A DNA stretch of 64,000 bases, from positions 62,001 through 126,000 of the forward strand of contig NZ_UNRE01000003.1 in NCBI RefSeq assembly GCF_900537085.1, given 5' to 3'. Numbering within the stretch: the stretch's first letter is position 1; every line of letters begins with the position of its first letter. Shown one piece after another: positions 1-64,000 of this stretch. Position numbers and translations under genes: made by a program. Under the pieces are notes generated by a model, which was given only the letters and a program-made list of their open reading frames with translations, was not told the DNA's origin and searched no databases. Origin of the DNA: Agarivorans sp. Alg241-V36. Its GTDB lineage: Bacteria; Pseudomonadota; Gammaproteobacteria; Enterobacterales; Celerinatantimonadaceae.

Positions 1-690
1 TGCTGCTTGCAGCACCATGGTTGAGTGAGAAAAAATAGGGCCGTGGTTTACATTCATTTGCCGTAATCCCACCAACTTAAACCAGGCTTTCCAATCGTGA
101 CGGGCGGTATCATGTAACAAAGTGTGATATTGCAAATCTTCAGGTTTAGTGAGGGCTTTATCGCCTACCAACAAACTAGGAGCACACACTGGAACTAAAT
201 ACTCAGTATGTAGTTTGTCGGCACGCAGACCTGACCAATTTCCCCGGCCATAATAAATCGCAACATCAACATCTTCTGTTAATGAGCCTTCGTATAAATC
301 GACGGCTTTAATTCGTACATCAATATCGGGATGCATCTCACTAAATTGCGATAAACGTGGTACCAGCCATTGAATAGCAAAACTGGGTTGTAAACTAACC
401 GTAATGGTTCCTTTAGCGCCTCGTGCTAACAAACGATCGGTGGCTTCGGTTAAAGAAATAAATATATCTTTAATATCTAAGAAGTAGCCTTGACCTTCTT
501 CGGTTAGCAGTAAGGCCCTGTTTTTCCTTCGAAAAAGCTTTAACCCTAAGAATTCTTCTAAGGCTTTTATTTGGTGACTAACAGCTGCTTGGGTCACAAA
601 AAGCTCTTCAGCAGCTCGAGTAAAACTAAGATGCCTAGCAGCCGCTTCAAAGGCTTTTAAGGCATTAAGTGGAGGCAAACGACGCGCCAT
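1..690 (-). CDS. gcvA: LysR-family regulator GcvA (3' truncated by window edge)
   Basis: The first 230 codons of a LysR-type regulator are present; the C-terminus lies beyond base 1. The N-terminus reads MARRLPPLNALKAFEAA, followed by a winged helix-turn-helix (about residues 6-64, FTRAAEELFVTQAAVSHQIK) and the start of the substrate-binding domain (from about 92, with DVDVAIYYGRGNW). From memory it matches E. coli GcvA almost word for word in these stretches. GcvA controls the glycine cleavage operon and activates the small RNA gcvB. A GcvB-like RNA starts about 93 bp away on the opposite strand, the same divergent arrangement as in enterobacteria, which supports GcvA rather than another LysR protein. 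The ATG at 688-690 fits the conserved N-terminus. Confidence 0.9.
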   Translation of the reverse strand, partial: MARRLPPLNALKAFEAAARHLSFTRAAEELFVTQAAVSHQIKALEEFLGLKLFRRKNRALLLTEEGQGYFLDIKDIFISLTEATDRLLARGAKGTITVSLQPSFAIQWLVPRLSQFSEMHPDIDVRIKAVDLYEGSLTEDVDVAIYYGRGNWSGLRADKLHTEYLVPVCAPSLLVGDKALTKPEDLQYHTLLHDTARHDWKAWFKLVGLRQMNVNHGPIFSHSTMVLQAA

Positions 691-747
691 TTTAACATCC
701 CATTAACGGATAAGTTTTTCTAATCTATGGTCATTATAATTTATCTG

Positions 748-776
748 TTGTTGTAGGACCAGTTGCAGATTACTAT
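748..776 (+). promoter_or_regulatory. Predicted sigma-70 promoter of the GcvB RNA
   Basis: A -35 hexamer TTGTTG (748-753) and a -10 hexamer TACTAT (771-776) are separated by 17 bp and would start transcription near 781-783. That start gives an RNA of about 203 nt ending at the terminator, the size of E. coli GcvB. A second TATAAT (735-740) lies upstream but lacks a good -35. The stretch between gcvA (start 690) and this promoter is where GcvA would be expected to bind; no operator was resolved by eye. Confidence 0.6.
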
Positions 777-782
777 GCACAC

Positions 783-985
783 GCAATCAGGCGAAGGGGT
801 CTGACGCAGCATCTAAAATCAAGGTGTTATGTCAGGCCTCTTTGAGTAATTACCGGATTTGTAATTACTTGATTGCTATGTTGTGTTTGCATTTGTCAGC
901 CCTTTTGCTGGCTTCCCTGTTTCTTATTTTGACTCTGTCTGTCAAAAAGAATTTTAAGCCACTGTTTATGCAGTGGCTTTTTTTT
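783..985 (+). ncRNA. gcvB: GcvB small regulatory RNA
   Basis: Hfq-dependent small RNA that, in enterobacteria and vibrios, represses amino-acid and peptide transporter mRNAs by base pairing. Visible elements in order: a 5' stem-loop closed by CTGAC (801-805) and GTCAG (831-835); a perfect 9-bp stem 845-853/861-869; a single-stranded G/U-rich stretch 875-897 containing ATGTTGTGTTTGCATTTG, which resembles the R1 seed region of E. coli GcvB; a pyrimidine-rich stretch with CTTCCCTGTTTC and CTCTGTCTGTC (912-943), like the second conserved region; and a Rho-independent terminator with a 9-bp stem 956-964/971-979 and U tract to 985. Position divergent from gcvA agrees. A 60-codon open frame overlapping it (824-1006) is not thought to be a protein. 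The exact 5' end is inferred from the promoter. Confidence 0.88.
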
Positions 986-1099
986 GCTTTAAATTCAAGG
1001 AAGTAGTCTTAAGAACATGATGAGCTGTTTGAAAAGCGCACTAAACCAAACATTAAAAAAAATAATCTTTGATCTAACTCACTAAACAGCCCTAGTTCA

Positions 1100-2281
1100 C
1101 TATACAGACAGAGATAGTTGCCGTTTTTGTTGATATTGATAAAACCACAGGCTTAACAAACCCAGAAGCAAAATGGGTAGTGCTGCGTAATTGACCGCTT
1201 GCCAACCCAAAGAGTGCTCTAACCAGCCAGCAGACAAAGCCGATATTGCCACCAAAGAAAACACCGTAAACTCGTTAGTAGCCTGTGCTTTAGCCTTCTC
1301 GGAAGGTCGATAAGACTGAGTAAACAACTGGGTAGCACCAATAAACATGAAGTTCCAACCAATGCCTAACAAACTTAAAGCCAAGGCAAAATGGCCAAAA
1401 CTATTACCCATTAAATTAATCGCCACGCAGGCAAACATTAGCCAAAGACCAATAAACATCACACGAAGTAAGCCGATGCGTTGAATGAGGTGCCCGGTAA
1501 CAAAAGACGGAGCGAACATGCCCAAGACATGCCATTCGATAACACTGGCTGATTGGGAGAAAGCGTAACCATGGTGATGCATAGCTAGCGGAGTTGCTGT
1601 CATCAATAAGTTCATTACAAAGTAGCTCACGGCTGCAGCAAGCATTGCAACCCAAAAGCCAGGCCCTTTAATAAGGTCTAACAATGGCCTCGCGTCTTGC
1701 GCTTCTAATTCTGGATTAACAAGGGGTTTAAACCGAATCAGCAGCAATAAAATTAGCGCAATGATGTATAAGCCCAGAAGACCAACAAATGCCCCAATAA
1801 ATGGCTGTTCAGGCCACCAATTTTGGCTATAGATAGCTAAGTTAGGCCCAACCACAGCAGCAATAACGCCGCCTACCATTATTGTGGAAATTGCTCTCGG
1901 CTGTTGATCGTCATCACACAGTTCGATGGCTGCAAACCGATAAAGCATTCCAAAACCAATCCCAATACCTAACAAGAATGTGGCGACGCAGAACAACAAG
2001 AAGGCTTCTGCTTGTAAGGCGTAAACAGCCAGCAATGCTCCACCAACCCCAATTGAGTTTCCCAGAACAAACCCTTTTTTCCTACCTGTTGCCCCCATGA
2101 TTAAAGAAGCGGGAATGGTGGCAAGCATTAATCCTAAAAATTGCATAGCAACAGGAAAGGTAATCCAAGCAGCAGAAGGAGCCAATTGCTGGCCAATTAA
2201 ACCAGTAACTGCCACGAGTAGAATATTCCCGGTAGTTAACAAGGCCTGACAAATGGCCAGCATCCATACAAAAATGTTCAA
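1100..2281 (-). CDS. Major facilitator superfamily transporter, substrate unknown
   Basis: 393-residue integral membrane protein with about 12 hydrophobic segments and a typical MFS length. The loop after the second segment carries GATGRKKGFVLG, an MFS motif A variant, and the central loop (about 190-205) is short and acidic. The second half contains GYAFSQSASVIEWHVLGMF, as in drug- or metabolite-efflux type MFS proteins. The substrate cannot be told from sequence. The start is a TTG (2279-2281) with GGAG seven bases upstream; an internal ATG (2263) is the alternative. It stands alone between the GcvB terminator and a chemoreceptor gene on the same strand, with 130 bp to the latter, so it is probably monocistronic. 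Confidence 0.8.
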   Translation of the reverse strand: MNIFVWMLAICQALLTTGNILLVAVTGLIGQQLAPSAAWITFPVAMQFLGLMLATIPASLIMGATGRKKGFVLGNSIGVGGALLAVYALQAEAFLLFCVATFLLGIGIGFGMLYRFAAIELCDDDQQPRAISTIMVGGVIAAVVGPNLAIYSQNWWPEQPFIGAFVGLLGLYIIALILLLLIRFKPLVNPELEAQDARPLLDLIKGPGFWVAMLAAAVSYFVMNLLMTATPLAMHHHGYAFSQSASVIEWHVLGMFAPSFVTGHLIQRIGLLRVMFIGLWLMFACVAINLMGNSFGHFALALSLLGIGWNFMFIGATQLFTQSYRPSEKAKAQATNEFTVFSLVAISALSAGWLEHSLGWQAVNYAALPILLLGLLSLWFYQYQQKRQLSLSV

Positions 2282-2411
2282 ATCAAAGCTCCATGAAAAC
2301 GAGCTATAACTATAAGGTAATATTGGGACGAAGGGCAGCAGCTAATCATCTACCGCTTTGGATACAGCCTTATTGATGAAAGGCTATACCCAATGATTAA
2401 GAAAAGGTTGC

Positions 2412-4418
2412 TCACGCAACTTTAAATTGCCTTGCTAATTGGTCTTGCTTAGAAGCAAGTAATTTAAGTTTAGAGCTCACATCTACCACTTGAGCTATGT
2501 CTGAATAGTTTTGCTCAGAGCCACTCGATATGACATTGATATTCTTAGCAATGGATTGAGAGGTATGTTGTTGCTGAAGCGCAGCACTGGCTATTTGGCT
2601 GCTCATATCTGCGATTTCTTCTACTAAGCGGTGAATGTTTTCTTGAGCATCAAATGCATCGCTACTCATATTAATACTGTTTTGCATTTCTTCTGCACAC
2701 TCGCCCATTACAGCTACTGCTTTTTGCGAACCTTGCTGTAGATTTTCAATCATAGAGTGAATCTCTGAGGTAGAGTTAGCAGTTTTCTGTGCCAAGTTAC
2801 GTACTTCATCGGCAACGACTGCAAAGCCTCTGCCCTGCTCTCCGGCCCTTGCAGCTTCAATCGCTGCATTTAGCGCTAATAGATTAGTTTGTGCGGCTAT
2901 TCCATCAATCACTTCTAAGATACTGGCTATATCGGTGCTCAGGCGTTCAACGTCTGAAATAACCACGCTAGATTGGCTAATCTTATTAGAGAGTTGTTGA
3001 GTGACCTCAACGCTAGAGCTTACCACTCTGCGGCTAAGATCTGCTGCTTGTTTAACTTCGTTAACACGTTCCAGCGACAAATCTGCTGAGCTAGACACTT
3101 GTACCACTGATTGCTCCATTTGAGTCATCGCTGCGGCCACATTTGCTGTTTCACTGCGTTCACTATCTAGTTTGCCTGTTACTCGCTCTGCACTATGCAG
3201 ATTGTGAATGGATACTTCGTTAATATCATTAGCTGTAACGCTTAATTCGCCAAGCATCTCACGCAAACGATCAACCACTTGGTTAACGCTAGTAGCCAGC
3301 TCACCAAACTCATTTTGTTGCGAATAGTTCACTTTATTCCGCAAATCACCACTCGCTACATCACGCAGGGTTTGCTTCATTAACTTCAGAGGTTTACGAA
3401 TAATGCTAGCGACGTGGTAACAAACGGCGATAACCATCACCAATGCCAACACAATTATTCCGGCTAAAACACTCAAACTTTGACTAAATGTAGCGTCTGC
3501 CGCTTCTCCTGCTAATTGTGCTTGAGCTTGAGAAAACTGATTTATCTCGCCAACAACAAGTAATAAATCATCCAGCTGCTCGGTGGCCAAATTAATCTGT
3601 TGCTGTAACCGATCTCGCGTTCCAATGTAAGCAAGGTGCAGGCTCAATATACCGCCAACCTGCATAGTTTCCTTGCTTAGCTCATTGATATTATGGGCGA
3701 TTGAGCCATTGGCAATATCTTCAACTGTTTTAACCGAAGCGGCAATATCTTCAAAATCTAAACTAATAGCTTCTCGCTTTTTCTGATTACCAGACAGTAC
3801 CTTTTCAATTAATGCCGCGTTATGACTGTTCAAGGCTTTTAAGCTATTTACTTCAATAAAGGTTAGCGTTGTCTCTAGCGAGGCATAAATGGATTTAACA
3901 AAAGTTTTATCTTCAACGATCAAGCGCTCTAAGTCACTGCGTATTTGCCCCGGTAATCGCTGAACGCGAATCCGTTTATCGGCAACTACAGCCTGTTGTT
4001 GTTGTTGCTGCTGATATAACTCCATAACTTGCTCAGCATTTATTTTATAAGCTAGCCATTGCTCATTTAACTCCGCGTACAAATTAGGATTGTTAGCCTG
4101 CTGTTGAATAACTATGTCTAGCTGTTGTTGGGTGACACTAATAGCTTGATTATAGGCTTGTTCGGCCGCAAGCATACGCTGCTCATTGCCCGAGAGAAGG
4201 TAGTTCTTTAAGTGTTTATCTACAGCCAACAGTTGGTTGGCTAAAACACCCGACTCAAGTACTTGGGGGGTGAATTTATCTGTGACTTTTTTCACTGCAT
4301 TATTTAACGAGTCTGTAGAGTAAAAAGACACCGCGCCCAGTGCTAGCACCATCGCTCCTAACACAGCAAAGCCAATTATAATGCGAGTAACAATATTTAT
4401 ACTTCTTATTGCGTACAT
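2412..4418 (-). CDS. Methyl-accepting chemotaxis protein
   Basis: Inner-membrane chemoreceptor of 668 residues. Order: short cytoplasmic N-terminus, TM1 (about 8-32), a long periplasmic helical ligand-binding region of about 280 residues with a glutamine run from a CAG/CAA repeat (near 130-140), TM2 (about 313-337), HAMP linker ([18 protein letters not shown], about 338-392) and the cytoplasmic signalling domain, whose conserved hairpin tip is [19 protein letters not shown] (near 505-525). It would relay ligand occupancy to CheA/CheW. No C-terminal CheR-docking pentapeptide is seen; the protein ends LARQFKVA. The start at 4418 is chosen because GGGAGAAG lies just upstream; an upstream in-frame start would add nine residues. 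The ligand is unknown, and no other chemotaxis genes are in the window. Confidence 0.92.
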
Positions 4419-4620
4419 CAACTTCTCCCTAACTGCTCTAATCAAGTTCCATCCAATCTCGCGGTTTAATTCTGCTAAATTGTCACTTTAAAACATTACC
4501 TAATTTCATCACTTAGCTATATCGGCAAATTTAAGAAACCGGTTTCAGTACTCATTTTTATCGGCAATTTATTTTTAAAGTCGAATTAAATTCACATTAT
4601 TAAAGCTTCAAACTTTAGCT

Positions 4621-4650
4621 AGGCACAAAAAAAGCGCCATTAAGGCGCTT
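4621..4650 (-). terminator. Rho-independent terminator of guaBA
   Basis: A perfect 7-bp stem AAGCGCC/GGCGCTT (4632-4638 with 4644-4650) and 5-nt loop are followed on the minus strand by a run of seven T. It sits 19 bp after the guaA stop codon. Confidence 0.88.
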
Positions 4651-4668
4651 TGTTCAATGAGCGAAAGT

Positions 4669-6249
4669 TTATTCCCACTCAATGGTCGCTGGCGGTTTGC
4701 CAGAGATGTCATAAACAACCCGTGAAATACCATCTATCTCGTTGATAATACGGTTGCTTACGTTACCTAAGAAATCATAAGGTAAGTGTGCCCAGTGAGC
4801 GGTCATAAAATCGATGGTTTCTACTGCGCGCAGCGATACAACCCAATCGTACTTACGAGCGTCACCCATTACGCCTACCGAACGAACCGGTAAGAAAACG
4901 GTGAAGGCTTGGCTTACTTTATGGTAAAGATCAGCTTTGTGTAGTTCTTCGATAAAGATAGCGTCAGCGCGACGTAGCAAGTCACAGTACTCTTTCTTCA
5001 CTTCACCCAATACACGTACCCCTAAACCCGGTCCAGGGAATGGGTGGCGATACAACATATCGTAAGGAAGCCCTAACTCTAGGCCAATTTTACGTACTTC
5101 GTCTTTAAACAACTCACGTAAAGGCTCAACTAAGCCCATTTCCATATCGTCTGGTAGGCCACCAACATTATGGTGTGATTTAATCACGTGAGCTTTACCG
5201 GTTTTAGACGCTGCCGATTCGATAACATCAGGGTAAATAGTACCTTGAGCCAGCCACTTAGCGTTCTTAAGCTTTTTCGATTCTTCATCAAATACATCAA
5301 TGAATACATGGCCGATGATTTTACGCTTCTTCTCTGGGTCACTTTCGCCAGCCATTGCATCAAGGAAACGATTCTCAGCGTTTACATGAACGATGTTCAA
5401 ACCAAAGTGGTTACCAAACATATCCATGACTTGCTGGCCTTCATTTAAGCGCAGCAAACCGTTATCTACAAATACACAGGTAAGCTTGTCACCAATGGCG
5501 CGCTGAATGAGCATTGCCACTACCGATGAATCAACTCCGCCACTCAAACCTAGAATAACTTCGTCATCACCCACTTGTTGCTTAATTTGCGCAACCGCGT
5601 TTTCAATAATTGATTCTGATGTCCATAAAGCGTCACAAGCACAAATGTCTTTCACGAAATGCTCAAGCATTCGCAAGCCCTGGCGAGTATGAGTCACTTC
5701 AGGGTGGAACTGCACGCCGTAGAAGTTTTTCTCTTGATTCATCATGGCAGCAAACTCACAACTAGGAGTTTGCGCTACAGTGGTGAACCCTTCAGGAATA
5801 GCCGACACTTTATCACCGTGGCTCATCCATACATCTAACAATGCGTTGCCGTTTGGCGCTACAGCATCTTCAATCGCTTTAAACAACGGCGATTGAGCAA
5901 CCACTTCAACTTGAGCATAACCAAATTCACGCTGGCCTTCGCCTTGAATAACCGCGCCGCCCAATTGCTCAGACATGGTTTGCATGCCGTAACAAATACC
6001 TAATACTGGTACTCCAGCGTTAAACACATACTCTGGAGCTCGAGGAGAGTCATTTTCAGTTACGCTTTCTGGGCCACCGGCCAAAATAATGCCGTTTGGT
6101 GCGAACTCGCGGATATCGGCTTCTTCTACATCCCAGCTCCACAATTCACAATAAACGCCTATTTCACGAATACGACGTGCGATAAGTTGGGTATATTGCG
6201 ATCCAAAATCTAAAATTAGAATACGATGTTCGTGGATATCTCTGCTCAT
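4669..6249 (-). CDS. guaA: GMP synthase (glutamine-hydrolysing)
   Basis: Converts XMP to GMP using ATP and glutamine, the last step of guanine nucleotide synthesis, in the cytoplasm. 526 residues (E. coli 525). The N-terminal class I glutamine amidotransferase domain begins [19 protein letters not shown] and has the nucleophile elbow GICYGMQ and the HPEVTHT His/Glu pair. The ATP-pyrophosphatase domain has the P-loop [10 protein letters not shown] (near 235), and the protein ends with the conserved dimerisation domain (PPATIEWE). ATG at 6247-6249 is preferred; an in-frame GTG two codons upstream is the alternative. It follows guaB by 77 bp, in the usual guaBA order, with a hairpin between the two. 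Confidence 0.98.
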
Positions 6250-6276
6250 AATCACTTACTTTTAAAAAAGGCTGAT

Positions 6277-6302
6277 AAAACTAAGCGCCTTGCGGCGCTT
6301 AG
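6277..6302 (-). terminator. Intergenic hairpin between guaB and guaA
   Basis: Perfect 9-bp stem CTAAGCGCC/GGCGCTTAG (6281-6289 with 6294-6302), 4-nt loop, followed on the minus strand by TTTT. It lies inside the guaBA transcript, so it is more likely a partial terminator or mRNA processing/stability element that lowers guaA relative to guaB than a full stop; this role is inferred. Confidence 0.6.
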
Positions 6303-6326
6303 AGAAGAAAAACAAACTACCTAGGC

Positions 6327-7787
6327 TTAGCCCATACGGTAGTTAGGTGCTTCTTTAGTAATCGTTACGTCATGTACGTGACTCTCACCCATACCTGCGC
6401 TAGTTACACGCACAAACTCTGCTTTAGTATTTAGTTCATTGATAGTTGCACAACCGGTTAAACCCATGCATGAACGTAGTCCGCCCATTTGCTGGTGAAT
6501 AATCGCTTTTACTGGACCTTTATAAGCTACGCGGCCTTCAATACCTTCTGGCACCAATTTGTCAGCAGCGTTGTCTGTTTGGAAGTAGCGATCTGATGAA
6601 CCTTGAGACATTGCGCCAAGCGAGCCCATACCACGGTAAGACTTAAACGAACGGCCTTGGTAAAGTTCAATTTCACCAGGTGCTTCTTCAGTACCAGCAA
6701 ACATGCTACCAACCATTACACAGGAGGCGCCAGCCACTAAGGCTTTTGCAATATCACCTGAGAAACGAATACCGCCGTCGGCGATAACCGGAATATCACG
6801 ACCTTTCAGCGCTTCAACGGCATCAGCTACCGCAGTAATTTGTGGCACACCTACACCCGTTACAATACGCGTAGTACAGATTGAACCTGGGCCAATACCT
6901 ACTTTAACCGCACTTACACCAGCGTCAGCCAAAGCTAGCGCGCCAGCGCCTGTTGCTACGTTACCGCCAACTATAGGCAGCTCTGGGTATTTTTCGTGAG
7001 TGGCTTTAATACGATCTAATACGCCTTGCGAATGGCCGTGAGACGAGTCGATTAACAATACGTCAACGCCCGCTTCAACTAAGGCGTCGATGCGCTCTTC
7101 GTTACCAGCACCAGCGCCTACAGCAGCGCCTACACGTAAGCGACCAAAGCTATCTTTACAAGCATTAGGTTTACGCTCGGCTTTTTTGAAATCTTTTACG
7201 GTGATTAAGCCAGTAAGTTTAAAGGCATCATCAACCACTAGCATTTTTTCAATGCGGTGTTCGTGCATTAGCTTTTCAACTACGTCACGAGAGGTATCAG
7301 TGGTCGTCACCAAACGCTCTTTTGGTGTCATTACTTGAGAAACAGTTTTAGAAAAATCTGTTTCAAAACGTAAATCACGGCCAGTAACAATACCCACTAA
7401 ATCGTTAGCTTCAGTTACCACTGGAAAACCAGCGAAACCATGGATCTGACGCAGCTCAGCAATTTGACCTAGAGTTAACTCAGGAGTTACCGTAATTGGC
7501 TCAAGTACAATACCTGCTTCAAACTTCTTCACTTTACGCACTTCAGCAGCTTGCTGCTCAATGCTCATGTTCTTGTGAATAAAGCCAACACCGCCCTCTT
7601 GCGCTAGTGCAATCGCAAAATTAGCTTCAGTTACTGTATCCATGGCAGCAGACACCATAGGAATACTAAGCGGGATATCTTTGGTTAGACGTGTCGCCAA
7701 ATTGGCGGTATTTGGAAGTACTTCTGAGTGAGCCGGAAGTAGTAGTACATCATCGAAGGTTAAGGCTTCTTTGGAAATTCTCAACAT
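6327..7787 (-). CDS. guaB: Inosine-5'-monophosphate dehydrogenase
   Basis: Oxidises IMP to XMP with NAD+, the committed step to GMP, in the cytoplasm. 486 residues (E. coli 488). The TIM-barrel core begins [17 protein letters not shown]; a pair of CBS domains is inserted at about 93-200; the catalytic loop is [11 protein letters not shown] with the active-site Cys; and the flap/signature region [12 protein letters not shown] lies near 430. First gene of the guaBA operon. A good promoter lies just upstream (7838-7866). No classical PurR box was recognised. Confidence 0.98.
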
Positions 7788-7837
7788 AGCAACATTCGCC
7801 TAAATCAGTTAATAAAGGGATAAAATATTGCGGTCGG

Positions 7838-7866
7838 ATTATAGGTATAAAGCTGGCCAAGGTAAA
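7838..7866 (-). promoter_or_regulatory. Predicted sigma-70 promoter of guaBA
   Basis: On the minus strand, TTTACC (7861-7866) and a perfect TATAAT (7838-7843) are spaced 17 bp, placing the start near 7831 and giving a leader of about 44 nt before guaB. It overlaps the region just upstream of xseA, which is transcribed the other way. Confidence 0.7.
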
Positions 7867-7918
7867 TTGAAAAATGTTATTTTCTTACATTATTTTCAAT
7901 TTAGCTTCGAGTTGGCTA

Positions 7919-9253
7919 ATGCAAAACAATCAAATCGCCCAAAATATCCTCAGTGTAAGTCAATTAAACCAGCAAGTTAGGCGATTACTAGAGAACTCTC
8001 TAGGCACAGTTTGGTTAGCAGGGGAAATCTCTAATTTTGCTACGCCATTTTCTGGCCATTGGTACTTCAGTTTAAAAGACGATGATGCTCAAGTGCGCTG
8101 CGCCATGTTTAAGGGTGCTAATCGTAAAGCAGTATTTACCCCAGAAAACGGTATGCAAGTGCTGGTAAAAGCCAAAATCACCATGTATGAACCACGTGGC
8201 GATTACCAGCTCATTGCAGAAGCGATTCACCCTGCTGGAGACGGCGCCCAGCAGCAAGCGTTTGAACAATTGAAAATGAAACTAGCCAGCGAGGGCTTAT
8301 TTGGTCAAGCAGAAAAGCAAGCCTTACCTGAATATCCGAGCACCATTGGCGTGGTTAGCTCTGCCTCTGGAGCAGCCTTACAAGATATCTTGTCGGTTCT
8401 TCAACGCCGTGCGCCCGCTATACAAGTGATAGTTTATCCTGCTGCGGTGCAGGGAGATGCCGCTGCAAATCAACTTATTAGTATGATTGAGCTTGCCAAC
8501 CAACGAGAAGAAGTCGATTTACTTATTGTTGGCCGTGGTGGTGGCTCTAAAGAAGATTTATCTGCCTTTAATGATGAAGCACTCGCGCGCTGTGTATTTA
8601 ATTCAAACATACCGGTGATATCTGCGGTGGGTCACGAAGTGGACGACAGCATTTGTGATTTAGTGGCAGACATACGCGCTGCAACGCCCTCTGCTGCCGC
8701 AGAAATTGTTAGCCAACAAGCTAGTCAGCTTTCAGTAAGTTTAAACAAACTACGTCAGCAACTAGAGCAAAGTTATTTGCATATGCTTAGTCGCCAACAG
8801 ATCCGCCTCAAGCAGCTTCATCATCAAGTAGAAACCCAATCGCCTATTCATCTATTAGAACAGCAGCAGCAACGCTTTGACGAGCTTAGCCACCGTTTGA
8901 GCTTTGCCCATCAACAAAGCTTAAGCCGCAGCAAGCAGCGCCAGCAAGAAGCTAGCTCACGTTTAAAACACTCTCTTTTAGCACAAAAGCTCGGTCGTCA
9001 TCAGCAACGCTTAGTTCAACTTAAGCAACGGCTGAATCTAGCCAGTGATAAGCACCTTCAGCACCAGCAAGACGCTTTGGTAAATGCTTGTCGACAAATG
9101 GATAATTTAAGCCCGTTACGTGTATTGGAACGAGGTTTTAGTTTAGTAACTCAACAAGAAAACATTGTTAAATCTGCTGCGGATTTAAGCATTGGAGACC
9201 AAGTCAACATCAGATTTGCCGATGGCAAGCATAACGCAACAATTATTGACTAA
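7919..9253 (+). CDS. xseA: Exodeoxyribonuclease VII large subunit
   Basis: Catalytic subunit of exonuclease VII, which with XseB degrades single-stranded DNA from both ends. 444 residues (E. coli 456). The N-terminal OB-fold (VWLAGEISNFATPFSGHWYFSL) is followed by the catalytic core (STIGVVSSASGAALQDIL; RGGGSKEDLSAFNDE; ISAVGHEVDDSICDLVAD) and a long Gln/Leu/Arg-rich coiled coil (about 265-405) that binds the small subunits. ATG 7919 is chosen because the distance to the conserved VSxLNQ motif matches E. coli; ATG 7874 would add 15 residues and has a slightly better ribosome binding site. Divergent from guaB, as in E. coli. xseB is not in the window. Confidence 0.96.
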   Translation: MQNNQIAQNILSVSQLNQQVRRLLENSLGTVWLAGEISNFATPFSGHWYFSLKDDDAQVRCAMFKGANRKAVFTPENGMQVLVKAKITMYEPRGDYQLIAEAIHPAGDGAQQQAFEQLKMKLASEGLFGQAEKQALPEYPSTIGVVSSASGAALQDILSVLQRRAPAIQVIVYPAAVQGDAAANQLISMIELANQREEVDLLIVGRGGGSKEDLSAFNDEALARCVFNSNIPVISAVGHEVDDSICDLVADIRAATPSAAAEIVSQQASQLSVSLNKLRQQLEQSYLHMLSRQQIRLKQLHHQVETQSPIHLLEQQQQRFDELSHRLSFAHQQSLSRSKQRQQEASSRLKHSLLAQKLGRHQQRLVQLKQRLNLASDKHLQHQQDALVNACRQMDNLSPLRVLERGFSLVTQQENIVKSAADLSIGDQVNIRFADGKHNATIID

Positions 9254-9276
9254 GTGTTAGCGTTTTAAACGCCAAG

Positions 9277-9315
9277 CTCACATCTAGTGAGTTAGTCATC
9301 AAAATTGATGGGATT
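9277..9315 (+). terminator. Possible weak terminator after xseA
   Basis: Two small hairpins follow xseA: CTCAC/GTGAG (9277-9281, 9287-9291) and CATCA/TGATG (9297-9301, 9306-9310), the second followed by GGATTTTA. The stems are only 5 bp, so this is tentative. Confidence 0.3.
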
Positions 9316-9341
9316 TTAGTTAATTCTGACATAAGATTGAT

Positions 9342-9397
9342 TCGACTAAACCGAATAGCTAGTTGGTTCGCAGTTTAGCTAGAATGTCGACTAAACC
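9342..9397 (+). repeat. Paired 11-bp repeats upstream of the LuxR-hydrolase gene (candidate operator)
   Basis: TCGACTAAACC occurs at 9342-9352 and again at 9387-9397, 45 bp apart. The second copy also forms an inverted pair with GTTTAG at 9373-9378. The repeats lie 73-128 bp before the start of the regulator gene, where an autoregulatory operator would be expected. Binding by that regulator is inference only. Confidence 0.4.
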
Positions 9398-9469
9398 CAC
9401 TAAGAGGTAAAGCGAGCATTCGGGTAACTAACTAGATATCAATATAAAAAGTAAATTAGCAGCAATACT

Positions 9470-11299
9470 ATGAATTCATTGGATAGCACCAAGGAGCGAG
9501 AGCTAACCAGTGTCGATAACAGGGAACAGTTGATCGGTATGATATACCGTGCGGCGGCAGAACCTGAATATTGGCCCGATTTGCTTGAGCACCTATACAT
9601 GATGCCAGAACTTCAAAGCACAGAAGATCTTGGCCACTCAGACCCCTCTTCGGCAAAATTAAGCCAAATGCTCGATGCGGTATCTCCGCAATTGTCGATG
9701 GCTCAGAGTCAATACTCTGAACGAAACCAAATTTTACTGGAACACTTTAACCAAGCATTGAATATCGCCAAGCGTATTTACCAGCTTGAAGAAAAAAACC
9801 ATTCACTTAACTCTTTGCTAGACCACATTCCGGTTGGCGTAATTTTGGTGAATGCTAAGAATGAAATTTTGCTTACAAACGAGCTAGCAGAGGAAACCCT
9901 GCAGCTCGGCCAAGGTTTGTACCAACGCAACAAAAACTTGGTTACTCAGCAAAGTGAATCAACAGACTTACTCAACCAGTATGTAGAAGAGCTGTCTTCT
10001 TTAGGGCCTAACGAATCGAGTAGCCGCGGACTACCGATTCAAATAGGTGAAGAGACAGATGTGCAAACCATGGTGATTCTGAGCCCGGTTAATCACCTGC
10101 AAAATCCAAGCTTAGAGCGAAATGCCAGTGTGGTGGTATTCATCTCCCCTTCTCGCCCTGACGTGGAGCTTGATTTAGCCGCATTTGCCGACGGTTATAA
10201 CTTAACCCCAAAAGAAGCGCGCATCGTTAATTATATTGCGCAAGGCATGTCGCCTCCCGATATTGCTGACAAGATTTTTGTTAGTTACAACACCGTTCGA
10301 ACTCAGCTTAAATCAGTTTTCAAGAAAACCAATGTTAGCAGCCAAAGCGAATTAGCCAGCTTAGTGCTAACCGGGCCTTGGGGAATGCTATCGCAAAGTA
10401 GCCGTCATTTTGACTTTGCCGAAGCTCATGACCTTAACGCGCGCTACTTTACTCTGCCCGATCAACGTAAGTTGTGTTACCAAGAATATGGCAGCCCAAA
10501 GGGCAAGCCAGTAGTGTATTGCCACAGCATTTTGGGTAGTCGCTTAGAGAACTTTTTTGATGACGTTGATTTGGCAAAACACCTAGGTTTACGTTTAATT
10601 AGCATCGACCGCCCCGGTTTCGGAGGCTCTGATTACTGCGAAAACTACGGTTTTGTTAGCTGGTCACAAGACTTAGCAGCACTTCTCGACCATCTAGGGC
10701 TAGAGCAAGTACAGTTACTTGGTTATGCCACAGGAGGCGTTTACGCCGCCTGCTGCGCAGCGAGTATTCCTGAGCGAATTAGCAAGATGACCATTGTGAG
10801 CTCAGGTGATGCCCTCACCTACGACAGTGATTATGAGGCGACTGCTAAGCTATATCGCATGCACATGAAGCTGGCTCGTGATTTTCCGAGTATGCATCGC
10901 TTATTTACTAATATTCTTGATAAGGGCCTACACAAAGACCCCAACAAATTATTTAAGGTATTAGCTCGCGATCTAGAAGGTACCGATGTAGAACTATTTG
11001 AAAGCCCACAGTTTAGGGAAAAGTTTGGCCGCTATTTAAAAGAGTCAAAGATCCAAGGCGGTAATGCCTTTTCTGACGAAGTGCGCCAGGTGATGTCACC
11101 TTGGGGCTTTGAGTTAGAAGATATTAAGGTAAGCACTCAGTTATTTCATGGCGAACAAGACAAGCATATTCCTTTGGTACTAGCAGAACGTTTTATCGAA
11201 CGCGCCGCCAATGCCAAACTTACGGTAATTCCAGATCAGGGTCATTACATGATTTATCGGCAATGGCCAGAAATACTCAAAAGTGTTGCTAGCAACTAA
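9470..11299 (+). CDS. LuxR-type HTH regulator fused to a pseudo alpha/beta-hydrolase
   Basis: 609 residues, no membrane segment or signal peptide. Order: N-terminal helical region (LIGMIYRAAAEPEYWPDLLE); a PAS-like segment (about 108-165, LLDHIPVGVILVNAKNEIL); a LuxR-type DNA-binding domain (about 240-305, NLTPKEARIVNYIAQGMSPP, then IADKIFVSYNTVRTQLKSVF); and an alpha/beta-hydrolase fold (about 325-605). The nucleophile elbow reads LLGYATGG, so the serine expected in G-x-S-x-G is Ala420, while the acid Asp564 (GEQDKHIP) and His592 (DQGHYMIY) remain. The domain is therefore predicted to be non-catalytic and may bind a ligand that controls DNA binding, as dead hydrolases do in gibberellin perception by GID1; that is an analogy. 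The HTH lies in the middle rather than at the C-terminus. Single-gene unit with repeats upstream and a terminator after it. Target genes are unknown. Confidence 0.85.
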   Translation: MNSLDSTKERELTSVDNREQLIGMIYRAAAEPEYWPDLLEHLYMMPELQSTEDLGHSDPSSAKLSQMLDAVSPQLSMAQSQYSERNQILLEHFNQALNIAKRIYQLEEKNHSLNSLLDHIPVGVILVNAKNEILLTNELAEETLQLGQGLYQRNKNLVTQQSESTDLLNQYVEELSSLGPNESSSRGLPIQIGEETDVQTMVILSPVNHLQNPSLERNASVVVFISPSRPDVELDLAAFADGYNLTPKEARIVNYIAQGMSPPDIADKIFVSYNTVRTQLKSVFKKTNVSSQSELASLVLTGPWGMLSQSSRHFDFAEAHDLNARYFTLPDQRKLCYQEYGSPKGKPVVYCHSILGSRLENFFDDVDLAKHLGLRLISIDRPGFGGSDYCENYGFVSWSQDLAALLDHLGLEQVQLLGYATGGVYAACCAASIPERISKMTIVSSGDALTYDSDYEATAKLYRMHMKLARDFPSMHRLFTNILDKGLHKDPNKLFKVLARDLEGTDVELFESPQFREKFGRYLKESKIQGGNAFSDEVRQVMSPWGFELEDIKVSTQLFHGEQDKHIPLVLAERFIERAANAKLTVIPDQGHYMIYRQWPEILKSVASN

Positions 11300-11315
11300 A
11301 GCAGCATTATGAGAA

Positions 11316-11345
11316 CAAAAAAGGCGGCCAATGGCCGCCTTTTTA
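11316..11345. terminator. Bidirectional Rho-independent terminator
   Basis: Stem AGGCGGC/GCCGCCT (11322-11328 with 11334-11340) flanked by an A run on the left and a T run on the right. It serves the plus-strand regulator gene and the convergent minus-strand yfgJ, whose stop codon it abuts. Confidence 0.88.
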
Positions 11346-11579
11346 TTAGCTGTCTAAGCGCTCATAACGCCGAACAACAGCTCGCTTCGATTTTAACTCA
11401 TTACAGCTATTACAAAAGTAATCCACCGCACCACAGGCTTTTAGCTCTTCAAGCTCGGCATCACACTTATCGCAATGCACTGTCTGGGAAAACTTATGGT
11501 GGCAAGCACCACATAACCAATGGTCATGTTCATGTTGTAATTCACCATCACACTCTGGGCAAGCTATTTCAATACTCAT
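11346..11579 (-). CDS. yfgJ: YfgJ-family zinc-ribbon protein
   Basis: Small 77-residue cytoplasmic protein with four Cys pairs: CPEC (8-11), CGAC (23-26), CDKC (36-39) and CNSC (56-59), as expected for a double zinc ribbon. The string LKACGAVDYFC is shared with E. coli YfgJ, and the gene directly follows der (12 bp apart) as in E. coli. Molecular function is not known. An overlapping open frame on the other strand (11309-11656) is a shadow. Confidence 0.85.
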   Translation of the reverse strand: MSIEIACPECDGELQHEHDHWLCGACHHKFSQTVHCDKCDAELEELKACGAVDYFCNSCNELKSKRAVVRRYERLDS

Positions 11580-11591
11580 GGCTGACTCCGG

Positions 11592-13061
11592 CTATTTCTT
11601 TTTATACCTGCTTACAGTTTGCATTTTTTTACGACGACGCTCTTGCGCTAGAGTAAGTTTTGACTTCTTATCCGAAAATGGATTTTCGCCTTCTTTAAAC
11701 TCTACTCGAATTGGCGTGCCCATAATTTCTAGCGCTTTACGGTAGTAATTCATCAAATAGCGCTTATAAGAGTCTGGTAAAGAGTTTACCTGATTACCAT
11801 GCACCACAATTCTCGGTGGGTTATAACCGCCAGCATGAGCATAGCGCAACTTAACCCTACGACCGCGCACCAATGGCGGCTGATGGTCGTCTTGAGCCAT
11901 TTGCATAACCTTGGTTAGCATGGAGGTAGAAACCCGCTTAGTAGCGCTTGCGTAAGCTTCCTGTACCGATTCATAAAGGTGGCCAACACCAGTTCCATGC
12001 AGCGCTGATATAAAGTGAACCCGAGCAAAATCAATAAAGCCTAAACGTCTATCAAGTTCGGTTTTAATCCGCTCTTTGTGCTCGTTATCTAAGCCATCCC
12101 ACTTATTCACTGCAAGTACTAGTGCTCGACCGGCATTAAGCACAAATCCAAGTAAGCTTAAGTCTTGATCTGAAATACCGTCTTTTGCATCGATAACGAG
12201 CATTACAACGTTAGCATCTTCAATGGCTTTAAGGGTTTTAATAACCGAAAACTTCTCGACGGTTTCAGTCACTTTACCGCGCTTACGTACCCCTGCGGTA
12301 TCAATCAAGATGTAATCTTGCTCTTCTCGCTGCATAGGAATATAGATGCTGTCACGGGTGGTGCCAGGCATGTCGTAAACCACCACACGGTCTTCACCTA
12401 AAATCCGATTAGTCAGCGTAGATTTACCCACATTTGGCCGACCAACAATGGCCAGCTTAATCGGTAAATCAGCAAACTTCTGGGCTAACTCATCCAGCTC
12501 AGACTCTGTCATCTCTTGAGTATCAGCTTGCTCTAGATCTGGCTCTTCAGTTTGATTTTCTGTCTGCTCAGTAACAAAAGGACGTAATGCCTCTTCTAAC
12601 AACAGGTTTACGCCTCGACCGTGGGCCGCAGCAATATGATGAACTTCACCAAGGGCCAGCGCGTAAAATTCACCACAAGCAGCATCGGCATCAATACCAT
12701 CAGTTTTGTTAGCAACTAAGAAAACTTTCTTTTCTTGTTTACGCAAGTGGTGGGCAATGGCTTCATCAGCTATAGTCATCCCCGCACGTGCGTCAACCAA
12801 AAATAGCACCGCATCGGCCTCTTCAATGGCTTGCAAAGATTGTTGAGCCATCATTGCATCAATACCTTCTTCATCGCCGTCGATACCGCCAGTATCAATT
12901 ACAATGAACTCTTGCTCCGCCACTTTAGCTTGACCATATTTGCGGTCACGAGTCAGTCCTGGGAAATCAGCGACTAAGGCATCCCTGCTGCGTGTAAGGC
13001 GATTAAATAACGTAGATTTGCCAACATTTGGGCGTCCCACTAAGGCGACAACAGGAAGCAT
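11592..13061 (-). CDS. der: Ribosome biogenesis GTPase Der (EngA)
   Basis: Essential double-Era-like GTPase that acts in maturation of the 50S ribosomal subunit. 489 residues (E. coli 490). GTPase domain 1 has GRPNVGKS at 8-15 and DTGG; an acidic linker (about 165-195) follows; GTPase domain 2 has GRPNVGKS near 207 and [10 protein letters not shown]; the C-terminal KH-like domain ends in a basic tail ([15 protein letters not shown]). ATG at 13061 matches the E. coli start ([11 protein letters not shown]) and has GAGG upstream; the longer reading frame to 13091 is not needed. Between bamB and yfgJ, with a hairpin separating it from bamB. Confidence 0.98.
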
Positions 13062-13094
13062 AAGGGCCTCATTTTTTAGAATACATGACATGAC

Positions 13095-13126
13095 AAAGGC
13101 TCATGGTTAATTCACCATGAGCCTTT
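13095..13126 (-). terminator. Hairpin between bamB and der
   Basis: Perfect 12-bp stem AAAGGCTCATGG/CCATGAGCCTTT (13095-13106 with 13115-13126), extended by one further pair. The T run after it on the minus strand is short, so termination between bamB and der is likely partial. Confidence 0.55.
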
Positions 13127-13145
13127 TGTACACAATTATAACAAC

Positions 13146-14336
13146 TTAACTGCGATCTAGCGCAATTAACTTACCACTTCGTGTTTGAAGGATAATTTTG
13201 TCGGAGGTTACCACAGGCGCAACATATAAGCCGCTTTTATCTACTAACATTTTGCTAGTAAGCTCACCGGTTTCACGATCAAGCCAATATAAATAGCCTT
13301 CACTGTCGCCGACAAGCACCTTACTTCCGTCTACCGCAGGAGCAGTAACGATTCGGTAAGACAACGCGCCTTGGGTCCACTTCTCAACCCCGTTATTTCG
13401 CTCGATGCTATATACATTGTCGCTAACGTCGGTCACGAACAGACTTAAGCCAGAAGATGCAATATTTTGATAAGCAGAATAACTGCGCTTCCAGTCTTCC
13501 TCACCACTACGTAAGTTAACCGACACCAAGTTTCCGTTATAAGCCACGGCATAAAGCTGTGAACCAATCAATGCAGGCTTACTGTCAACGTCAACGATTC
13601 GGTCAATTTCAGTAGAACCTTTAGGCTGAGCTAATTTGGTTTCAAACAGCAATTGACCACTATCAAGAAGATAAAGTCCAATTTTGCCATCGCTACGGCC
13701 GAGAATAATCGCTCCGTTTGAGATAATTGGCGGCGCTTTACTGCGCAGTGACAAAGCAGGCTGGTCAATTTTAATATCCCACTTTTGCTCGCCGCTATGC
13801 GCATCTAATGCGACTAAGTGACCGTTACTGGTCACCACAACAACCAAACTATCTTCAACTGCAGGCGCGGCTAATACTTCACCAGACACGGCAGCTTGCC
13901 AAACTATCTCACCAGTTTCAGCATTTAGGGCAAATACATCAGCATTCTCAGTACCCAAATAGATACGGCGATAAGCAGCGGTTAAACCACCCGACACGCG
14001 AGCATCAGGAGTATTACCAGAGAATCGGTTATTGCTTTCAACTCGGGAGAGATCTTGCTGCCATAAACGCTTGCCATCTAAATCGAAAGCACGCACTTGA
14101 CCATAACGGGCAGCGGCAAACACTGAGTCATAGGCGACAACAGGCGACAGCGCTGAGAAGTAATCATCGACGCCTTTACCTACACGAGTTTCCCACTGTT
14201 TGCCAACCGTAAACTGGTTCTCAAACTCTGGCACCGGCGCCATTTGTACAACATCTTCTTCAGAATTGAACAACGAACACGCCGACAAGCCAAGGAGCAA
14301 ACAAGCTAAGCTAACAGAACGCCAAGCTTTAACCAT
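13146..14336 (-). CDS. bamB: Outer-membrane protein assembly factor BamB
   Basis: Lipoprotein of the BAM complex that helps insert beta-barrel proteins into the outer membrane. 396 residues with a lipoprotein signal peptide ending in the lipobox LSAC (Cys20), then PQQ/WD40-like beta-propeller repeats of the type VxALDxxTGExxW (for example VFALNAETGEIVWQA, LVALDAHSGEQKWD, YWLDRETGELTS). ATG 14336 is preferred because GAGG lies six bases upstream; it overlaps the end of yfgM by 8 bp, which suggests translational coupling. Gene order yfgM-bamB-der is the standard gammaproteobacterial one. Confidence 0.96.
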   Translation of the reverse strand: MVKAWRSVSLACLLLGLSACSLFNSEEDVVQMAPVPEFENQFTVGKQWETRVGKGVDDYFSALSPVVAYDSVFAAARYGQVRAFDLDGKRLWQQDLSRVESNNRFSGNTPDARVSGGLTAAYRRIYLGTENADVFALNAETGEIVWQAAVSGEVLAAPAVEDSLVVVVTSNGHLVALDAHSGEQKWDIKIDQPALSLRSKAPPIISNGAIILGRSDGKIGLYLLDSGQLLFETKLAQPKGSTEIDRIVDVDSKPALIGSQLYAVAYNGNLVSVNLRSGEEDWKRSYSAYQNIASSGLSLFVTDVSDNVYSIERNNGVEKWTQGALSYRIVTAPAVDGSKVLVGDSEGYLYWLDRETGELTSKMLVDKSGLYVAPVVTSDKIILQTRSGKLIALDRS

Positions 14337-14964
14337 TAGCGGCCTCAACTTCGGTTAAATCATTAAGCTTTAGGTTTACACTAGGATCTTGCTCAGCGGC
14401 TCCGGCAGCTATTGCCGCCTGGTAAGCTTGACGAGCTAAGTCTTGTTCACCCTGCTGCAAGTAGATATCGCCTTTAATTAGCTCAACCGTTGCAACTAGT
14501 GCTGGCTCGTTAACTTGCTCTAGACTGGCTAAGGCATTATCAAACTCAGCCAATTGTGCTTGCACGCGAGCCAAGCGGGTGTAGATCATCCCTTTAAGCT
14601 CTTCGGGTGCGCCTTCGAGGGCTAAGTTAAGTTGAGTTTGCGCTTGCGCGAAATCTTCCTTAACTACCAATTCTTTAGCTAACAAGAGTGATGCAAATAC
14701 TGAATAGTTTTTGTCACCTTGATTGGCTGCTACAAAATTTGCAAGTGGAGTTAGCTCTTCGCTATTGGTGGCAAGTTGGCTAACAACTTGCTGAAAAGCA
14801 TCTGAAGCCGCTTCTTTTTGCTCTACTTGGTATTCGCCAAAATAGCGCCAACCAAATACAGCTGCCAAACCCAGTACCGAACCGCCAATAACTGATGTTC
14901 CGTTTTTCTTCCACCAGTCTTTGATGGCTTGAACTTGCTGTTCCTCAGTGGAATAAATGTCCAC
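14329..14964 (-). CDS. yfgM: YfgM family protein (SecYEG ancillary / periplasmic TPR protein)
   Basis: 211 residues: short cytoplasmic N-terminus (MDIYSTEEQQVQAIKDWWKK), one membrane anchor (about 24-41, SVIGGSVLGLAAVFGW) and a periplasmic helical TPR-like domain rich in Ala, Leu and Gln. In E. coli YfgM associates with the SecYEG translocon and PpiD and helps periplasmic chaperone handover. Identified by the strongly conserved N-terminus and position between hisS and bamB. Its stop overlaps the bamB start. Confidence 0.92.
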   Translation of the reverse strand: MDIYSTEEQQVQAIKDWWKKNGTSVIGGSVLGLAAVFGWRYFGEYQVEQKEAASDAFQQVVSQLATNSEELTPLANFVAANQGDKNYSVFASLLLAKELVVKEDFAQAQTQLNLALEGAPEELKGMIYTRLARVQAQLAEFDNALASLEQVNEPALVATVELIKGDIYLQQGEQDLARQAYQAAIAAGAAEQDPSVNLKLNDLTEVEAANG

Positions 14965-14977
14965 AGCGTCTCCTTAA

Positions 14978-16255
14978 CTAAACTAATACGGTATTAAGCA
15001 AGGCAACCAACTCTGATTGAGCGATGCATTGCTGTTGGATATCTTCACGTAGGTACTTAACAGTAACCTGCTGATTGGCTAATTCATCTTCTCCGATGAT
15101 TAAGGCCACTTTAGCGCCTGACTTATCAGCTCGCTTAAATTGTTTTTTAAAGTTTCCACCACCACAGTGGCTCATAACCCGAACAGAGGGTAACGCATCT
15201 CGCAATTGTTCAGCTAATGAAAATGCTGCGCCAAGTGTTCCTTCTCCAGCATTGATCACATAAACATCGGCACTTGATGGTAAATCACCCAGTAGCTCTA
15301 AGGTTTCCAGCAATAGAACTAAACGCTCCATGCCCATGGCGAAACCTACTGCAGGTGCGGCTTTTCCGCCCAATTGCTCTACTAAACCATCATAACGACC
15401 GCCAGCACACACTGTGCCTTGTGAACCTAGGCTTGAGGTTACCCACTCAAATACTGTGCGGTTGTAGTAATCAAGGCCGCGAACTAAACGCGGGTTTAGT
15501 TCATAGGCAATGCCAGCATTGTCTAACAAAGTACAAAGCTGCTCGAAGTGGTCTTTGCTTTCTTGGTCGAGATATTCACTCAAGCTTGGAGCATCTACTA
15601 ATACCGCTTGAACCTCAGGATTCTTGCTGTCGAGTACTCGTAGTGGGTTATTGTACATGCGACGTTTTGCGTCTTCGTCTAAAGCATCTTTATGCTGCTC
15701 TAAGTAGGCAATTAAGGCATCGCGATAATTAGCACGCGCTTCATTAGAACCTAAGCTATTAAGCTGCAGTGTAACGTGTTTTTCTAAGCCGAAGGCTTTC
15801 CAGAAACGGGCAGAGAGAATAATTACTTCAGCATCAATATCAGCGCTGGCAATACCAAAAGCTTCAACACCAACTTGGTGGAATTGACGATAACGACCTT
15901 TTTGCGGGCGCTCATGGCGGAACATTGGTCCCATGTACCACAAACGCTGCTCTTGGTTATACAACAAACCTGCTTGGTTACCTGCGCGAACACAACAGGC
16001 TGTGCCTTCTGGTCGCAAGGTTAAACTGTCACCATTGCGATCTTCAAAGGTGTACATTTCTTTTTCTACGATATCGGTCACTTCACCGATAGAACGCTTA
16101 AACAAATCTGTGCTTTCTACAATCGGCATTCTTATTTCGTTGTAACCGTAGGCTGCCACCACCTCACGAATTACTGATTCTACCTTTTGCCAAGCGGGTG
16201 TATCACTTGGTAGGCAATCATTCATGCCACGTATTGCTTGTATTTGTTTAGCCAC
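14978..16255 (-). CDS. hisS: Histidyl-tRNA synthetase
   Basis: Charges tRNA-His; class II aminoacyl-tRNA synthetase of 425 residues (E. coli 424). Motif 1 region [20 protein letters not shown]; motif 2 [16 protein letters not shown]; histidine-specific stretches [15 protein letters not shown] and [13 protein letters not shown]; motif 3 with [10 protein letters not shown]-terminal anticodon-binding domain from about 325. The start is a GTG at 16253-16255 ([10 protein letters not shown], as in E. coli). 13 bp separate it from yfgM, so the two are co-transcribed. Confidence 0.98.
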
Positions 16256-16286
16256 ATTAATCTCGAATAAAACAGGTCAATAATTA

Positions 16287-16315
16287 TTAAAGGCCCTCGA
16301 TTATAGGGCCTTTAA
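16287..16315 (-). terminator. Hairpin between ispG and hisS
   Basis: Perfect 11-bp stem TTAAAGGCCCT/AGGGCCTTTAA (16287-16297 with 16305-16315) with a 7-nt loop. The following minus-strand sequence is A/T-rich rather than a pure T run, so it may act as a partial terminator or processing site in the operon. Confidence 0.55.
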
Positions 16316-16340
16316 GCAAAGAGGTAAATTTAATTGCAGA

Positions 16341-17438
16341 TTAGCTCTCGGTGATGTCTTTAATAGCGATGCGCGAGCGAATTTTTGCCTCTAGAGCATC
16401 CACTAAGTCATCGTTATCAAAGCGCTCTTTTTGGCGCACACCATCTTGGTAAAAGCCGCTTTTTTTATTGCCCCCGGTAATGCCTAGGTCAGAAATTAGC
16501 GCTTCACCAGGACCGTTTACCACGCAGCCAATAATAGATACATCCATAGGCTCAACAATATCTTCTAAGCGCTGTTCTAGCGCGTTAACCGTTGAAATAA
16601 CATCAAATTCTTGACGAGAACAACTTGGGCAAGCGATAAAGTTAATCCCACGAGAGCGGATCCGTAGAGATTTTAGAATATCAAAACCCACTTTGATTTC
16701 TTCTACCGGATCGGCTGCCAAAGATACTCGAAGAGTATCGCCAATGCCTTGCGACAATAACATGCCTAAGCCCACTGCCGATTTAACCGAGCCGCTGCGT
16801 AAACCGCCGGCTTCAGTAATACCAAGATGCAAAGGTTGGTCAATACGACTGGCTAGGCCTTGATACGCGCCCACAGCAAGGAAAACATCAGAGGCTTTTA
16901 CACTCACTTTAAACTGGTCAAAGTTCAAACGATCTAATATATCCACATGGCGCATGGCAGACTCAACTAAGGCTTCCGGAGTCGGTTCGCCGTACTTTTC
17001 TTGTAAGTCTTTTTCTAAGGAACCGCCATTCACACCAATACGAATTGGAATATTGCGTTCACGCGCAGCGTCAACAACTGCGCGAATGCGCTGCTCGTTA
17101 CCAATATTTCCTGGGTTAATGCGCAAACAATCGGCGCCATACTCGGCCACTTTTAAAGCAATGCGGTAATCGAAATGAATATCGGCGACTACTGGAATGG
17201 ATACCTGTTGCTTAATTTGCTTGAAGGCTTCGGCGGCATCCATGGTAGGTACAGAAACGCGCACTATATCGCCACCCACTGCGGCAATTCGGTTTATTTG
17301 GTCAACCGTTGCAGCAACATCAGTAGTGCGAGTATTGGTCATAGACTGCACAGTAATGGGCGCGTCTCCGCCCACTGGCACATTACCCACCATAATTTGT
17401 GTTGATTTACGGCGTTTAATTGGAGTTGGTTGATTCAT
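16341..17438 (-). CDS. ispG: 4-hydroxy-3-methylbut-2-enyl diphosphate synthase
   Basis: Penultimate enzyme of the MEP isoprenoid pathway, converting MEcPP to HMBPP with a [4Fe-4S] cluster. 365 residues (E. coli 372). TIM barrel with [39 protein letters not shown] and [11 protein letters not shown]-terminal ferredoxin-like part with the cluster ligands CPSC and CVVNGPGE. It is an Fe-S enzyme encoded in the same block as the isc genes. 15 bp downstream of rodZ, as in E. coli. Confidence 0.98.
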
Positions 17439-17453
17439 AATAATCGAAAGATC

Positions 17454-18482
17454 TTAATTGTTTGGTATTTTCATTCGCACAACTTTACCGCGTTTAAATG
17501 ACGATAAGTCGATTGATTCTTGTCCGTAACTTACGCTCACACCTGCATTTGTGCCAAGCACGATACTGTAGGGAGATGGACCAGTTACAGAGAGTGATTG
17601 CCCGGGCTGTTTAATGTCTGCCACTAAGCGCTTGCCTGTAGCATCTCTAATTTCTACCCAACATTCATTTTCAAAGCTCATGCTTAAAGCGGTTAATGAA
17701 GCTGATTGGTTTACTTCTGCTGCAGGCTCTGGGCTATTTATTACAGCTGGCTCGGCAGCTTGAGAAACAGGCAGACTCGACACAGCTTCTGTTACAGGTT
17801 CTGCGACTGTTTCCGGCTCCGCTTTGGCTTCCGTCTCAATCTCGTTCACAGTTTCTGCAACTGGCTCTGAAACAAGCTCTACTGGCTGTGCGGAGGGCTC
17901 CTCAGCCGCTTCTGCCTCAACAGCACTTAGCACTTCGATATTTTCAAGGCTGGGTTCGGCAACAACGCTAGCTTCAGCTTCACTGTTCGGGCTTATAATT
18001 CGGCTTTCTGAACTCGCGGGACTCGTCTGACTAAAGTCAACTTGTTGGTTTTTCTCTTGCCACCACCAAATAACCAGTAGCACAACAATGCCAAGGCCAA
18101 CTAAATAGGTGAACTTCATTAAGCGACTATCATGAGTCTCTTGCTTTATCCGCCCAGAAAAACTCTGCATTTCTGTGCGTTGTTCATGGGCATCATGTAA
18201 GTGGGTGTAACTAGAGAGCACTAAATCTTCAGAAAGGTTTAGTAAGCGAGCGTAGGCGCGTAAGTAGCCTTTTACAAAAGTGCTCGATAAGCCACTATCG
18301 AAGCTATCGCCTTCTATATCTTTGATAACTTGCAAGCGCAGCTTCAAACGTTCAGCAACTTGATTTTGACTTAGCTTGGCGGCAACACGTGCTTCTTGCA
18401 GCATTTGCCCGGGGCTAACTACTTCAATGTCTTCGCTTAGTTCAGTTGGTTCTGATTGCTCTGATTCGGCTTTAGTAGTCAT
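17454..18482 (-). CDS. rodZ: Cytoskeletal protein RodZ
   Basis: Bitopic protein that links MreB filaments to the cell-wall elongation complex and sets rod shape. 342 residues: N-terminal cro-type helix-turn-helix (about 25-90, LQEARVAAKLSQNQVAERLK), juxtamembrane basic stretch, one TM helix (about 122-140, YLVGLGIVVLLVIWWW), a long low-complexity periplasmic linker made largely of Glu, Ala, Val, Pro and Ser (about 145-262), and the C-terminal RodZ beta-domain (about 265-342). The start overlaps the end of pilW by 11 bp. The linker is compositionally biased, which explains several long shadow frames on the other strand. Confidence 0.95.
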   Translation of the reverse strand: MTTKAESEQSEPTELSEDIEVVSPGQMLQEARVAAKLSQNQVAERLKLRLQVIKDIEGDSFDSGLSSTFVKGYLRAYARLLNLSEDLVLSSYTHLHDAHEQRTEMQSFSGRIKQETHDSRLMKFTYLVGLGIVVLLVIWWWQEKNQQVDFSQTSPASSESRIISPNSEAEASVVAEPSLENIEVLSAVEAEAAEEPSAQPVELVSEPVAETVNEIETEAKAEPETVAEPVTEAVSSLPVSQAAEPAVINSPEPAAEVNQSASLTALSMSFENECWVEIRDATGKRLVADIKQPGQSLSVTGPSPYSIVLGTNAGVSVSYGQESIDLSSFKRGKVVRMKIPNN

Positions 18483-19245
18483 TAGCGATGTATCGTTTAG
18501 TTTGTTCAGATTTAGGGAACTGCTGCTGTAAGGTTAAACCCCAACGCGCTTCTTCAGCAAAGTTGTCGGCTGCACTTTCTAAGCGAACCCAAGCGAAGGC
18601 GCTTTCCGCCGTAGTTTCAGCCATACTATCATAACGTTGCATATATAATCGGGCTTGCTCGGGTTTATTTTTTTGTAGGTAAACTTCGGTGGCACCGAGC
18701 AAAGATGCAGGGCGGCGAATGTTATAGGCTAAGGCACTACTAAAGTAATCTAAGGCTTTATCTAAATCGCCAGCAGTTAAGGCACATAAACCCGCGTTTT
18801 CATTAGTGCCCGCAACCTGAACGTACTCAGGATTAGCTAAGGCTTGTTTAAATAGCGACTCTGCTTCGTCATACTCTTTTTGTTTACAGAGCATCACACC
18901 ATAGTTATTCAGCACGTCACCATTGCGTGGCTCGATAGACTTGGCACGCTTATAAGCATCGATGGCTCGCTCTGGCTGGCGAACACTTTGATAGAAGTGA
19001 GCTTGAGCGATGTACACATCAACAAGATTAGGCGCTAGCTCTTGCGCTAACTCCAAATTACGTTTTGCTTGTTCTGCGTCACCAGCTTCTAAATAACGTA
19101 AAGCCAAGCTAATACGAGTTTTAGCGGCAGCGTCTTTATTAAGCTGTTTATCTTTATTGTTTACTTCTTGGCCATTTACGCGGGTTTCGGTTACACAACC
19201 AGAAACCAAAAATACCACCAAAAACAAGTACAACCAGCGTTTCAT
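18472..19245 (-). CDS. pilW: Type IV pilus biogenesis/stability lipoprotein PilW (PilF)
   Basis: Outer-membrane lipoprotein pilotin for the type IV pilus secretin. 257 residues with lipobox VSGC (Cys17), followed by about six TPR motifs (ISLALRYLEAGDAEQAKRNL; AIDAYKRAKSIEPRNGDVL; AESLFKQALANPEYV). Position between rlmN and rodZ is conserved across gammaproteobacteria. No other pilus genes are in this window. Translation is probably coupled to rodZ through the 11-bp overlap. Confidence 0.94.
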   Translation of the reverse strand: MKRWLYLFLVVFLVSGCVTETRVNGQEVNNKDKQLNKDAAAKTRISLALRYLEAGDAEQAKRNLELAQELAPNLVDVYIAQAHFYQSVRQPERAIDAYKRAKSIEPRNGDVLNNYGVMLCKQKEYDEAESLFKQALANPEYVQVAGTNENAGLCALTAGDLDKALDYFSSALAYNIRRPASLLGATEVYLQKNKPEQARLYMQRYDSMAETTAESAFAWVRLESAADNFAEEARWGLTLQQQFPKSEQTKRYIANDY

Positions 19246-19267
19246 ATCCGTCCTTCGATAAGGTTAG

Positions 19268-20386
19268 TTATTGAATTGTGACTGAAATTTCTTGCTGTTG
19301 CATCCGTTTTTTCATGGTTCTTTTGGTTCTGTCGACAACATCACCTGCTAGCTGTCCACAAGCGGCATCAATGTCGTCACCGCGGGTTTTTCTCACCACC
19401 ACAGTAGAGCCATATTCCATTAACACTTTGCTAAAACGATCAACACGGCTGTTACTTGGTTTCGTAAACGGAGAACCTGGGTAAGGATTAAATGGAATTA
19501 AGTTAATTTTACATGGCGTATCGCGCAAAACTTCGGCCAATTCGTGGGCTTGCTCCATAGAGTCATTTACACCATTTAGCAGTACATACTCAACCGTTAC
19601 TTTGCCGCGATTTGCATTTGATTTATCGATATAACGCTTAACGCCCGCCAAAAAAGCTTCGATATTATACTTATCATTAATAGGCATAATTTCGCTGCGC
19701 AACTTATCGTTAGGAGCGTGCAAAGAAATTGCCAGCGCAACATCTAGTTTGTCACCTAACTTATCTAAAGCCGGCACCACACCAGAGGTACTTACCGTTA
19801 CACGGCGCTTACTTAAACCATAGCCGTTATCGTCTAGCATTAACTCTAAGGCAGGGATCAAATTATTAAGGTTTAGCAAAGGTTCGCCCATGCCCATCAT
19901 TACCACGTTGGTAATTGGTCGTTTACCTTCAATGCCTTTGTGGCCGATTACCTGAGCTGCTCGCCAAACTTGACCAATAATGTCCGACACTTTTAAGTTT
20001 CGGTTAAAGCCCTGTTGCCCAGTTGAACAAAAGGTACATTCCAGCGCACAGCCTACTTGTGAGGATACACACAAGGTAGCGCGCTCACCTTCAGGAATAT
20101 AAACGGTTTCTATTTCTTGGCCAGCCACTAACATCGCCCATTTAATGGTTCCGTCAGCACTGCGTTGCTCGGTGCTAATTTCCGGCGCACGAACTTCGGC
20201 CAGGCGCTTAAGCTTTTCACGTAAGGCTTTATTGATATTGTTCATTTGGTCGAAGTCATCAACACCAAAGTGGTAAATCCACTTCATTACCTGATCGGCA
20301 CGAAATGGCTTTTCACCGATCTCAGCAAAAAACTCTCGTAATCCCGCTCGATTAAAATCAAGTAAATTTGTTTTTGTCTCACTCAT
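19268..20386 (-). CDS. rlmN: Dual-specificity 23S rRNA/tRNA adenine-C2 methyltransferase RlmN
   Basis: Radical-SAM enzyme that methylates C2 of A2503 in 23S rRNA and A37 in some tRNAs. 372 residues (E. coli 384). Radical-SAM cluster motif CALECTFC at about 113-120; [22 protein letters not shown]; the catalytic C-terminal Cys lies in [11 protein letters not shown] (about 344). It depends on the [4Fe-4S] machinery encoded just upstream in the same direction. 22 bp upstream of pilW, so co-transcribed. Confidence 0.98.
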
Positions 20387-20410
20387 CGCTTAACTCCACG
20401 ATCGACCAAA

Positions 20411-20476
20411 TAAAAAAAGCGCCGAATTGTACAAATAATAACAGCAGAAAGCCAGTTAATCTCTGTACTCGGCGCT
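20411..20476 (-). terminator. Long-loop hairpin with T run after ndk
   Basis: Arms AGCGCCGA (20418-20425) and TCGGCGCT (20469-20476) pair perfectly, with an additional GTAC pair inside, around a loop of more than 30 nt; a run of seven T follows on the minus strand. The stem and tail fit a Rho-independent terminator for ndk located in front of rlmN. The large loop is unusual and might allow alternative folding. Confidence 0.65.
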
Positions 20477-20543
20477 AATTGGCGACTATTAAGTATTTAA
20501 CTATTAAGCCGCAATTGCCAAAGAAGCGTTAGCCTCTTTTTCT

Positions 20544-20969
20544 TTATCTAGGACAAATCTCATTGTCTTCAAAGAAATAGGCGATTTCTCTCGACGCAGA
20601 CTCGGGTGAATCAGAGCCATGAGTACCATTAGGTGGCATACCTGAACCAAAATCATGACGCAGGGTTCCGGCAGCAGCTTCCGCTGGATTAGTCGCGCCT
20701 AATAATTCACGGTAACGCTGAACAGCATTGTCAGCCTCTAGCACTTGCACCATGATTGGCCCAGAGGTCATAAACTCAATCAATGGCGGGTAAAACGGTT
20801 TACCCTCATGTTCTGCGTAAAATCCTGCGGCTTGTTCTTGCGACAAATGCACCATTTTGGCTGCAACAATACGTAAACCAGCAGACTCCATACGCGCATA
20901 AATTGCACCAATTGCGTCTTTAGCCACAACATCGGGTTTAAGTATAGAAAAAGTACGTTCTAACGCCAT
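20544..20969 (-). CDS. ndk: Nucleoside diphosphate kinase
   Basis: Transfers the gamma-phosphate between nucleoside triphosphates and diphosphates through a phosphohistidine. 141 residues (E. coli 143). [12 protein letters not shown] at the N-terminus, [18 protein letters not shown], and the active-site signature [12 protein letters not shown] with the catalytic His near residue 116. Placed between pepB and rlmN, as in other gammaproteobacteria. Start ATG with GGAGCTGGTAA upstream. Confidence 0.98.
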
Positions 20970-21030
20970 TTACCAGCTCCATCTAAAAATTGGTGAATAT
21001 CACTCATTGATATCGTAAGTGAATGATAAG

Positions 21031-22326
21031 TTAGCTCAACTCAGTTAACAACCGTGAAATTGTGCGAATACCGTGGCCTTTGGCTCCAGTAGCCCAAAGT
21101 GCATTCCCTGATTTTTGATAAGACCCTGACAAATCGAAATGCAGCCAGTTTTCTTCTGCATTTTCAACAAAGTGAGCTAAGAAAGCCGCAGCAGTAGATG
21201 CTCCTGCCATTCCTTCACCGGAAGATATATTGGCAATATCGGCAAAATTAGAACCAATTTGCCCTTTATGAAAAGGTTCTAAAGGCAGTGGCCAGGCTTT
21301 TTCAAATTCAGCCTTGGCAGCTTGCAGAGCTTGATGAACTAAGTCATCGTCAAAACCAAATACTGCGTTATAGTCGCGACCTAGTGCCATTTTTGCGGCA
21401 CCGGTAAGTGTTGCGGCATCGATGATAACTTTTGGTTTTTGTTCACTGGCAGCAATTAAACCGTCAGCTAATACCAGGCGGCCTTCTGCATCGGTATTCA
21501 ATACTTCTACGGTGACATCGTTTTTGTAACGAATAACATCGCCTAACTTGTATGCATCTCCCGATACCATGTTCTCGGCGCAGCACAAATAAAGCCTAAC
21601 TCGCTTGTTTAAGCCGTTAGCGATAGCCAAGCCAAGACCACCGGTAACCGTTGCCGCGCCGCCCATGTCGCTTTTCATAATCGACATGCCATCGGAAGGC
21701 TTCAAGCTGTAACCGCCAGAATCAAAGGTAATGCCCTTGCCCACAAGGGCCACGGCAACCGGCTCGTTGGCATCGCCACTTGGGTTAAAATCTAGCTGCA
21801 ACATAGCCGGAGCTTGAGTACTGCCCTTACCCACCTGGTAGGTGCCTACCCATCCTTGTTCAAGTAAGTCTTCGCCTGAGATGATCTCATAAGAAACATG
21901 CTCCGGTGACAAGCCACTTAAAAAGTTTCCCGCAGACTCACACAAGCTTTGTGGGAATATTTTGGCGGGACCTAAATTAATGGTTTCGCGAGTCCAGTCC
22001 GCAGCAGCCTTTAGCGCATCAAAACGCTTTAGGTCTGCATCACTGAGTACCACAACCTCAAGTTGGTTGTCTTGCTTGGCGTTGTAATACCCTTGATAAA
22101 ATGCCCAACAAGCTTCTAAGTCCCAGCTATCGCCAATGAAAGAAAGGTGCTTTAGACCTTGCGCATCTAATTTGCGCCCGGCTTTTTGAATGTCTTGAAG
22201 GCGGGCTGCGCCTTCAGAATTGATATGAACATTAACTTGATTAGCTTCGAAACTGACTAAGGCATTTTTGCCCCAGTGAGCGGCGGCAGGTTTGGCGCAT
22301 AAAACTAGATCCATAACGGCGGTCAT
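21031..22326 (-). CDS. pepB: Peptidase B (leucyl aminopeptidase family M17)
   Basis: Cytoplasmic dinuclear-metal aminopeptidase that releases acidic and other N-terminal residues from peptides. 431 residues (E. coli 427). The catalytic domain has VGKGITFDSGGYSLKPS, MKSDMGGAATV and the family signature NTDAEGRL. The ATG at 22326 is chosen because GAGGAAG lies just upstream; an in-frame TTG precedes it by one codon. It sits 43 bp after iscX, continuing the isc transcription unit as in E. coli (iscX-pepB). Confidence 0.96.
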   Translation of the reverse strand: MTAVMDLVLCAKPAAAHWGKNALVSFEANQVNVHINSEGAARLQDIQKAGRKLDAQGLKHLSFIGDSWDLEACWAFYQGYYNAKQDNQLEVVVLSDADLKRFDALKAAADWTRETINLGPAKIFPQSLCESAGNFLSGLSPEHVSYEIISGEDLLEQGWVGTYQVGKGSTQAPAMLQLDFNPSGDANEPVAVALVGKGITFDSGGYSLKPSDGMSIMKSDMGGAATVTGGLGLAIANGLNKRVRLYLCCAENMVSGDAYKLGDVIRYKNDVTVEVLNTDAEGRLVLADGLIAASEQKPKVIIDAATLTGAAKMALGRDYNAVFGFDDDLVHQALQAAKAEFEKAWPLPLEPFHKGQIGSNFADIANISSGEGMAGASTAAAFLAHFVENAEENWLHFDLSGSYQKSGNALWATGAKGHGIRTISRLLTELS

Positions 22327-22369
22327 CAATACTTCCTCATTTGAGTAATCGACAACGAGCCCTTGGAAT

Positions 22370-22570
22370 TTAGTCTAGTTCATCCATCCAGGCTAATATA
22401 ATGGCTTCCAAAATGCGCTCGTTGCTATGCTGTGGGTCATCGTCAAATTCATCCAATTGACAAACCCATTGGTGTAAGTCGGTAAACCGAACTTGCTTAG
22501 GATCTTGCTCGGGGAATTGCTCGGCCAGTTCTATTGCTATTTGCTCAACATCAATCCAACGCATTCCCAC
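22370..22570 (-). CDS. iscX: Fe-S assembly protein IscX
   Basis: Small acidic protein (66 residues, same length as E. coli) that binds IscS and is thought to modulate cluster assembly, possibly as an iron-responsive adaptor. Conserved core VRFTDLHQWVCQLDEFDDDP and the C-terminus ILEAIILAWMDE. GTG start (22568-22570), 11 bp after fdx. Confidence 0.97.
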   Translation of the reverse strand: MGMRWIDVEQIAIELAEQFPEQDPKQVRFTDLHQWVCQLDEFDDDPQHSNERILEAIILAWMDELD

Positions 22571-22581
22571 TCGCTTATTCC

Positions 22582-22920
22582 TTAATGCTGTTCAGATACC
22601 ATATTAATGGTGTATTTAGGAATTTCTACCACTAAGTCTTCGTCGCTTACCATTGCTTGGCAACCGAGGCGAGACTCAGGCTCTAAGCCCCAGGCTTTAT
22701 CTAGCATGTCATCTTCTAATTCATCGCTTTCTTCAAGCGAGTCGAAGCCTTCGCGCACAATTACGTGGCAGGTCGTACAAGCGCAAGATTTTTCACAGGC
22801 GTGCTCAATGTCGATACCTTCGCGCAAGGCTACATCTAATACACTTTCACCTTGTTTTGCTTCTACTACTGAGCCTTCAGGACATAAGTCCTCATTAGGC
22901 AAGAAAATCACTTTAGGCAT
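22582..22920 (-). CDS. fdx: [2Fe-2S] ferredoxin of the ISC system
   Basis: Electron donor for iron-sulfur cluster assembly on IscU. 112 residues (E. coli 111). Cluster ligands are in CEKSCACTTC (three of the four Cys) and the distal CQAMV. Start codon follows hscA by 1 bp, so translation is coupled. Confidence 0.98.
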   Translation of the reverse strand: MPKVIFLPNEDLCPEGSVVEAKQGESVLDVALREGIDIEHACEKSCACTTCHVIVREGFDSLEESDELEDDMLDKAWGLEPESRLGCQAMVSDEDLVVEIPKYTINMVSEQH

Positions 22921-22921
22921 C

Positions 22922-24775
22922 TTAAATCCTATCTACTTGCTGGCCCCTTAGGGCTTGTTTTATGGAATCATCCATTCGCCTTGCGGCAAAATCTTGACTA
23001 ATACTGTCGAGTTGCTTAATGGCTTGCTCAATCTCGGCAACCGATTCACCCTCGGCAATGGTTTGTAGCTGCGCCATAGCTTGCTCGATGGCCGAACGTT
23101 CTTGCTCTTGCAATAAACGCTCACCGCTTTCCAGTAATGCAGCGGTCATATCTTCAATAAATCGAGCCGCTTCTACCTGCTGTTCGCGTAGCATTCGCAT
23201 ATTTACATCGTGCTTAGCGTTAGTAATTGAGTCTTTAAGCATTCTAGCGACTTCTTCATCGGCTAGGCCATAAGATGGTTTTACTTCAACAGACGATTGC
23301 ACCCCAGTGGATTTTTCCATTGCGGTTACCGATAACAAACCGTCGGCATCAACTTGAAAAGTAACCCTAATATGAGCCGCACCAGCAGCTAACGGTGGAA
23401 TGCCCTTTAATGCAAATTTAGCCAACGAGCGGCAATCGTCTACTAACTCACGCTCACCTTGTACAGCATGGATAGCCATTGCTGTTTGGCCGTCTTTAAA
23501 GGTTGTAAACTCTTGGGCACGCGCTACAGGAATAGTGGTATTGCGAGGGATAACTTTTTCAACTAAGCCGCCCATGGTTTCAATGCCCAATGAAAGTGGC
23601 GTCACATCAAGCAATAACAATTCGCCATCTTTTTTATTACCCGCCAAGGTATCTGCTTGAATGGCTGCGCCAATTGCTACCACTTGGTCTGGGTCAATAT
23701 TAGTTAGCGGTTGCTTATCGAAAAAACTGGCTACATCTGCACGAACTTTTGGTACGCGAGTTGAGCCACCAACCATGACTACGTTATTTACTTCATCTAG
23801 CTCTACTTCAGCGTCTCGTAAGGCACGGCGACAAGCTCTAATAGTGCGCTTTACCAAGCCTTCGATAAGGCTATCGAATAACTCACGACTAATACTGCCC
23901 TGCCAACAAACACCATCAATATCGAGGTTAATTTCAGCACTATCTTGATCACTCAAGCTCACTTTAACTTGATTGGCTACACGTGATAACTCGCGTTGTA
24001 ACTGAGCGGAACGTATACCGTTGACTTGGGCTTGTTCGGCTATCCATTCCACCAAGGCATCATCAAAGTCATCACCACCAAGTGCAGAGTCACCACCGGT
24101 CGCTAATACTTGAAACACGCCTTTAGATAAGCGCAGAATAGAAATATCGAAGGTACCGCCACCTAAATCATAAATGGCGATGACGCCCTCATCACCACTA
24201 TCTAGGCCATAAGCGATAGCCGCGGCTGTGGGTTCGTTAAGCAAACGCAGTACATGCAAGCCCGCTAGTTGGGCTGCATCTTTGGTGCCTTGGCGCTGGG
24301 CGTCATCAAAATAAGCAGGCACCGTAATCACCACACCATCAGGCTCACCTTGCAGTGACTCTTCTGCTCTCGCCGCTAAGCTTTTTAAAATCTCAGCAGA
24401 CACTTGAATGGGGTTAACCGCGCCGCCTACTGTTTGAATATGCGGGGTATTAGCTTCGCTAAAATTGTAAGGAAATAAATCGCGATCAATATCTGAGCTA
24501 TTTTTCCCCAGTAAGCGCTTAACCGAAGTGATGGTATTGTGAGGATCGGTAACAGCCTGAGCTTTGGCTAACTTACCAACATCAATCCCTTCTTCGTGAT
24601 AACGCACCACCGAAGGAAGCAAAATATCACCACTATGATCGGCTAGAGTAACGGCTTTACCGCTTCGCACGGTTGCAACCAGAGAATTAGTAGTACCTAA
24701 ATCAATGCCTACTGCCAGTTTGTGTTGATGAGGAACAGCCGATTGCCCAGGCTCTGCGATTTGTAGTAATGCCAT
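22922..24775 (-). CDS. hscA: Fe-S cluster chaperone HscA (Hsp70 family)
   Basis: ATP-dependent Hsp70-type chaperone that, with HscB, releases clusters from IscU. 617 residues (E. coli 616). Nucleotide-binding domain with [26 protein letters not shown] and [10 protein letters not shown]; substrate-binding domain from about 390 ([14 protein letters not shown]) and a helical lid. 5 bp after hscB. Confidence 0.98.
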
Positions 24776-24780
24776 ATAGA

Positions 24781-25299
24781 TTAGTAATCTAAGATTTTCT
24801 CTTCCAGTTGAAGCAGCTGCTGTTGCAGACGTGCATAGAATTTGAGCTTACGAACGTCGTCTGCCGCTAACTCAAAATTTTGCTCATTGTAGGCTTTTTC
24901 AAAGCTTGAGCTCAAGTCACTTCGTTGCTGCTTCAACAGCTTAGAGAAGTCATCAAGAGCTTCTTCAGGATCAGCAGCCTGTTCAATATCAGCTAGTTGC
25001 TCCCTAAGTTCCATCTGGCTCATTAAGAAAGTAACGTCATTGATAGTTTGCTGCTCTCCACCTAGCTCTAGGCCTTGCAGGCTCAATAAGTATTGAGCAC
25101 GGCTAAGTGGATCTTTAAGCGTTTGATAAGCATCGTTAATTTGAGCGGCTTTTTGCATAACTTGAGCCTGGCTTTCGCTCGACTCAGCTGCAAATTTATC
25201 GGGATGGTATTGTTGTTGTAGCTCTCTGTAGCTATCAGCTAAACCACTTAGATCTAGCTGATAAGACGGAAGTAGAGAGAATAACTCAAAATGATTCAT
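24781..25299 (-). CDS. hscB: Co-chaperone HscB (J-domain)
   Basis: J-protein that targets IscU to HscA and stimulates its ATPase. 172 residues (E. coli 171). N-terminal J domain with the HPD motif in [13 protein letters not shown]-terminal three-helix domain that binds IscU. The start at 25299 ([11 protein letters not shown]) aligns with homologues and has GGAAC upstream; an in-frame ATG at 25311, directly after the iscA stop, would add four residues. Confidence 0.97.
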
Positions 25300-25311
25300 A
25301 GCGTGTTCCAT

Positions 25312-25635
25312 TTAAACGCTAAAGCTCTCTCCACAACCACATTCGCCATTCACGTTGGGGTTGTTAAATACAAAGCCTTCGTTCAAACCTTCTTTAACAA
25401 AGTCTAATTCCGTACCATCGATGTAAAGTAAGCTTTTTTCATCAACGATGACATTAACACCGTGGCTTTCAAATACTTTGTCGTCTTCAGCTAATTGGTC
25501 TACAAACTCCAATATATACGCCATGCCCGAACAACCAGAGGTTTTAACCCCTAGACGCACGCCAGTGCCTGCGCCTCGGTTATTCAGAAATTGGCCTACA
25601 TGCGTTGCTGCAGCTTCAGTTAGTGATACAGCCAT
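25312..25635 (-). CDS. iscA: Fe-S cluster assembly protein IscA
   Basis: A-type carrier that binds iron or an Fe-S cluster. 107 residues (same as E. coli). The three conserved Cys are in KTSGCSG and the C-terminal CGCGESFSV. Between iscU and hscB in the standard isc order. Confidence 0.98.
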
Positions 25636-25653
25636 GATGACTCCTTAAATCTA

Positions 25654-26037
25654 CTACGCGTTTTTCTTTTTGTAATCAGCAATGGCAGCTTTGATGGCGT
25701 CTTCTGCCAAAATTGAACAGTGAATTTTCACTGGTGGCAATGCTAACTCTTCGGCTATGTCGGTATTTTTAAGCTCTTGAGCTTCATCTAAGCTCTTGCC
25801 TTTAACCCACTCGGTAACCAGTGAGCTAGATGCGATTGCTGAGCCACAGCCATAAGTTTTAAAACGTGCATCTTCAATTACACCTTCATCACTTACTTTA
25901 AGTTGCAGTTTCATCACATCACCACAAGCGGGTGCGCCAACCATGCCGGTGCCAATGTGGCTATCGTCTTTATCTTCGAAAGCGCCAACGTTACGCGGGT
26001 TTTCGTAATGATCAATTACTTTTTCACTATAAGCCAT
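25654..26037 (-). CDS. iscU: Fe-S cluster scaffold IscU
   Basis: Scaffold on which IscS-derived sulfur and iron are assembled into [2Fe-2S] clusters. 127 residues (E. coli 128). Ligand Cys in GAPACGDVM, TYGCGSAIAS and HCSILAEDAI; the HscA recognition motif LPPVK is present near residue 100. Directly after iscS. Confidence 0.99.
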   Translation of the reverse strand: MAYSEKVIDHYENPRNVGAFEDKDDSHIGTGMVGAPACGDVMKLQLKVSDEGVIEDARFKTYGCGSAIASSSLVTEWVKGKSLDEAQELKNTDIAEELALPPVKIHCSILAEDAIKAAIADYKKKNA

Positions 26038-26068
26038 GATATCTCTCCAAATCCGTTATTTATTATAC

Positions 26069-27283
26069 TTAGTGGTGTGCCCACTCAACTTGGCTCAGGT
26101 CTACGCCGTCTTTAAACATGTCCCAAAGTGGAGACATTTCGCGAAGTCGGCCGATACCTTCGTTAATCACTTTAACTGCGTAATCCACTTCTTCTTCAGT
26201 AGTGAAACGGCCAAAAGAGAAACGAATAGAGCTGTGTGCTAATTCATCATCTAAACCTAGTGCTCTAAGCACGTATGACGGCTCTAAGCTCGCAGAGGTA
26301 CACGCAGAGCCAGATGAAACAGCTAAATCTTTAAGCGCCATAATCAATGACTCGCCTTCAACATAAGCAAAGCTTACATTTAAGTTAGCCACTACGCGTT
26401 GGTCAAAGTCGCCATTTACGTAGGTTTCTTCAATATCTTTAATACCTGCCCAGAAACGGTCACGTAGAGCGTGTATGTGTTCGTTGTCTTTTGCCATGTC
26501 TTGCTTGGCAATGGCAAAGGCTTCACCCATTCCGACAATTTGGTGAGTTGGCAATGTGCCCGAGCGCATACCACGTTCGTGTCCGCCACCGTGAACCTGC
26601 GCTTCTAAACGAATACGCGGCTTGCGCTGCACGTATAATGCGCCGATACCTTTTGGTCCATAAACTTTATGAGCAGAGAAAGACATCATGTCTACAGGCA
26701 GGTCTTGCAGGTCAATCTCGACTTTACCAGCGCTTTGCGCAGCATCAACATGGAACAAAATTTTACGAGAGCGACATAGATCGCCTATCGCTTTAATGTC
26801 TTGAATCACGCCAATTTCGTTGTTCACATGCATAATCGAAACAAGAACAGTATCTTCGCGTAACGCTTCGGTTAAAGTCTCAAGACTAATAACACCATTG
26901 CTCTCAGGGTCTAAATAGGTAACTTCATAACCCTCTCGCTCTAATTGGCGACAGGTATCAAGCACAGCTTTGTGCTCAGTTTTACAAGTGATGATGTGCT
27001 TACCTTTTTTATTGTAAAAGTGAGCAGCGCCCTTAATAGCAAGGTTATTAGACTCAGTGGCTCCAGAAGTAAATACGATCTCGCGTGGATCAGCATTCAC
27101 TAAATCGGCTATTTGATTGCGGGCAATATCTACAGCTTCTTCTGCTTGCCAGCCAAAACGGTGTGAACGTGAAGCAGGGTTACCGTAAATACCATCTACG
27201 CTAAGGTATTGCATCATCTTTTCGGCAACACGAGGGTCAACAGGTGTGGTTGCTGAATAATCAAGATAAATAGGTAATTTCAT
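26069..27283 (-). CDS. iscS: Cysteine desulfurase IscS
   Basis: PLP enzyme that takes sulfur from cysteine for Fe-S clusters, tRNA thiolation and other pathways. 404 residues (same as E. coli). PLP lysine in [12 protein letters not shown] (near 206) and mobile-loop Cys in [14 protein letters not shown] (near 328). N-terminus [16 protein letters not shown]. 35 bp after iscR. Confidence 0.99.
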
Positions 27284-27318
27284 TAAAGTTCTCCGTTACT
27301 ACTCGGCGAAAGCGAGCG

Positions 27319-27792
27319 TCATAAACTAATTTGTATCGTGTTGTTATCAACGTGCTGAAGTTGGTCTTGGTTATGCGCAACATTAACAATTTGTCGCTCG
27401 CGCATTAAGCCACCTAAGCTTATGTTATCTAAGAAGTCGGCAATTCTTTCACTTAAGTCATTCCACAAAGAGTGAGTAAGACAAGGTTTGCCGCCTTGGC
27501 AGTCTGCAGAGCCGTGACAACGCGTTGCATCAATTGACTCATCAACAGCATGAATGACCATGCCTACTGCAATATCATCAGCGTCCATGCCAAGGCGATA
27601 ACCACCACCTGGGCCACGCACACTGGTTACTAAGCCGTGTTTACGTAATTTTGAAAATAGCTGCTCTAAATAAGACAAGGAAATACCTTGTCGCTCAGAA
27701 ATATCAGCTAAAGAGACTGGCCCTTCTTCCATATGAAGAGCAACATCTAACATCGCTGTAACTGCGTAGCGTCCCTTAGAAGTCAAGCGCAT
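27319..27792 (-). CDS. iscR: Fe-S-responsive transcription regulator IscR
   Basis: Rrf2-family winged-helix regulator with a [2Fe-2S] cluster; the holo form represses the isc operon. 157 residues (E. coli 162). N-terminal [20 protein letters not shown], recognition helix [19 protein letters not shown], and cluster ligand Cys in [17 protein letters not shown] (three Cys with 5-residue spacings). First gene of the isc block, behind tandem IscR-like sites. Confidence 0.98.
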
Positions 27793-27836
27793 ATCAAACC
27801 CATTTATCCCGTGAACTTGGTCACAATCTTTCCATA

Positions 27837-27879
27837 ACCTACTAATTTAGTCAAGTATAAAACCTAGTAATTTAGTCGG
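27837..27879 (-). promoter_or_regulatory. isc operon promoter with two tandem IscR-like sites
   Basis: ACCTANTAATTTAGTC occurs twice in the same orientation, at 27837-27852 and 27862-27877, exactly 25 bp apart. Read on the minus strand each gives GACTAAATTA(C/G)TAGGT, which resembles the type 1 IscR site. A -10-like TATACT (27854-27859 on the minus strand) lies between the two copies. The spacing of 25 bp is about 2.5 helical turns. Together they imply autorepression by [2Fe-2S]-IscR. The whole region fits in the 89 bp between trmJ and iscR. Confidence 0.75.
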
Positions 27880-27881
27880 GT

Positions 27882-28613
27882 TTATTTTTCAGGTTTTGAA
27901 ATATGTTTATCGAAAGCGGTTAAAATGCCACGCATTACATTAAGCTCTTGTTTTTCCATACGAATACGATTAAACATTCGGCGAATTTTTTCCATCACCT
28001 TGCCTGGGTGTGGCTTAATTATGAAACCTGAGTCTGCGATAGATTGCTCAAAGTGCTGGTAAAAACGCTCTAAATCATCGGCATGAGGATAAGCTTCTGG
28101 CGCAGCTTCTGGATGAGTATTTTGCAAATCTAAATAAGCCATACGAACTTCATAACACAACAGCTGAACCGCCATTGCTAAATTAAGCGAGCTATATTCT
28201 GGGTTAGCAGGAACGCAAACGTGAAAGTGACATTGCTGTAACTCGGCATTATTTAAGCCGCTGTTTTCACGACCAAATACAATAGCTACCTTTGCATCGC
28301 GCGCTTCATTAGCTAATTTTACGCCGGCTTCTCGTCCATCAACCATTGGCCAATCTAAGGTTCGAGAGCGCGCACTAGCACCAATCACTAGCTGACAATC
28401 ACTCACCGCTTCTGATAATTCAGAAACAATGGTAGTACCGCCAAGTACATCTGATGCACCAGCAGATAGCGCTACCGACTTACCGTCAATCTCCGCTTCT
28501 GGAGCCACCAAGCACAAATCGCTAATTCCCATGGTTTTCATTGCTCTTGCTGCAGAGCCAATATTGCCACTATGACTAGTGCCAACTAAAACCACTCGAA
28601 CATTTTCCAACAT
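27882..28613 (-). CDS. trmJ: tRNA (cytidine/uridine-32-2'-O)-methyltransferase TrmJ
   Basis: SPOUT-class methyltransferase that 2'-O-methylates position 32 of several tRNAs. 243 residues (E. coli 246). N-terminal [20 protein letters not shown], the SAM-knot motifs [17 protein letters not shown] and [18 protein letters not shown], and a C-terminal helical extension. Immediately upstream of iscR and divergent from suhB, the same neighbourhood as E. coli. Confidence 0.97.
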
Positions 28614-28712
28614 TACTTTTACTTCACCCTAAATTTGTTGCGCCGGATTGTAACATAGCCATCGCCTTAGCAGCTAGATTGGAAAAAGTTTATCTGGAGT
28701 GCCTATAATCAA

Positions 28713-28741
28713 TTGTGTTTAATTTTTGTTTTCCCTATAAT
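28713..28741 (+). promoter_or_regulatory. Predicted sigma-70 promoter of suhB
   Basis: TTGTGT (28713-28718) and TATAAT (28736-28741) are spaced 17 bp, giving a start near 28748 and a short leader before suhB. Another TATAAT at 28704-28709 lies upstream with a less well-spaced -35. Confidence 0.6.
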
Positions 28742-28784
28742 CCGGCGGTTATTTTATGTTCTTTCTACAAATTGGTGGTAATTC

Positions 28785-29588
28785 ATGCATGCTATGCTAA
28801 ACATAGCGGTTCGCGCTGCGCGAAACGCAGGTAAAGTTGTAACTCAAGCTTATGAGCAATTAGATAAAGTTGAAGCGACAGCTAAAGGCGCTAACGACTA
28901 TCTTTCAAATGTTGCAGCCGCTTCAGAAAAAAGCATTACAGACACTATACGTAACGCTTTCCCAGAGCATTCTTTCGTGACCGAAATGAGTGGTTTAAGC
29001 AAAGGCACGGATGACGAATATCAATGGGTGATAAACCCACTGGATGGAACCACCAATTTTATCAAAGGCATCCCTCATTTTGCTATTTCAATTGCACTAC
29101 GAGTTCGTGGTAAAACCGAACATGGCGTAGTGTACGACCCGCTACGTAACGAACTTTTTGCCGCTTCGCGTGGTAAAAGCGCTCAGTTAGATGGCTACCG
29201 CTTACGAGTGAACAAAGCCAAAGACTTGGAAGGTACCTTGGTTGCCACTGGCTTCCCTTATCGACGCAAACATTACATGGAAAGTTACATGGCGATGTTT
29301 GGAGCAATCTTTGCAGAATGTAACGATATTCGTCGCAGCGGAAGTACAGCTCTAGATTTAGCTTATGTAGCCGCAGGCCGTCATGATGGTTTCTTCGAAC
29401 TAAGTCTAAAACCTTGGGAAATAGCGGCTGGTGAATTACTTGCCCGTGAAGCTGGCGCTATCGTAACTGACTTTACTGGTAACACTGACTTTTACCAAAG
29501 CGGTAATGTAGTGTGTGCCAACCCTAAAGTACTAAAACACATGCTATCCACTATTCGCCCTCATTTAACCGACGCGATTAAAGCTTAA
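28785..29588 (+). CDS. suhB: SuhB, inositol-monophosphatase-fold protein with degenerate active site
   Basis: 267 residues, the same length as E. coli SuhB and alignable throughout by eye (MLNIAVRAAR, PLDGTTNF, DLAYVAAGR.DGFFE, AAGELL.REAG). In E. coli SuhB is an inositol-phosphate phosphatase and a factor in rRNA transcription antitermination. Here several catalytic positions differ: NVD44 is NVA44, E67-E68 is E67-M68, the metal ligand D84 (IDPLD) is N84 (INPLD), and D212 (PWD) is E212 (PWE); D87 and the GTT motif are kept. Phosphatase activity is therefore doubtful, while the surface and fold look preserved. The trmJ/suhB divergent arrangement matches E. coli. Terminator follows at 29609. 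Confidence 0.93.
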   Translation: MHAMLNIAVRAARNAGKVVTQAYEQLDKVEATAKGANDYLSNVAAASEKSITDTIRNAFPEHSFVTEMSGLSKGTDDEYQWVINPLDGTTNFIKGIPHFAISIALRVRGKTEHGVVYDPLRNELFAASRGKSAQLDGYRLRVNKAKDLEGTLVATGFPYRRKHYMESYMAMFGAIFAECNDIRRSGSTALDLAYVAAGRHDGFFELSLKPWEIAAGELLAREAGAIVTDFTGNTDFYQSGNVVCANPKVLKHMLSTIRPHLTDAIKA

Positions 29589-29608
29589 TCTTCTTTAGCT
29601 TCCACGAA

Positions 29609-29636
29609 ATAAAGCGGGCAATGCCCGCTTTATTTT
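29609..29636 (+). terminator. Rho-independent terminator of suhB
   Basis: Stem AAAGCGGGC/GCCCGCTTT (29611-29619 with 29623-29631), flanked by further A/T pairing, and followed by ATTTTTG on the plus strand. 20 bp after the suhB stop. Confidence 0.82.
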
Positions 29637-29687
29637 TGCCTCCAAGACCACTACCTTATAAATAGACACCAAATATCGGATAGTTTT

Positions 29688-30224
29688 ATGAGATCTCTAC
29701 TGTTTTTGCTGCTATTGATTGGCAGTTTTGCTAACGCAGCTAACTTAAACCAGCAACAACTCGACAATTGGTTTGAAGCCAGCAAAATGCTAAAGCCAAT
29801 AGTGGAAAAAATAGAAGAAGAGAATACCTTTGAAGATCTAGACAACCCTAGTGAACTGGCTGAGCAAATGGTTCTTCAGCTAAATCGCAGCAGTCATATC
29901 ACCGAAGTTAAACAGGCTCTCAGCAAGTATAACTTGGATTTAGAAAAATGGGCTGCGACCACCGAGCAAGTGGTATTTGCGATGTTAGCGGTTAATTTTG
30001 AAGAATATAAACCGCAGCTAGAGCTCTACGAAAACATGAAACAACAGCTATTAGACAATCCTGAACTCACTGCCGAAGATAAGCAGCAGCTAATGGCATC
30101 TTTCGAGGCGGGTGATCAGTGGTTTACCCAGATTCAAGCTGTACCGCAAAGTGATATCGACCTAGTCGCACCGCAAGTTTCAAAAATACAAGCCGAGCTA
30201 GGTTGGGAATTTGACACTAACTAG
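29688..30224 (+). CDS. Exported protein of unknown function
   Basis: 178 residues with a clear Sec signal peptide (MRSLLFLLLLIGSFANA, cleavage probably after Ala17), so predicted periplasmic. The mature part is acidic and helical, with no Cys and no motif I recognise; the start of the mature protein reads ANLNQQQLDNWFEASKMLKP. It stands alone after suhB. Its last codons overlap the end of the convergent gene at 30217 by 8 bp. Small helical periplasmic proteins of this sort are found beside suhB in some marine gammaproteobacteria, but I cannot name a family. Confidence 0.8.
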   Translation: MRSLLFLLLLIGSFANAANLNQQQLDNWFEASKMLKPIVEKIEEENTFEDLDNPSELAEQMVLQLNRSSHITEVKQALSKYNLDLEKWAATTEQVVFAMLAVNFEEYKPQLELYENMKQQLLDNPELTAEDKQQLMASFEAGDQWFTQIQAVPQSDIDLVAPQVSKIQAELGWEFDTN

Positions 30225-30486
30225 ATCCTAAATCAAAACTATCTGAACCTAACTCCGCACGTTCTAACTGCAGTTCAAGAAAAGCGATGCGCTTGGCAAA
30301 CTCGCCCAATAGCGCATCTTTAATCTTCAATAACTCTAGCATTGGCGTAGGTTCTCGCCATTCTGGGTAATCACCTTTAGCTTCCGCTTGCTCAAATGCC
30401 TTTTCCGCCTCAAGCTTATCAAAGAAGTAATAAGTATTTTCTAGGATATCAAAGGAATAGATTATTGGATTAACATTTTCTGTCAT
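30217..30486 (-). CDS. Small conserved-looking protein of unknown function
   Basis: 89 residues from ATG 30486 (AAGG eight bases upstream); a GTG three codons earlier is the alternative. No signal peptide, no membrane segment; the second half is a predicted helix (LLKIKDALLGEFAKRIAFLELQLERAEL). It starts just after the rhodanese gene stop (30488), so the two are co-translated. Function not recognised; linkage to the rhodanese suggests a related cytoplasmic role, which is inference. Confidence 0.7.
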   Translation of the reverse strand: MTENVNPIIYSFDILENTYYFFDKLEAEKAFEQAEAKGDYPEWREPTPMLELLKIKDALLGEFAKRIAFLELQLERAELGSDSFDLGSS

Positions 30487-30487
30487 G

Positions 30488-30859
30488 CTATGCACCTTCT
30501 AAGGGGTAACCTGCTTCTTTCCAGCCTCGAATACCACCATCCATGGAAATAACATTGGTATAACCCATTTTCACTAAGTTGTCGGCACTCAAGGCAGAGC
30601 GAAAACCACCACCACAATAAATAACAATCATAGTATCTAAATCTGGAATGGCAGTTTCAACATCGCGTTCCATTACACCGCGCCCCATATACTTGGCCAT
30701 TGGAATGCGACTTTGTTGCCACTCATCCTGCTCGCGGTTGTCAATCAAAGTAAAGGCTAAGCCCTGGTCTAGCCATTGTTTTACTTGGTGAACGTCACAC
30801 TCTTTAATACGGCTACGACAATCATCAACTAGCGCTAAGAAACGGGAATTATGAGCCAT
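30488..30859 (-). CDS. Rhodanese-like domain protein
   Basis: Single rhodanese domain of 123 residues without signal peptide. The active-site loop VIYCGGGFRSALSA contains the catalytic Cys, and DNREQDEW matches the conserved rhodanese N-terminal Asp/Glu motif. Such proteins transfer sulfane sulfur; the acceptor is not known. Forms a two-gene unit with the 89-residue protein downstream, and is separated from secF by a terminator. Confidence 0.9.
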   Translation of the reverse strand: MAHNSRFLALVDDCRSRIKECDVHQVKQWLDQGLAFTLIDNREQDEWQQSRIPMAKYMGRGVMERDVETAIPDLDTMIVIYCGGGFRSALSADNLVKMGYTNVISMDGGIRGWKEAGYPLEGA

Positions 30860-30875
30860 TAGGTTTTCTCCTTAA

Positions 30876-30902
30876 GAACAAAAAACCCGCCGAAGCGGGT
30901 TT
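30876..30902 (-). terminator. Rho-independent terminator of the secDF transcript
   Basis: Perfect 8-bp stem AAACCCGC/GCGGGTTT (30883-30890 with 30895-30902), tetraloop CGAA, followed by a T run on the minus strand. It lies 7 bp after the secF stop. Confidence 0.88.
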
Positions 30903-30908
30903 AGATAA

Positions 30909-31859
30909 CTATGCGATAGGGTCCTGGTCGGCCCCTTCCTTCTCTTCGATTTCTTTGGGCATAAAGTCTTCTTTCTTAATGCCTAAGTACAATGCCAGCG
31001 TACTAGCAACATAAATAGAAGAGTGAGTACCAATAAACACACCAAACAATAATGCCGTAGCAAAGTTATGAATTAGCTCACCGCCCAACATGAACAACGA
31101 GACTAAAACCATAATGGTGGTTAAAGAGGTCACGATAGTACGGTTTAAGGTTTGCGTTAAAGAAACATCAATAATCTCTTCTGGGTCACCTTTACGTAGC
31201 TTACGGAAGTTTTCCCGGATCCTATCAGATACAACAATGGTATCGTTCAAGGAGTAACCTACTACCGTTAGTAGCGCTGCAATAACCGTTAAGTCGAACT
31301 CTAGCTGCAACAATGAGAACAAACCTAGGGTTGCTATCACATCGTGCGCCAAGGCTAAAACTGCACCTAACGCCATACGCCATTCAAAACGCATTGCTAC
31401 ATAAAGTAGGATACAGCCTAATGCAGCTATAATCGCTAAACCACCCTGCTCTGCTAGTTCTTTACCTACAGTTGGCCCTACATACTCAATCCGGCGCATT
31501 TCAACATCTGCATCTACTTCACTACGAAGCAGACCCATAATGCTGTCACCTAAGTGCTGGCTATCAATACCTTCACGCGGCATCATTCGCAGCAATACTT
31601 GAGTTTGTGAACCAAAGTATTGCGCAACAATATCTGGATAGCCGTTGGTACCCATCACTTCGCGCACTTCTGTAAGATCGGCTGGCTGCGAAAACTCAAC
31701 TTCAATCAAGGTACCGCCAGTAAAGTCGAGGCCCCAATTGATTTTGTTAATCGCCAAGCTAGCTACCGAAGCCACCATCAGCAAAATAGTAAACCAAATA
31801 AATGGTTTGCGGTGCGACATGAAGCGCACGGTGCCTTTTGGTCTAAATAAATAAAACAC
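30909..31859 (-). CDS. secF: Protein translocase subunit SecF
   Basis: Inner-membrane partner of SecD that uses the proton motive force to aid late steps of Sec-dependent export. 316 residues (E. coli 323) with six TM helices, the periplasmic P1-like domain between TM1 and TM2, and conserved WGLDFTGGTLIEV and VVGYSLNDTIVVSDRIREN. GTG start (31857-31859) with AGGAGC eight bases upstream. 10 bp after secD. Confidence 0.98.
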   Translation of the reverse strand: MFYLFRPKGTVRFMSHRKPFIWFTILLMVASVASLAINKINWGLDFTGGTLIEVEFSQPADLTEVREVMGTNGYPDIVAQYFGSQTQVLLRMMPREGIDSQHLGDSIMGLLRSEVDADVEMRRIEYVGPTVGKELAEQGGLAIIAALGCILLYVAMRFEWRMALGAVLALAHDVIATLGLFSLLQLEFDLTVIAALLTVVGYSLNDTIVVSDRIRENFRKLRKGDPEEIIDVSLTQTLNRTIVTSLTTIMVLVSLFMLGGELIHNFATALLFGVFIGTHSSIYVASTLALYLGIKKEDFMPKEIEEKEGADQDPIA

Positions 31860-31869
31860 GTCGTAGCTC

Positions 31870-33723
31870 CTAGATAGACAGCTTGTCTATTTTCTTACCG
31901 CCCCATACCCAGTTAACAATAACTCGAGTACCAATAATGGCAGTGAACATAGATGTCGCAATACCAATCGCCAGCGTTACCGCAAAACCTTTAACCGCGC
32001 CGGTACCAATTGCAAAAAGAATTAATGCAGTGATAAAGGTGGTGATGTTGGCATCAGAAATCGTTGAAAGTGCGTTGCTGTAACCGTAGTGAATCGCCTG
32101 CTGTGGGCTGCGACCGTCGTTTAACTCTTCACGAATACGCTCAAAGATAAGCACGTTTGCATCAACTGCCATACCAACGGTGAGTACAATACCCGCCATA
32201 CCCGGTAAGGTTAGCGTAGCACCAGGAATCATCGACATAACACCGATAATCACACCCACGTTAGCTACCAAGGCAAAGTTAGCCACTAAACCAAATTTAC
32301 GGTAGTAAATAGGCATAAATACCAACAGCGCTAACAAACCAACCACAATGGCCATAAAGCCTTTGTCGATGTTGTCCTGACCTAGGCTAGGACCAACCGT
32401 GCGCTCTTCAACAATTTGAATCGGCGCAATAAGTGCACCAGCACGTAATAACAAGGCTAGGTTTTGCGCTTCAGCTGGAGAATCAATACCAGTAATACGG
32501 AAGCTGCGGCCAAGGCGTGATTGAATCGTAGCAACGTTAATCACTTCTTCTTGACGCTCTAGAATGGTTTTACCTTCAGCATCTTTGTTACCGGTAGGTT
32601 TGTATTCAATAAACAAGGTCGCCATAGATTGGCCAACATTATCTTTAGTGAAGGCAGCCATTTTGCTACCACCTTGACTATCCAAGCTAATGTTAACTTG
32701 CGGGCGGCTGTATTCATCAAAACCTGACTGAGCACCTACAATGTGGTCACCGGTTAGAATAACTTGGTTACGCAATACCACTGGTGAGCCGTCTACTCGC
32801 TTAGCAAGCTGTGAGCCAGGAGGCACGCGGCCTGCTGCTGCATCACGCAAGTCAGCGTCGGTATTCACCATACGGAATTCAAGCGTAGCGGTTGCACCTA
32901 AAATCTCTTTAGCGCGAGCAGTATCTTGAACACCTGGCAATTGCACCACAATACGCTCAGAACCTTGTCGCTGTACCTGTGGCTCAGCAACACCTAACTC
33001 ATTTACCCGGTTACGGATAATGGTAATGTTTTGCTGCAGGGCATACTCGCGAGTTTCTTTTAGCTTCTCGTCAGTCATTTTAGCGCTTAGGCGGAACTGC
33101 TCACCTTGGCTAGCATCACTGAACTGGTATTCATTGTATTTGCGGTCTAAAAAGCTAATGGCTTTATCTAGGGTTGCTTCGTCACGAAAACGAACTACCA
33201 CAGAATCGCCTTGCGCTCTTACGCCAGCATAACGCAGTTTTTCTTCACGTAAGTCGCTTCGAAAATCTTGAATCATGCCTTCTTGAGCTTTACTTATCGC
33301 AGCATCCATATCCACTTCCATTAAGAAGTGAACACCACCACGTAAGTCTAAACCAAGCTTAAGTGGGCCAGCGCCAATAGCGTCTAACCAACCCGGCGTT
33401 GCAGGAGCGAGGTTCAAGGCAACAATGTAATCATCACCAAGTAAATCGTGTAATAAGCTTTTTACTTTAAGCTGGTCAGCGTCATTGCGTAAACGAACTA
33501 AAGCTAGACCATCTTCAAAGGCAACAGAGCGAAAGTCGATAGACTGCTCGGTGAGGAAGTTGCGTATTTCATCTAATTGGGCAAGCTCTACTTGAGCGCC
33601 CCGAGTGCCAGAAACTTGTACAGCAGGATCCTCTCCATACAAGTTTGGCGTGGCGTAAAGAAAGCCGATGGCAATCACAGCGATTACCATCACGTTCTTC
33701 CACCAAGGGTATCTATTTAACAA
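31870..33723 (-). CDS. secD: Protein translocase subunit SecD
   Basis: Major subunit of SecDF. 617 residues (E. coli 615). TM1 near the N-terminus ([20 protein letters not shown]), large periplasmic P1 domain including [15 protein letters not shown] and [13 protein letters not shown]-type repeats, and a five-helix RND-type membrane domain with [18 protein letters not shown]. The start appears to be TTG (33721-33723): MLNRYPWW is homologous to the E. coli N-terminus and AGGG lies upstream, and no ATG fits. In order yajC-secD-secF. Confidence 0.98.
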
Positions 33724-33751
33724 AATCTTATCCCTAGTGACCGAATAGCGA

Positions 33752-34087
33752 CTATAGCGACTTTAACGTGCCCTTTGGCAGTACCGCTGATACAAAGTCC
33801 TTCTTAAGCGTAACTGTAGTGTCATCGCTTAGGCTTAATTGGAAGTAATCATTCTCTTCAGAAATCTTAATGATTTTACCTACTAGGCCGCCGGTGGTGA
33901 GTACTTCATCGCCCTTAGACAAAGAAGACATCAAATTCTTATGCTCTTTAACGCGCTTAGACTGTGGGCGGTAAATCATGAAGTAGAAAATTACAGCAAA
34001 AATCACCATCATGAAAATCAATTCCATGCCGCCACCCGCTGTTGCTGCTCCGCCTTCCGCGTATGCTGGAGAAATAAATAAGCTCAT
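33752..34087 (-). CDS. yajC: Preprotein translocase accessory subunit YajC
   Basis: Small inner-membrane protein of the SecDF-YajC complex. 111 residues (E. coli 110). One TM helix (about 20-40, [19 protein letters not shown]) followed by the basic [11 protein letters not shown] and the conserved [17 protein letters not shown] 34087 has GAGGG five bases upstream; an in-frame ATG four codons earlier is less well placed. Confidence 0.97.
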
Positions 34088-34193
34088 TGTTACCCTCATT
34101 AAAAAATTAAAAAACTTAAGACAATCTATACAACTATCTTATTAAATGGAGACTGAGCAAGCAAAAACAAGGTTTTACTTGCTCAATCGAGCA

Positions 34194-35321
<1,128 letters not shown>

Positions 35322-35405
35322 TTACCTCAGATCGGAAAAACAGTCCGATTCAGATTGCTTCAAATAAGCGATTAGATAATTGTCGAATCGCCAAAATAGG
35401 GTTTA

Positions 35406-36452
35406 CTAAGCCTGTTTACGTTCGATAAACATGGCATCACCATAACTAAAGAATCGGTAGCGCTCTTCAATAGCAGCTTGATAGGCCTTGGTGACATTAT
35501 CTTTACCAGCAAATGCTGAAATCAGCATGATTAATGTTGATTCAGGCAGGTGGAAGTTGGTAACCATGGCATCCACCAACTCAAATTGATAACCGGGATA
35601 GATAAAAATATCGGTTTCGGCAGCATAAGTTTGCAACACTTGTTGCTTGGCTTTGGCATCTTTAGCCGCGCTTTCTAAGGAGCGAACCGAGGTTGTGCCC
35701 ACTGCAATCACTCGGCCACCAGTTGCTTTTGTTTTGGCGATTTTGGCCACAACGTCCTCGCCAACTTCGGCGTATTCAGAATGCATTACGTGTTCATCTA
35801 CTGACTCAACTTTCACCGGTTGAAAAGTGCCTGCTCCAACATGCAAAGTAACAAAGGCAACGTCTGCACCTTTGTCTTTAATTTGCTGCATTAAGTCATC
35901 ATCAAAGTGCAGGCCAGCAGTTGGCGCAGCTACTGCACCGGGCTTTTCGTTATACACCGTTTGGTAACGTTCTTTATCTGCGTCTTCGTCAGGTCTATCA
36001 ATATAGGGAGGTAATGGCATGTGACCGTAGGCTTCAAGTAGCTCTAACACCGTTCGCGGGTCGTCGAAACGTAATTCAAATAAAGCCTCATGGCGAGCTA
36101 GCATGGTGGCATCAAAGGCATCGGCCAAACGTAACGCCATGCCTGGCTTAGGAGATTTAGAGCAACGAACATGTGCTAGCACGCGGTGGTCATCTAATAC
36201 GCGTTCAATGAGTACTTCGAGTTTGCCACCACTTGCCTTTTGGCCGAACAAACGTGCAGGAATAACCCGTGTATTGTTAAACACCAATAAATCATTGCTT
36301 TGAATGTGCTCCAGCAAATCGGGAAACTGTTGATGTTTTAATTCGCCAGTATTGCCATCAAGACATAATAATCGGCTATCGCGACGTTGCTGTTTTGGGT
36401 AACGAGCAATGAGCTCATCGGGGAGTTCAAAAGAAAAATCGGCAACACGCAT
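35406..36452 (-). CDS. queA: S-adenosylmethionine:tRNA ribosyltransferase-isomerase QueA
   Basis: Transfers the ribosyl group of SAM to preQ1-tRNA, giving epoxyqueuosine. 348 residues (E. coli 356). N-terminus [19 protein letters not shown] matches E. coli and fixes the start at 36452; the open frame runs 15 codons further upstream but is not conserved. Other marks: [31 protein letters not shown] and the C-terminal [18 protein letters not shown]. Confidence 0.97.
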
Positions 36453-36483
36453 GGGGCTAAAACTCTGTGGGCTATTCAATAAT

Positions 36484-36514
36484 AAACAAGGCCGCAATTT
36501 TAGTGATTGCGGCC
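36484..36514 (-). terminator. Rho-independent terminator of the protease gene
   Basis: Perfect 9-bp stem GGCCGCAAT/ATTGCGGCC (36490-36498 with 36506-36514), 7-nt loop, followed by TTGTTTATT on the minus strand. 14 bp after the protease stop codon and upstream of queA. Confidence 0.75.
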
Positions 36515-36528
36515 TGTAATAGCAAGGA

Positions 36529-37479
36529 TTAGCGCTCGAAACACTGCGCTTTACTAAGCCGCCGTATTAACAGTAAAGGAAAGCTTAAAATCAATAACCA
36601 CCAACTTGCCCCACCACCGCTAGAACTAGGCGTGTCGGCTATGCTGCAAACTAGGCTGCTATCGCCAGCAATACTGGTGGTATCGCTGATCCAAGTGCAT
36701 ACCGTGCCTATGTCGGCATAGACGCCAGCACTGCCTTGGCAAGACGCATTCCCCCAGCTAACTAAACCTAATAAACGATGTTGCTCTTGCTCTTCAATAA
36801 ACACCGGACCGCCACTATCGCCCCGACAAGAGTCTTGATCGGTACCATATGCACAAAACATTTGTTCAGTGATTTGAGAAGGTGACCATTGCCCCTCACA
36901 ACTTCGCTCACTAATCAAACTCAAGTTTCCTTGCTGCAGCACATCAGGATAAATGGGATTGAGCGGGTCGGTATTGGTTCGGCCGAAACCAATCACTGAC
37001 ATAAAGCCGCCAACATTTAAAGCATCAGTCACTTTGTTCGCGTTAAGAATAACCGGCGTAATGGTTTGCGGCTCGGCTAAACGTAACAAACTTACGTCAT
37101 AGTCCAAGCGAGGGCCGCTATCCGAAAAGTTTACGTAGTTTGGATGTTGATATACCTCAATCACCTGTAAAGCATCGGGATGAGAACTATAGGCAAACTG
37201 ATAGTTCTCCAATAACACCGTTACTTGCGAAGCAGCAATAGTTCGGTCTTGCTGGCCACCATCGTAGGTACAATGTGCAGCGGTAAGCACCCACTGCTCG
37301 CCAATTAGTACTCCACCACAACGAGATGTACCAAGGAACACTTGAGCCATCCACGGGTAATTAGTAGGCGCATCATTGCCACCAACAATAAAGGGAACAA
37401 CCTCTGATTCAGCTTTAAGCGAAGCGCTAAAACTCAACAAAAAGGACAAAACAACTAGCCACACTTTTGTATTTTTCAT
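36529..37479 (-). CDS. Secreted trypsin-like serine protease with GlyGly-CTERM tail
   Basis: 316 residues: signal peptide (about 1-22, ending SLKAES), a chymotrypsin-fold S1 domain starting at the zymogen-like site FIVGG, catalytic triad His69 (TAAHC), Asp128 (DYDVSLLRL) and Ser222 (CRGDSGGP), and a C-terminal tripartite tail (about 284-316): Ser/Gly-rich [10 protein letters not shown], a hydrophobic stretch, then RR and basic residues. That tail is the GlyGly-CTERM sorting signal, which in Vibrio VesB is cut by rhombosortase after type II secretion and modified for surface retention. No rhombosortase or T2S gene is in the window. Start chosen at 37479, four bases after sanA, because it begins the signal peptide; the open frame extends upstream inside sanA. 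Confidence 0.93.
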
Positions 37480-37483
37480 TTGC

Positions 37484-38137
37484 TTATTCTTGGTTAATGT
37501 CACGAGTGGTGACTTGTTCTGGGTCACCCAAAAAATGCGGTTCTGTTTGCAACACATGCAAATCAATCAAGGCTTTAGTTCGCGCCAATACTTCACGTAA
37601 CCTAACTCGCCAATGAAACGCCTGTGGAGCATCATCTACCACGTAACCATAAGCTTCAATGCCATATTGGTTAGCAATGTACAAAGCGCGCTCTACATGA
37701 AACTGCTGAGAAACTATAATTAAGGCCTGTTGGCCAAATACTTCCTTGGCTCTCACGATGGAATCAAAAGTACGAAACCCTGCATAATCTAAGGCAATAT
37801 GTTCACGTGGCACGTTCAACCGCAGCACGTCATTTAACATGGTTATAGGTTCATTATAATAGCGGGTGGCATTGTCGCCACTTAAGATTAAGGCTTGAGC
37901 CTTATTGGTATGATAGAGCTTAGCGGCAGCTTCTACCCTAAAGGTGTAATAGGTATTTAAGCGCTTACCTACGTATTTGCTGGTTCCTAGCACTAAAGCA
38001 ACCGGTTGCGCCGGCACTTGCTGCATATCTCGAAACCACTGCCCCGAGACCTGACTGGAAATATAACGATCGATGGCCACAAGGCCAGACAGCACCACGA
38101 TAACCATCAGCAGCAACACGCCAAGGAATCGTTTCAA
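37484..38137 (-). CDS. sanA: SanA-like envelope protein (DUF218)
   Basis: 217 residues with one N-terminal membrane anchor (about 4-23, LGVLLLMVIVVLSGLVAI) and a periplasmic DUF218 domain: ALVLGTSKYVGKRLNTYY, ALILSGDNATRYYNEP, and IVSQQFHVERALYIA. E. coli SanA affects vancomycin exclusion at high temperature and envelope barrier function; the reaction is not established. Its stop lies 4 bp before the protease start, so the two are probably co-translated, an arrangement I do not know from other genera. Confidence 0.88.
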   Translation of the reverse strand: MKRFLGVLLLMVIVVLSGLVAIDRYISSQVSGQWFRDMQQVPAQPVALVLGTSKYVGKRLNTYYTFRVEAAAKLYHTNKAQALILSGDNATRYYNEPITMLNDVLRLNVPREHIALDYAGFRTFDSIVRAKEVFGQQALIIVSQQFHVERALYIANQYGIEAYGYVVDDAPQAFHWRVRLREVLARTKALIDLHVLQTEPHFLGDPEQVTTRDINQE

Positions 38138-38345
38138 TGCAAGTACTCCGCCCGTAAACCATTATTGAAGCCATGCTAGCATAGCCCACCAAGCCAACCC
38201 AGTAGTCAGATCGCTTTCGTTTAAAAAAGTTTAATCAACAATACCTTGGCGGCTTATAATGACTACGTAAAGAAGCGTAAAAACTATTTACATGAGCAGG
38301 TGATTTGCTAATTTAAGCCACAATTAAAGTAATGGTATTTAAGAT

Positions 38346-38882
38346 ATGAACTTAACAAATAGCCCCCAGCGTTTCGGCCTCGTCAGTAAACTCATTCACT
38401 GGTTAATGGCTTTGCTCATTTTAAGCTTAATTGCGATTGCACTTTATATGGACACCTTACCAAGAGGACCAGAAAAGTTTCAGTTATTTGATTTGCATAA
38501 AGGCTTAGGCCTTATTGCCATTGCAGCCATAGCAATACGAATCATTTGGCACCGCGTTAGCAAAGTGCCAGCGCCTATTGGTGAAGGGATAAAGCTAACA
38601 ATGGCCCACCTTGGACACCTCGCTTTATATTTGTTGATGTTGGCGATGCCTATCTCGGGCATGATGATGTCACTGGCGGGCGGACACGATATTAAGTTTT
38701 TTGGTTTGTTTACTATCGCAGGTTTTGCGGAAAAGAATGAAATGCTCAATGAGTTAGGCGGAGCAGTCCACTATTACGCGGCGCAACTACTTTATGTAGT
38801 GATTGCTGTTCATGTATTAGCTGCCCTTTATCATCACTTCATCTTAAAAGATGACACGATTAAGCGAATCACTTCTAAATAA
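38346..38882 (+). CDS. Cytochrome b561 family protein
   Basis: Four-helix inner-membrane di-heme cytochrome of 178 residues. N-terminal RFGLVSKLIHWLMALL holds a heme His; others lie in FDLHKGLGL, AHLGHLALYLLML and AVHVLAALYHHFI. E. coli homologues (CybB, YceJ) oxidise quinol or superoxide. Monocistronic, convergent with hrpB, to which only 72 bp remain; the intergenic contains a hairpin CTCGCAGA/TCTGCGAG (38909-38916, 38932-38939) without a clear T run. Confidence 0.93.
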   Translation: MNLTNSPQRFGLVSKLIHWLMALLILSLIAIALYMDTLPRGPEKFQLFDLHKGLGLIAIAAIAIRIIWHRVSKVPAPIGEGIKLTMAHLGHLALYLLMLAMPISGMMMSLAGGHDIKFFGLFTIAGFAEKNEMLNELGGAVHYYAAQLLYVVIAVHVLAALYHHFILKDDTIKRITSK

Positions 38883-38954
38883 AAGAGCGGTCGACACTCT
38901 TATACTTACTCGCAGACAGCGCTTAGCGCCCTCTGCGAGCTAATTAGCCAAGCG

Positions 38955-41321
38955 CTAAGTCAGAGCCACACGCTTGCTCGCTTTAACATAAAACACCCGC
39001 CAGCCACTCCAAGAAGGTAACTCCCAACGTTTGGGCCCTGCTTTACGGCCTCCGGAGGTGTAGTGAACAATCACTTGTTTAGAACCAGCCTTGTATTCAA
39101 TCTCAAGCTTTAAATCGGCCAAAGCCAATTTGCGTGGATAGCGTTGCTCAAAGTCATCACGTTGCCACTGGGGAATACCCTCAAACAGCAAGTCGCTAGT
39201 TTCAATTAAACTAAAATCTTCTGCATTTTCTACGCCCAACAAAGCCAACTGAGTGCTCAACCATTCTAGCGCTTCTACTTTGTCCCCTGCTCCGCCGCCG
39301 TGTTTTTCGCCAAGGCTTACCCACAAGTTCCAAGCGGCAATGTCTTGAATGCAATCAAGTTGGCTAAAGCCAGATTGTTGATTAGCCAAAATCCGCTTAG
39401 CCAGCGCAAGACGATAGCCTTCTGCGCTTAAGGCGACTTTCTCGCTGCCTATTACCCTGCCTGCGTAAACACGTTGCATCAGCTGAGAGCCATCAGCAGC
39501 AACATTCGTTTTGCTTTCTAACTCTCCATAATCATGTTTTACCAATAGCTCTAGATTAATTGGTGCCAAGCACAAACCGATGTTATTTAGCTGCTTTACA
39601 CCTCGCCCAGGTAAACTATAAATATCGAACACTACTGCAGCCACTTGTGCGTCATCAATTAGGCTTTCTCGGCCAATTTGCAGCTCAGCACTACCATTCC
39701 CCATGGCGTTGGTGCGTTTTTCGCGCCTCACATAGACCAACTCCTTCGCTTCACCAAGCAAAGCTTCAAGTAATTTGTCGCGGCTATAATTTCTGGCTTC
39801 AGCAAGATCATCCATGGCCATTACCGAGCGCAATTGCTCTGCCAATTCCTGCGCTTGAGTTAAAGCTTCTTGGTTAACCGATAGCTCATCTGGCCAGATT
39901 TTACCTCGCAGCAAATCGAGAGTGATGCTCATATCGCAGTGCAAAGGCTGCCATTGGCTCAATACTTTTAAGCCATGTTCTGATTTTGGCTTTTGAAATA
40001 GAGCGCGATTAATGCTTAAGGCAGCCGCCAAATCGAGCATAGCTTCACGCTCAGCGTCTTCAGGGATTAGATTAACCAAATGAGAGAAGTAGCTATCAAT
40101 TGGCAAGGCCAATAAACGCTGGCCATGTTGGCTTAAGCAATCATCGGCTTTTAAAGCCTGCATTCGATTAAGCCGCTCAGTTGCAATGCTTAATGACTTT
40201 TCAGGCAATGTTTCAAGCAAGTGAAGTTTTGCTAGGGCGCGATGACAGCTTGCTGCAAATAACATCGGTTCTAGCAGCTCTTCACGCTGCAATTGCGGCG
40301 GAGTGACACTTTCCAGCGGGGCAAACTCTCCCCACAAACGATAGCAATGCCCAGCAGATACACGCCCGGCTCGGCCGCGCCGCTGCTCGGCACTAGCGCG
40401 CGATACCCGCTCTAAACTCAAAACCGTTCTGCCTGCGCGCTGCTTGGTGCGACGCTCCAATCCTGAGTCAATTACACTGGTAATTCTGGGAATGGTTAAA
40501 CTGGTTTCGGCAACATTAGTCGCCACAATAATTCGTCTTATCCGCGGTTCATTGCTGTTGTCTAATATGGTTTTTCGCTCTAGCGCAGTAATACTTGCGT
40601 GCAGTGGCAATACTTCAGCATCAAGCCCACTTAAGCTAGCTTGGCAGGCTTGAATCTCTGCCCGGCCTGGCAAAAATACCAAGATATCGCCATCATCTTT
40701 TATTAAGGCTTTCTCTACTGCCTGCTTAACCGACTCAGTGACACGTCGACTATCCGGCAGATAATGAGACTCTCGCGCTTCATAACTCACACTCACCGGA
40801 AATTCCCGCCCAGTAGTTTTGAGCACCTTAGCGGCTAAATATTCACTTAACTTATTGCCTTGCAAGGTAGCGGAGGTAACCACCAGTTTAAGAGGTAAAG
40901 ACTTAGCCAAAGCCAATAACAAATCAGAATCCCAACGGCGCTCATGAAATTCATCGATAATCAGCACGGCATAGTCAGCAAGTTGATTCTCAGCCAACCA
41001 ACGCAGGGCAATCCCAGGAGTCACAAAGGCAATATTGGTATTTTCATTGACACTTGACTGGAAGCGAATCGAATAACCCACCTTATAGGGCGATCTGCTT
41101 AACGCCAGCTGCTCAGAGACATAAGCCGATAAAGCTTCACAGGCTATCCGCCTTGGCTGCACCACCAGCACCTTACCTAAACTAGCTGCCCACACTGGCA
41201 AACGGGTGGATTTACCCGAGCCTGTGGCAGCCTCTACCACCAAATTGTCGCGTGTGAGTTGCTCAACAAAACGCGTTTGTAGGGAATCAATAGGTAATGA
41301 TGAGAGTTTGTAGTTGCCCAA
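38955..41321 (-). CDS. hrpB: ATP-dependent RNA helicase HrpB
   Basis: DExH-box (RHA family) helicase, 788 residues (E. coli about 810). Motif I AATGSGKSTRLP, motif II DEFHERRWDSD, motif III VVTSATLQG, motif V ATNVAETSLTI, motif VI QRRGRAGRV, followed by the HA2/OB regions and the HrpB-specific C-terminus with GPKRWELPSWSGWR. The start is TTG at 41319-41321, since no ATG precedes motif I; GGA lies a few bases upstream. Divergent from the aldo/keto reductase gene, 188 bp apart. Confidence 0.96.
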   Translation of the reverse strand: MGNYKLSSLPIDSLQTRFVEQLTRDNLVVEAATGSGKSTRLPVWAASLGKVLVVQPRRIACEALSAYVSEQLALSRSPYKVGYSIRFQSSVNENTNIAFVTPGIALRWLAENQLADYAVLIIDEFHERRWDSDLLLALAKSLPLKLVVTSATLQGNKLSEYLAAKVLKTTGREFPVSVSYEARESHYLPDSRRVTESVKQAVEKALIKDDGDILVFLPGRAEIQACQASLSGLDAEVLPLHASITALERKTILDNSNEPRIRRIIVATNVAETSLTIPRITSVIDSGLERRTKQRAGRTVLSLERVSRASAEQRRGRAGRVSAGHCYRLWGEFAPLESVTPPQLQREELLEPMLFAASCHRALAKLHLLETLPEKSLSIATERLNRMQALKADDCLSQHGQRLLALPIDSYFSHLVNLIPEDAEREAMLDLAAALSINRALFQKPKSEHGLKVLSQWQPLHCDMSITLDLLRGKIWPDELSVNQEALTQAQELAEQLRSVMAMDDLAEARNYSRDKLLEALLGEAKELVYVRREKRTNAMGNGSAELQIGRESLIDDAQVAAVVFDIYSLPGRGVKQLNNIGLCLAPINLELLVKHDYGELESKTNVAADGSQLMQRVYAGRVIGSEKVALSAEGYRLALAKRILANQQSGFSQLDCIQDIAAWNLWVSLGEKHGGGAGDKVEALEWLSTQLALLGVENAEDFSLIETSDLLFEGIPQWQRDDFEQRYPRKLALADLKLEIEYKAGSKQVIVHYTSGGRKAGPKRWELPSWSGWRVFYVKASKRVALT

Positions 41322-41509
41322 GTAAAATCCAATAGCTCATTTAAAACTTTGGCATAGTACCTTTAAGCTAACTTTATCGCGAATACTAGCTGCGTAACCG
41401 AGCGTTACTACCACCAAGAATTAGGCATAAGTTGTATTTATACTTGCTTTCGCAATTAGCCATCACCTAAGCTAACTGCTTGTGCGCTAACCCAATTAAC
41501 GGACCTAAC

Positions 41510-42562
41510 ATGAATTTTTCTAAACTTGGCAGTAGTAGCTTATCGGTTTCGCGAGTGTGCTTAGGCAGTATGACCTGGGGCCTACAAAATAATCAGCAAG
41601 ATGCTAATCAACAGATTGATTATGCCCTCAGCCAAGGGGTTAATTTTATTGATACTGCAGAAATGTACGCGGTCCCACCTTCGCCAGATACCTACGGTAA
41701 AACCGAAGCGATTATTGGTAACTGGATTGCTGCTAACAAGCAAAAACGCGACGACCTAATTATTGCTACCAAAATTGCTGGTGCTGGTTTGCCTTGGGTA
41801 CGCGAGGGCGGCCCAATTAATGGTGAAGAAGTTGTTGCCGCAGTTGATGCTTCCCTACAGCGTTTGCAAACTGACTACATTGATTTATACCAACTGCACT
41901 GGCCAAATCGCTCTACTCCGCACTTTGGTAAACATTGGCCGAACCAGATACAGCCAAGCGCGATTGATGCTGCTGACCACCAAGCCCAGATGCTAGATAT
42001 ACTGCAAGGCTTGCAACGCTGTGTAGAAGCCGGAAAAATTCGTCACTGTGGTTTATCTGACGACACCCCTTGGGGAATTAATACTTATCTTAAGTTGAGC
42101 GAGCAACACAACTTGCCACGCATGGTGTCGATTCAAAACGAGTTTAGTTTGTTGCATGCTAAAGATTGGCCGTATTTGATTGAGAACTGTGTGCAAGAAA
42201 ACATTGCTTATTTACCTTGGTCACCCTTGGCCAGTGGCATGCTAAGTGGTAAATACGCTAATGGCGCTCGCCCAGAAGGTAGCCGCTGGACCTTTATGCA
42301 GCGCAACGGGATTTTCCGCGACACCGAGCTTGCTCATAAAGCCGTTGCCGCCTATGCCGACTTAGCCGCACATTATGGCTACACACCAGCGCAATTAGCC
42401 TTAGCCTGGTGCGACCAAGTTGATGGAGTAAGCTCTACCATTATTGGCGCAACCAACATGCAGCAGTTGGAAGAAGATATCGCCGCATTTGCCAAGCCCT
42501 TAAGCGAGCAGGCACTGGCTGATATAAGCGAAGTATTTAAACGCTACCCTGCACCTTATTAA
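41510..42562 (+). CDS. tas: Tas-like aldo/keto reductase
   Basis: 350 residues (E. coli Tas 346), NADPH-dependent TIM-barrel reductase. Catalytic tetrad pieces GVNFIDTAEMYAVPP (Asp, Tyr), IIATKIAGAG (Lys) and LYQLHWPNRSTP (His). The E. coli protein was isolated as a multicopy suppressor of tyrosine auxotrophy; its physiological substrate is uncertain. Start ATG 41510 (MNFSKLG) is chosen with GGACC upstream; the open frame extends 10 codons further. Followed by a strong terminator. Confidence 0.94.
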   Translation: MNFSKLGSSSLSVSRVCLGSMTWGLQNNQQDANQQIDYALSQGVNFIDTAEMYAVPPSPDTYGKTEAIIGNWIAANKQKRDDLIIATKIAGAGLPWVREGGPINGEEVVAAVDASLQRLQTDYIDLYQLHWPNRSTPHFGKHWPNQIQPSAIDAADHQAQMLDILQGLQRCVEAGKIRHCGLSDDTPWGINTYLKLSEQHNLPRMVSIQNEFSLLHAKDWPYLIENCVQENIAYLPWSPLASGMLSGKYANGARPEGSRWTFMQRNGIFRDTELAHKAVAAYADLAAHYGYTPAQLALAWCDQVDGVSSTIIGATNMQQLEEDIAAFAKPLSEQALADISEVFKRYPAPY

Positions 42563-42570
42563 GCTGTTTA

Positions 42571-42604
42571 ATCCACCATTAACGCTTGTTAATGGTGGAT
42601 TGTT
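42571..42604 (+). terminator. Rho-independent terminator of tas
   Basis: Perfect 13-bp stem ATCCACCATTAAC/GTTAATGGTGGAT (42571-42583 with 42588-42600), tetraloop GCTT, then TGTTTCC. 9 bp after the stop codon. Confidence 0.82.
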
Positions 42605-42680
42605 TCCACTCCTGAACTTGCTGCCTGTAATTATCTAGCGAGATTTATTGTTTAAGTAAGCATTCACAAATAGCTAGCGT

Positions 42681-44132
42681 TCATTGCTTATCCTGTTGCT
42701 CACTTGATAGCTGATTTTGCTCTGCTAGTTTTGCCATGTTTTTGGTCATGCCCCACAATAACCAGCCATGCCAAGGCGCAAAAAAGTACCAGTATACCAA
42801 GCCCCAAAAACCTGCCGGGTGCCAATATAAGGCAACTTCTAATTGGTGTTTATTCTCAGCCAAGGGGTCGATACTAATTTGCATGCCACCGCCTCCGGGC
42901 GCTTTCATGCCAAAACGCATCACTAAGCATTCATTTTCTTCAACACTTAATATGGTCCAAGAATCCACTCTTTCACCAACCGTTAACTTACGATAATCAC
43001 TGCGACCATGTTCACGCCCTGTGCCGCCTACCACAAAGTCCATCCATTCGCGCATTGCCCACAGCACATCCAAATAAAAATACCGGTGCTTACCCCCCAG
43101 CAGATTTATCACTCGCCAAATATTTTCAGCAGAGGCGTTAACCGTAACGGTTTTCTTAGCCGCTTTGGCATAAAAGCCATGTAATGAAGAAAAATTTCTG
43201 AAGGTGGGAACCCCATCCTGCCAGCGCTTAGGGTAAGTATGTACTTGCTCCTCTTCAAACAGCTGAGCAATTGCATCATCAATTGACATTAGCTGTTGCG
43301 GGATCAAGCCCCGTAATACTTCTGGTTTTGCCTCTAACTGCTCAGCTAGTCCGGCAATCAGGGCTTTGGCCAAACTTTGCGGAACAGAGGTAATTAAACC
43401 TAGTACGGTACAAGCTAGTTTTATTGGCAAACCCGGTAGCACCAAGATTTTTATCGACTTATTTAAATGCTTAGCAATTCTTAGCATAAGCTGCCGATAG
43501 CTTAACCATTCTGGTCCTGCTGCATCTAATACCATGCCTGCCGTTTCTGGCATGTTGGCAAGCTCTACCAAGTAATGCAGCACGTTTTCCAAGGCGATTG
43601 GCGGGGCTTGAGTCTCAATAGCTTTAGGGACAAATGCCAAAGGCATATGCCCAACTAAATCTCGCATCACCTCAAAAGCGGCTGAACCAGGTGTAATAAT
43701 AATGCCTGCGCGTAACTCAGTAACGGCCACGCCACTTGAGGCTAAAGCTTCACCCGTAGCGATACGCGCCAGCATGTGTTCCGATTTTGGTTTAACCGAA
43801 ACGAGGCTTCCCATATAGATGATCCGCTGAACCTTGGCCTTTGCTGCCGCATCAGCCAGGTTTTTCGCGGCAAGCGCTTCTAGCTCACCATGCGCCTGAC
43901 CATCACTCATGCCATGCATCAGGTAATACACCAATTCAATGTCTTCCAGCGCATCTGGCAGGCTACTAGGCTCAAGTAAATCTAGGGTAAAACGCCGACA
44001 ACTTAATTCTGGCCAAGGCGCTGGTTTATTTGGGTCGCGTGAACTAACACTCACTTGATGGCCAGCACCAACTAAGGCCGGAACCAGCTTTCGACCAATG
44101 GTACCCAGCGCTCCAATAACCAGTATTCGCAT
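42681..44132 (-). CDS. Rossmann-fold NAD(P)-binding protein with DUF2867 domain
   Basis: 483 residues. The N-terminal half is an atypical short-chain dehydrogenase fold: ILVIGALGTIGRKLVPAL (dinucleotide-binding), then VYYLMHGMSDG and RIIYMGSLVS. The C-terminal part (about 315-470) is a DUF2867/START-like region (FLDVLWAMREWMDFVVGGTG; SWTILSVEENECLVMRFGMKAPGG). Family members are oxidoreductase-like with no established reaction. ATG 44132 is preferred over a TTG one codon upstream. Monocistronic, with the AraC regulator gene behind it on the same strand 118 bp away. Confidence 0.88.
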   Translation of the reverse strand: MRILVIGALGTIGRKLVPALVGAGHQVSVSSRDPNKPAPWPELSCRRFTLDLLEPSSLPDALEDIELVYYLMHGMSDGQAHGELEALAAKNLADAAAKAKVQRIIYMGSLVSVKPKSEHMLARIATGEALASSGVAVTELRAGIIITPGSAAFEVMRDLVGHMPLAFVPKAIETQAPPIALENVLHYLVELANMPETAGMVLDAAGPEWLSYRQLMLRIAKHLNKSIKILVLPGLPIKLACTVLGLITSVPQSLAKALIAGLAEQLEAKPEVLRGLIPQQLMSIDDAIAQLFEEEQVHTYPKRWQDGVPTFRNFSSLHGFYAKAAKKTVTVNASAENIWRVINLLGGKHRYFYLDVLWAMREWMDFVVGGTGREHGRSDYRKLTVGERVDSWTILSVEENECLVMRFGMKAPGGGGMQISIDPLAENKHQLEVALYWHPAGFWGLVYWYFFAPWHGWLLWGMTKNMAKLAEQNQLSSEQQDKQ

Positions 44133-44250
44133 CAAACAGCCTTAATCTACTACCAAATTTGTTATCTACAGCCTAGCTGATTTTTCCTACAATTTAAGAG
44201 AAGTTTTGCTAAGCAGCTAAAATAAAAGTATTTTTATCCGCAACTAGAGC

Positions 44251-45126
44251 TTAGCCAAAAGACAACACGGTTTGAGTAGATTGGCGAAACTGACCTGGCG
44301 ACACTCCCATTACCTGCTTGAATTTGGCGCAAAAATAGGCGCTATCAGAAAACTCGCAAGCGTAGGCTATTTGAGTAATGCTTTGCTTGCTATCACTGAG
44401 CATGGCCACAGCGGTATTAATCTTTCGCTTAAGCAAATAGTCTTTATAGTTTTGGGCAAACAAGGACTTAAATACTCGAGAGAAATGGTATTTAGACATC
44501 CCGCAAATATCTGCCGCTTGCTGCAAGCTTAAGTTAAGTGTTTGATGGCTTTCGAGATGGTGAAGCAAAGGAATGATCTTAGCCAAACCTTTGTTTTCTT
44601 TAAGTACTGCTGCGCTCTGCTCAGCACCGAATTGGCTACTTTGCTGCTGCCCAGCCAAAAATAAAAACACGCTGCGTAACAAGCTATGCGCCAAATTTCG
44701 ACCTTCATTGTTTTTTTCAACAGAATCTAACCAAGCAATTTGGCTATGCAAGAAGCCCGCTTGCTGCTCAGATAATTGCATCACTAAGGGTTTATCTAAT
44801 TGAGAGCTCACATCTAGCAAGGCTAACTCGCTATACAAATAACGCTGAAACTGCAGCAGGCTAAACTCTCGCTCATCACCTTGCATCTCCATTTCGTGCA
44901 TCGCTAACGAGGGAATGAATACCAAGGCGTTGTCATTTAACTCTATGGTTTGTCCATCTATCCCCACCTGCCCTTTAATTTTTTTAAACAGCATGATTTC
45001 ACCCAACATGTGGAAATGGGTAGGAATAGCTAAGCTAGGTTCATCAACAATATGAAAACGGCGTAAATAGCATGATTTACCTTGAGGAAGGTGGATGTTT
45101 TCAAAACTGAGAGGATGCGCAGCCAT
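44251..45126 (-). CDS. AraC-family regulator, probably of the adjacent xylosidase
   Basis: 291 residues: N-terminal cupin-like sensor domain (about 25-110, with HFHMLGEIMLF and FIPSLAMHEMEM) and a C-terminal AraC HTH pair (about 190-290, LQQAADICGMSKYHFSRVF; ITQIAYACEFSDSAYFCAKF; GVSPGQFRQ). It is divergent from the GH43 gene with 91 bp between the start codons, so it probably activates that gene in response to a sugar such as xylose or a xylo-oligosaccharide (inference). No conserved operator was resolved in the shared gap. Confidence 0.92.
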   Translation of the reverse strand: MAAHPLSFENIHLPQGKSCYLRRFHIVDEPSLAIPTHFHMLGEIMLFKKIKGQVGIDGQTIELNDNALVFIPSLAMHEMEMQGDEREFSLLQFQRYLYSELALLDVSSQLDKPLVMQLSEQQAGFLHSQIAWLDSVEKNNEGRNLAHSLLRSVFLFLAGQQQSSQFGAEQSAAVLKENKGLAKIIPLLHHLESHQTLNLSLQQAADICGMSKYHFSRVFKSLFAQNYKDYLLKRKINTAVAMLSDSKQSITQIAYACEFSDSAYFCAKFKQVMGVSPGQFRQSTQTVLSFG

Positions 45127-45217
45127 AGTAGCAATAATTTTATATTTTAAAGCTTATAACTTACATATAAGCACAATTTAAAGCAATAAATTACCAGTAC
45201 AAACTTTAGGAGTAACT

Positions 45218-46828
45218 ATGGCTACTATTACTAATCCAATTCTTACTGGTTTTCGTCCCGATCCTTCCATCATCCGTGTAGGAGACGACTACTACATTGC
45301 TACCTCTACGTTTGAATGGTTTCCCGGCATTATGATCCACCATTCAAAAGATTTAGTGAATTGGCGAATTATTGGCCACGTGCTTAACACGGTAGAGCAC
45401 TTAGATATGCGCGGTATGGATAACTCCGAAGGTGTATATGCGCCAGCCTTAAGTTATGCCGATGGCAGATTTTGGTGTTGTTTCTCCAATGTGCATTCTT
45501 GTCGTGGCGGCACTTGGATGTCTACGCCTAGCTATGTAGTGAGCGCCGACAACATAAGTGGCCCGTGGAGCAAACCGGTTTCTATTGGCGATTATGGCTT
45601 TGACCCATCACTGTTTCATGATGACAATGGCAAAAAATACATGGTAAACATGGTTTGGGATGGCCGTAAGAAAACCGACTTTTTTGGCGGCATTATTCTG
45701 CAAGAATTTGATGCCAACTTGGGCCAGTTAGTGGGCGAAGAAAAAATCATATTTAACGGCACAAAACTTGGCTGCACTGAAGGACCGCAGATCCTCAAAA
45801 AGGACGGTTGGTATTACCTGATTACTGCTGAAGGCGGCACATCCTACGACCATGCCGTAACCGTTTGCCGCGCTAAAGATGTTTGGGGGCCTTACGATCT
45901 GCACCCAGAAAATCCTATTCTCACCTCTCGTCACCAAGACGACGCCGAGTTACAACGCGCTGGTCATGGCTTCTTAGTAGAAACACAAAATGGTGAATGG
46001 TACTTATCGCATCTTTGTGGTCGCCCTATTAGTGACCCAGAAAACCCAAGCCACACCATGGAGTATGCTCAAGGTCGCTGCACGCTTGGCCGAGAAACCG
46101 CCCTGCAAAATGTAGAATGGCGCAACAACTGGCCTTATGTAGTGGGCGGCACCACTCCAAGATTAGAAATCCAAGCGCCAAAATTAGCTGCGCAGCCTTG
46201 GCCTGTTGAGGCGAGCAGAGATGACTTCGATAGCTGCGAACTGGCGGTAAAATATCAGTCACTCAAAGACCCGTTTGAGGAATCATGGATATCTTTAAGC
46301 CAACGCCCAGGATATGCCCGACTGCTTGGCCGAGACTATTTATACTCGCGTTACAATCAGAGCCTATTAGCCCAACGGGTAACGGCATTTAATTGTGTAA
46401 GTGAAACGGCAGTAGAGTTTGGTCCTAGCTCACCTCGCCAAATGGCTGGATTAGTCGCTTACTACTCGCGCGGTGGACACTACTTCTTAAAGACCTCGTG
46501 TAACGATGCCGGAGAGCAAATTATTCAGGTGGTGGGTGACATTGAGGATAAATATAAGGAATACACCGAAGAACTAGTCATTGGCCGTTGCAAGCGCGTT
46601 TACATGCGCCTAGAGCAAAACACTCATTGGTATCAGTTTAGCTACTCGCTAGACGGCGTAAGTTGGCAAGCCATTGGTGAGCCGCTCAACGCTACTCACT
46701 TGTCTGACGAAGGCAGTAATGATGTATTCCGCTTTACTGGTTCGTTTGTTGGTTTATTCGCTTGTGACCTCACCGGCAAGCACATTGCGGCAGACTTTGA
46801 TTATTTCGACTACCAGACACTCGATTAG
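45218..46828 (+). CDS. GH43 beta-xylosidase
   Basis: 536 residues, no signal peptide, so cytoplasmic. Five-bladed propeller GH43 domain from the N-terminus (ITNPILTGFRPDPSIIRVG, general base Asp15), pKa-modulating Asp129 (YGFDPSLF), general acid Glu188 (CTEGPQIL), followed by a C-terminal beta-sandwich (about 330-536, xylosidase concanavalin-like: GLVAYYSRGGHYFLKT). Length and both domains match xylan 1,4-beta-xylosidases (XynB type) that cleave xylobiose and short oligosaccharides. Ribosome binding site AGGAG seven bases before ATG. No xylo-oligosaccharide transporter is adjacent, so it would rely on a distant locus. A cruciform-like sequence lies at 46852-46890 after the stop. Confidence 0.94.
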   Translation: MATITNPILTGFRPDPSIIRVGDDYYIATSTFEWFPGIMIHHSKDLVNWRIIGHVLNTVEHLDMRGMDNSEGVYAPALSYADGRFWCCFSNVHSCRGGTWMSTPSYVVSADNISGPWSKPVSIGDYGFDPSLFHDDNGKKYMVNMVWDGRKKTDFFGGIILQEFDANLGQLVGEEKIIFNGTKLGCTEGPQILKKDGWYYLITAEGGTSYDHAVTVCRAKDVWGPYDLHPENPILTSRHQDDAELQRAGHGFLVETQNGEWYLSHLCGRPISDPENPSHTMEYAQGRCTLGRETALQNVEWRNNWPYVVGGTTPRLEIQAPKLAAQPWPVEASRDDFDSCELAVKYQSLKDPFEESWISLSQRPGYARLLGRDYLYSRYNQSLLAQRVTAFNCVSETAVEFGPSSPRQMAGLVAYYSRGGHYFLKTSCNDAGEQIIQVVGDIEDKYKEYTEELVIGRCKRVYMRLEQNTHWYQFSYSLDGVSWQAIGEPLNATHLSDEGSNDVFRFTGSFVGLFACDLTGKHIAADFDYFDYQTLD

Positions 46829-46988
46829 GTCGCTTAGTTAACAGTAGATTGCATTATGCAGTACGCTGCGTAGTGCGATCTAACTCTTAGTTCTACTAAT
46901 TGAGTTTAATAGAAAACAGCTAACTTGATTTAAATCAGTATCTTGCTATATAGAGATTGCCAAACTCGCTGCATCATTTTTAAGCACT

Positions 46989-47366
46989 ATGCTGGTTCTA
47001 ATGCAATCTTCAATTCGTTGGTTTCTCGCGCCCTGTTGTATCTGCTTTGTGCTAAGTGCTGCTCACTTTTACCATGCTCACCAGCAAATTTACGTTGCGC
47101 TATGCATTATGGGTTTGTTTAGTATTTTGATTCGCCACCCCATTTGCTTACGGCTAAATCAATGCGCTATGTTGCTACTCACCGCGGAGTGGATTAACAC
47201 TATCGCCGAAATTTACGTAGTTCGCAGCGCCTATGACCAGCCTTGGTTACGCATGGCTTTTATATTAGGCGTAGTTGCCATATTGCACCTCGCTACTGCC
47301 TTATTATTTCAGCATTATAAAGTGCGTCGCTACTTTGGTTACCCTAGACAGTTCTTGTTTCGCTAA
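46989..47366 (+). CDS. Small integral membrane protein of unknown function
   Basis: 125 residues with about four predicted TM helices (8-28, 32-50, 60-75, 87-109) and a basic C-terminus (HYKVRRYFGYPRQFLFR). Several Cys in the first two helices. No family recognised. Located between the xylosidase and tapT genes on the same strand, with 160 and 67 bp gaps. Coding status is supported by length and hydrophobic periodicity only. Confidence 0.6.
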   Translation: MLVLMQSSIRWFLAPCCICFVLSAAHFYHAHQQIYVALCIMGLFSILIRHPICLRLNQCAMLLLTAEWINTIAEIYVVRSAYDQPWLRMAFILGVVAILHLATALLFQHYKVRRYFGYPRQFLFR

Positions 47367-47433
47367 GCCTAAATACAGTTCAAGAACGATCTCAGTTATA
47401 CTAGTCGGCCCATACTCTTAGTTACCTAATCTT

Positions 47434-48090
47434 GTGAATCGCTTTTTAGAACTCTACGCTCAGCGTAAAGCCGCTGCCACCACCGAATTTAAAGGCCGTG
47501 GAGCGCGCCGAGTGCGTTGCCAAACCTGCCAAATGCCTCAGCAGCACTGCTTTTGTGAGCAAGCCATTTTGCAAGAGAGTAACTGTGGTTTTGTGCTACT
47601 AATGCATAACATGGAAGTATTGCGCCCCAGTAATACCGGGCGATTTATCGCTGATCTTATTCCAGACACCTACGCCTTTATCTGGCAGCGAACCGAACCT
47701 TGTGAAGCCTTACTAGCTCTTTGCCAGCAACAACAATGGCAACCCTATGTAGTATTCCCTGCCGCGTTTAGTCAGCCTGAGAGAGTGCATTACAGTATTG
47801 AGCTAAAACCAGGCCAAAAGCCGCTGTTCATTATGCTCGATGGAAGCTGGCGCGAAGCACGAAAAATGTTTCACCAAAGCCCATGGCTAGATAGGTTTCC
47901 GGTAATTTCAATAAACCCAGAGCAAGCTTCTAGTTACGGGCTTCGTTCTCGGCCGATAAAAGGCCAGTGGGCTACCGCTGAAGTGGCGGCTCAATTGCTT
48001 GCGATAAGCGGTGAAGAAAACAATGGCAAACAGCTTGCGCAACGCTTTAGTCAATTTACTCAACAAACCCTCGCAGGAAGAAGCCATTAA
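47434..48090 (+). CDS. tapT: tRNA-uridine aminocarboxypropyltransferase (DTW domain)
   Basis: 218-residue DTW-domain protein that installs acp3U at position 47 of tRNAs (TapT, formerly YfiP). Zn-binding-like Cys cluster RCQTCQMPQQHCFC (about 29-43), HNMEVLRPSNTGR (SAM-binding), and the motif LDGSWREARKM, where DGSW stands for the eponymous DTW. The start is GTG at 47434-47436; an ATG further in would cut the Cys motif context only slightly. Monocistronic. Confidence 0.9.
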   Translation: MNRFLELYAQRKAAATTEFKGRGARRVRCQTCQMPQQHCFCEQAILQESNCGFVLLMHNMEVLRPSNTGRFIADLIPDTYAFIWQRTEPCEALLALCQQQQWQPYVVFPAAFSQPERVHYSIELKPGQKPLFIMLDGSWREARKMFHQSPWLDRFPVISINPEQASSYGLRSRPIKGQWATAEVAAQLLAISGEENNGKQLAQRFSQFTQQTLAGRSH

Positions 48091-48142
48091 CCAGTGTTAA
48101 CCACCAGTTTTTGCTCAATTTAGCAGCGAATTAAGCTAACGC

Positions 48143-48164
48143 TTTCGTGAGATACATCACGCAT
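48143..48164 (+). promoter_or_regulatory. Candidate CRP-cAMP site upstream of the cold-shock gene
   Basis: GTGA (48147-48150), six bases, TCAC (48157-48160) is a perfect core of the CRP consensus (GTGA-N6-TCAC). It lies about 185 bp before the csp start codon, in a 255-bp gap whose remaining part could be the long 5' leader typical of cold-shock mRNAs. Factor binding not tested. Confidence 0.5.
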
Positions 48165-48345
48165 TGAAAACGTTATCAAGCAAAAGTGGTTTTGCCACGT
48201 TTTGTCACTATGCCTAGGCCTTTAGTTGTTGTTATGATGTTGGCGCTTGAATAGACAGTGCATAATTTGAACAAAATTACTAAGCCCTGCAGACCAAGCA
48301 AACTTAAAAATATAGAGTATTATTTCAATTGTTTCAGGAGACATA

Positions 48346-48552
48346 ATGTCTAAGAGCACTGGTACCGTTAAGTGGTTTAACGAAAAGAAAGGTTTTGGTT
48401 TCATTTCTCAGCAATCTGGCGCAGATGTGTTTGTACACTTCCGTGCAATTTTAGGAGATGGCTTTAAATCACTTGAAGAAGGCCAGAAAGTAGCATTTGA
48501 CGTTGAAGACGGTCAAAAAGGCCCGCAAGCAGCCAACGTTGAGCTTGTATAA
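48346..48552 (+). CDS. Cold-shock domain protein (CspA family)
   Basis: 68-residue single cold-shock domain that binds single-stranded RNA and DNA. RNP1 KGFGFIS and RNP2 VFVHF; N-terminus [12 protein letters not shown]. Ribosome binding site AGGAG precedes the ATG. The 48091-48345 region upstream has no gene and may hold a thermosensitive leader, as in E. coli cspA. The stop is followed by a strong terminator. Confidence 0.96.
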
Positions 48553-48561
48553 ACAACTTCT

Positions 48562-48600
48562 AGAAGCATAACCTTGGGATTAGGTTATGCTTCTTATTTC
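48562..48600 (+). terminator. Terminator of the cold-shock gene
   Basis: Perfect 12-bp stem AGAAGCATAACC/GGTTATGCTTCT (48562-48573 with 48583-48594) with a 9-nt loop, followed by T-rich TATTTCT. The convergent GNAT gene ends inside this hairpin (stop codon at 48580-48582). Confidence 0.8.
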
Positions 48601-49089
48601 TCTACTCCCCGACTTTAGCTCCATCGAATAGATATGCTGTGGCCCTGCTGGCCCCCCTTGATATAAAACCTCACTATCTTTAAATCCACACTTTTTATAT
48701 AAAGCCTGCGCAGCGTGATTGCTACAATTTACGGTTAAGCCTAATAAATCTGAATCAGAAATTAGCTGAGAGACATAGCTCTTAAGCAGCATGCCCGCCT
48801 GATATCCGTATCCGTTACCCTGATGACGCTGGTCGACAAAAAATGACCTCAACAATACCGCCTTGTTCAGTGCCAACTCTTGCTTGTAAGGGTAATGCTG
48901 ATCAATTACAAAAAATCCAACTAATAGCTTATCAACCATCATCAAATGAGCTGATTGTTGTTCACTAAGCTGCTGCAAAATATCAGCGATGTTTTTTACG
49001 TAGTTTTGCTGTTCTGGAGCCACTTGCAGTGCCAAAACCTGCTCGAAATAGTGCTCTGCAAAAGGCTGTAAGTTCATCTCTACCCTCAT
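48580..49089 (-). CDS. GNAT-family N-acetyltransferase
   Basis: 169 residues; acetyl-CoA-binding motif A in VLLRSFFVDQRHQGNGYGYQ and the C-terminal LGLTVNCSNHAAQALYKKCGF. Substrate unknown. ATG 49089 overlaps the stop codon of the upstream Ada-like gene (ATGA), giving translational coupling; a second ATG four codons in (49077) has GAGGG upstream and may be used as well. Its last codons lie in the cold-shock gene terminator. Confidence 0.86.
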   Translation of the reverse strand: MRVEMNLQPFAEHYFEQVLALQVAPEQQNYVKNIADILQQLSEQQSAHLMMVDKLLVGFFVIDQHYPYKQELALNKAVLLRSFFVDQRHQGNGYGYQAGMLLKSYVSQLISDSDLLGLTVNCSNHAAQALYKKCGFKDSEVLYQGGPAGPQHIYSMELKSGSREIRSIT

Positions 49090-49964
49090 GCACTCTCCCC
49101 ATACTGATTACCTTGCTCAGCCAATACTGCTTCTCGCCCCATCATTAGTTGTTTTCTATCTAAACCCCAGCGATATCCCCCCAAAGCACCACTGCTACGA
49201 ATGACTCGGTGACAAGGGATAATAAATGCGATTGGGTTCTTGGCCACTGCACTCGCCACTGCGCGAGTCGCGTTTGCGGAGCTTACTTGCTGTGCTAAAA
49301 ACTGATAAGAACACAAGCTCCCGCTCGGTACTTTTAGTAGCGCTTGCCACACCTGTAATTGAAAATTGGTCCCTTTAAGCCATAAAGACAAGGCTTGTTT
49401 GGGAGCTTGACTGTGATTGAAAATTTGCGATAGCAATGGTCTTACTGCAGCGTCATCATGAATACACTGGGCCTTTGGCCATGCTTGTTTAAGCTCCTCC
49501 AGCGGCACCAACTGTTGCTCTGCTTCACAGAAGCTAAGCTGGCAAATGCCCCGCTGAGTGCTAGCTATAAATGCGCAACCAAAGGGGGTAATTCCCCAGC
49601 CATAATGAATAGTTAAGCCTTCACCTTTAGTTTTAGCTTCACCGGGCGTTACTGCTTCTATATTTACAAATAAGTCATACAAGCGCGCACCGCTAGAGAG
49701 CCCTACATCGTATGCGGTCTCGAGAACCGAACGCGATTCAAGCAACTGCTCACGGGCTTTTTGTAAAGTAACAAACTGCAAAAAACGCTTTGGCGATACC
49801 CCGGCCCACTGACTAAACAAGCGCTGTAAATGTGACTCGCTCATTGCTAAATCACTGGCGAGTTCTTTAAGCTCTGGTTGCTGCTGTTGATGCTCAACTA
49901 AGTAGGCCATAGCTTGGCTTATTTGCTGGTACTCTCGATGCGATTGCAATGGGTATTGCTCCAT
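49086..49964 (-). CDS. AraC-type HTH fused to methylated-DNA-cysteine methyltransferase
   Basis: 292 residues. N-terminal AraC HTH pair (about 15-110, ELASDLAMSESHLQRLFSQW; ILETAYDVGLSSGARLYDLF) followed by an O6-alkylguanine-DNA alkyltransferase domain with the acceptor Cys251 in FIIPCHRVIR and NPIAF, WGLDRKQ. This is the Ada C-terminal layout without the N-terminal zinc/phosphotriester domain (compare E. coli Ada, 354 residues), so it can repair alkylguanine and may regulate genes. Ribosome binding site GAGG before the ATG. Coupled to a GNAT gene. Confidence 0.92.
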   Translation of the reverse strand: MEQYPLQSHREYQQISQAMAYLVEHQQQQPELKELASDLAMSESHLQRLFSQWAGVSPKRFLQFVTLQKAREQLLESRSVLETAYDVGLSSGARLYDLFVNIEAVTPGEAKTKGEGLTIHYGWGITPFGCAFIASTQRGICQLSFCEAEQQLVPLEELKQAWPKAQCIHDDAAVRPLLSQIFNHSQAPKQALSLWLKGTNFQLQVWQALLKVPSGSLCSYQFLAQQVSSANATRAVASAVAKNPIAFIIPCHRVIRSSGALGGYRWGLDRKQLMMGREAVLAEQGNQYGESA

Positions 49965-50085
49965 AACGTTTCCTCACAGGCCTTTAACCGCAACTTTAAA
50001 CTAATTAAATCCTCGGCTCGACCCGATAATTGCAAAATAAGAGTTTAAGAAAACTTGAGCAGGAGACTTAAAGAGCATCTTTTAC

Positions 50086-50853
50086 TCAGTGAATAGCATT
50101 CAACACCTGCTGTTCAGCCTGTTCGATAACTTGGGCTAACTCACCAGAACTAAGCATCGTCTGAATCATCTCATCCACTTTCGCTACTAAGTGCTGCTCT
50201 CGTTCATGAATATAATGATAAAGTGGAAAGACCGCCAACGGAGCTGAGTGAGCGAGCTGTTGGTTAAGCTTTAGTCGCTTCGAAGCTATTAAGCCATCAA
50301 CTTTATTGGTTAGTGCCACATCCGCTCGCCCTCGGTGAACAAAGCTTAAGAGTTTGTCAGTACTATTTAGTTGCTCAACATGATTGTGGTTAGCAGTAAT
50401 GTCGGCAGTATGTTTAACTCCCCTCACTACCACTAATTTATATCGCTGTAAGTCAGACAAGGTAGTTATTGCTAGCGACCGCTCACTTAAGTAAAACGCC
50501 GTGGTATTGAGTGAATAATAAGGTGTTGGCACGCGAATCAATTGGGGGTTTTGCTCCCCATAACTCCATATACGCATCACTTCACCATCAAGCATGCCAG
50601 TTGATGCTTCTAATTGAGCACGTTTAGCCGGCAAGGCGCTCACCTCTATTTTAAAATCCAATTTTTTGTAAACCGCATTTAAAACAATAATTCCTACTTT
50701 TTGCTCAAATAGGTGCTCAATGGCGGCGTACTTATAAAGGCCTTCGGCAAAGACCGAAGAGCAATATAGAAAACAGAAAATAAGCGTAGCTTGACGAATA
50801 CCCCACCCCTTTTGGTTAGCGAACTTATTGAGATTAAGCAATAAGTTCTCCAC
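50086..50853 (-). CDS. Periplasmic solute-binding-like protein (SBP family 3)
   Basis: 255 residues with an N-terminal hydrophobic signal (about 17-36, IRQATLIFCFLYCSSVFAEG) and an amino-acid-binding-type fold: VLNAVYKKLDFKIEVSALPAKRAQ, DGEVMRIWSY, VVVRGVKHTADI. Such stand-alone proteins without a permease are common in marine gammaproteobacteria and may serve as sensors or binding proteins for unknown ligands. GTG start (50851-50853). Single gene; no ABC permease or ATPase beside it. Confidence 0.8.
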   Translation of the reverse strand: MENLLLNLNKFANQKGWGIRQATLIFCFLYCSSVFAEGLYKYAAIEHLFEQKVGIIVLNAVYKKLDFKIEVSALPAKRAQLEASTGMLDGEVMRIWSYGEQNPQLIRVPTPYYSLNTTAFYLSERSLAITTLSDLQRYKLVVVRGVKHTADITANHNHVEQLNSTDKLLSFVHRGRADVALTNKVDGLIASKRLKLNQQLAHSAPLAVFPLYHYIHEREQHLVAKVDEMIQTMLSSGELAQVIEQAEQQVLNAIH

Positions 50854-50883
50854 TAATATTAGACTAGGCTTGGCTAACTAACT

Positions 50884-50911
50884 GATAAAAAAAGACGCAC
50901 CATTGTGCGCC
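50884..50911 (-). terminator. Rho-independent terminator of the nucleotidase gene
   Basis: On the minus strand GGCGCAC-AATG-GTGCGTC forms a 7-bp stem with one G-U pair, followed by seven T. It lies 43 bp after the stop codon of the nucleotidase gene and 31 bp before the binding-protein start. Confidence 0.78.
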
Positions 50912-50954
50912 TTATTTGTTTAATGCCATCAAGCTTTAAAGTACTTACGACAGC

Positions 50955-53126
50955 TTAATCGAAGGTATAGGTAAACACCCTAAAACCCTGATTATCGGCA
51001 ACATTATCTAGCGCTTCTGTTGGGGTTACTCTGTCTAGGTAAGTATTTGCATAATCTTGAGCAGCCTCTAAGTGAGATGATAAAAACTCAACAGTTACCC
51101 CAGAAGGCCCAACTAAAGTAAAGTTATGTGCGTTAGGGAATTCAAGAATGTCGCTTGGATTCTCTAGCTCATCAGATTTAGCATTTAGGTAGTTGTTAAC
51201 AAGATCGCGGTTAGAATCAACTTCATCTTCATGGGCGATGGTAGCGTTAGCGACTCCTGGCATCCAACTTTGCGATGCACGGTAATTGTTTGTCACGATA
51301 TAGAGCTTTTTGCCTAAGTCGTTTTCTAAGGCTTCTCCAGCATACATAATATTGGTAATTCTACGGCTGTCCGTTTGAATTAAGTCACCATTTGCATCGT
51401 AGACCAGTTCACCTATTTCGTTAACTTGGTAGCGAGGTGCTTGGCTCACATCAATATTATATGTAAGAAGGCTATCGCCATCGGCGTCAAAGCCACCAAA
51501 AAACACATCAAAGTTGTAGCTACGGAACTGTTGGTGCAGTAAGCGGTCACCGTCTGCGGCAACGGTTTGGTATTGCTGGGCAACAATCACTTCCATCCAT
51601 TCGATAAGATCAGCCACCGTCAGTTCAAGCACCGCAGGAGTGTTGTTATCAAATACGTAAAGGTCTGCCACGCTGGCGCGAGTTAAGGCATCACCATCGA
51701 TGTTGGTATAGTCTTCACGACCTCCACGGCCACCTTTAAAGGGAGCGGATACCGACAACATCGTAATACTTGAATCTAACACGCCATCATCTTGCCAAGA
51801 CACACCTTGCGAATATTGTGCTTCATTCACAATTTGCACAGAGATGTCTGACTCAACTGCTGAAAAGTAGCTGTTAATTGGCTCATCAACATTACCAATT
51901 TCTTCGGCCATGAAATCCAAGGTACCTTCATGGTCAGAACTCACTAAATAGTTGACCATTTCATCTTGAAGGTAAGGGTCATCTTTTAATGAGCGTAAAC
52001 TCGCGCTGCTCGACTTAACCGCCCAAGTTTCACCTCTGTCAGAGCTTCTCAAGGTTAAATCAATCACCCCAAGGTGATTACCCCAAAAACCAGGCATAAC
52101 GGCAGGTTTACCAAAAATTTTGCCATTAGGTGCGTCAACGCCTTCCATACCGTCGTAGGTATTGCTGGTCGTTGGGAAGTTGTTGTGGTCATGGCCAAAC
52201 ATTAAGGCATCAATACCGTCAACTTGTGCTAACTGCCAAGACGCGTTGTCCATAAAATCTTCATCTCGGTCACCGCCAGACAAACCTGAATGCGGAATAG
52301 CGACAATGATATCAGCGCCTTCAGCTTTCATTTTTGGAACGTAGTGTTCAGCAGTCATCTTGATATCGGCGAGCATCACCTTACATTCAAGGTAGCGTTT
52401 ATCCCAATTCAAAATATTAGGTGGAGTGAAACCAATTACCCCAACTTTAACTGTGTAGGTGCCGCCATCGGTCGCGGTAAAATCACGTTCAAGAATTTCA
52501 TAAGGCGTGAAGTAAGGTTCAAATTGGTCGAAAAATGCGGCGTAGTTTCCGGCAAAGTGTTTATCGATATCTACCGCACAAGTCTCTTCATCAATGGCGA
52601 CATTATTGTTAGGTTGCTTACCTTCAAACTGATAAACGTTAGCATTAATGTAAGGGAAGTTGGCACCAGAAGTCGCCGCTGCTAAGTAATCAAGTCCGTA
52701 GTTGAATTCATGATTACCAATATTACCTACATCGTAACCTAGGTAGTTCATGGCTTTGTAAACCGGGTGAACGTTCCGCTCAAGGTAAGTAGTGCCTAAG
52801 TTGGCAACGTAGTCACCCATTGGGCTTCCTTGAATCAAGTCCCCGTTATCAAACAACATGCTATTTAGCGCTTCAGCTCGCGCTTCCTTAATCAATACAG
52901 CAGTACGCGCTAAGCCATAATTTTGTGGGCTCAAGGCATTATCTTTGGGGGAAGCGAAGTAATTGTAAGGCTTCATATTGGAGTGCAGATCGGTTGTTTC
53001 CATCAAACGAAGCTCCAACTCTAATTCATTGTAAGAATTATTGCTGGAGTTGTCCCAACATGCAGTCAAGCTCACGGTAATGGCTGATGCAAGCAGCAGT
53101 TTTTGCAGTGGAAAATGATTATCCAT
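50955..53126 (-). CDS. Lipoprotein 5'-nucleotidase / cyclic phosphodiesterase (CpdB-like)
   Basis: 723 residues with lipobox LTAC (Cys23, from LLLASAITVSLTAC). Metallophosphatase domain: METTDLHSNM, DNGDLIQGSP, GNHEFNYG, IPHSGLSGG, FGHDHNN (the five dimetal motifs). The C-terminal 5'-nucleotidase domain (about 430-640) contains VSAPFKGGRGG and NNTPAVLELT. It resembles E. coli CpdB (2',3'-cyclic-nucleotide phosphodiesterase/3'-nucleotidase, 647 residues) but is longer and lipid-anchored; UshA-type activity is also possible. It would release nucleosides and phosphate from extracellular nucleotides. Monocistronic. Confidence 0.9.
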   Translation of the reverse strand: MDNHFPLQKLLLASAITVSLTACWDNSSNNSYNELELELRLMETTDLHSNMKPYNYFASPKDNALSPQNYGLARTAVLIKEARAEALNSMLFDNGDLIQGSPMGDYVANLGTTYLERNVHPVYKAMNYLGYDVGNIGNHEFNYGLDYLAAATSGANFPYINANVYQFEGKQPNNNVAIDEETCAVDIDKHFAGNYAAFFDQFEPYFTPYEILERDFTATDGGTYTVKVGVIGFTPPNILNWDKRYLECKVMLADIKMTAEHYVPKMKAEGADIIVAIPHSGLSGGDRDEDFMDNASWQLAQVDGIDALMFGHDHNNFPTTSNTYDGMEGVDAPNGKIFGKPAVMPGFWGNHLGVIDLTLRSSDRGETWAVKSSSASLRSLKDDPYLQDEMVNYLVSSDHEGTLDFMAEEIGNVDEPINSYFSAVESDISVQIVNEAQYSQGVSWQDDGVLDSSITMLSVSAPFKGGRGGREDYTNIDGDALTRASVADLYVFDNNTPAVLELTVADLIEWMEVIVAQQYQTVAADGDRLLHQQFRSYNFDVFFGGFDADGDSLLTYNIDVSQAPRYQVNEIGELVYDANGDLIQTDSRRITNIMYAGEALENDLGKKLYIVTNNYRASQSWMPGVANATIAHEDEVDSNRDLVNNYLNAKSDELENPSDILEFPNAHNFTLVGPSGVTVEFLSSHLEAAQDYANTYLDRVTPTEALDNVADNQGFRVFTYTFD

Positions 53127-53391
53127 TTCAATCTCTAAGTTAAGGTAGTGTAAAAAACGACTACACCATAGAGATTGCAGGTTTCAGTTTTATTAATTGA
53201 TAAATAAAGTATTTTTAGCATGATTGTTTTATATTTTCTGGCAAAGTAGCGTCACTAACCAGCCTGAAAAGCACGCTCAGTCAGCACTGAGCAGACCACA
53301 CCAAAGCATCAAATAAACATCATTCAACTCAGGCGCCCTAAGAGGAATTTAGCTTTAATATCCGCTTTGTTATTTGGAGATAAAGGCTATA
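53127..53391. other. 265-bp intergenic region between divergent nucleotidase and MFS genes
   Basis: Contains a small hairpin GCTCAGT/ACTGAGC (53275-53281, 53286-53292) and two A/T-rich stretches. No gene or clear regulatory box is seen beyond these. Confidence 0.4.
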
Positions 53392-54585
53392 ATGCCGCCC
53401 TATTGCAGTATAAGGTTCGGTAGTGTGTTTAAACCTAAAGCAGCCAGTTGGATAAGTTTATATTTTTCAGGATTATTCTTTGCCTGGGGGATCTTTTTGC
53501 CTTTTTGGGCGCTGTGGCTTGAAAGCGAAGGCTTAGATCCAAGCCAAATAGGCATGTTACTCGGCTTTAGTATGCTGGCCCGTTTTCTTGGCAATGTGCT
53601 CCTTATGCCACGAATAAAATCGGCCAAACACTTATTACCTGGTATTCGTTATGTAAGCTTTGCCAGTATCTTGGTCGTCGCGAGCCTATGCTGGTTAAAC
53701 GGCTACTTTTGGTTAACGCTACTTACACTAGCCGCCAACTTTTTTATTGCCACCCTTATTCCTTTGGGTGATGCAGTGGCCACCAAATGGGTAAGCCAAC
53801 TACAGCTAGATTATGGCCGCGTTCGGGTATTTGGCTCCATTGCATTTATTGTCTCTTCCACCCTTTTAGGTCTTGGCCTCACCTACTACTCTCACTCACT
53901 CATTTTATATGCAACGCTTGCCTCACTGGTGGTGATGTGGGGCTTAAGCCTGCTTACGCCAGCAAGCCCATTGGTAGATGAAAACAATGAAGGAGAGCCA
54001 GTAAGCAGCAAGCTTTGGCCAGTGCTTAAACAAGCACATGCGCTTAAATTTGTGCTGGTAACCGCTTTAATTCAGGGCTCACATGCGGCTTATTATGCCT
54101 ACAGCACGCTTTACTGGAAAAGCATTGGCTATGCTGAATCGACCATCGGTTACCTATGGTCGATAGGTGTGGCATTAGAGATGAGCATTCTTATTTTTGG
54201 CAGTAAATGGTTTAAAAGCTGGAATGCCAACAAGATGTTTTTGCTAGCGGCGGTGGGCGGGGTTATTCGTTGGGGTATATTTGGTAGCACAGAGCTACTG
54301 CCACTAATGATGCTATCGCAAGGCTTGCACGCATTAACCTTTGCCCTTACCCAACTTGCAGCAATTAAGTACATTGCGTCTGAAGCTCCAAGCTCTCAAG
54401 CTATCCCGCTACAGGCATTGTACTCCGCCATTGCGCTAAACATGGGAACCGCCCTGCTCACCTTCCTAAGTAGCGCCTTGTATGAGCCAATGGGTTCGGG
54501 GATCTTTTTAATTATGGGCGGCCTATCTGCGCTGGCCATTCCGCTATTGTTGCTAAATGCCAAGTCAGCTAAAGCAAGAGCCTAG
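53392..54585 (+). CDS. HcaT-like MFS transporter
   Basis: 397 residues, about 12 TM helices, of the 3-phenylpropionate/nucleoside-like MFS subgroup (LYFSGLFFAWGIFLPFWALW; PLGDAVATKWVSQLQLDYGRVRVFGSIAFI; GSHAAYYAYSTLYWKSIGY). Substrate is uncertain: HcaT is annotated as a phenylpropionate transporter, but many paralogues carry other acids or nucleosides. ATG 53392 is chosen with AAGG five bases upstream; the open frame begins with a TTG six codons earlier. Followed by a hairpin. Confidence 0.85.
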   Translation: MPPYCSIRFGSVFKPKAASWISLYFSGLFFAWGIFLPFWALWLESEGLDPSQIGMLLGFSMLARFLGNVLLMPRIKSAKHLLPGIRYVSFASILVVASLCWLNGYFWLTLLTLAANFFIATLIPLGDAVATKWVSQLQLDYGRVRVFGSIAFIVSSTLLGLGLTYYSHSLILYATLASLVVMWGLSLLTPASPLVDENNEGEPVSSKLWPVLKQAHALKFVLVTALIQGSHAAYYAYSTLYWKSIGYAESTIGYLWSIGVALEMSILIFGSKWFKSWNANKMFLLAAVGGVIRWGIFGSTELLPLMMLSQGLHALTFALTQLAAIKYIASEAPSSQAIPLQALYSAIALNMGTALLTFLSSALYEPMGSGIFLIMGGLSALAIPLLLLNAKSAKARA

Positions 54586-54624
54586 AGATTAAATATCAGC
54601 TAACCGTTCGCTATAGGACCCAAC

Positions 54625-54717
54625 AAAAAATCCGAGTGTAATAAACTACACTCGGACTTGATTTGGAGATGCGTTTTCTCGAAAGGCGAGAAAACTAGCT
54701 AAGCAGTTTTGCTAGTT
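54625..54717. terminator. Terminator hairpins between MFS and amylase genes
   Basis: CCGAGTGTA/TACACTCGG (54632-54640, 54647-54655) is a perfect 9-bp stem with TTTTTT following on the minus strand, so it terminates the amylase gene. A second stem GTTTTCTCG/CGAGAAAAC (54673-54681, 54687-54695) and a third AACTAGC/GCTAGTT (54693-54699, 54711-54717) overlap and may terminate the convergent MFS gene. Confidence 0.72.
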
Positions 54718-54771
54718 ATTGCCTAGCCTTCACCTTGTTAATTACCGATATGGTAATGCGACACAGCGAAT

Positions 54772-56490
54772 TTAAAAGCTGCCCGCAGTTGATGCACCGT
54801 TCCCAGTATTCACAGCGTTATTGCCGCCAGATTGCCACTGAATCACGTTGCTAGGATCTGTTTCGTTACGAATAATACATTTCCATTCAATGTCGGTCGC
54901 CTGAGGAAGCTTGATGGTAGCACTCCAAGTTGGGTAACTTGTTGGGCTAAGTAACACTGCACTCGCTGCTTGCCAGTTACCTAAAGCTGCATTGTTACCT
55001 ACTGCGTAAACGCTATCGCCCATATTGGTATAACCGTTATTACAGGTGAAGCTAACGTCCACTTCATCTGTTGGCTCAATATCTCCATCGGTTTCTGCTA
55101 GCCACATTCTTGCTGAGCCAGCTGGCACATTTACGGTGTAGTAAGAGCTATTTGCCTTAAAGCTTGAACCAGTGAATACATCAACATAGTTTTTCGCACT
55201 GTTTAAATTGCTCGCGTTAATGCTAATGTCTTTGGCGTAGCCACATTTGTTAATACCCAGTACGCCGGCATCACCGCGGCGTAAAACAATGGCACATTGG
55301 TCGGTATACAATACTTCTTCATCTGCACCCTGAACGCCATTGTGAAACTTAACCATGGCTTTAAGGTTGTCTTGCTTGTAATCATTTACCCAACGGCCAT
55401 TATCCACACCTGTTGCGTCACTAAACACCATTGGAACACCCTCTTGGCGACCCATAATATAAGCGTAGGCAAGGTGCTCATTAGCTTCGCTCATAATCTG
55501 ATAACGGAAGCCGTCATTACTTGGGATGTCGTGGGTAATGGTAAAGGTAAGTGCACGAATACCATCAATTGCTCCGCCCCAAGATTTAGGGTTAGCTAAG
55601 GCTTCTAAACTGCCGTTAACATCAAAGGCATCACGTAATGTTTTTAGTAGTGGGAAGTCGTAGGCACTGTGCGAGGTTTCACGGAGGTAAGGTTCTAAGA
55701 AGGTATCGTAATCAGCATTACCTGCTCCAGCACCAGTGATAATCTCACCAAATAAATACATATCTTGTTTGATGTTAGCGTCGAACACTTGGTTGATATG
55801 CCAAGTCGTCATGTGTTTGGCAGCATCAATTCGAAAACCAGTAACACCCATGTTTTTAATGGCTTGAACATAGCTTTTTTGCTGTGCACGAACCCAGTCA
55901 TTAGGATCTAAATCAGGTAAGCCGGGGTCGCCATTACCACCACAGATACGGCCATTCATTGACTCCCATACATCTGTCCAGTTGGTGATACAGAACCCAG
56001 CATGAAAATCACCAGGAGAAAACAAGTTGTTACTCAAGTCACCAAAAAGCTGTTGTCGATTCCAGTAATCACTGTTACTTGCATAGTCGTTAAGCGTGTC
56101 ATTACCAGGGAAGTAAGTAGAGTTGCCTCGCTCATTCGCCATTTGATTAATCACGATGTCAGCATAGGTATTTACGCCATGTGCTTTCAAGGCATTAATC
56201 ATGTTTTGAAAGTCTTCTTTATTGCCGCGGTTATTATCGATAACACGATAGTCCTGCGGCTGATAGCGCGCCCACCATTGGGTATTGCTGCTATCCGATT
56301 TTAGCGGCGGAGCCACCAATACATTTGTGTAACCAATATCTGCAATTTCAGCAGCCTTTTCGGCAACTTCTGAATATCGCCAATCAAAGGCATGTAAAAT
56401 AACATCGGCACTGGCCAGCTGTGAAAATACAGCTAATGAAGTACCTAATAGGCACGTATTTATTGCATCCGCTTTAGTTTTGTATTTCAT
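54772..56490 (-). CDS. Secreted GH13 alpha-amylase with C-terminal CBM20
   Basis: 572 residues: signal region (TCLLGTSLAVFSQLASA, about 12-28), GH13 catalytic barrel (about 30-455), then a starch-binding CBM20 (about 460-572: FTCNNGYTNMGDSVYAVG; GNNAALGNWQ; YPTWSATIKLP; IEWKCIIRN). Nucleophile Asp222 (GFRIDAAKH), acid Glu249 (GEIITG) and Asp321 (THDIPSN) are present. Region I reads DIVINQM: the usual His of DxVxNH is Gln116. Predicted extracellular starch hydrolysis. ATG 56490 has AGGA upstream; the open frame continues 15 codons further. Separate from the second amylase and from any maltose transport genes. Confidence 0.93.
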   Translation of the reverse strand: MKYKTKADAINTCLLGTSLAVFSQLASADVILHAFDWRYSEVAEKAAEIADIGYTNVLVAPPLKSDSSNTQWWARYQPQDYRVIDNNRGNKEDFQNMINALKAHGVNTYADIVINQMANERGNSTYFPGNDTLNDYASNSDYWNRQQLFGDLSNNLFSPGDFHAGFCITNWTDVWESMNGRICGGNGDPGLPDLDPNDWVRAQQKSYVQAIKNMGVTGFRIDAAKHMTTWHINQVFDANIKQDMYLFGEIITGAGAGNADYDTFLEPYLRETSHSAYDFPLLKTLRDAFDVNGSLEALANPKSWGGAIDGIRALTFTITHDIPSNDGFRYQIMSEANEHLAYAYIMGRQEGVPMVFSDATGVDNGRWVNDYKQDNLKAMVKFHNGVQGADEEVLYTDQCAIVLRRGDAGVLGINKCGYAKDISINASNLNSAKNYVDVFTGSSFKANSSYYTVNVPAGSARMWLAETDGDIEPTDEVDVSFTCNNGYTNMGDSVYAVGNNAALGNWQAASAVLLSPTSYPTWSATIKLPQATDIEWKCIIRNETDPSNVIQWQSGGNNAVNTGNGASTAGSF

Positions 56491-57477
56491 TATTAGTAAA
56501 TCCTTTCCCATGATTACTATATTTAATGAACACAAAGACCAATTTATAGAATTAAATTATGTTGTTACAGCATCGTTTAAAACAGTGGGAGCAATCAATA
56601 CACTATTTCCTAGCTCTAAATTTTACTTGTTACTTATAAGTGAACAACAAAAACTGTTCAGTAATCTTGTTTAGAAGCTAAGACATAAAACCTGCATTGC
56701 GGAGATCTCCACTATTTTATCGCTGCATCACTGGTCCTTGTGGCTAAGTGAGAGTTTATAACTCTTTGCGTTTACTGCCTTATCGATACCGACAACATCA
56801 ACAAAACATCAACTTCAGGTAATTTACTCACATATCAGAGTGTGTCAACGACGAGGAAAAGAGATATTCTAAAGTGTGACACAAGTGCTTATTACAGCTG
56901 GAAGTTATTTGATGTTACCTAAGGTTAAATCAGCAAATAAATTAAAAATAAAGCTTTTACTGCTTATTTAATAAGGTTACTAATACAATACTTTAAAATG
57001 TATAAGTATTTTCAAGCGCTAATTACTTTCTTTTTTAAACTTAAACGCCTTATTCCCACCTTTATTTATCTTCGCTATCAAATTAAATCAGTAAGGTGCG
57101 GTCAAAAGGCTAGCGAGGAAACCGCACTAGACGCTAAGCATCCCTTAGATGAACAAAGTTTAATCTTGGCACCAGCCAAACTTTGTTACATTAGGACCTA
57201 GGCAAAAACCAATTACAGCCAGAGGATTACCTCTTAGCTTGAATAATGCACAATACGCCCTGATATTATTAAGGTCTGTTGGTGTTTTGAGCTCTTTTTT
57301 ACAGCACTTAGCTGGACTACTTGTACGAGACAAAGGCTTTTAGGCGCAGCTAGCCAACATGAGAAGCCAGTAGCGCTGTAGCAATGAGCCTAAAACGATG
57401 TTCCCTAGAACAAAAAGTTCCACCGAGAAAGGCTAACAGGCCCTCGTGTTCACCCATAAAAGGTTGCAGTTTCATTA
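56491..57477. other. Large intergenic region with structured repeats (no confident gene)
   Basis: 987 bp between the divergent amylase and ycjX genes. It holds an inverted pair GTGCGGT/ACCGCAC (57096-57102, 57121-57127), a hairpin of AACAAAGT/ACTTTGTT (57152-57159, 57180-57187) enclosing TTGGC/GCCAA with loop ACCA, and TTTTAGGC/GCCTAAAA (57338-57345, 57388-57395) just upstream of ycjX. A 67-codon open frame (56998-57201) covers the first two structures but has no ribosome binding site and no recognisable features; I do not annotate it as a gene. The region may contain a small RNA or the leader of ycjX. Confidence 0.35.
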
Positions 57478-58905
57478 ATGAATTTATCTCGACTATCTAG
57501 CGTTAAAACTAAAGCCGATGACCTAGCTAAGCTAACTATGGATAAGCATATGCGTTTAGCAGTAACGGGCTTAAGTGGCGCAGGTAAAACCGCCTTTATC
57601 ACTTCTTTAGTCAATCAATTGTTATTGGGTGCAGAAAACCATCAACTCCCCTTATGGAAGTTAGCCCGTGAGCATCGGTTTTTAGGTGCTAAGCGCACTC
57701 AGCAGCCTCACTTACATGTAGCTAGTTTTGATTATCAAGGTGGAATGGATGCACTGCAAAGCCAGCCACCACGCTGGCCTTCGCCTACTCATGGGGTGAG
57801 TGAAATACGCCTTAAGTTGCGATACACCCCACAATCAATGCTGTGGAGAAAGCTAAACCACACCGCCACGCTTAACCTAGACATTGTTGACTACCCGGGC
57901 GAGTGGCTACTCGATCTGCCCCTGCTCGAGCAAAGCTATGCGCAGTGGTGCGAACATATAGAAAGCAGTTTAAGGGATTCGCGTAAAGCTGAACTCGCCA
58001 CAACTTGGCAAGACATGGTGCAACAATTAGATATTCATAGCACTGCCGACGAAAATCGCATGGCCGACATTGCCAGCACTTACACCGACTACTTGCACCA
58101 ATGCAAACAGAAATTAGGCATGCACCACATTCAACCAGGTCGATTTGTACTACCTGGTGAACTGGCCGGTGCGCCAGTGTTGGCATTTTTCCCACTACCA
58201 GTAGCGCTGGCAAAAAGCCCAAGCAAGGATAAAAAACAACGTAAGCAATCCTACTTAGGCTTGTTGGAGCAACGCTTCGAGTACTACAAAGAACATGTTG
58301 TGAAGCAGTTTTACCAACAGCACTTTATTAAATTTGACCGACAAATCGTATTGGTAGATTGCTTAAGCCCGCTCAACAGCGGCCACGATAGTTTTTGCGA
58401 TATGCAGCTAGCAGTAAACCAAATACTGCACAGCTTTAACTACGGAAAAACCAGTTTACTGCGCCGTTTATTTGCTCCCAAAATCGACAAGCTGCTGTTT
58501 GCCGCCACTAAAGCCGACCACGTGAGCAACGATCAACACAACAACTTAGTACAATTGCTAAGTGAAGTGGTTGCCGAAGGCAAACGCCATGTGAAGTTTG
58601 AGGGGATTACTACCGACACAATGGCCTTAGCCTCAATCAAAGCCACCCAAAGTGGTAAAGCCCAACTCAAGGGCGAAAGCATTTCGGCGATTAAAGGCAT
58701 TTTGCAAAGCGACGTAGAAACTCAGCAGCAAACCACTTTGTTTCCAGGAGAAGTGCCTAGCCAGTTACCCAAGCAAGATTTTTGGCAGCAACAAGGCTTC
58801 GAGTTTAGTCCTTTTCAAGCGCCAAGCACCAGCCCTTATCAAGCTCTACCTCATAACCGTATCGACCAAGCGATTGAGTTTTTGCTAGGAGATAAATTTA
58901 AATGA
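57478..58905 (+). CDS. ycjX: YcjX family GTPase-like protein
   Basis: 475 residues (DUF463). P-loop GLSGAGKTAF (residues 31-40), Asp-rich switch region LDIVDYPGEWLLDLP, KADHVSND. YcjX binds nucleotides and is linked to the phage-shock/envelope stress regulon in E. coli, acting with YcjF. The downstream ycjF gene overlaps by 4 bp (ATGA), but no psp genes are near. No -10/-35 was recognised; long upstream gap. Confidence 0.94.
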   Translation: MNLSRLSSVKTKADDLAKLTMDKHMRLAVTGLSGAGKTAFITSLVNQLLLGAENHQLPLWKLAREHRFLGAKRTQQPHLHVASFDYQGGMDALQSQPPRWPSPTHGVSEIRLKLRYTPQSMLWRKLNHTATLNLDIVDYPGEWLLDLPLLEQSYAQWCEHIESSLRDSRKAELATTWQDMVQQLDIHSTADENRMADIASTYTDYLHQCKQKLGMHHIQPGRFVLPGELAGAPVLAFFPLPVALAKSPSKDKKQRKQSYLGLLEQRFEYYKEHVVKQFYQQHFIKFDRQIVLVDCLSPLNSGHDSFCDMQLAVNQILHSFNYGKTSLLRRLFAPKIDKLLFAATKADHVSNDQHNNLVQLLSEVVAEGKRHVKFEGITTDTMALASIKATQSGKAQLKGESISAIKGILQSDVETQQQTTLFPGEVPSQLPKQDFWQQQGFEFSPFQAPSTSPYQALPHNRIDQAIEFLLGDKFK

Positions 58906-59936
58906 ATACCCCAATTAAGCAGCGCCAAGTACTGCAAACCGAAGTTAAGCCAAATGAACAAGCAGTTGAGACGCAAGCCGAACCTGCGCCGTTGGCGAGC
59001 AAACAAGTACTCGATGACGAGCTCAACTGGCAACAAGACAACACTCAAGAGCAGTTAGAATCACTAGACATTGAACTACAGCCTAAAAAAGCCAGCCCTT
59101 GGTTAAAGTATGGCATTAGTGCTGCGCTAATTATCGCCTTTGGCGAAATGGCACTAAGTCTGAGTGAGCTTTGGCAAAGCTCGCCAACTCGCGCGGCTAT
59201 TTATAGCGCGGTACTAGCCAGCATTGTAATAGGTTTAGGGGCAATAAGTTTTAGAGAGCTAGCCAAACTACGTCGCTTAAAGCACTACCAAAAAGAACAT
59301 CAAATGGGCGCACAGCTACTAGAACAAACCAGCGACGATAACAGCAAAGCCCATGATTACTGCGAAAAACTGGCGAAATTACAAGGCTTAAGCGACAGCC
59401 AAGAATACTTGAACTGGAAGAACTGGCTAAGTGACAGCCATACCAGTCAAGAAATAGTGAGTTTGTATAGCGAAACGGTACTCAGCCCTTTAGATAATCG
59501 CGCCAAACAAGTTATTAGCAAATGGTCGAGCGAAGCGGCGGTACTGGTTGCAATAAGCCCCTTAGCATTGGTGGATATGCTGATTATCTTTTGGCGCAAC
59601 ATTAAAATGATTGAAGCCGTAGCCAAAATCTATGGCATAGAGCTCGGTTACTTAAGCCGAATTAGGCTTATCAAACGAGTATTCTCTAATATGATTTACG
59701 CAGCGGCTAGCGAAGTTGTCGCCGATGTAGGCAGCGACCTATTGGGCGCAGAACTCACTGCTAAGTTATCAGCCAAAGCTGCACAGGGCATCGGCGCTGG
59801 GTTATTAACAGCCCGCTTAGGTTTCAAAACCATGGAACAAGTAAGACCTATTCCATGGACCTTAAACAACAAGCCTAAAACTCAACAACTAAAAGGCATA
59901 CTGTTAGAGAAGGTGAAGCAGAAGCTAAAAGGCTAA
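58902..59936 (+). CDS. ycjF: YcjF family membrane protein (DUF697)
   Basis: 344 residues: variable cytoplasmic N-terminus (1-65, acidic), two TM helices (about 70-90 ISAALIIAFGEMALSLSELW; 97-117 AIYSAVLASIVIGLGAISF), and a DUF697-like cytosolic domain (QVISKWSSEAAVLVAISPLA; MIYAAASEVVADVGSDLLG). Partner of YcjX in the stress-responsive ycjXF pair. Start overlaps the ycjX stop, so co-translated. Ends with a terminator at 59953. Confidence 0.93.
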   Translation: MNTPIKQRQVLQTEVKPNEQAVETQAEPAPLASKQVLDDELNWQQDNTQEQLESLDIELQPKKASPWLKYGISAALIIAFGEMALSLSELWQSSPTRAAIYSAVLASIVIGLGAISFRELAKLRRLKHYQKEHQMGAQLLEQTSDDNSKAHDYCEKLAKLQGLSDSQEYLNWKNWLSDSHTSQEIVSLYSETVLSPLDNRAKQVISKWSSEAAVLVAISPLALVDMLIIFWRNIKMIEAVAKIYGIELGYLSRIRLIKRVFSNMIYAAASEVVADVGSDLLGAELTAKLSAKAAQGIGAGLLTARLGFKTMEQVRPIPWTLNNKPKTQQLKGILLEKVKQKLKG

Positions 59937-59952
59937 GCAAAGTTGGTTAAGC

Positions 59953-59983
59953 AGGCCATTAGCTAAATGGCCTTGTTCCTCTT
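59953..59983 (+). terminator. Terminator of ycjXF
   Basis: 8-bp stem AGGCCATT/AATGGCCT (59953-59960, 59966-59973), loop AGCTA, then TGTTCCTCTT. 17 bp after the stop. Confidence 0.65.
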
Positions 59984-60004
59984 ATCACCAACATAAACAC
60001 TTAG

Positions 60005-61690
60005 CTATTTCAGCCTTAAAGAAAACACTTCAACACTATAAGCTGGCAGCGTTAACTCAAGTTCTTGCTCAGTCACTTGTTCACTTACCTTAAGGCCACT
60101 AAGCAACTCCTTGCCTAGTTGGACTTGCTTATTAGCCACACTGGTTCCCGCTAATTTTACCCCAGCTACTACCTCTTCATCGCTAAGGTTTACCACCACT
60201 AACAGGGTTTCATCGCTGTGTTTACGTAAAAATGCAATCGAATGGCGACTGCTATTGCCAGTGGTTTTAAGCAACTCGAACTCTCCGCTAGCTAATGCCG
60301 GGTGCTGATTTCTCAGAGCGATTACCTTTTGGTAATGCTTTAGCATCGAATCAGGATCTTCGACTTGCTGAGCAACATTAAATTGCGGATAGTCGGGATT
60401 TACATTTCGCCAGGTAGTTCCTGTGGTAAATCCGGCATTTTCAGTGTTATCCCATTGCATTGGAATACGCGCGACCGCGTCATCCCAAGGCACTAAGGAG
60501 CGCTCAATAACCGTCATACCAATCTCTTCGCCATAATAGACAAAAGGGATCCCAGGGCCTGTAAGCATTAGGCTAGCGGCCAACTTCGCCTTATCAAGGT
60601 TGCCTTTCATCGCAGTGGCGGTGCGCTCCCCAGCAAAGGGATCATGATTTGACAATAAAGTGGCAAAGTTAGCGCCAGCTGGCGCGCTGTTCGCCATGGT
60701 CAGGTAGGCTTGAACTCCCCGCTTGCTGCTTTTTATCACGCCATAAATTAGCTTTTGGCTGCACTTAAAACAAAAGGCAGAGTGAAACTCATTGCTGCCA
60801 TCCCCCATGTACATATCGCCGGTGAACGGAGCCTCAGCAACGATAAACGCCTTGGGATATTGGTTAATTAGCTGCCTAAATTCCTTATAGAAAAGGTGGT
60901 TGTCTGGCTGGTTTTCTTGAGCCCCATTGCCATTTTCAATTAGGTGACTAGCAGCATCTACCCGAAATCCATCTACCCCCATATTAAGCCAAAGCTTTGC
61001 GCTGTCTTTCATATAGGCAACCACTTCTTGGTTACGGAAGTTCCAATCGGGTAAAAAGTCGAAAAACAAGCCGTAGTAGTAACCATGTTCTGAAGGGTGC
61101 CACACTGTGGCAGAACGATCCCAAGGGCGGCCCCAGCCTAGATCAGAATCTGCCCATATAAACCAATCTCTATATTTGCTATTGGGATTACTTACCGCAT
61201 CCTGAAAAATAGGATTAGCACTGCTGCTATGATTGACCACTAAATCCATGATTACGCCAATGCCACGCTGGTGTGCTTCATCAACTAGTTGCTGAAAATC
61301 TTCCATGCTGCCGTAATCTTGCTCAATGGCTCTGATGTTTTTCACATCGTAGCCGTTAGTGTTAAATTCGCTTTCTGTCACTGGCATTAACCAAAGGCCT
61401 GTTATCCCCAACTCTTGTAAATAGTCCAGCTTGCTAATTAAACCTTGAATGTCTCCATGCCCGTCGCCTGAAGAGTCGTAATAAGCACGCACAAACACTT
61501 CATAGAATACGGCGCTTTCCCACCAACGCTCCGGCAGACTGCTACTTGGAGGCTTAACTTCAATCTGTTCTTTATAGGCGTTTGGATCATTGACCTTGTT
61601 TAATGCGACAGATTCAGATTCTGGTTGACTGGTTGAAGAGCAGGCAGCCGCAAAAGCCGCCAGCATAAAACAGATTATTACGTTTCTCAC
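60005..61690 (-). CDS. Lipoprotein GH13 amylase-type glycoside hydrolase
   Basis: 561 residues with lipobox AAAC (Cys17), GH13 barrel: FVRAYYDSSGDGHGDIQGL, region I GVIMDLVVNHSSSAN, region II GFRVDAASH (nucleophile Asp245), region III IVAEAPF (acid Glu286), region IV LLSNHDPFAGER; C-terminal beta-domain to 561. Outer-membrane anchored alpha-glucan or oligosaccharide hydrolase; exact specificity (amylase vs oligo-1,6-glucosidase) cannot be told from motifs alone. GTG start (61688-61690) with AAGGAAGGG upstream. A perfect inverted repeat at 61712 sits in its promoter. Confidence 0.92.
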   Translation of the reverse strand: MRNVIICFMLAAFAAACSSTSQPESESVALNKVNDPNAYKEQIEVKPPSSSLPERWWESAVFYEVFVRAYYDSSGDGHGDIQGLISKLDYLQELGITGLWLMPVTESEFNTNGYDVKNIRAIEQDYGSMEDFQQLVDEAHQRGIGVIMDLVVNHSSSANPIFQDAVSNPNSKYRDWFIWADSDLGWGRPWDRSATVWHPSEHGYYYGLFFDFLPDWNFRNQEVVAYMKDSAKLWLNMGVDGFRVDAASHLIENGNGAQENQPDNHLFYKEFRQLINQYPKAFIVAEAPFTGDMYMGDGSNEFHSAFCFKCSQKLIYGVIKSSKRGVQAYLTMANSAPAGANFATLLSNHDPFAGERTATAMKGNLDKAKLAASLMLTGPGIPFVYYGEEIGMTVIERSLVPWDDAVARIPMQWDNTENAGFTTGTTWRNVNPDYPQFNVAQQVEDPDSMLKHYQKVIALRNQHPALASGEFELLKTTGNSSRHSIAFLRKHSDETLLVVVNLSDEEVVAGVKLAGTSVANKQVQLGKELLSGLKVSEQVTEQELELTLPAYSVEVFSLRLK

Positions 61691-61711
61691 AATCCCTTCC
61701 TTGCAGTTATC

Positions 61712-61747
61712 ACTTTTATAGTTATGTTTTTTCGAAACTATAAAAGT
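61712..61747 (-). promoter_or_regulatory. Perfect 12-bp inverted repeat upstream of the lipoprotein amylase
   Basis: ACTTTTATAGTT (61712-61723) and AACTATAAAAGT (61736-61747) are exact reverse complements separated by 12 bp; no T run follows on either strand, so it is not a terminator. It is centred about 40 bp upstream of the start codon on the minus strand and overlaps a -10-like TATAGT, which suggests an operator for a dimeric repressor. No adjacent regulator gene is present, so the factor is unknown. Confidence 0.5.
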
Positions 61748-61805
61748 AATAGATTTAAATCAGCTGGATTGGAAGTTTAAGCATCAATTATTGTGCGCTT
61801 TGTAA

Positions 61806-63146
61806 TTAAGCGAGTGCCTTAATAAACAAAAACTGAGGGTGTTCACTTAAACGCTGAAAATGCTCTGGCGAGAGCGTTTTTAAGGCTTCACTAGGTTTGC
61901 CTTCGTTTAACTCGGCTAGCAGCATTCCGTTGTTGGTAATGGCACCAATTAAGGCAGAAAGCGGCCTGCGGTAAAAGCTCACCTTAACTGGCTTACCTAC
62001 GGTGTCCCACTGCTCTGTAATGAGCTCGGTGTTAAAGTATTTGCCACTAGAGCTGGCCTCAATATCAACCATCGGGTGATGGGTAGAAAATACAAACTGC
62101 CCGCCACTCACTAGCACCCGTTTCACGTCAGTAAATAAGGGGTTAAGATCTTCCAAGTAATGCAACATTAGCGGGCAAATAACCATGTCATAGCTGGCGT
62201 CACTTTCTTCAGGTAAACCCGTGCCTAGGTCTTGCTGATAACAGCGAACTTTTCCTGCTAGCTTTTGATTGACCAGCTCAATCATTTCAGCTGAACCGTC
62301 TATGGCAGTTACCACTGCGCCTTCTGCTAGCAAGTATTCGGCGTAAACCCCAGATCCACAACCTAAATCAAGCACACGCTTGCCCTGTAAGTCACCTAAC
62401 ATAGCTTGCAGAGATGGCCTCTCATAATGGGCATTAAACACATTGTCGCGAATTGCCAAGTCGTATTCATTCGCATAGGTGGAATACATGGGCGCCTTTT
62501 CGGCAGAGGGTTGCGTCATTGATTTATTGGCTTCTTGGTCGGTAGGCACAGTATCAAGTATGTATTCTAAAGTACTGGAACCACTAAAGCCGAGTAACCA
62601 ATTAAGATAGGGGTAAGTTTCGGTTTTTACTACTTTAAACCCCTTACTAAGGTAGAGTTTTTTAGCTCGCGGATTGGTATCGATAACATCTAAACGTAGC
62701 TTGCTGAACCCCTGCGTACGCGCTTGCTCAATAATGCCATCTAGTAACATTGAGCCTAAACCTAAGCCGCGATAAGACTCGTCAACCACAATACCGTCCA
62801 TCACCATAGTTTGCTGGCTAGCTTTGCGCTCAAATAAGCTAAACACTATGGCGGCCCAAGCACCTTTAAAATAGCCTAACAAATCAACTAAACCTTGCCA
62901 ACCAATGCCACTGGTAAAGCCTGCTTTAGGTGTTTGAAAGCCAGCCACCGCAACCAACTTACCTTGGTCAATCACCGATAATGAATACTCTGCTTGAAAA
63001 GCCTGAGCCAATAATGTGATGCGTTGCTGTTGATCCGGCACTGCCAAGCGAAATTTTTGACCAAATGCTTGCTCATATAACTTGGCAACCTGCGCTCTTT
63101 GCTGTTCGGGCCAAGCAAGCTGAGCGCGCAACGGCGACTTATTCAT
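61806..63146 (-). CDS. GNAT acetyltransferase fused to SAM-dependent methyltransferase
   Basis: 446 residues. N-terminal GNAT domain (about 1-190, DESYRGLGLGSMLLDGIIEQ as the CoA-binding loop; DTNPRAKKLYLSKGF) joined by a short linker (about 195-215) to a class I methyltransferase (about 215-446) with motif I VLDLGCGSGVYAEYLL (near 255), AIDGSAEMIEL and FVFSTHHPMVDI. Both domains appear intact. I know of no named family with this order; the substrate is unknown. ATG start; 43 bp downstream of the GNAT gene at 63190-63678. Confidence 0.85.
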   Translation of the reverse strand: MNKSPLRAQLAWPEQQRAQVAKLYEQAFGQKFRLAVPDQQQRITLLAQAFQAEYSLSVIDQGKLVAVAGFQTPKAGFTSGIGWQGLVDLLGYFKGAWAAIVFSLFERKASQQTMVMDGIVVDESYRGLGLGSMLLDGIIEQARTQGFSKLRLDVIDTNPRAKKLYLSKGFKVVKTETYPYLNWLLGFSGSSTLEYILDTVPTDQEANKSMTQPSAEKAPMYSTYANEYDLAIRDNVFNAHYERPSLQAMLGDLQGKRVLDLGCGSGVYAEYLLAEGAVVTAIDGSAEMIELVNQKLAGKVRCYQQDLGTGLPEESDASYDMVICPLMLHYLEDLNPLFTDVKRVLVSGGQFVFSTHHPMVDIEASSSGKYFNTELITEQWDTVGKPVKVSFYRRPLSALIGAITNNGMLLAELNEGKPSEALKTLSPEHFQRLSEHPQFLFIKALA

Positions 63147-63189
63147 CGCTAACTCCTGTAAACCTAGGGACTGTTAATTCTCTTATTAA

Positions 63190-63678
63190 TTAGAGTGTAA
63201 GCGCCATCACCCAATCGTCCATCACATAACCTTGGCCAATGTCGGTACACTGCTCAGCCACTTTAACAAAACCCATTTTTTGATATGCCGCGATAGAGTC
63301 ATGATTGTGTCGGTTTACTGTCAGCGAAATACGCTGCAACTTGAAATCCTTGGCCAATTGCTTAGTAAAGTTCATCGCTTGTTTAGCCAAACCTTGGCCT
63401 CGATGTTGAGAGTGCACATAAATTTTGCTTAAAAACAGCTGCTCTTCTTGTCGCTGCACACCTAAGTAGCCAGCGTATTTCCCTTCAGATTCAATGAAAT
63501 AGTATGAGTAATCTTCCGCCGCTATTTGTTGCTTGATGCGCGTTGCAGAATGAAAGGTAGCCAGCATGTACTTCACTTGCTCTAGGCCAATAATCGGCGT
63601 GTAATGTTCTAACCATATCTCGCTGGCTAATTCGGCAAGCTGTTGAATATCATGCTGTTCTTTAATCTGGTGGAACAC
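63190..63678 (-). CDS. GNAT-family N-acetyltransferase
   Basis: 162 residues from a GTG start at 63676-63678, chosen because a strong AAGGAGG sits five bases upstream; the open frame runs 15 codons further but lacks a ribosome binding site. CoA-binding loop KIYVHSQHRGQGLAKQ, then LQRISLTVNRHNHDSIAAYQKMGF. Probably forms a two-gene unit with the GNAT-methyltransferase fusion. Substrate unknown. Confidence 0.84.
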   Translation of the reverse strand: MFHQIKEQHDIQQLAELASEIWLEHYTPIIGLEQVKYMLATFHSATRIKQQIAAEDYSYYFIESEGKYAGYLGVQRQEEQLFLSKIYVHSQHRGQGLAKQAMNFTKQLAKDFKLQRISLTVNRHNHDSIAAYQKMGFVKVAEQCTDIGQGYVMDDWVMALTL

Positions 63679-64000
63679 TGCCACCTCCTTGATGATGTCG
63701 ACTATTGGCTTCCAGCTTATCACTATTAAGCGATTGCTATAGGGGCGGTTGACCTTTCGCGATTAAATTTCGTTCGAGGCAGAATCGTTTTAGGCTTCTC
63801 ATGCAAGCTAGCAGCACATTAAAGCCTTTGTCTTGTATAAATAAGCCGCAAACTGTTGCAAAAATCAGCTCGAAAGATCAACAGCCCCAGAGTAGAAAGC
63901 TAAAACAAGATTGATCTAATTAGCACCAATGTCACAGTTTTGGTGTAAAATCGCCGCTCATTTATCACCAGCTCGCGCTGGGTACTTCACACGCCATTAC
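63679..64000. other. Intergenic region at the right edge
   Basis: 322 bp without a recognisable gene. A -10-like TAAAAT (63946-63951) with CACCAA/TTGGTG (63924-63929, 63940-63945) just before it could belong to a rightward gene beyond the window. Nothing else is seen. Confidence 0.3.

Follow-up and report, generated by a model that had tools for sequence, protein, structure and literature searches.

What does a LuxR-type transcriptional regulator do with an alpha/beta-hydrolase (ABH) domain that has lost its nucleophile? The question is raised by a gene of Agarivorans sp. Alg241-V36 that lies in the window analysed here, a stretch of 64,000 nucleotides (positions 62,001 to 126,000 of contig NZ_UNRE01000003.1). 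On balance, the comparison of this protein with its relatives argues for a one-component regulator whose ABH domain would no longer hydrolyse and would serve instead as a sensing or gating domain. The features on which the argument draws are given below in window coordinates.

9342..9397, + strand: stretch upstream of the gene in which TCGACTAAACC occurs twice exactly, a possible operator (repeat search).
9470..11299, + strand: regulator gene, 609 aa (ORF with an ATG start; dN/dS far below 1).
9530..9595, + strand: N-terminal motif LIxxIYxAAxEPExWPxLL, aa 21-42, common to the fused family (alignments).
9809..10033, + strand: PAS-like region, aa 114-188 (Pfam PAS, E 4.5e-4, just under the cut-off).
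10199..10363, + strand: LuxR/GerE helix-turn-helix (HTH), aa 244-298 (Pfam GerE, E 3.2e-10, above the cut-off).
10442..11296, + strand: ABH domain, aa 325-609 (Pfam Abhydrolase_1 at 346-595, E 6.4e-18).
10721..10738, + strand: nucleophile elbow G-Y-A-T-G-G, in which Ala420 is the codon GCC at 10727-10729.
10820..11119, + strand: lid or cap, aa 451-550; within Agarivorans no other part of the ABH domain is as well conserved; limits set by a rough offset.
11159..11161, + strand: codon of Asp564, the acid position (alignment), kept in Agarivorans and lost in the sister genus.
11243..11245, + strand: codon of His592, the catalytic His position (alignment), kept.
11317..11346, no strand assigned: GC-rich hairpin flanked by runs of T and A, a probable two-way terminator (by eye).

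The first-pass annotation had placed a LuxR-type HTH in the middle of the protein, and this is borne out by a GerE match of 39.9 bits against a Pfam cut-off of 23.5. Its label for the preceding region, "PAS-like", is right but weak, since the PAS match at 114-188 scores 20.6 bits, under the cut-off of 22.6. The ABH fold signature is present (Abhydrolase_1, 65.7 bits against a cut-off of 25.8), and the alignment columns agree with the earlier description of a GYATGG elbow with Ala420 and with Asp564 and His592 retained. The elbow reads LLGY-A-TGG, with no Ser, Cys or Asp nucleophile, and the ABH domain of Agarivorans has a further Asp447 after strand 6. No autoinducer-binding domain is found among the nine Pfam families that match the window protein at E <= 0.1, and on these matches an AHL-type LuxR receptor was ruled out. 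The window genome has a single fused HTH-ABH gene; three other matches in this genome are ABH-only.

Is the alanine an inherited state or an accident of one genome? The gene was found in all seven Agarivorans genomes searched (the window genome and six more; G000-G006), with Ala at the elbow in 7/7, and the six full-length genes all encode it by GCC. The ortholog of G006 (L037 3948-5788, L123 7948-9764) lies in two overlapping frames, with a frameshift in the HTH and the Ala kept, and may be a pseudogene, a sequencing error or a real split. Another Agarivorans locus (L034, from G005) shows 87% identity. The order guaA-guaB-xseA-gene-der is shared by all four Agarivorans stretches that include flanking DNA (window, L034, L122 and L123) and by one locus of the sister genus (L039), while in a second one (L038) xseA adjoins the gene and der lies further away, with other ORFs in between. 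Two proteins of the sister genus (L011 and L012) carry the Ala and the His, with the acid replaced by Asn or Ser; they are 41 and 36% identical over the ABH domain, which in this genus is full length (37-42% identity in a separate comparison), and the sister genus is without both acids, at the Asp564 and Asp447 positions alike. In the three remaining genomes of the family the only fused protein is a more distant one with Cys-Asp-His, carried by G009 (L013); G007 and G011 lack the fusion. The same Cys-Asp-His PAS-LuxR-ABH type carried by G009 (L013/L040) occurs as a second copy in G003 (L036 4363-6171), beside a small exported-looking protein.

Using a Nei-Gojobori script on the window gene and those of the three nearer Agarivorans (dS is saturated in more distant pairs), we obtained dN/dS values of 0.031-0.033 for the ABH domain and 0 for the HTH, and only 3 of 70 residues of the HTH region (aa 236-305) vary among six Agarivorans. 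The ABH domain is under purifying selection. Ordinary decay, in which the domain is the useless remnant of a hydrolase or the Ala a chance mutation or sequencing error, is an extremely improbable explanation: damaged copies do occur, the G006 one being split by its HTH frameshift and a fused copy of G070 (L103) also being frameshifted, but GCC stands in 6/6 full-length Agarivorans genes, the ABH dN/dS is about 0.03 and a full-length ABH domain has been retained in another genus. Codon identity, dN/dS and this conservation in another genus led us to rule it out. The nucleophile was thus lost in a heritable way and the loss is under selection; it is not private to one genome, as Ala is found in all seven genomes of the genus and in the sister genus and a nucleophile is absent in most fused relatives.

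The wider family was collected from 60 relatives and then from overlapping samples of genomes at the level of the phylum (398), the order (394) and the class (369), and six named plasmid loci were added. This gave 81 distinct HTH+ABH ORFs, of which one, a cut copy of the window gene (L219), was dropped; of the remaining 80, some are truncated where a contig ends, and one is the latter half of the G006 gene that the frameshift splits. At their elbow stand Ser (22), Gly (13), Ala (12), Val (10), Gln (8), Asp (7), Cys (2), Asn (2), Met (1), Thr (1), Tyr (1) and a gap (1), so that Ser, Cys or Asp is present in 31/80 and absent in 49/80, one of the 49 being the gap. Named examples of fused proteins come from Ruegeria sp. 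TM1040 (Asp), Paracoccus liaowanqingii (Gly), Aliiroseovarius sp. M344 (Gly), Maritalea myrionectae (Gly) and two Martelella (Asn). The rest of the triad is also incomplete: the His is kept in 35 of 77 readable proteins and an acid (Asp or Glu) in 59 of 76, the His accompanies the Ser in 10 of the 22 Ser-keeping proteins, and the full triad stands at the aligned positions in 14/80 (all three readable in 74).

As a control we took 100 stand-alone ABH ORFs and dropped four, namely two fragments of fused genes (L103, Gly, and L066, Ser without His) and two longer ORFs with a different N-terminus, both Ser-Asp-His (L169 and L170). The latter of these (358-2019, from G386) encodes 553 aa with a C-terminal ABH domain; its N-terminus resembles a winged-helix regulator by eye, with no Pfam match in that part. 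In all 96 remaining stand-alone ABHs the elbow letter is Ser (86) or Asp (10), with the His in 52 of 53 readable rows and the acid in 52 of 55, although the control leans to canonical members because part of it was found with the Pfam model. Twenty-nine of the 96 came from the class search with the fused-family profile A5, and 28 of these have the full triad, L239 being cut short. Scoring the nucleophile position in aligned homologues, as had been suggested, separates the two groups clearly (49/80 fused proteins without Ser, Cys or Asp against 0/96), with p 1.3e-22 in Fisher's test on all rows and p 2.0e-11 after clustering at 40% identity (43 fused, 46 stand-alone). The window regulator is a member of a wider family and not a one-off. 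The opposite picture, also raised by the first-pass annotation, in which relatives keep Ser and the window genome alone is mutated, fails for the genus, for the sister genus and for most fused proteins; the rule of loss, however, is not absolute, since 22/80 fused proteins keep Ser, two have Cys and 14/80 have the full triad.

Could the family be essentially enzymatic nonetheless, with other nucleophiles or with shifted residues missed by the alignment? Asp in 7/80 and Cys in 2/80 are potential nucleophiles at the elbow, and some alignment columns are gapped or shifted. We regard this explanation as highly improbable, since Ala, Val, Gly and Gln stand in clear G-x-X-x-G contexts in most rows, and the stand-alone controls in the same alignment are read correctly.

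How did such proteins arise? In a careful tree of the ABH domain (87 rows, 55 fused and 32 stand-alone, with the triad columns removed, the fused rows thinned at 70% identity and 14 long-branch loci left out) all the fused rows lie on one side of one branch, with support 93/84, and a single change between fused and stand-alone is found in 92% of 200 bootstrap trees. A single HTH-ABH fusion event is likely, though not certain, because in a 72-row quick tree a few stand-alone rows fall among the fused ones, at weak forks. The nucleophile state must change 9 times in the 87-row tree, 9 times in a 93-row quick tree and 10 times in the 72-row tree; these counts cannot separate loss from gain, and repeated loss is the simpler reading because all the stand-alone rows in the trees are intact. 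The loss probably predates the genus Agarivorans, since the 93-row tree groups the window clade with the sister genus and with L192 (Val) at support 93; in the 87-row tree a five-row set that includes the Agarivorans rows has support 98/83.

The same profile also matches PAS-LuxR regulators of about 370-440 aa over their N-terminal, PAS-like and HTH parts, without an ABH domain. When 45 distinct HTH-only ORFs were checked for an ABH ORF within 150 bases, six were positive. One of them was the G070 copy with the frameshift and another was a further ORF next to an ABH already counted, so that four two-gene PAS-LuxR/ABH pairs remain, each on the same strand and overlapping. The ABH gene comes first in G154 (L268) and G188 (L264), which are 2 of the 20 HTH-only control loci described below, and second in G850 (L206/L226), where its start codon lies within the end of the regulator gene, and in G189 (L069). 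A GxSxG motif is present in the ABHs of all four pairs. It is probable that the ancestor was such a two-gene pair, a PAS-LuxR regulator with an adjacent active ABH, and that the two genes were fused and catalysis was then lost several times.

If the ABH domain is maintained without its nucleophile, what is it for? We propose that in this protein the C-terminal ABH domain would sense and would gate the LuxR-type HTH, the DNA-binding domain that sits between it and the N-terminal PAS-like module. A small molecule would most likely bind under the lid, at the former place of the substrate, and could change the packing of the ABH domain on the PAS/HTH part, which in turn would switch DNA binding or dimerisation. 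From the sequences we infer the loss of hydrolysis, the ligand binding, the direction of the switch and its targets. The claim of the first-pass annotation that a dead hydrolase became the sensor of a one-protein regulator is still the best reading and is supported in part, with the nucleophile loss recurrent and under selection, but the loss does not hold as a family-wide rule, and an ester- or lactone-like ligand, as the annotation supposed, would be one candidate.

The lid bears on this proposal. Between the window protein and those of two distant Agarivorans it is 92% identical, against 76% for core 1 and 71 and 80% for core 2, and among six Agarivorans fewer positions vary in the lid (14 of 100) than in core 1 (41 of 126) or core 2 (24 of 59). 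No such excess is found in ordinary ABHs: of seven ortholog pairs taken between the window genome and G003, one was skipped by the motif rule and the six scored gave 69-82% for the lid and 70-83% for core 1. Against the sister genus the lid (38%) falls below core 1 (51%). We take the pattern to mean that the lid is adapted within the genus and altered from one genus to the next, which would suit either a ligand site or an interface. The conservation of the lid within the genus thus fits an interface as well as a pocket, and the domain could serve for packing or for protein-protein contact (in dimerisation, with a partner or with RNA polymerase) and bind no small molecule, as pseudo-hydrolases such as neuroligin act as contact domains. 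We consider this unlikely, as it does not account by itself for the Ser-type ABHs of the two-gene pairs or for the full triad in 14/80 fused relatives. The ABH domain as a sensor is probably ligand-binding.

Some chemistry could survive in Agarivorans, because Asp564, His592 and Asp447 are kept. In an arrangement like that of the cofactor-free quinolone dioxygenases AqdC and HOD, which also have the ABH fold, His592 with Asp564 or Asp447 would act as the base, and the protein would be a trigger enzyme or a binder of quinolone-type compounds. In AqdC the elbow residue is naturally Ala and the His-Asp pair suffices (PMC10548524), so surviving His-Asp chemistry is possible, and the His, the strand-7 Asp and the Asp after strand 6 are all kept in Agarivorans. 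The sister genus, however, has the Ala and yet lost both acids, the His is absent in 42 of 77 readable fused relatives, and none of the 35 best PDB matches (E <= 1e-12, clade profile) is named as such a dioxygenase. For these reasons we hold this alternative to be quite improbable.

The structure predictions are of low confidence: the full-length model (two sequences) has a mean pLDDT of 39 and a pTM of 0.22, and the ABH-only model (three sequences), with pLDDT 49 and pTM 0.56, is too weak to judge the pocket and has a strand-turn-helix at the elbow.

The plant gibberellin receptor GID1 is an ABH without catalysis that reads a small molecule. The window protein would resemble it, at the level of the fold, in an ABH domain that has probably lost catalysis and reads a small molecule; GID1, in contrast, has no HTH and signals via partner proteins. 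With the LuxR-type receptors of quorum sensing the window protein shares a LuxR-type HTH in a one-component regulator, but its HTH lies in mid-protein and not at the C-terminus, and its Pfam matches include no autoinducer-binding domain. By analogy, the nearest working parallel is RsbQ/RsbP of the Bacillus sigma-B system, in which the ABH protein contacts the PAS domain directly, "Model 2" makes the hydrolase the sensor, and RsbQ requires its Ser-Asp-His triad for signalling (PMC3183031); an AlphaFold model is also described (PMC12143880). RsbQ is an ABH paired with a PAS-containing signalling protein, and the window protein combines a clear ABH domain with a PAS-like region that falls just under the Pfam cut-off; but RsbQ is encoded by a separate, adjacent gene and needs its triad, whereas the window ABH domain is fused behind a LuxR HTH output and its triad is broken. 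The four two-gene pairs have the layout of RsbQ/RsbP with a different output domain, the published outputs of RsbQ-type systems being a PPM phosphatase, a histidine kinase and a diguanylate cyclase, with no mention of "LuxR" in that text (PMC3183031). For RsbQ-type systems it is debated whether the signal is made or read by the hydrolase, and the family bears on this question, since its members have mostly dropped catalysis and retained the domain. A testable rule follows, that an ABH domain fused behind a LuxR HTH usually loses catalysis and is kept.

Which genes might such a regulator control? The gene stands alone in the window genome, as first annotated, with xseA upstream on the same strand and der downstream on the other, and no conserved partner gene is present in this genome, nor is a local target evident in the window. 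It also has repeats of its own upstream: the direct repeat TCGACTAAACC at 9342-9352 and 9387-9397 was confirmed, these being its sole exact copies in the window, where five copies with at most one mismatch are observed against 0.76 expected. The upstream stretch that starts at the first copy is fairly conserved in Agarivorans and the second copy less so, being altered in the upstream regions of two more distant Agarivorans. A 25-base core of this stretch, searched genome-wide with up to three mismatches, occurs once; an operator common to other genes was thus rejected, and no regulon was derived from this core because of its single genomic occurrence. Downstream, the hairpin at 11317..11346 was not listed by the terminator scan. 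Between the regulator gene and der a small ORF on the minus strand (about 11345-11579) would encode, by eye, a zinc ribbon of four Cys pairs, presumably similar to E. coli yfgJ; a 115-aa ORF on the other strand at 11345-11579 is probably spurious.

The annotated names of the fused proteins are generic (such as "alpha/beta fold hydrolase" and "LuxR C-terminal-related transcriptional regulator" at the six plasmid loci), among the papers listed in searches of the open-licence PMC literature none describes LuxR-ABH fusions with broken triads in its title or abstract opening, and in PMC2447327 "hydrolase" occurs solely in the reference list. We see in the protein a LuxR-type regulator of the one-component kind in which a pseudo-hydrolase would be the sensor. 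Tentatively, it may stand for a large undescribed class, in which an ABH, at first encoded next to a PAS-LuxR regulator, became part of it and was repeatedly turned from an enzyme into a ligand receptor, in a bacterial parallel to GID1, with a lineage-specific ligand set by the lid and, outside Agarivorans, often with control of a neighbouring exported or membrane gene. If so, marine and other proteobacteria would be sensing a pool of further signals, and the proteins could supply scaffolds for biosensors.

The neighbours of the fused genes differ from locus to locus, and a conserved partner gene was rejected. In a survey of 37 fused and 20 HTH-only loci with a crude signal-peptide rule, exported or membrane-like genes made up 31/73 adjacent against 41/234 non-adjacent genes at the fused loci (p 3e-5), and 4/40 against 16/112 at the HTH-only loci. 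The adjacent genes include, by Pfam, HYR/autotransporter, LamG/HYR, TSP3, OmpA-like barrel and Omp85 proteins; the claim is limited to "exported or membrane" because inner-membrane transporters and many genes without a Pfam match are also among those marked. Fused genes beside exported or membrane genes are seen, for example, at L127, L041, L135, L125, L131 and L129.
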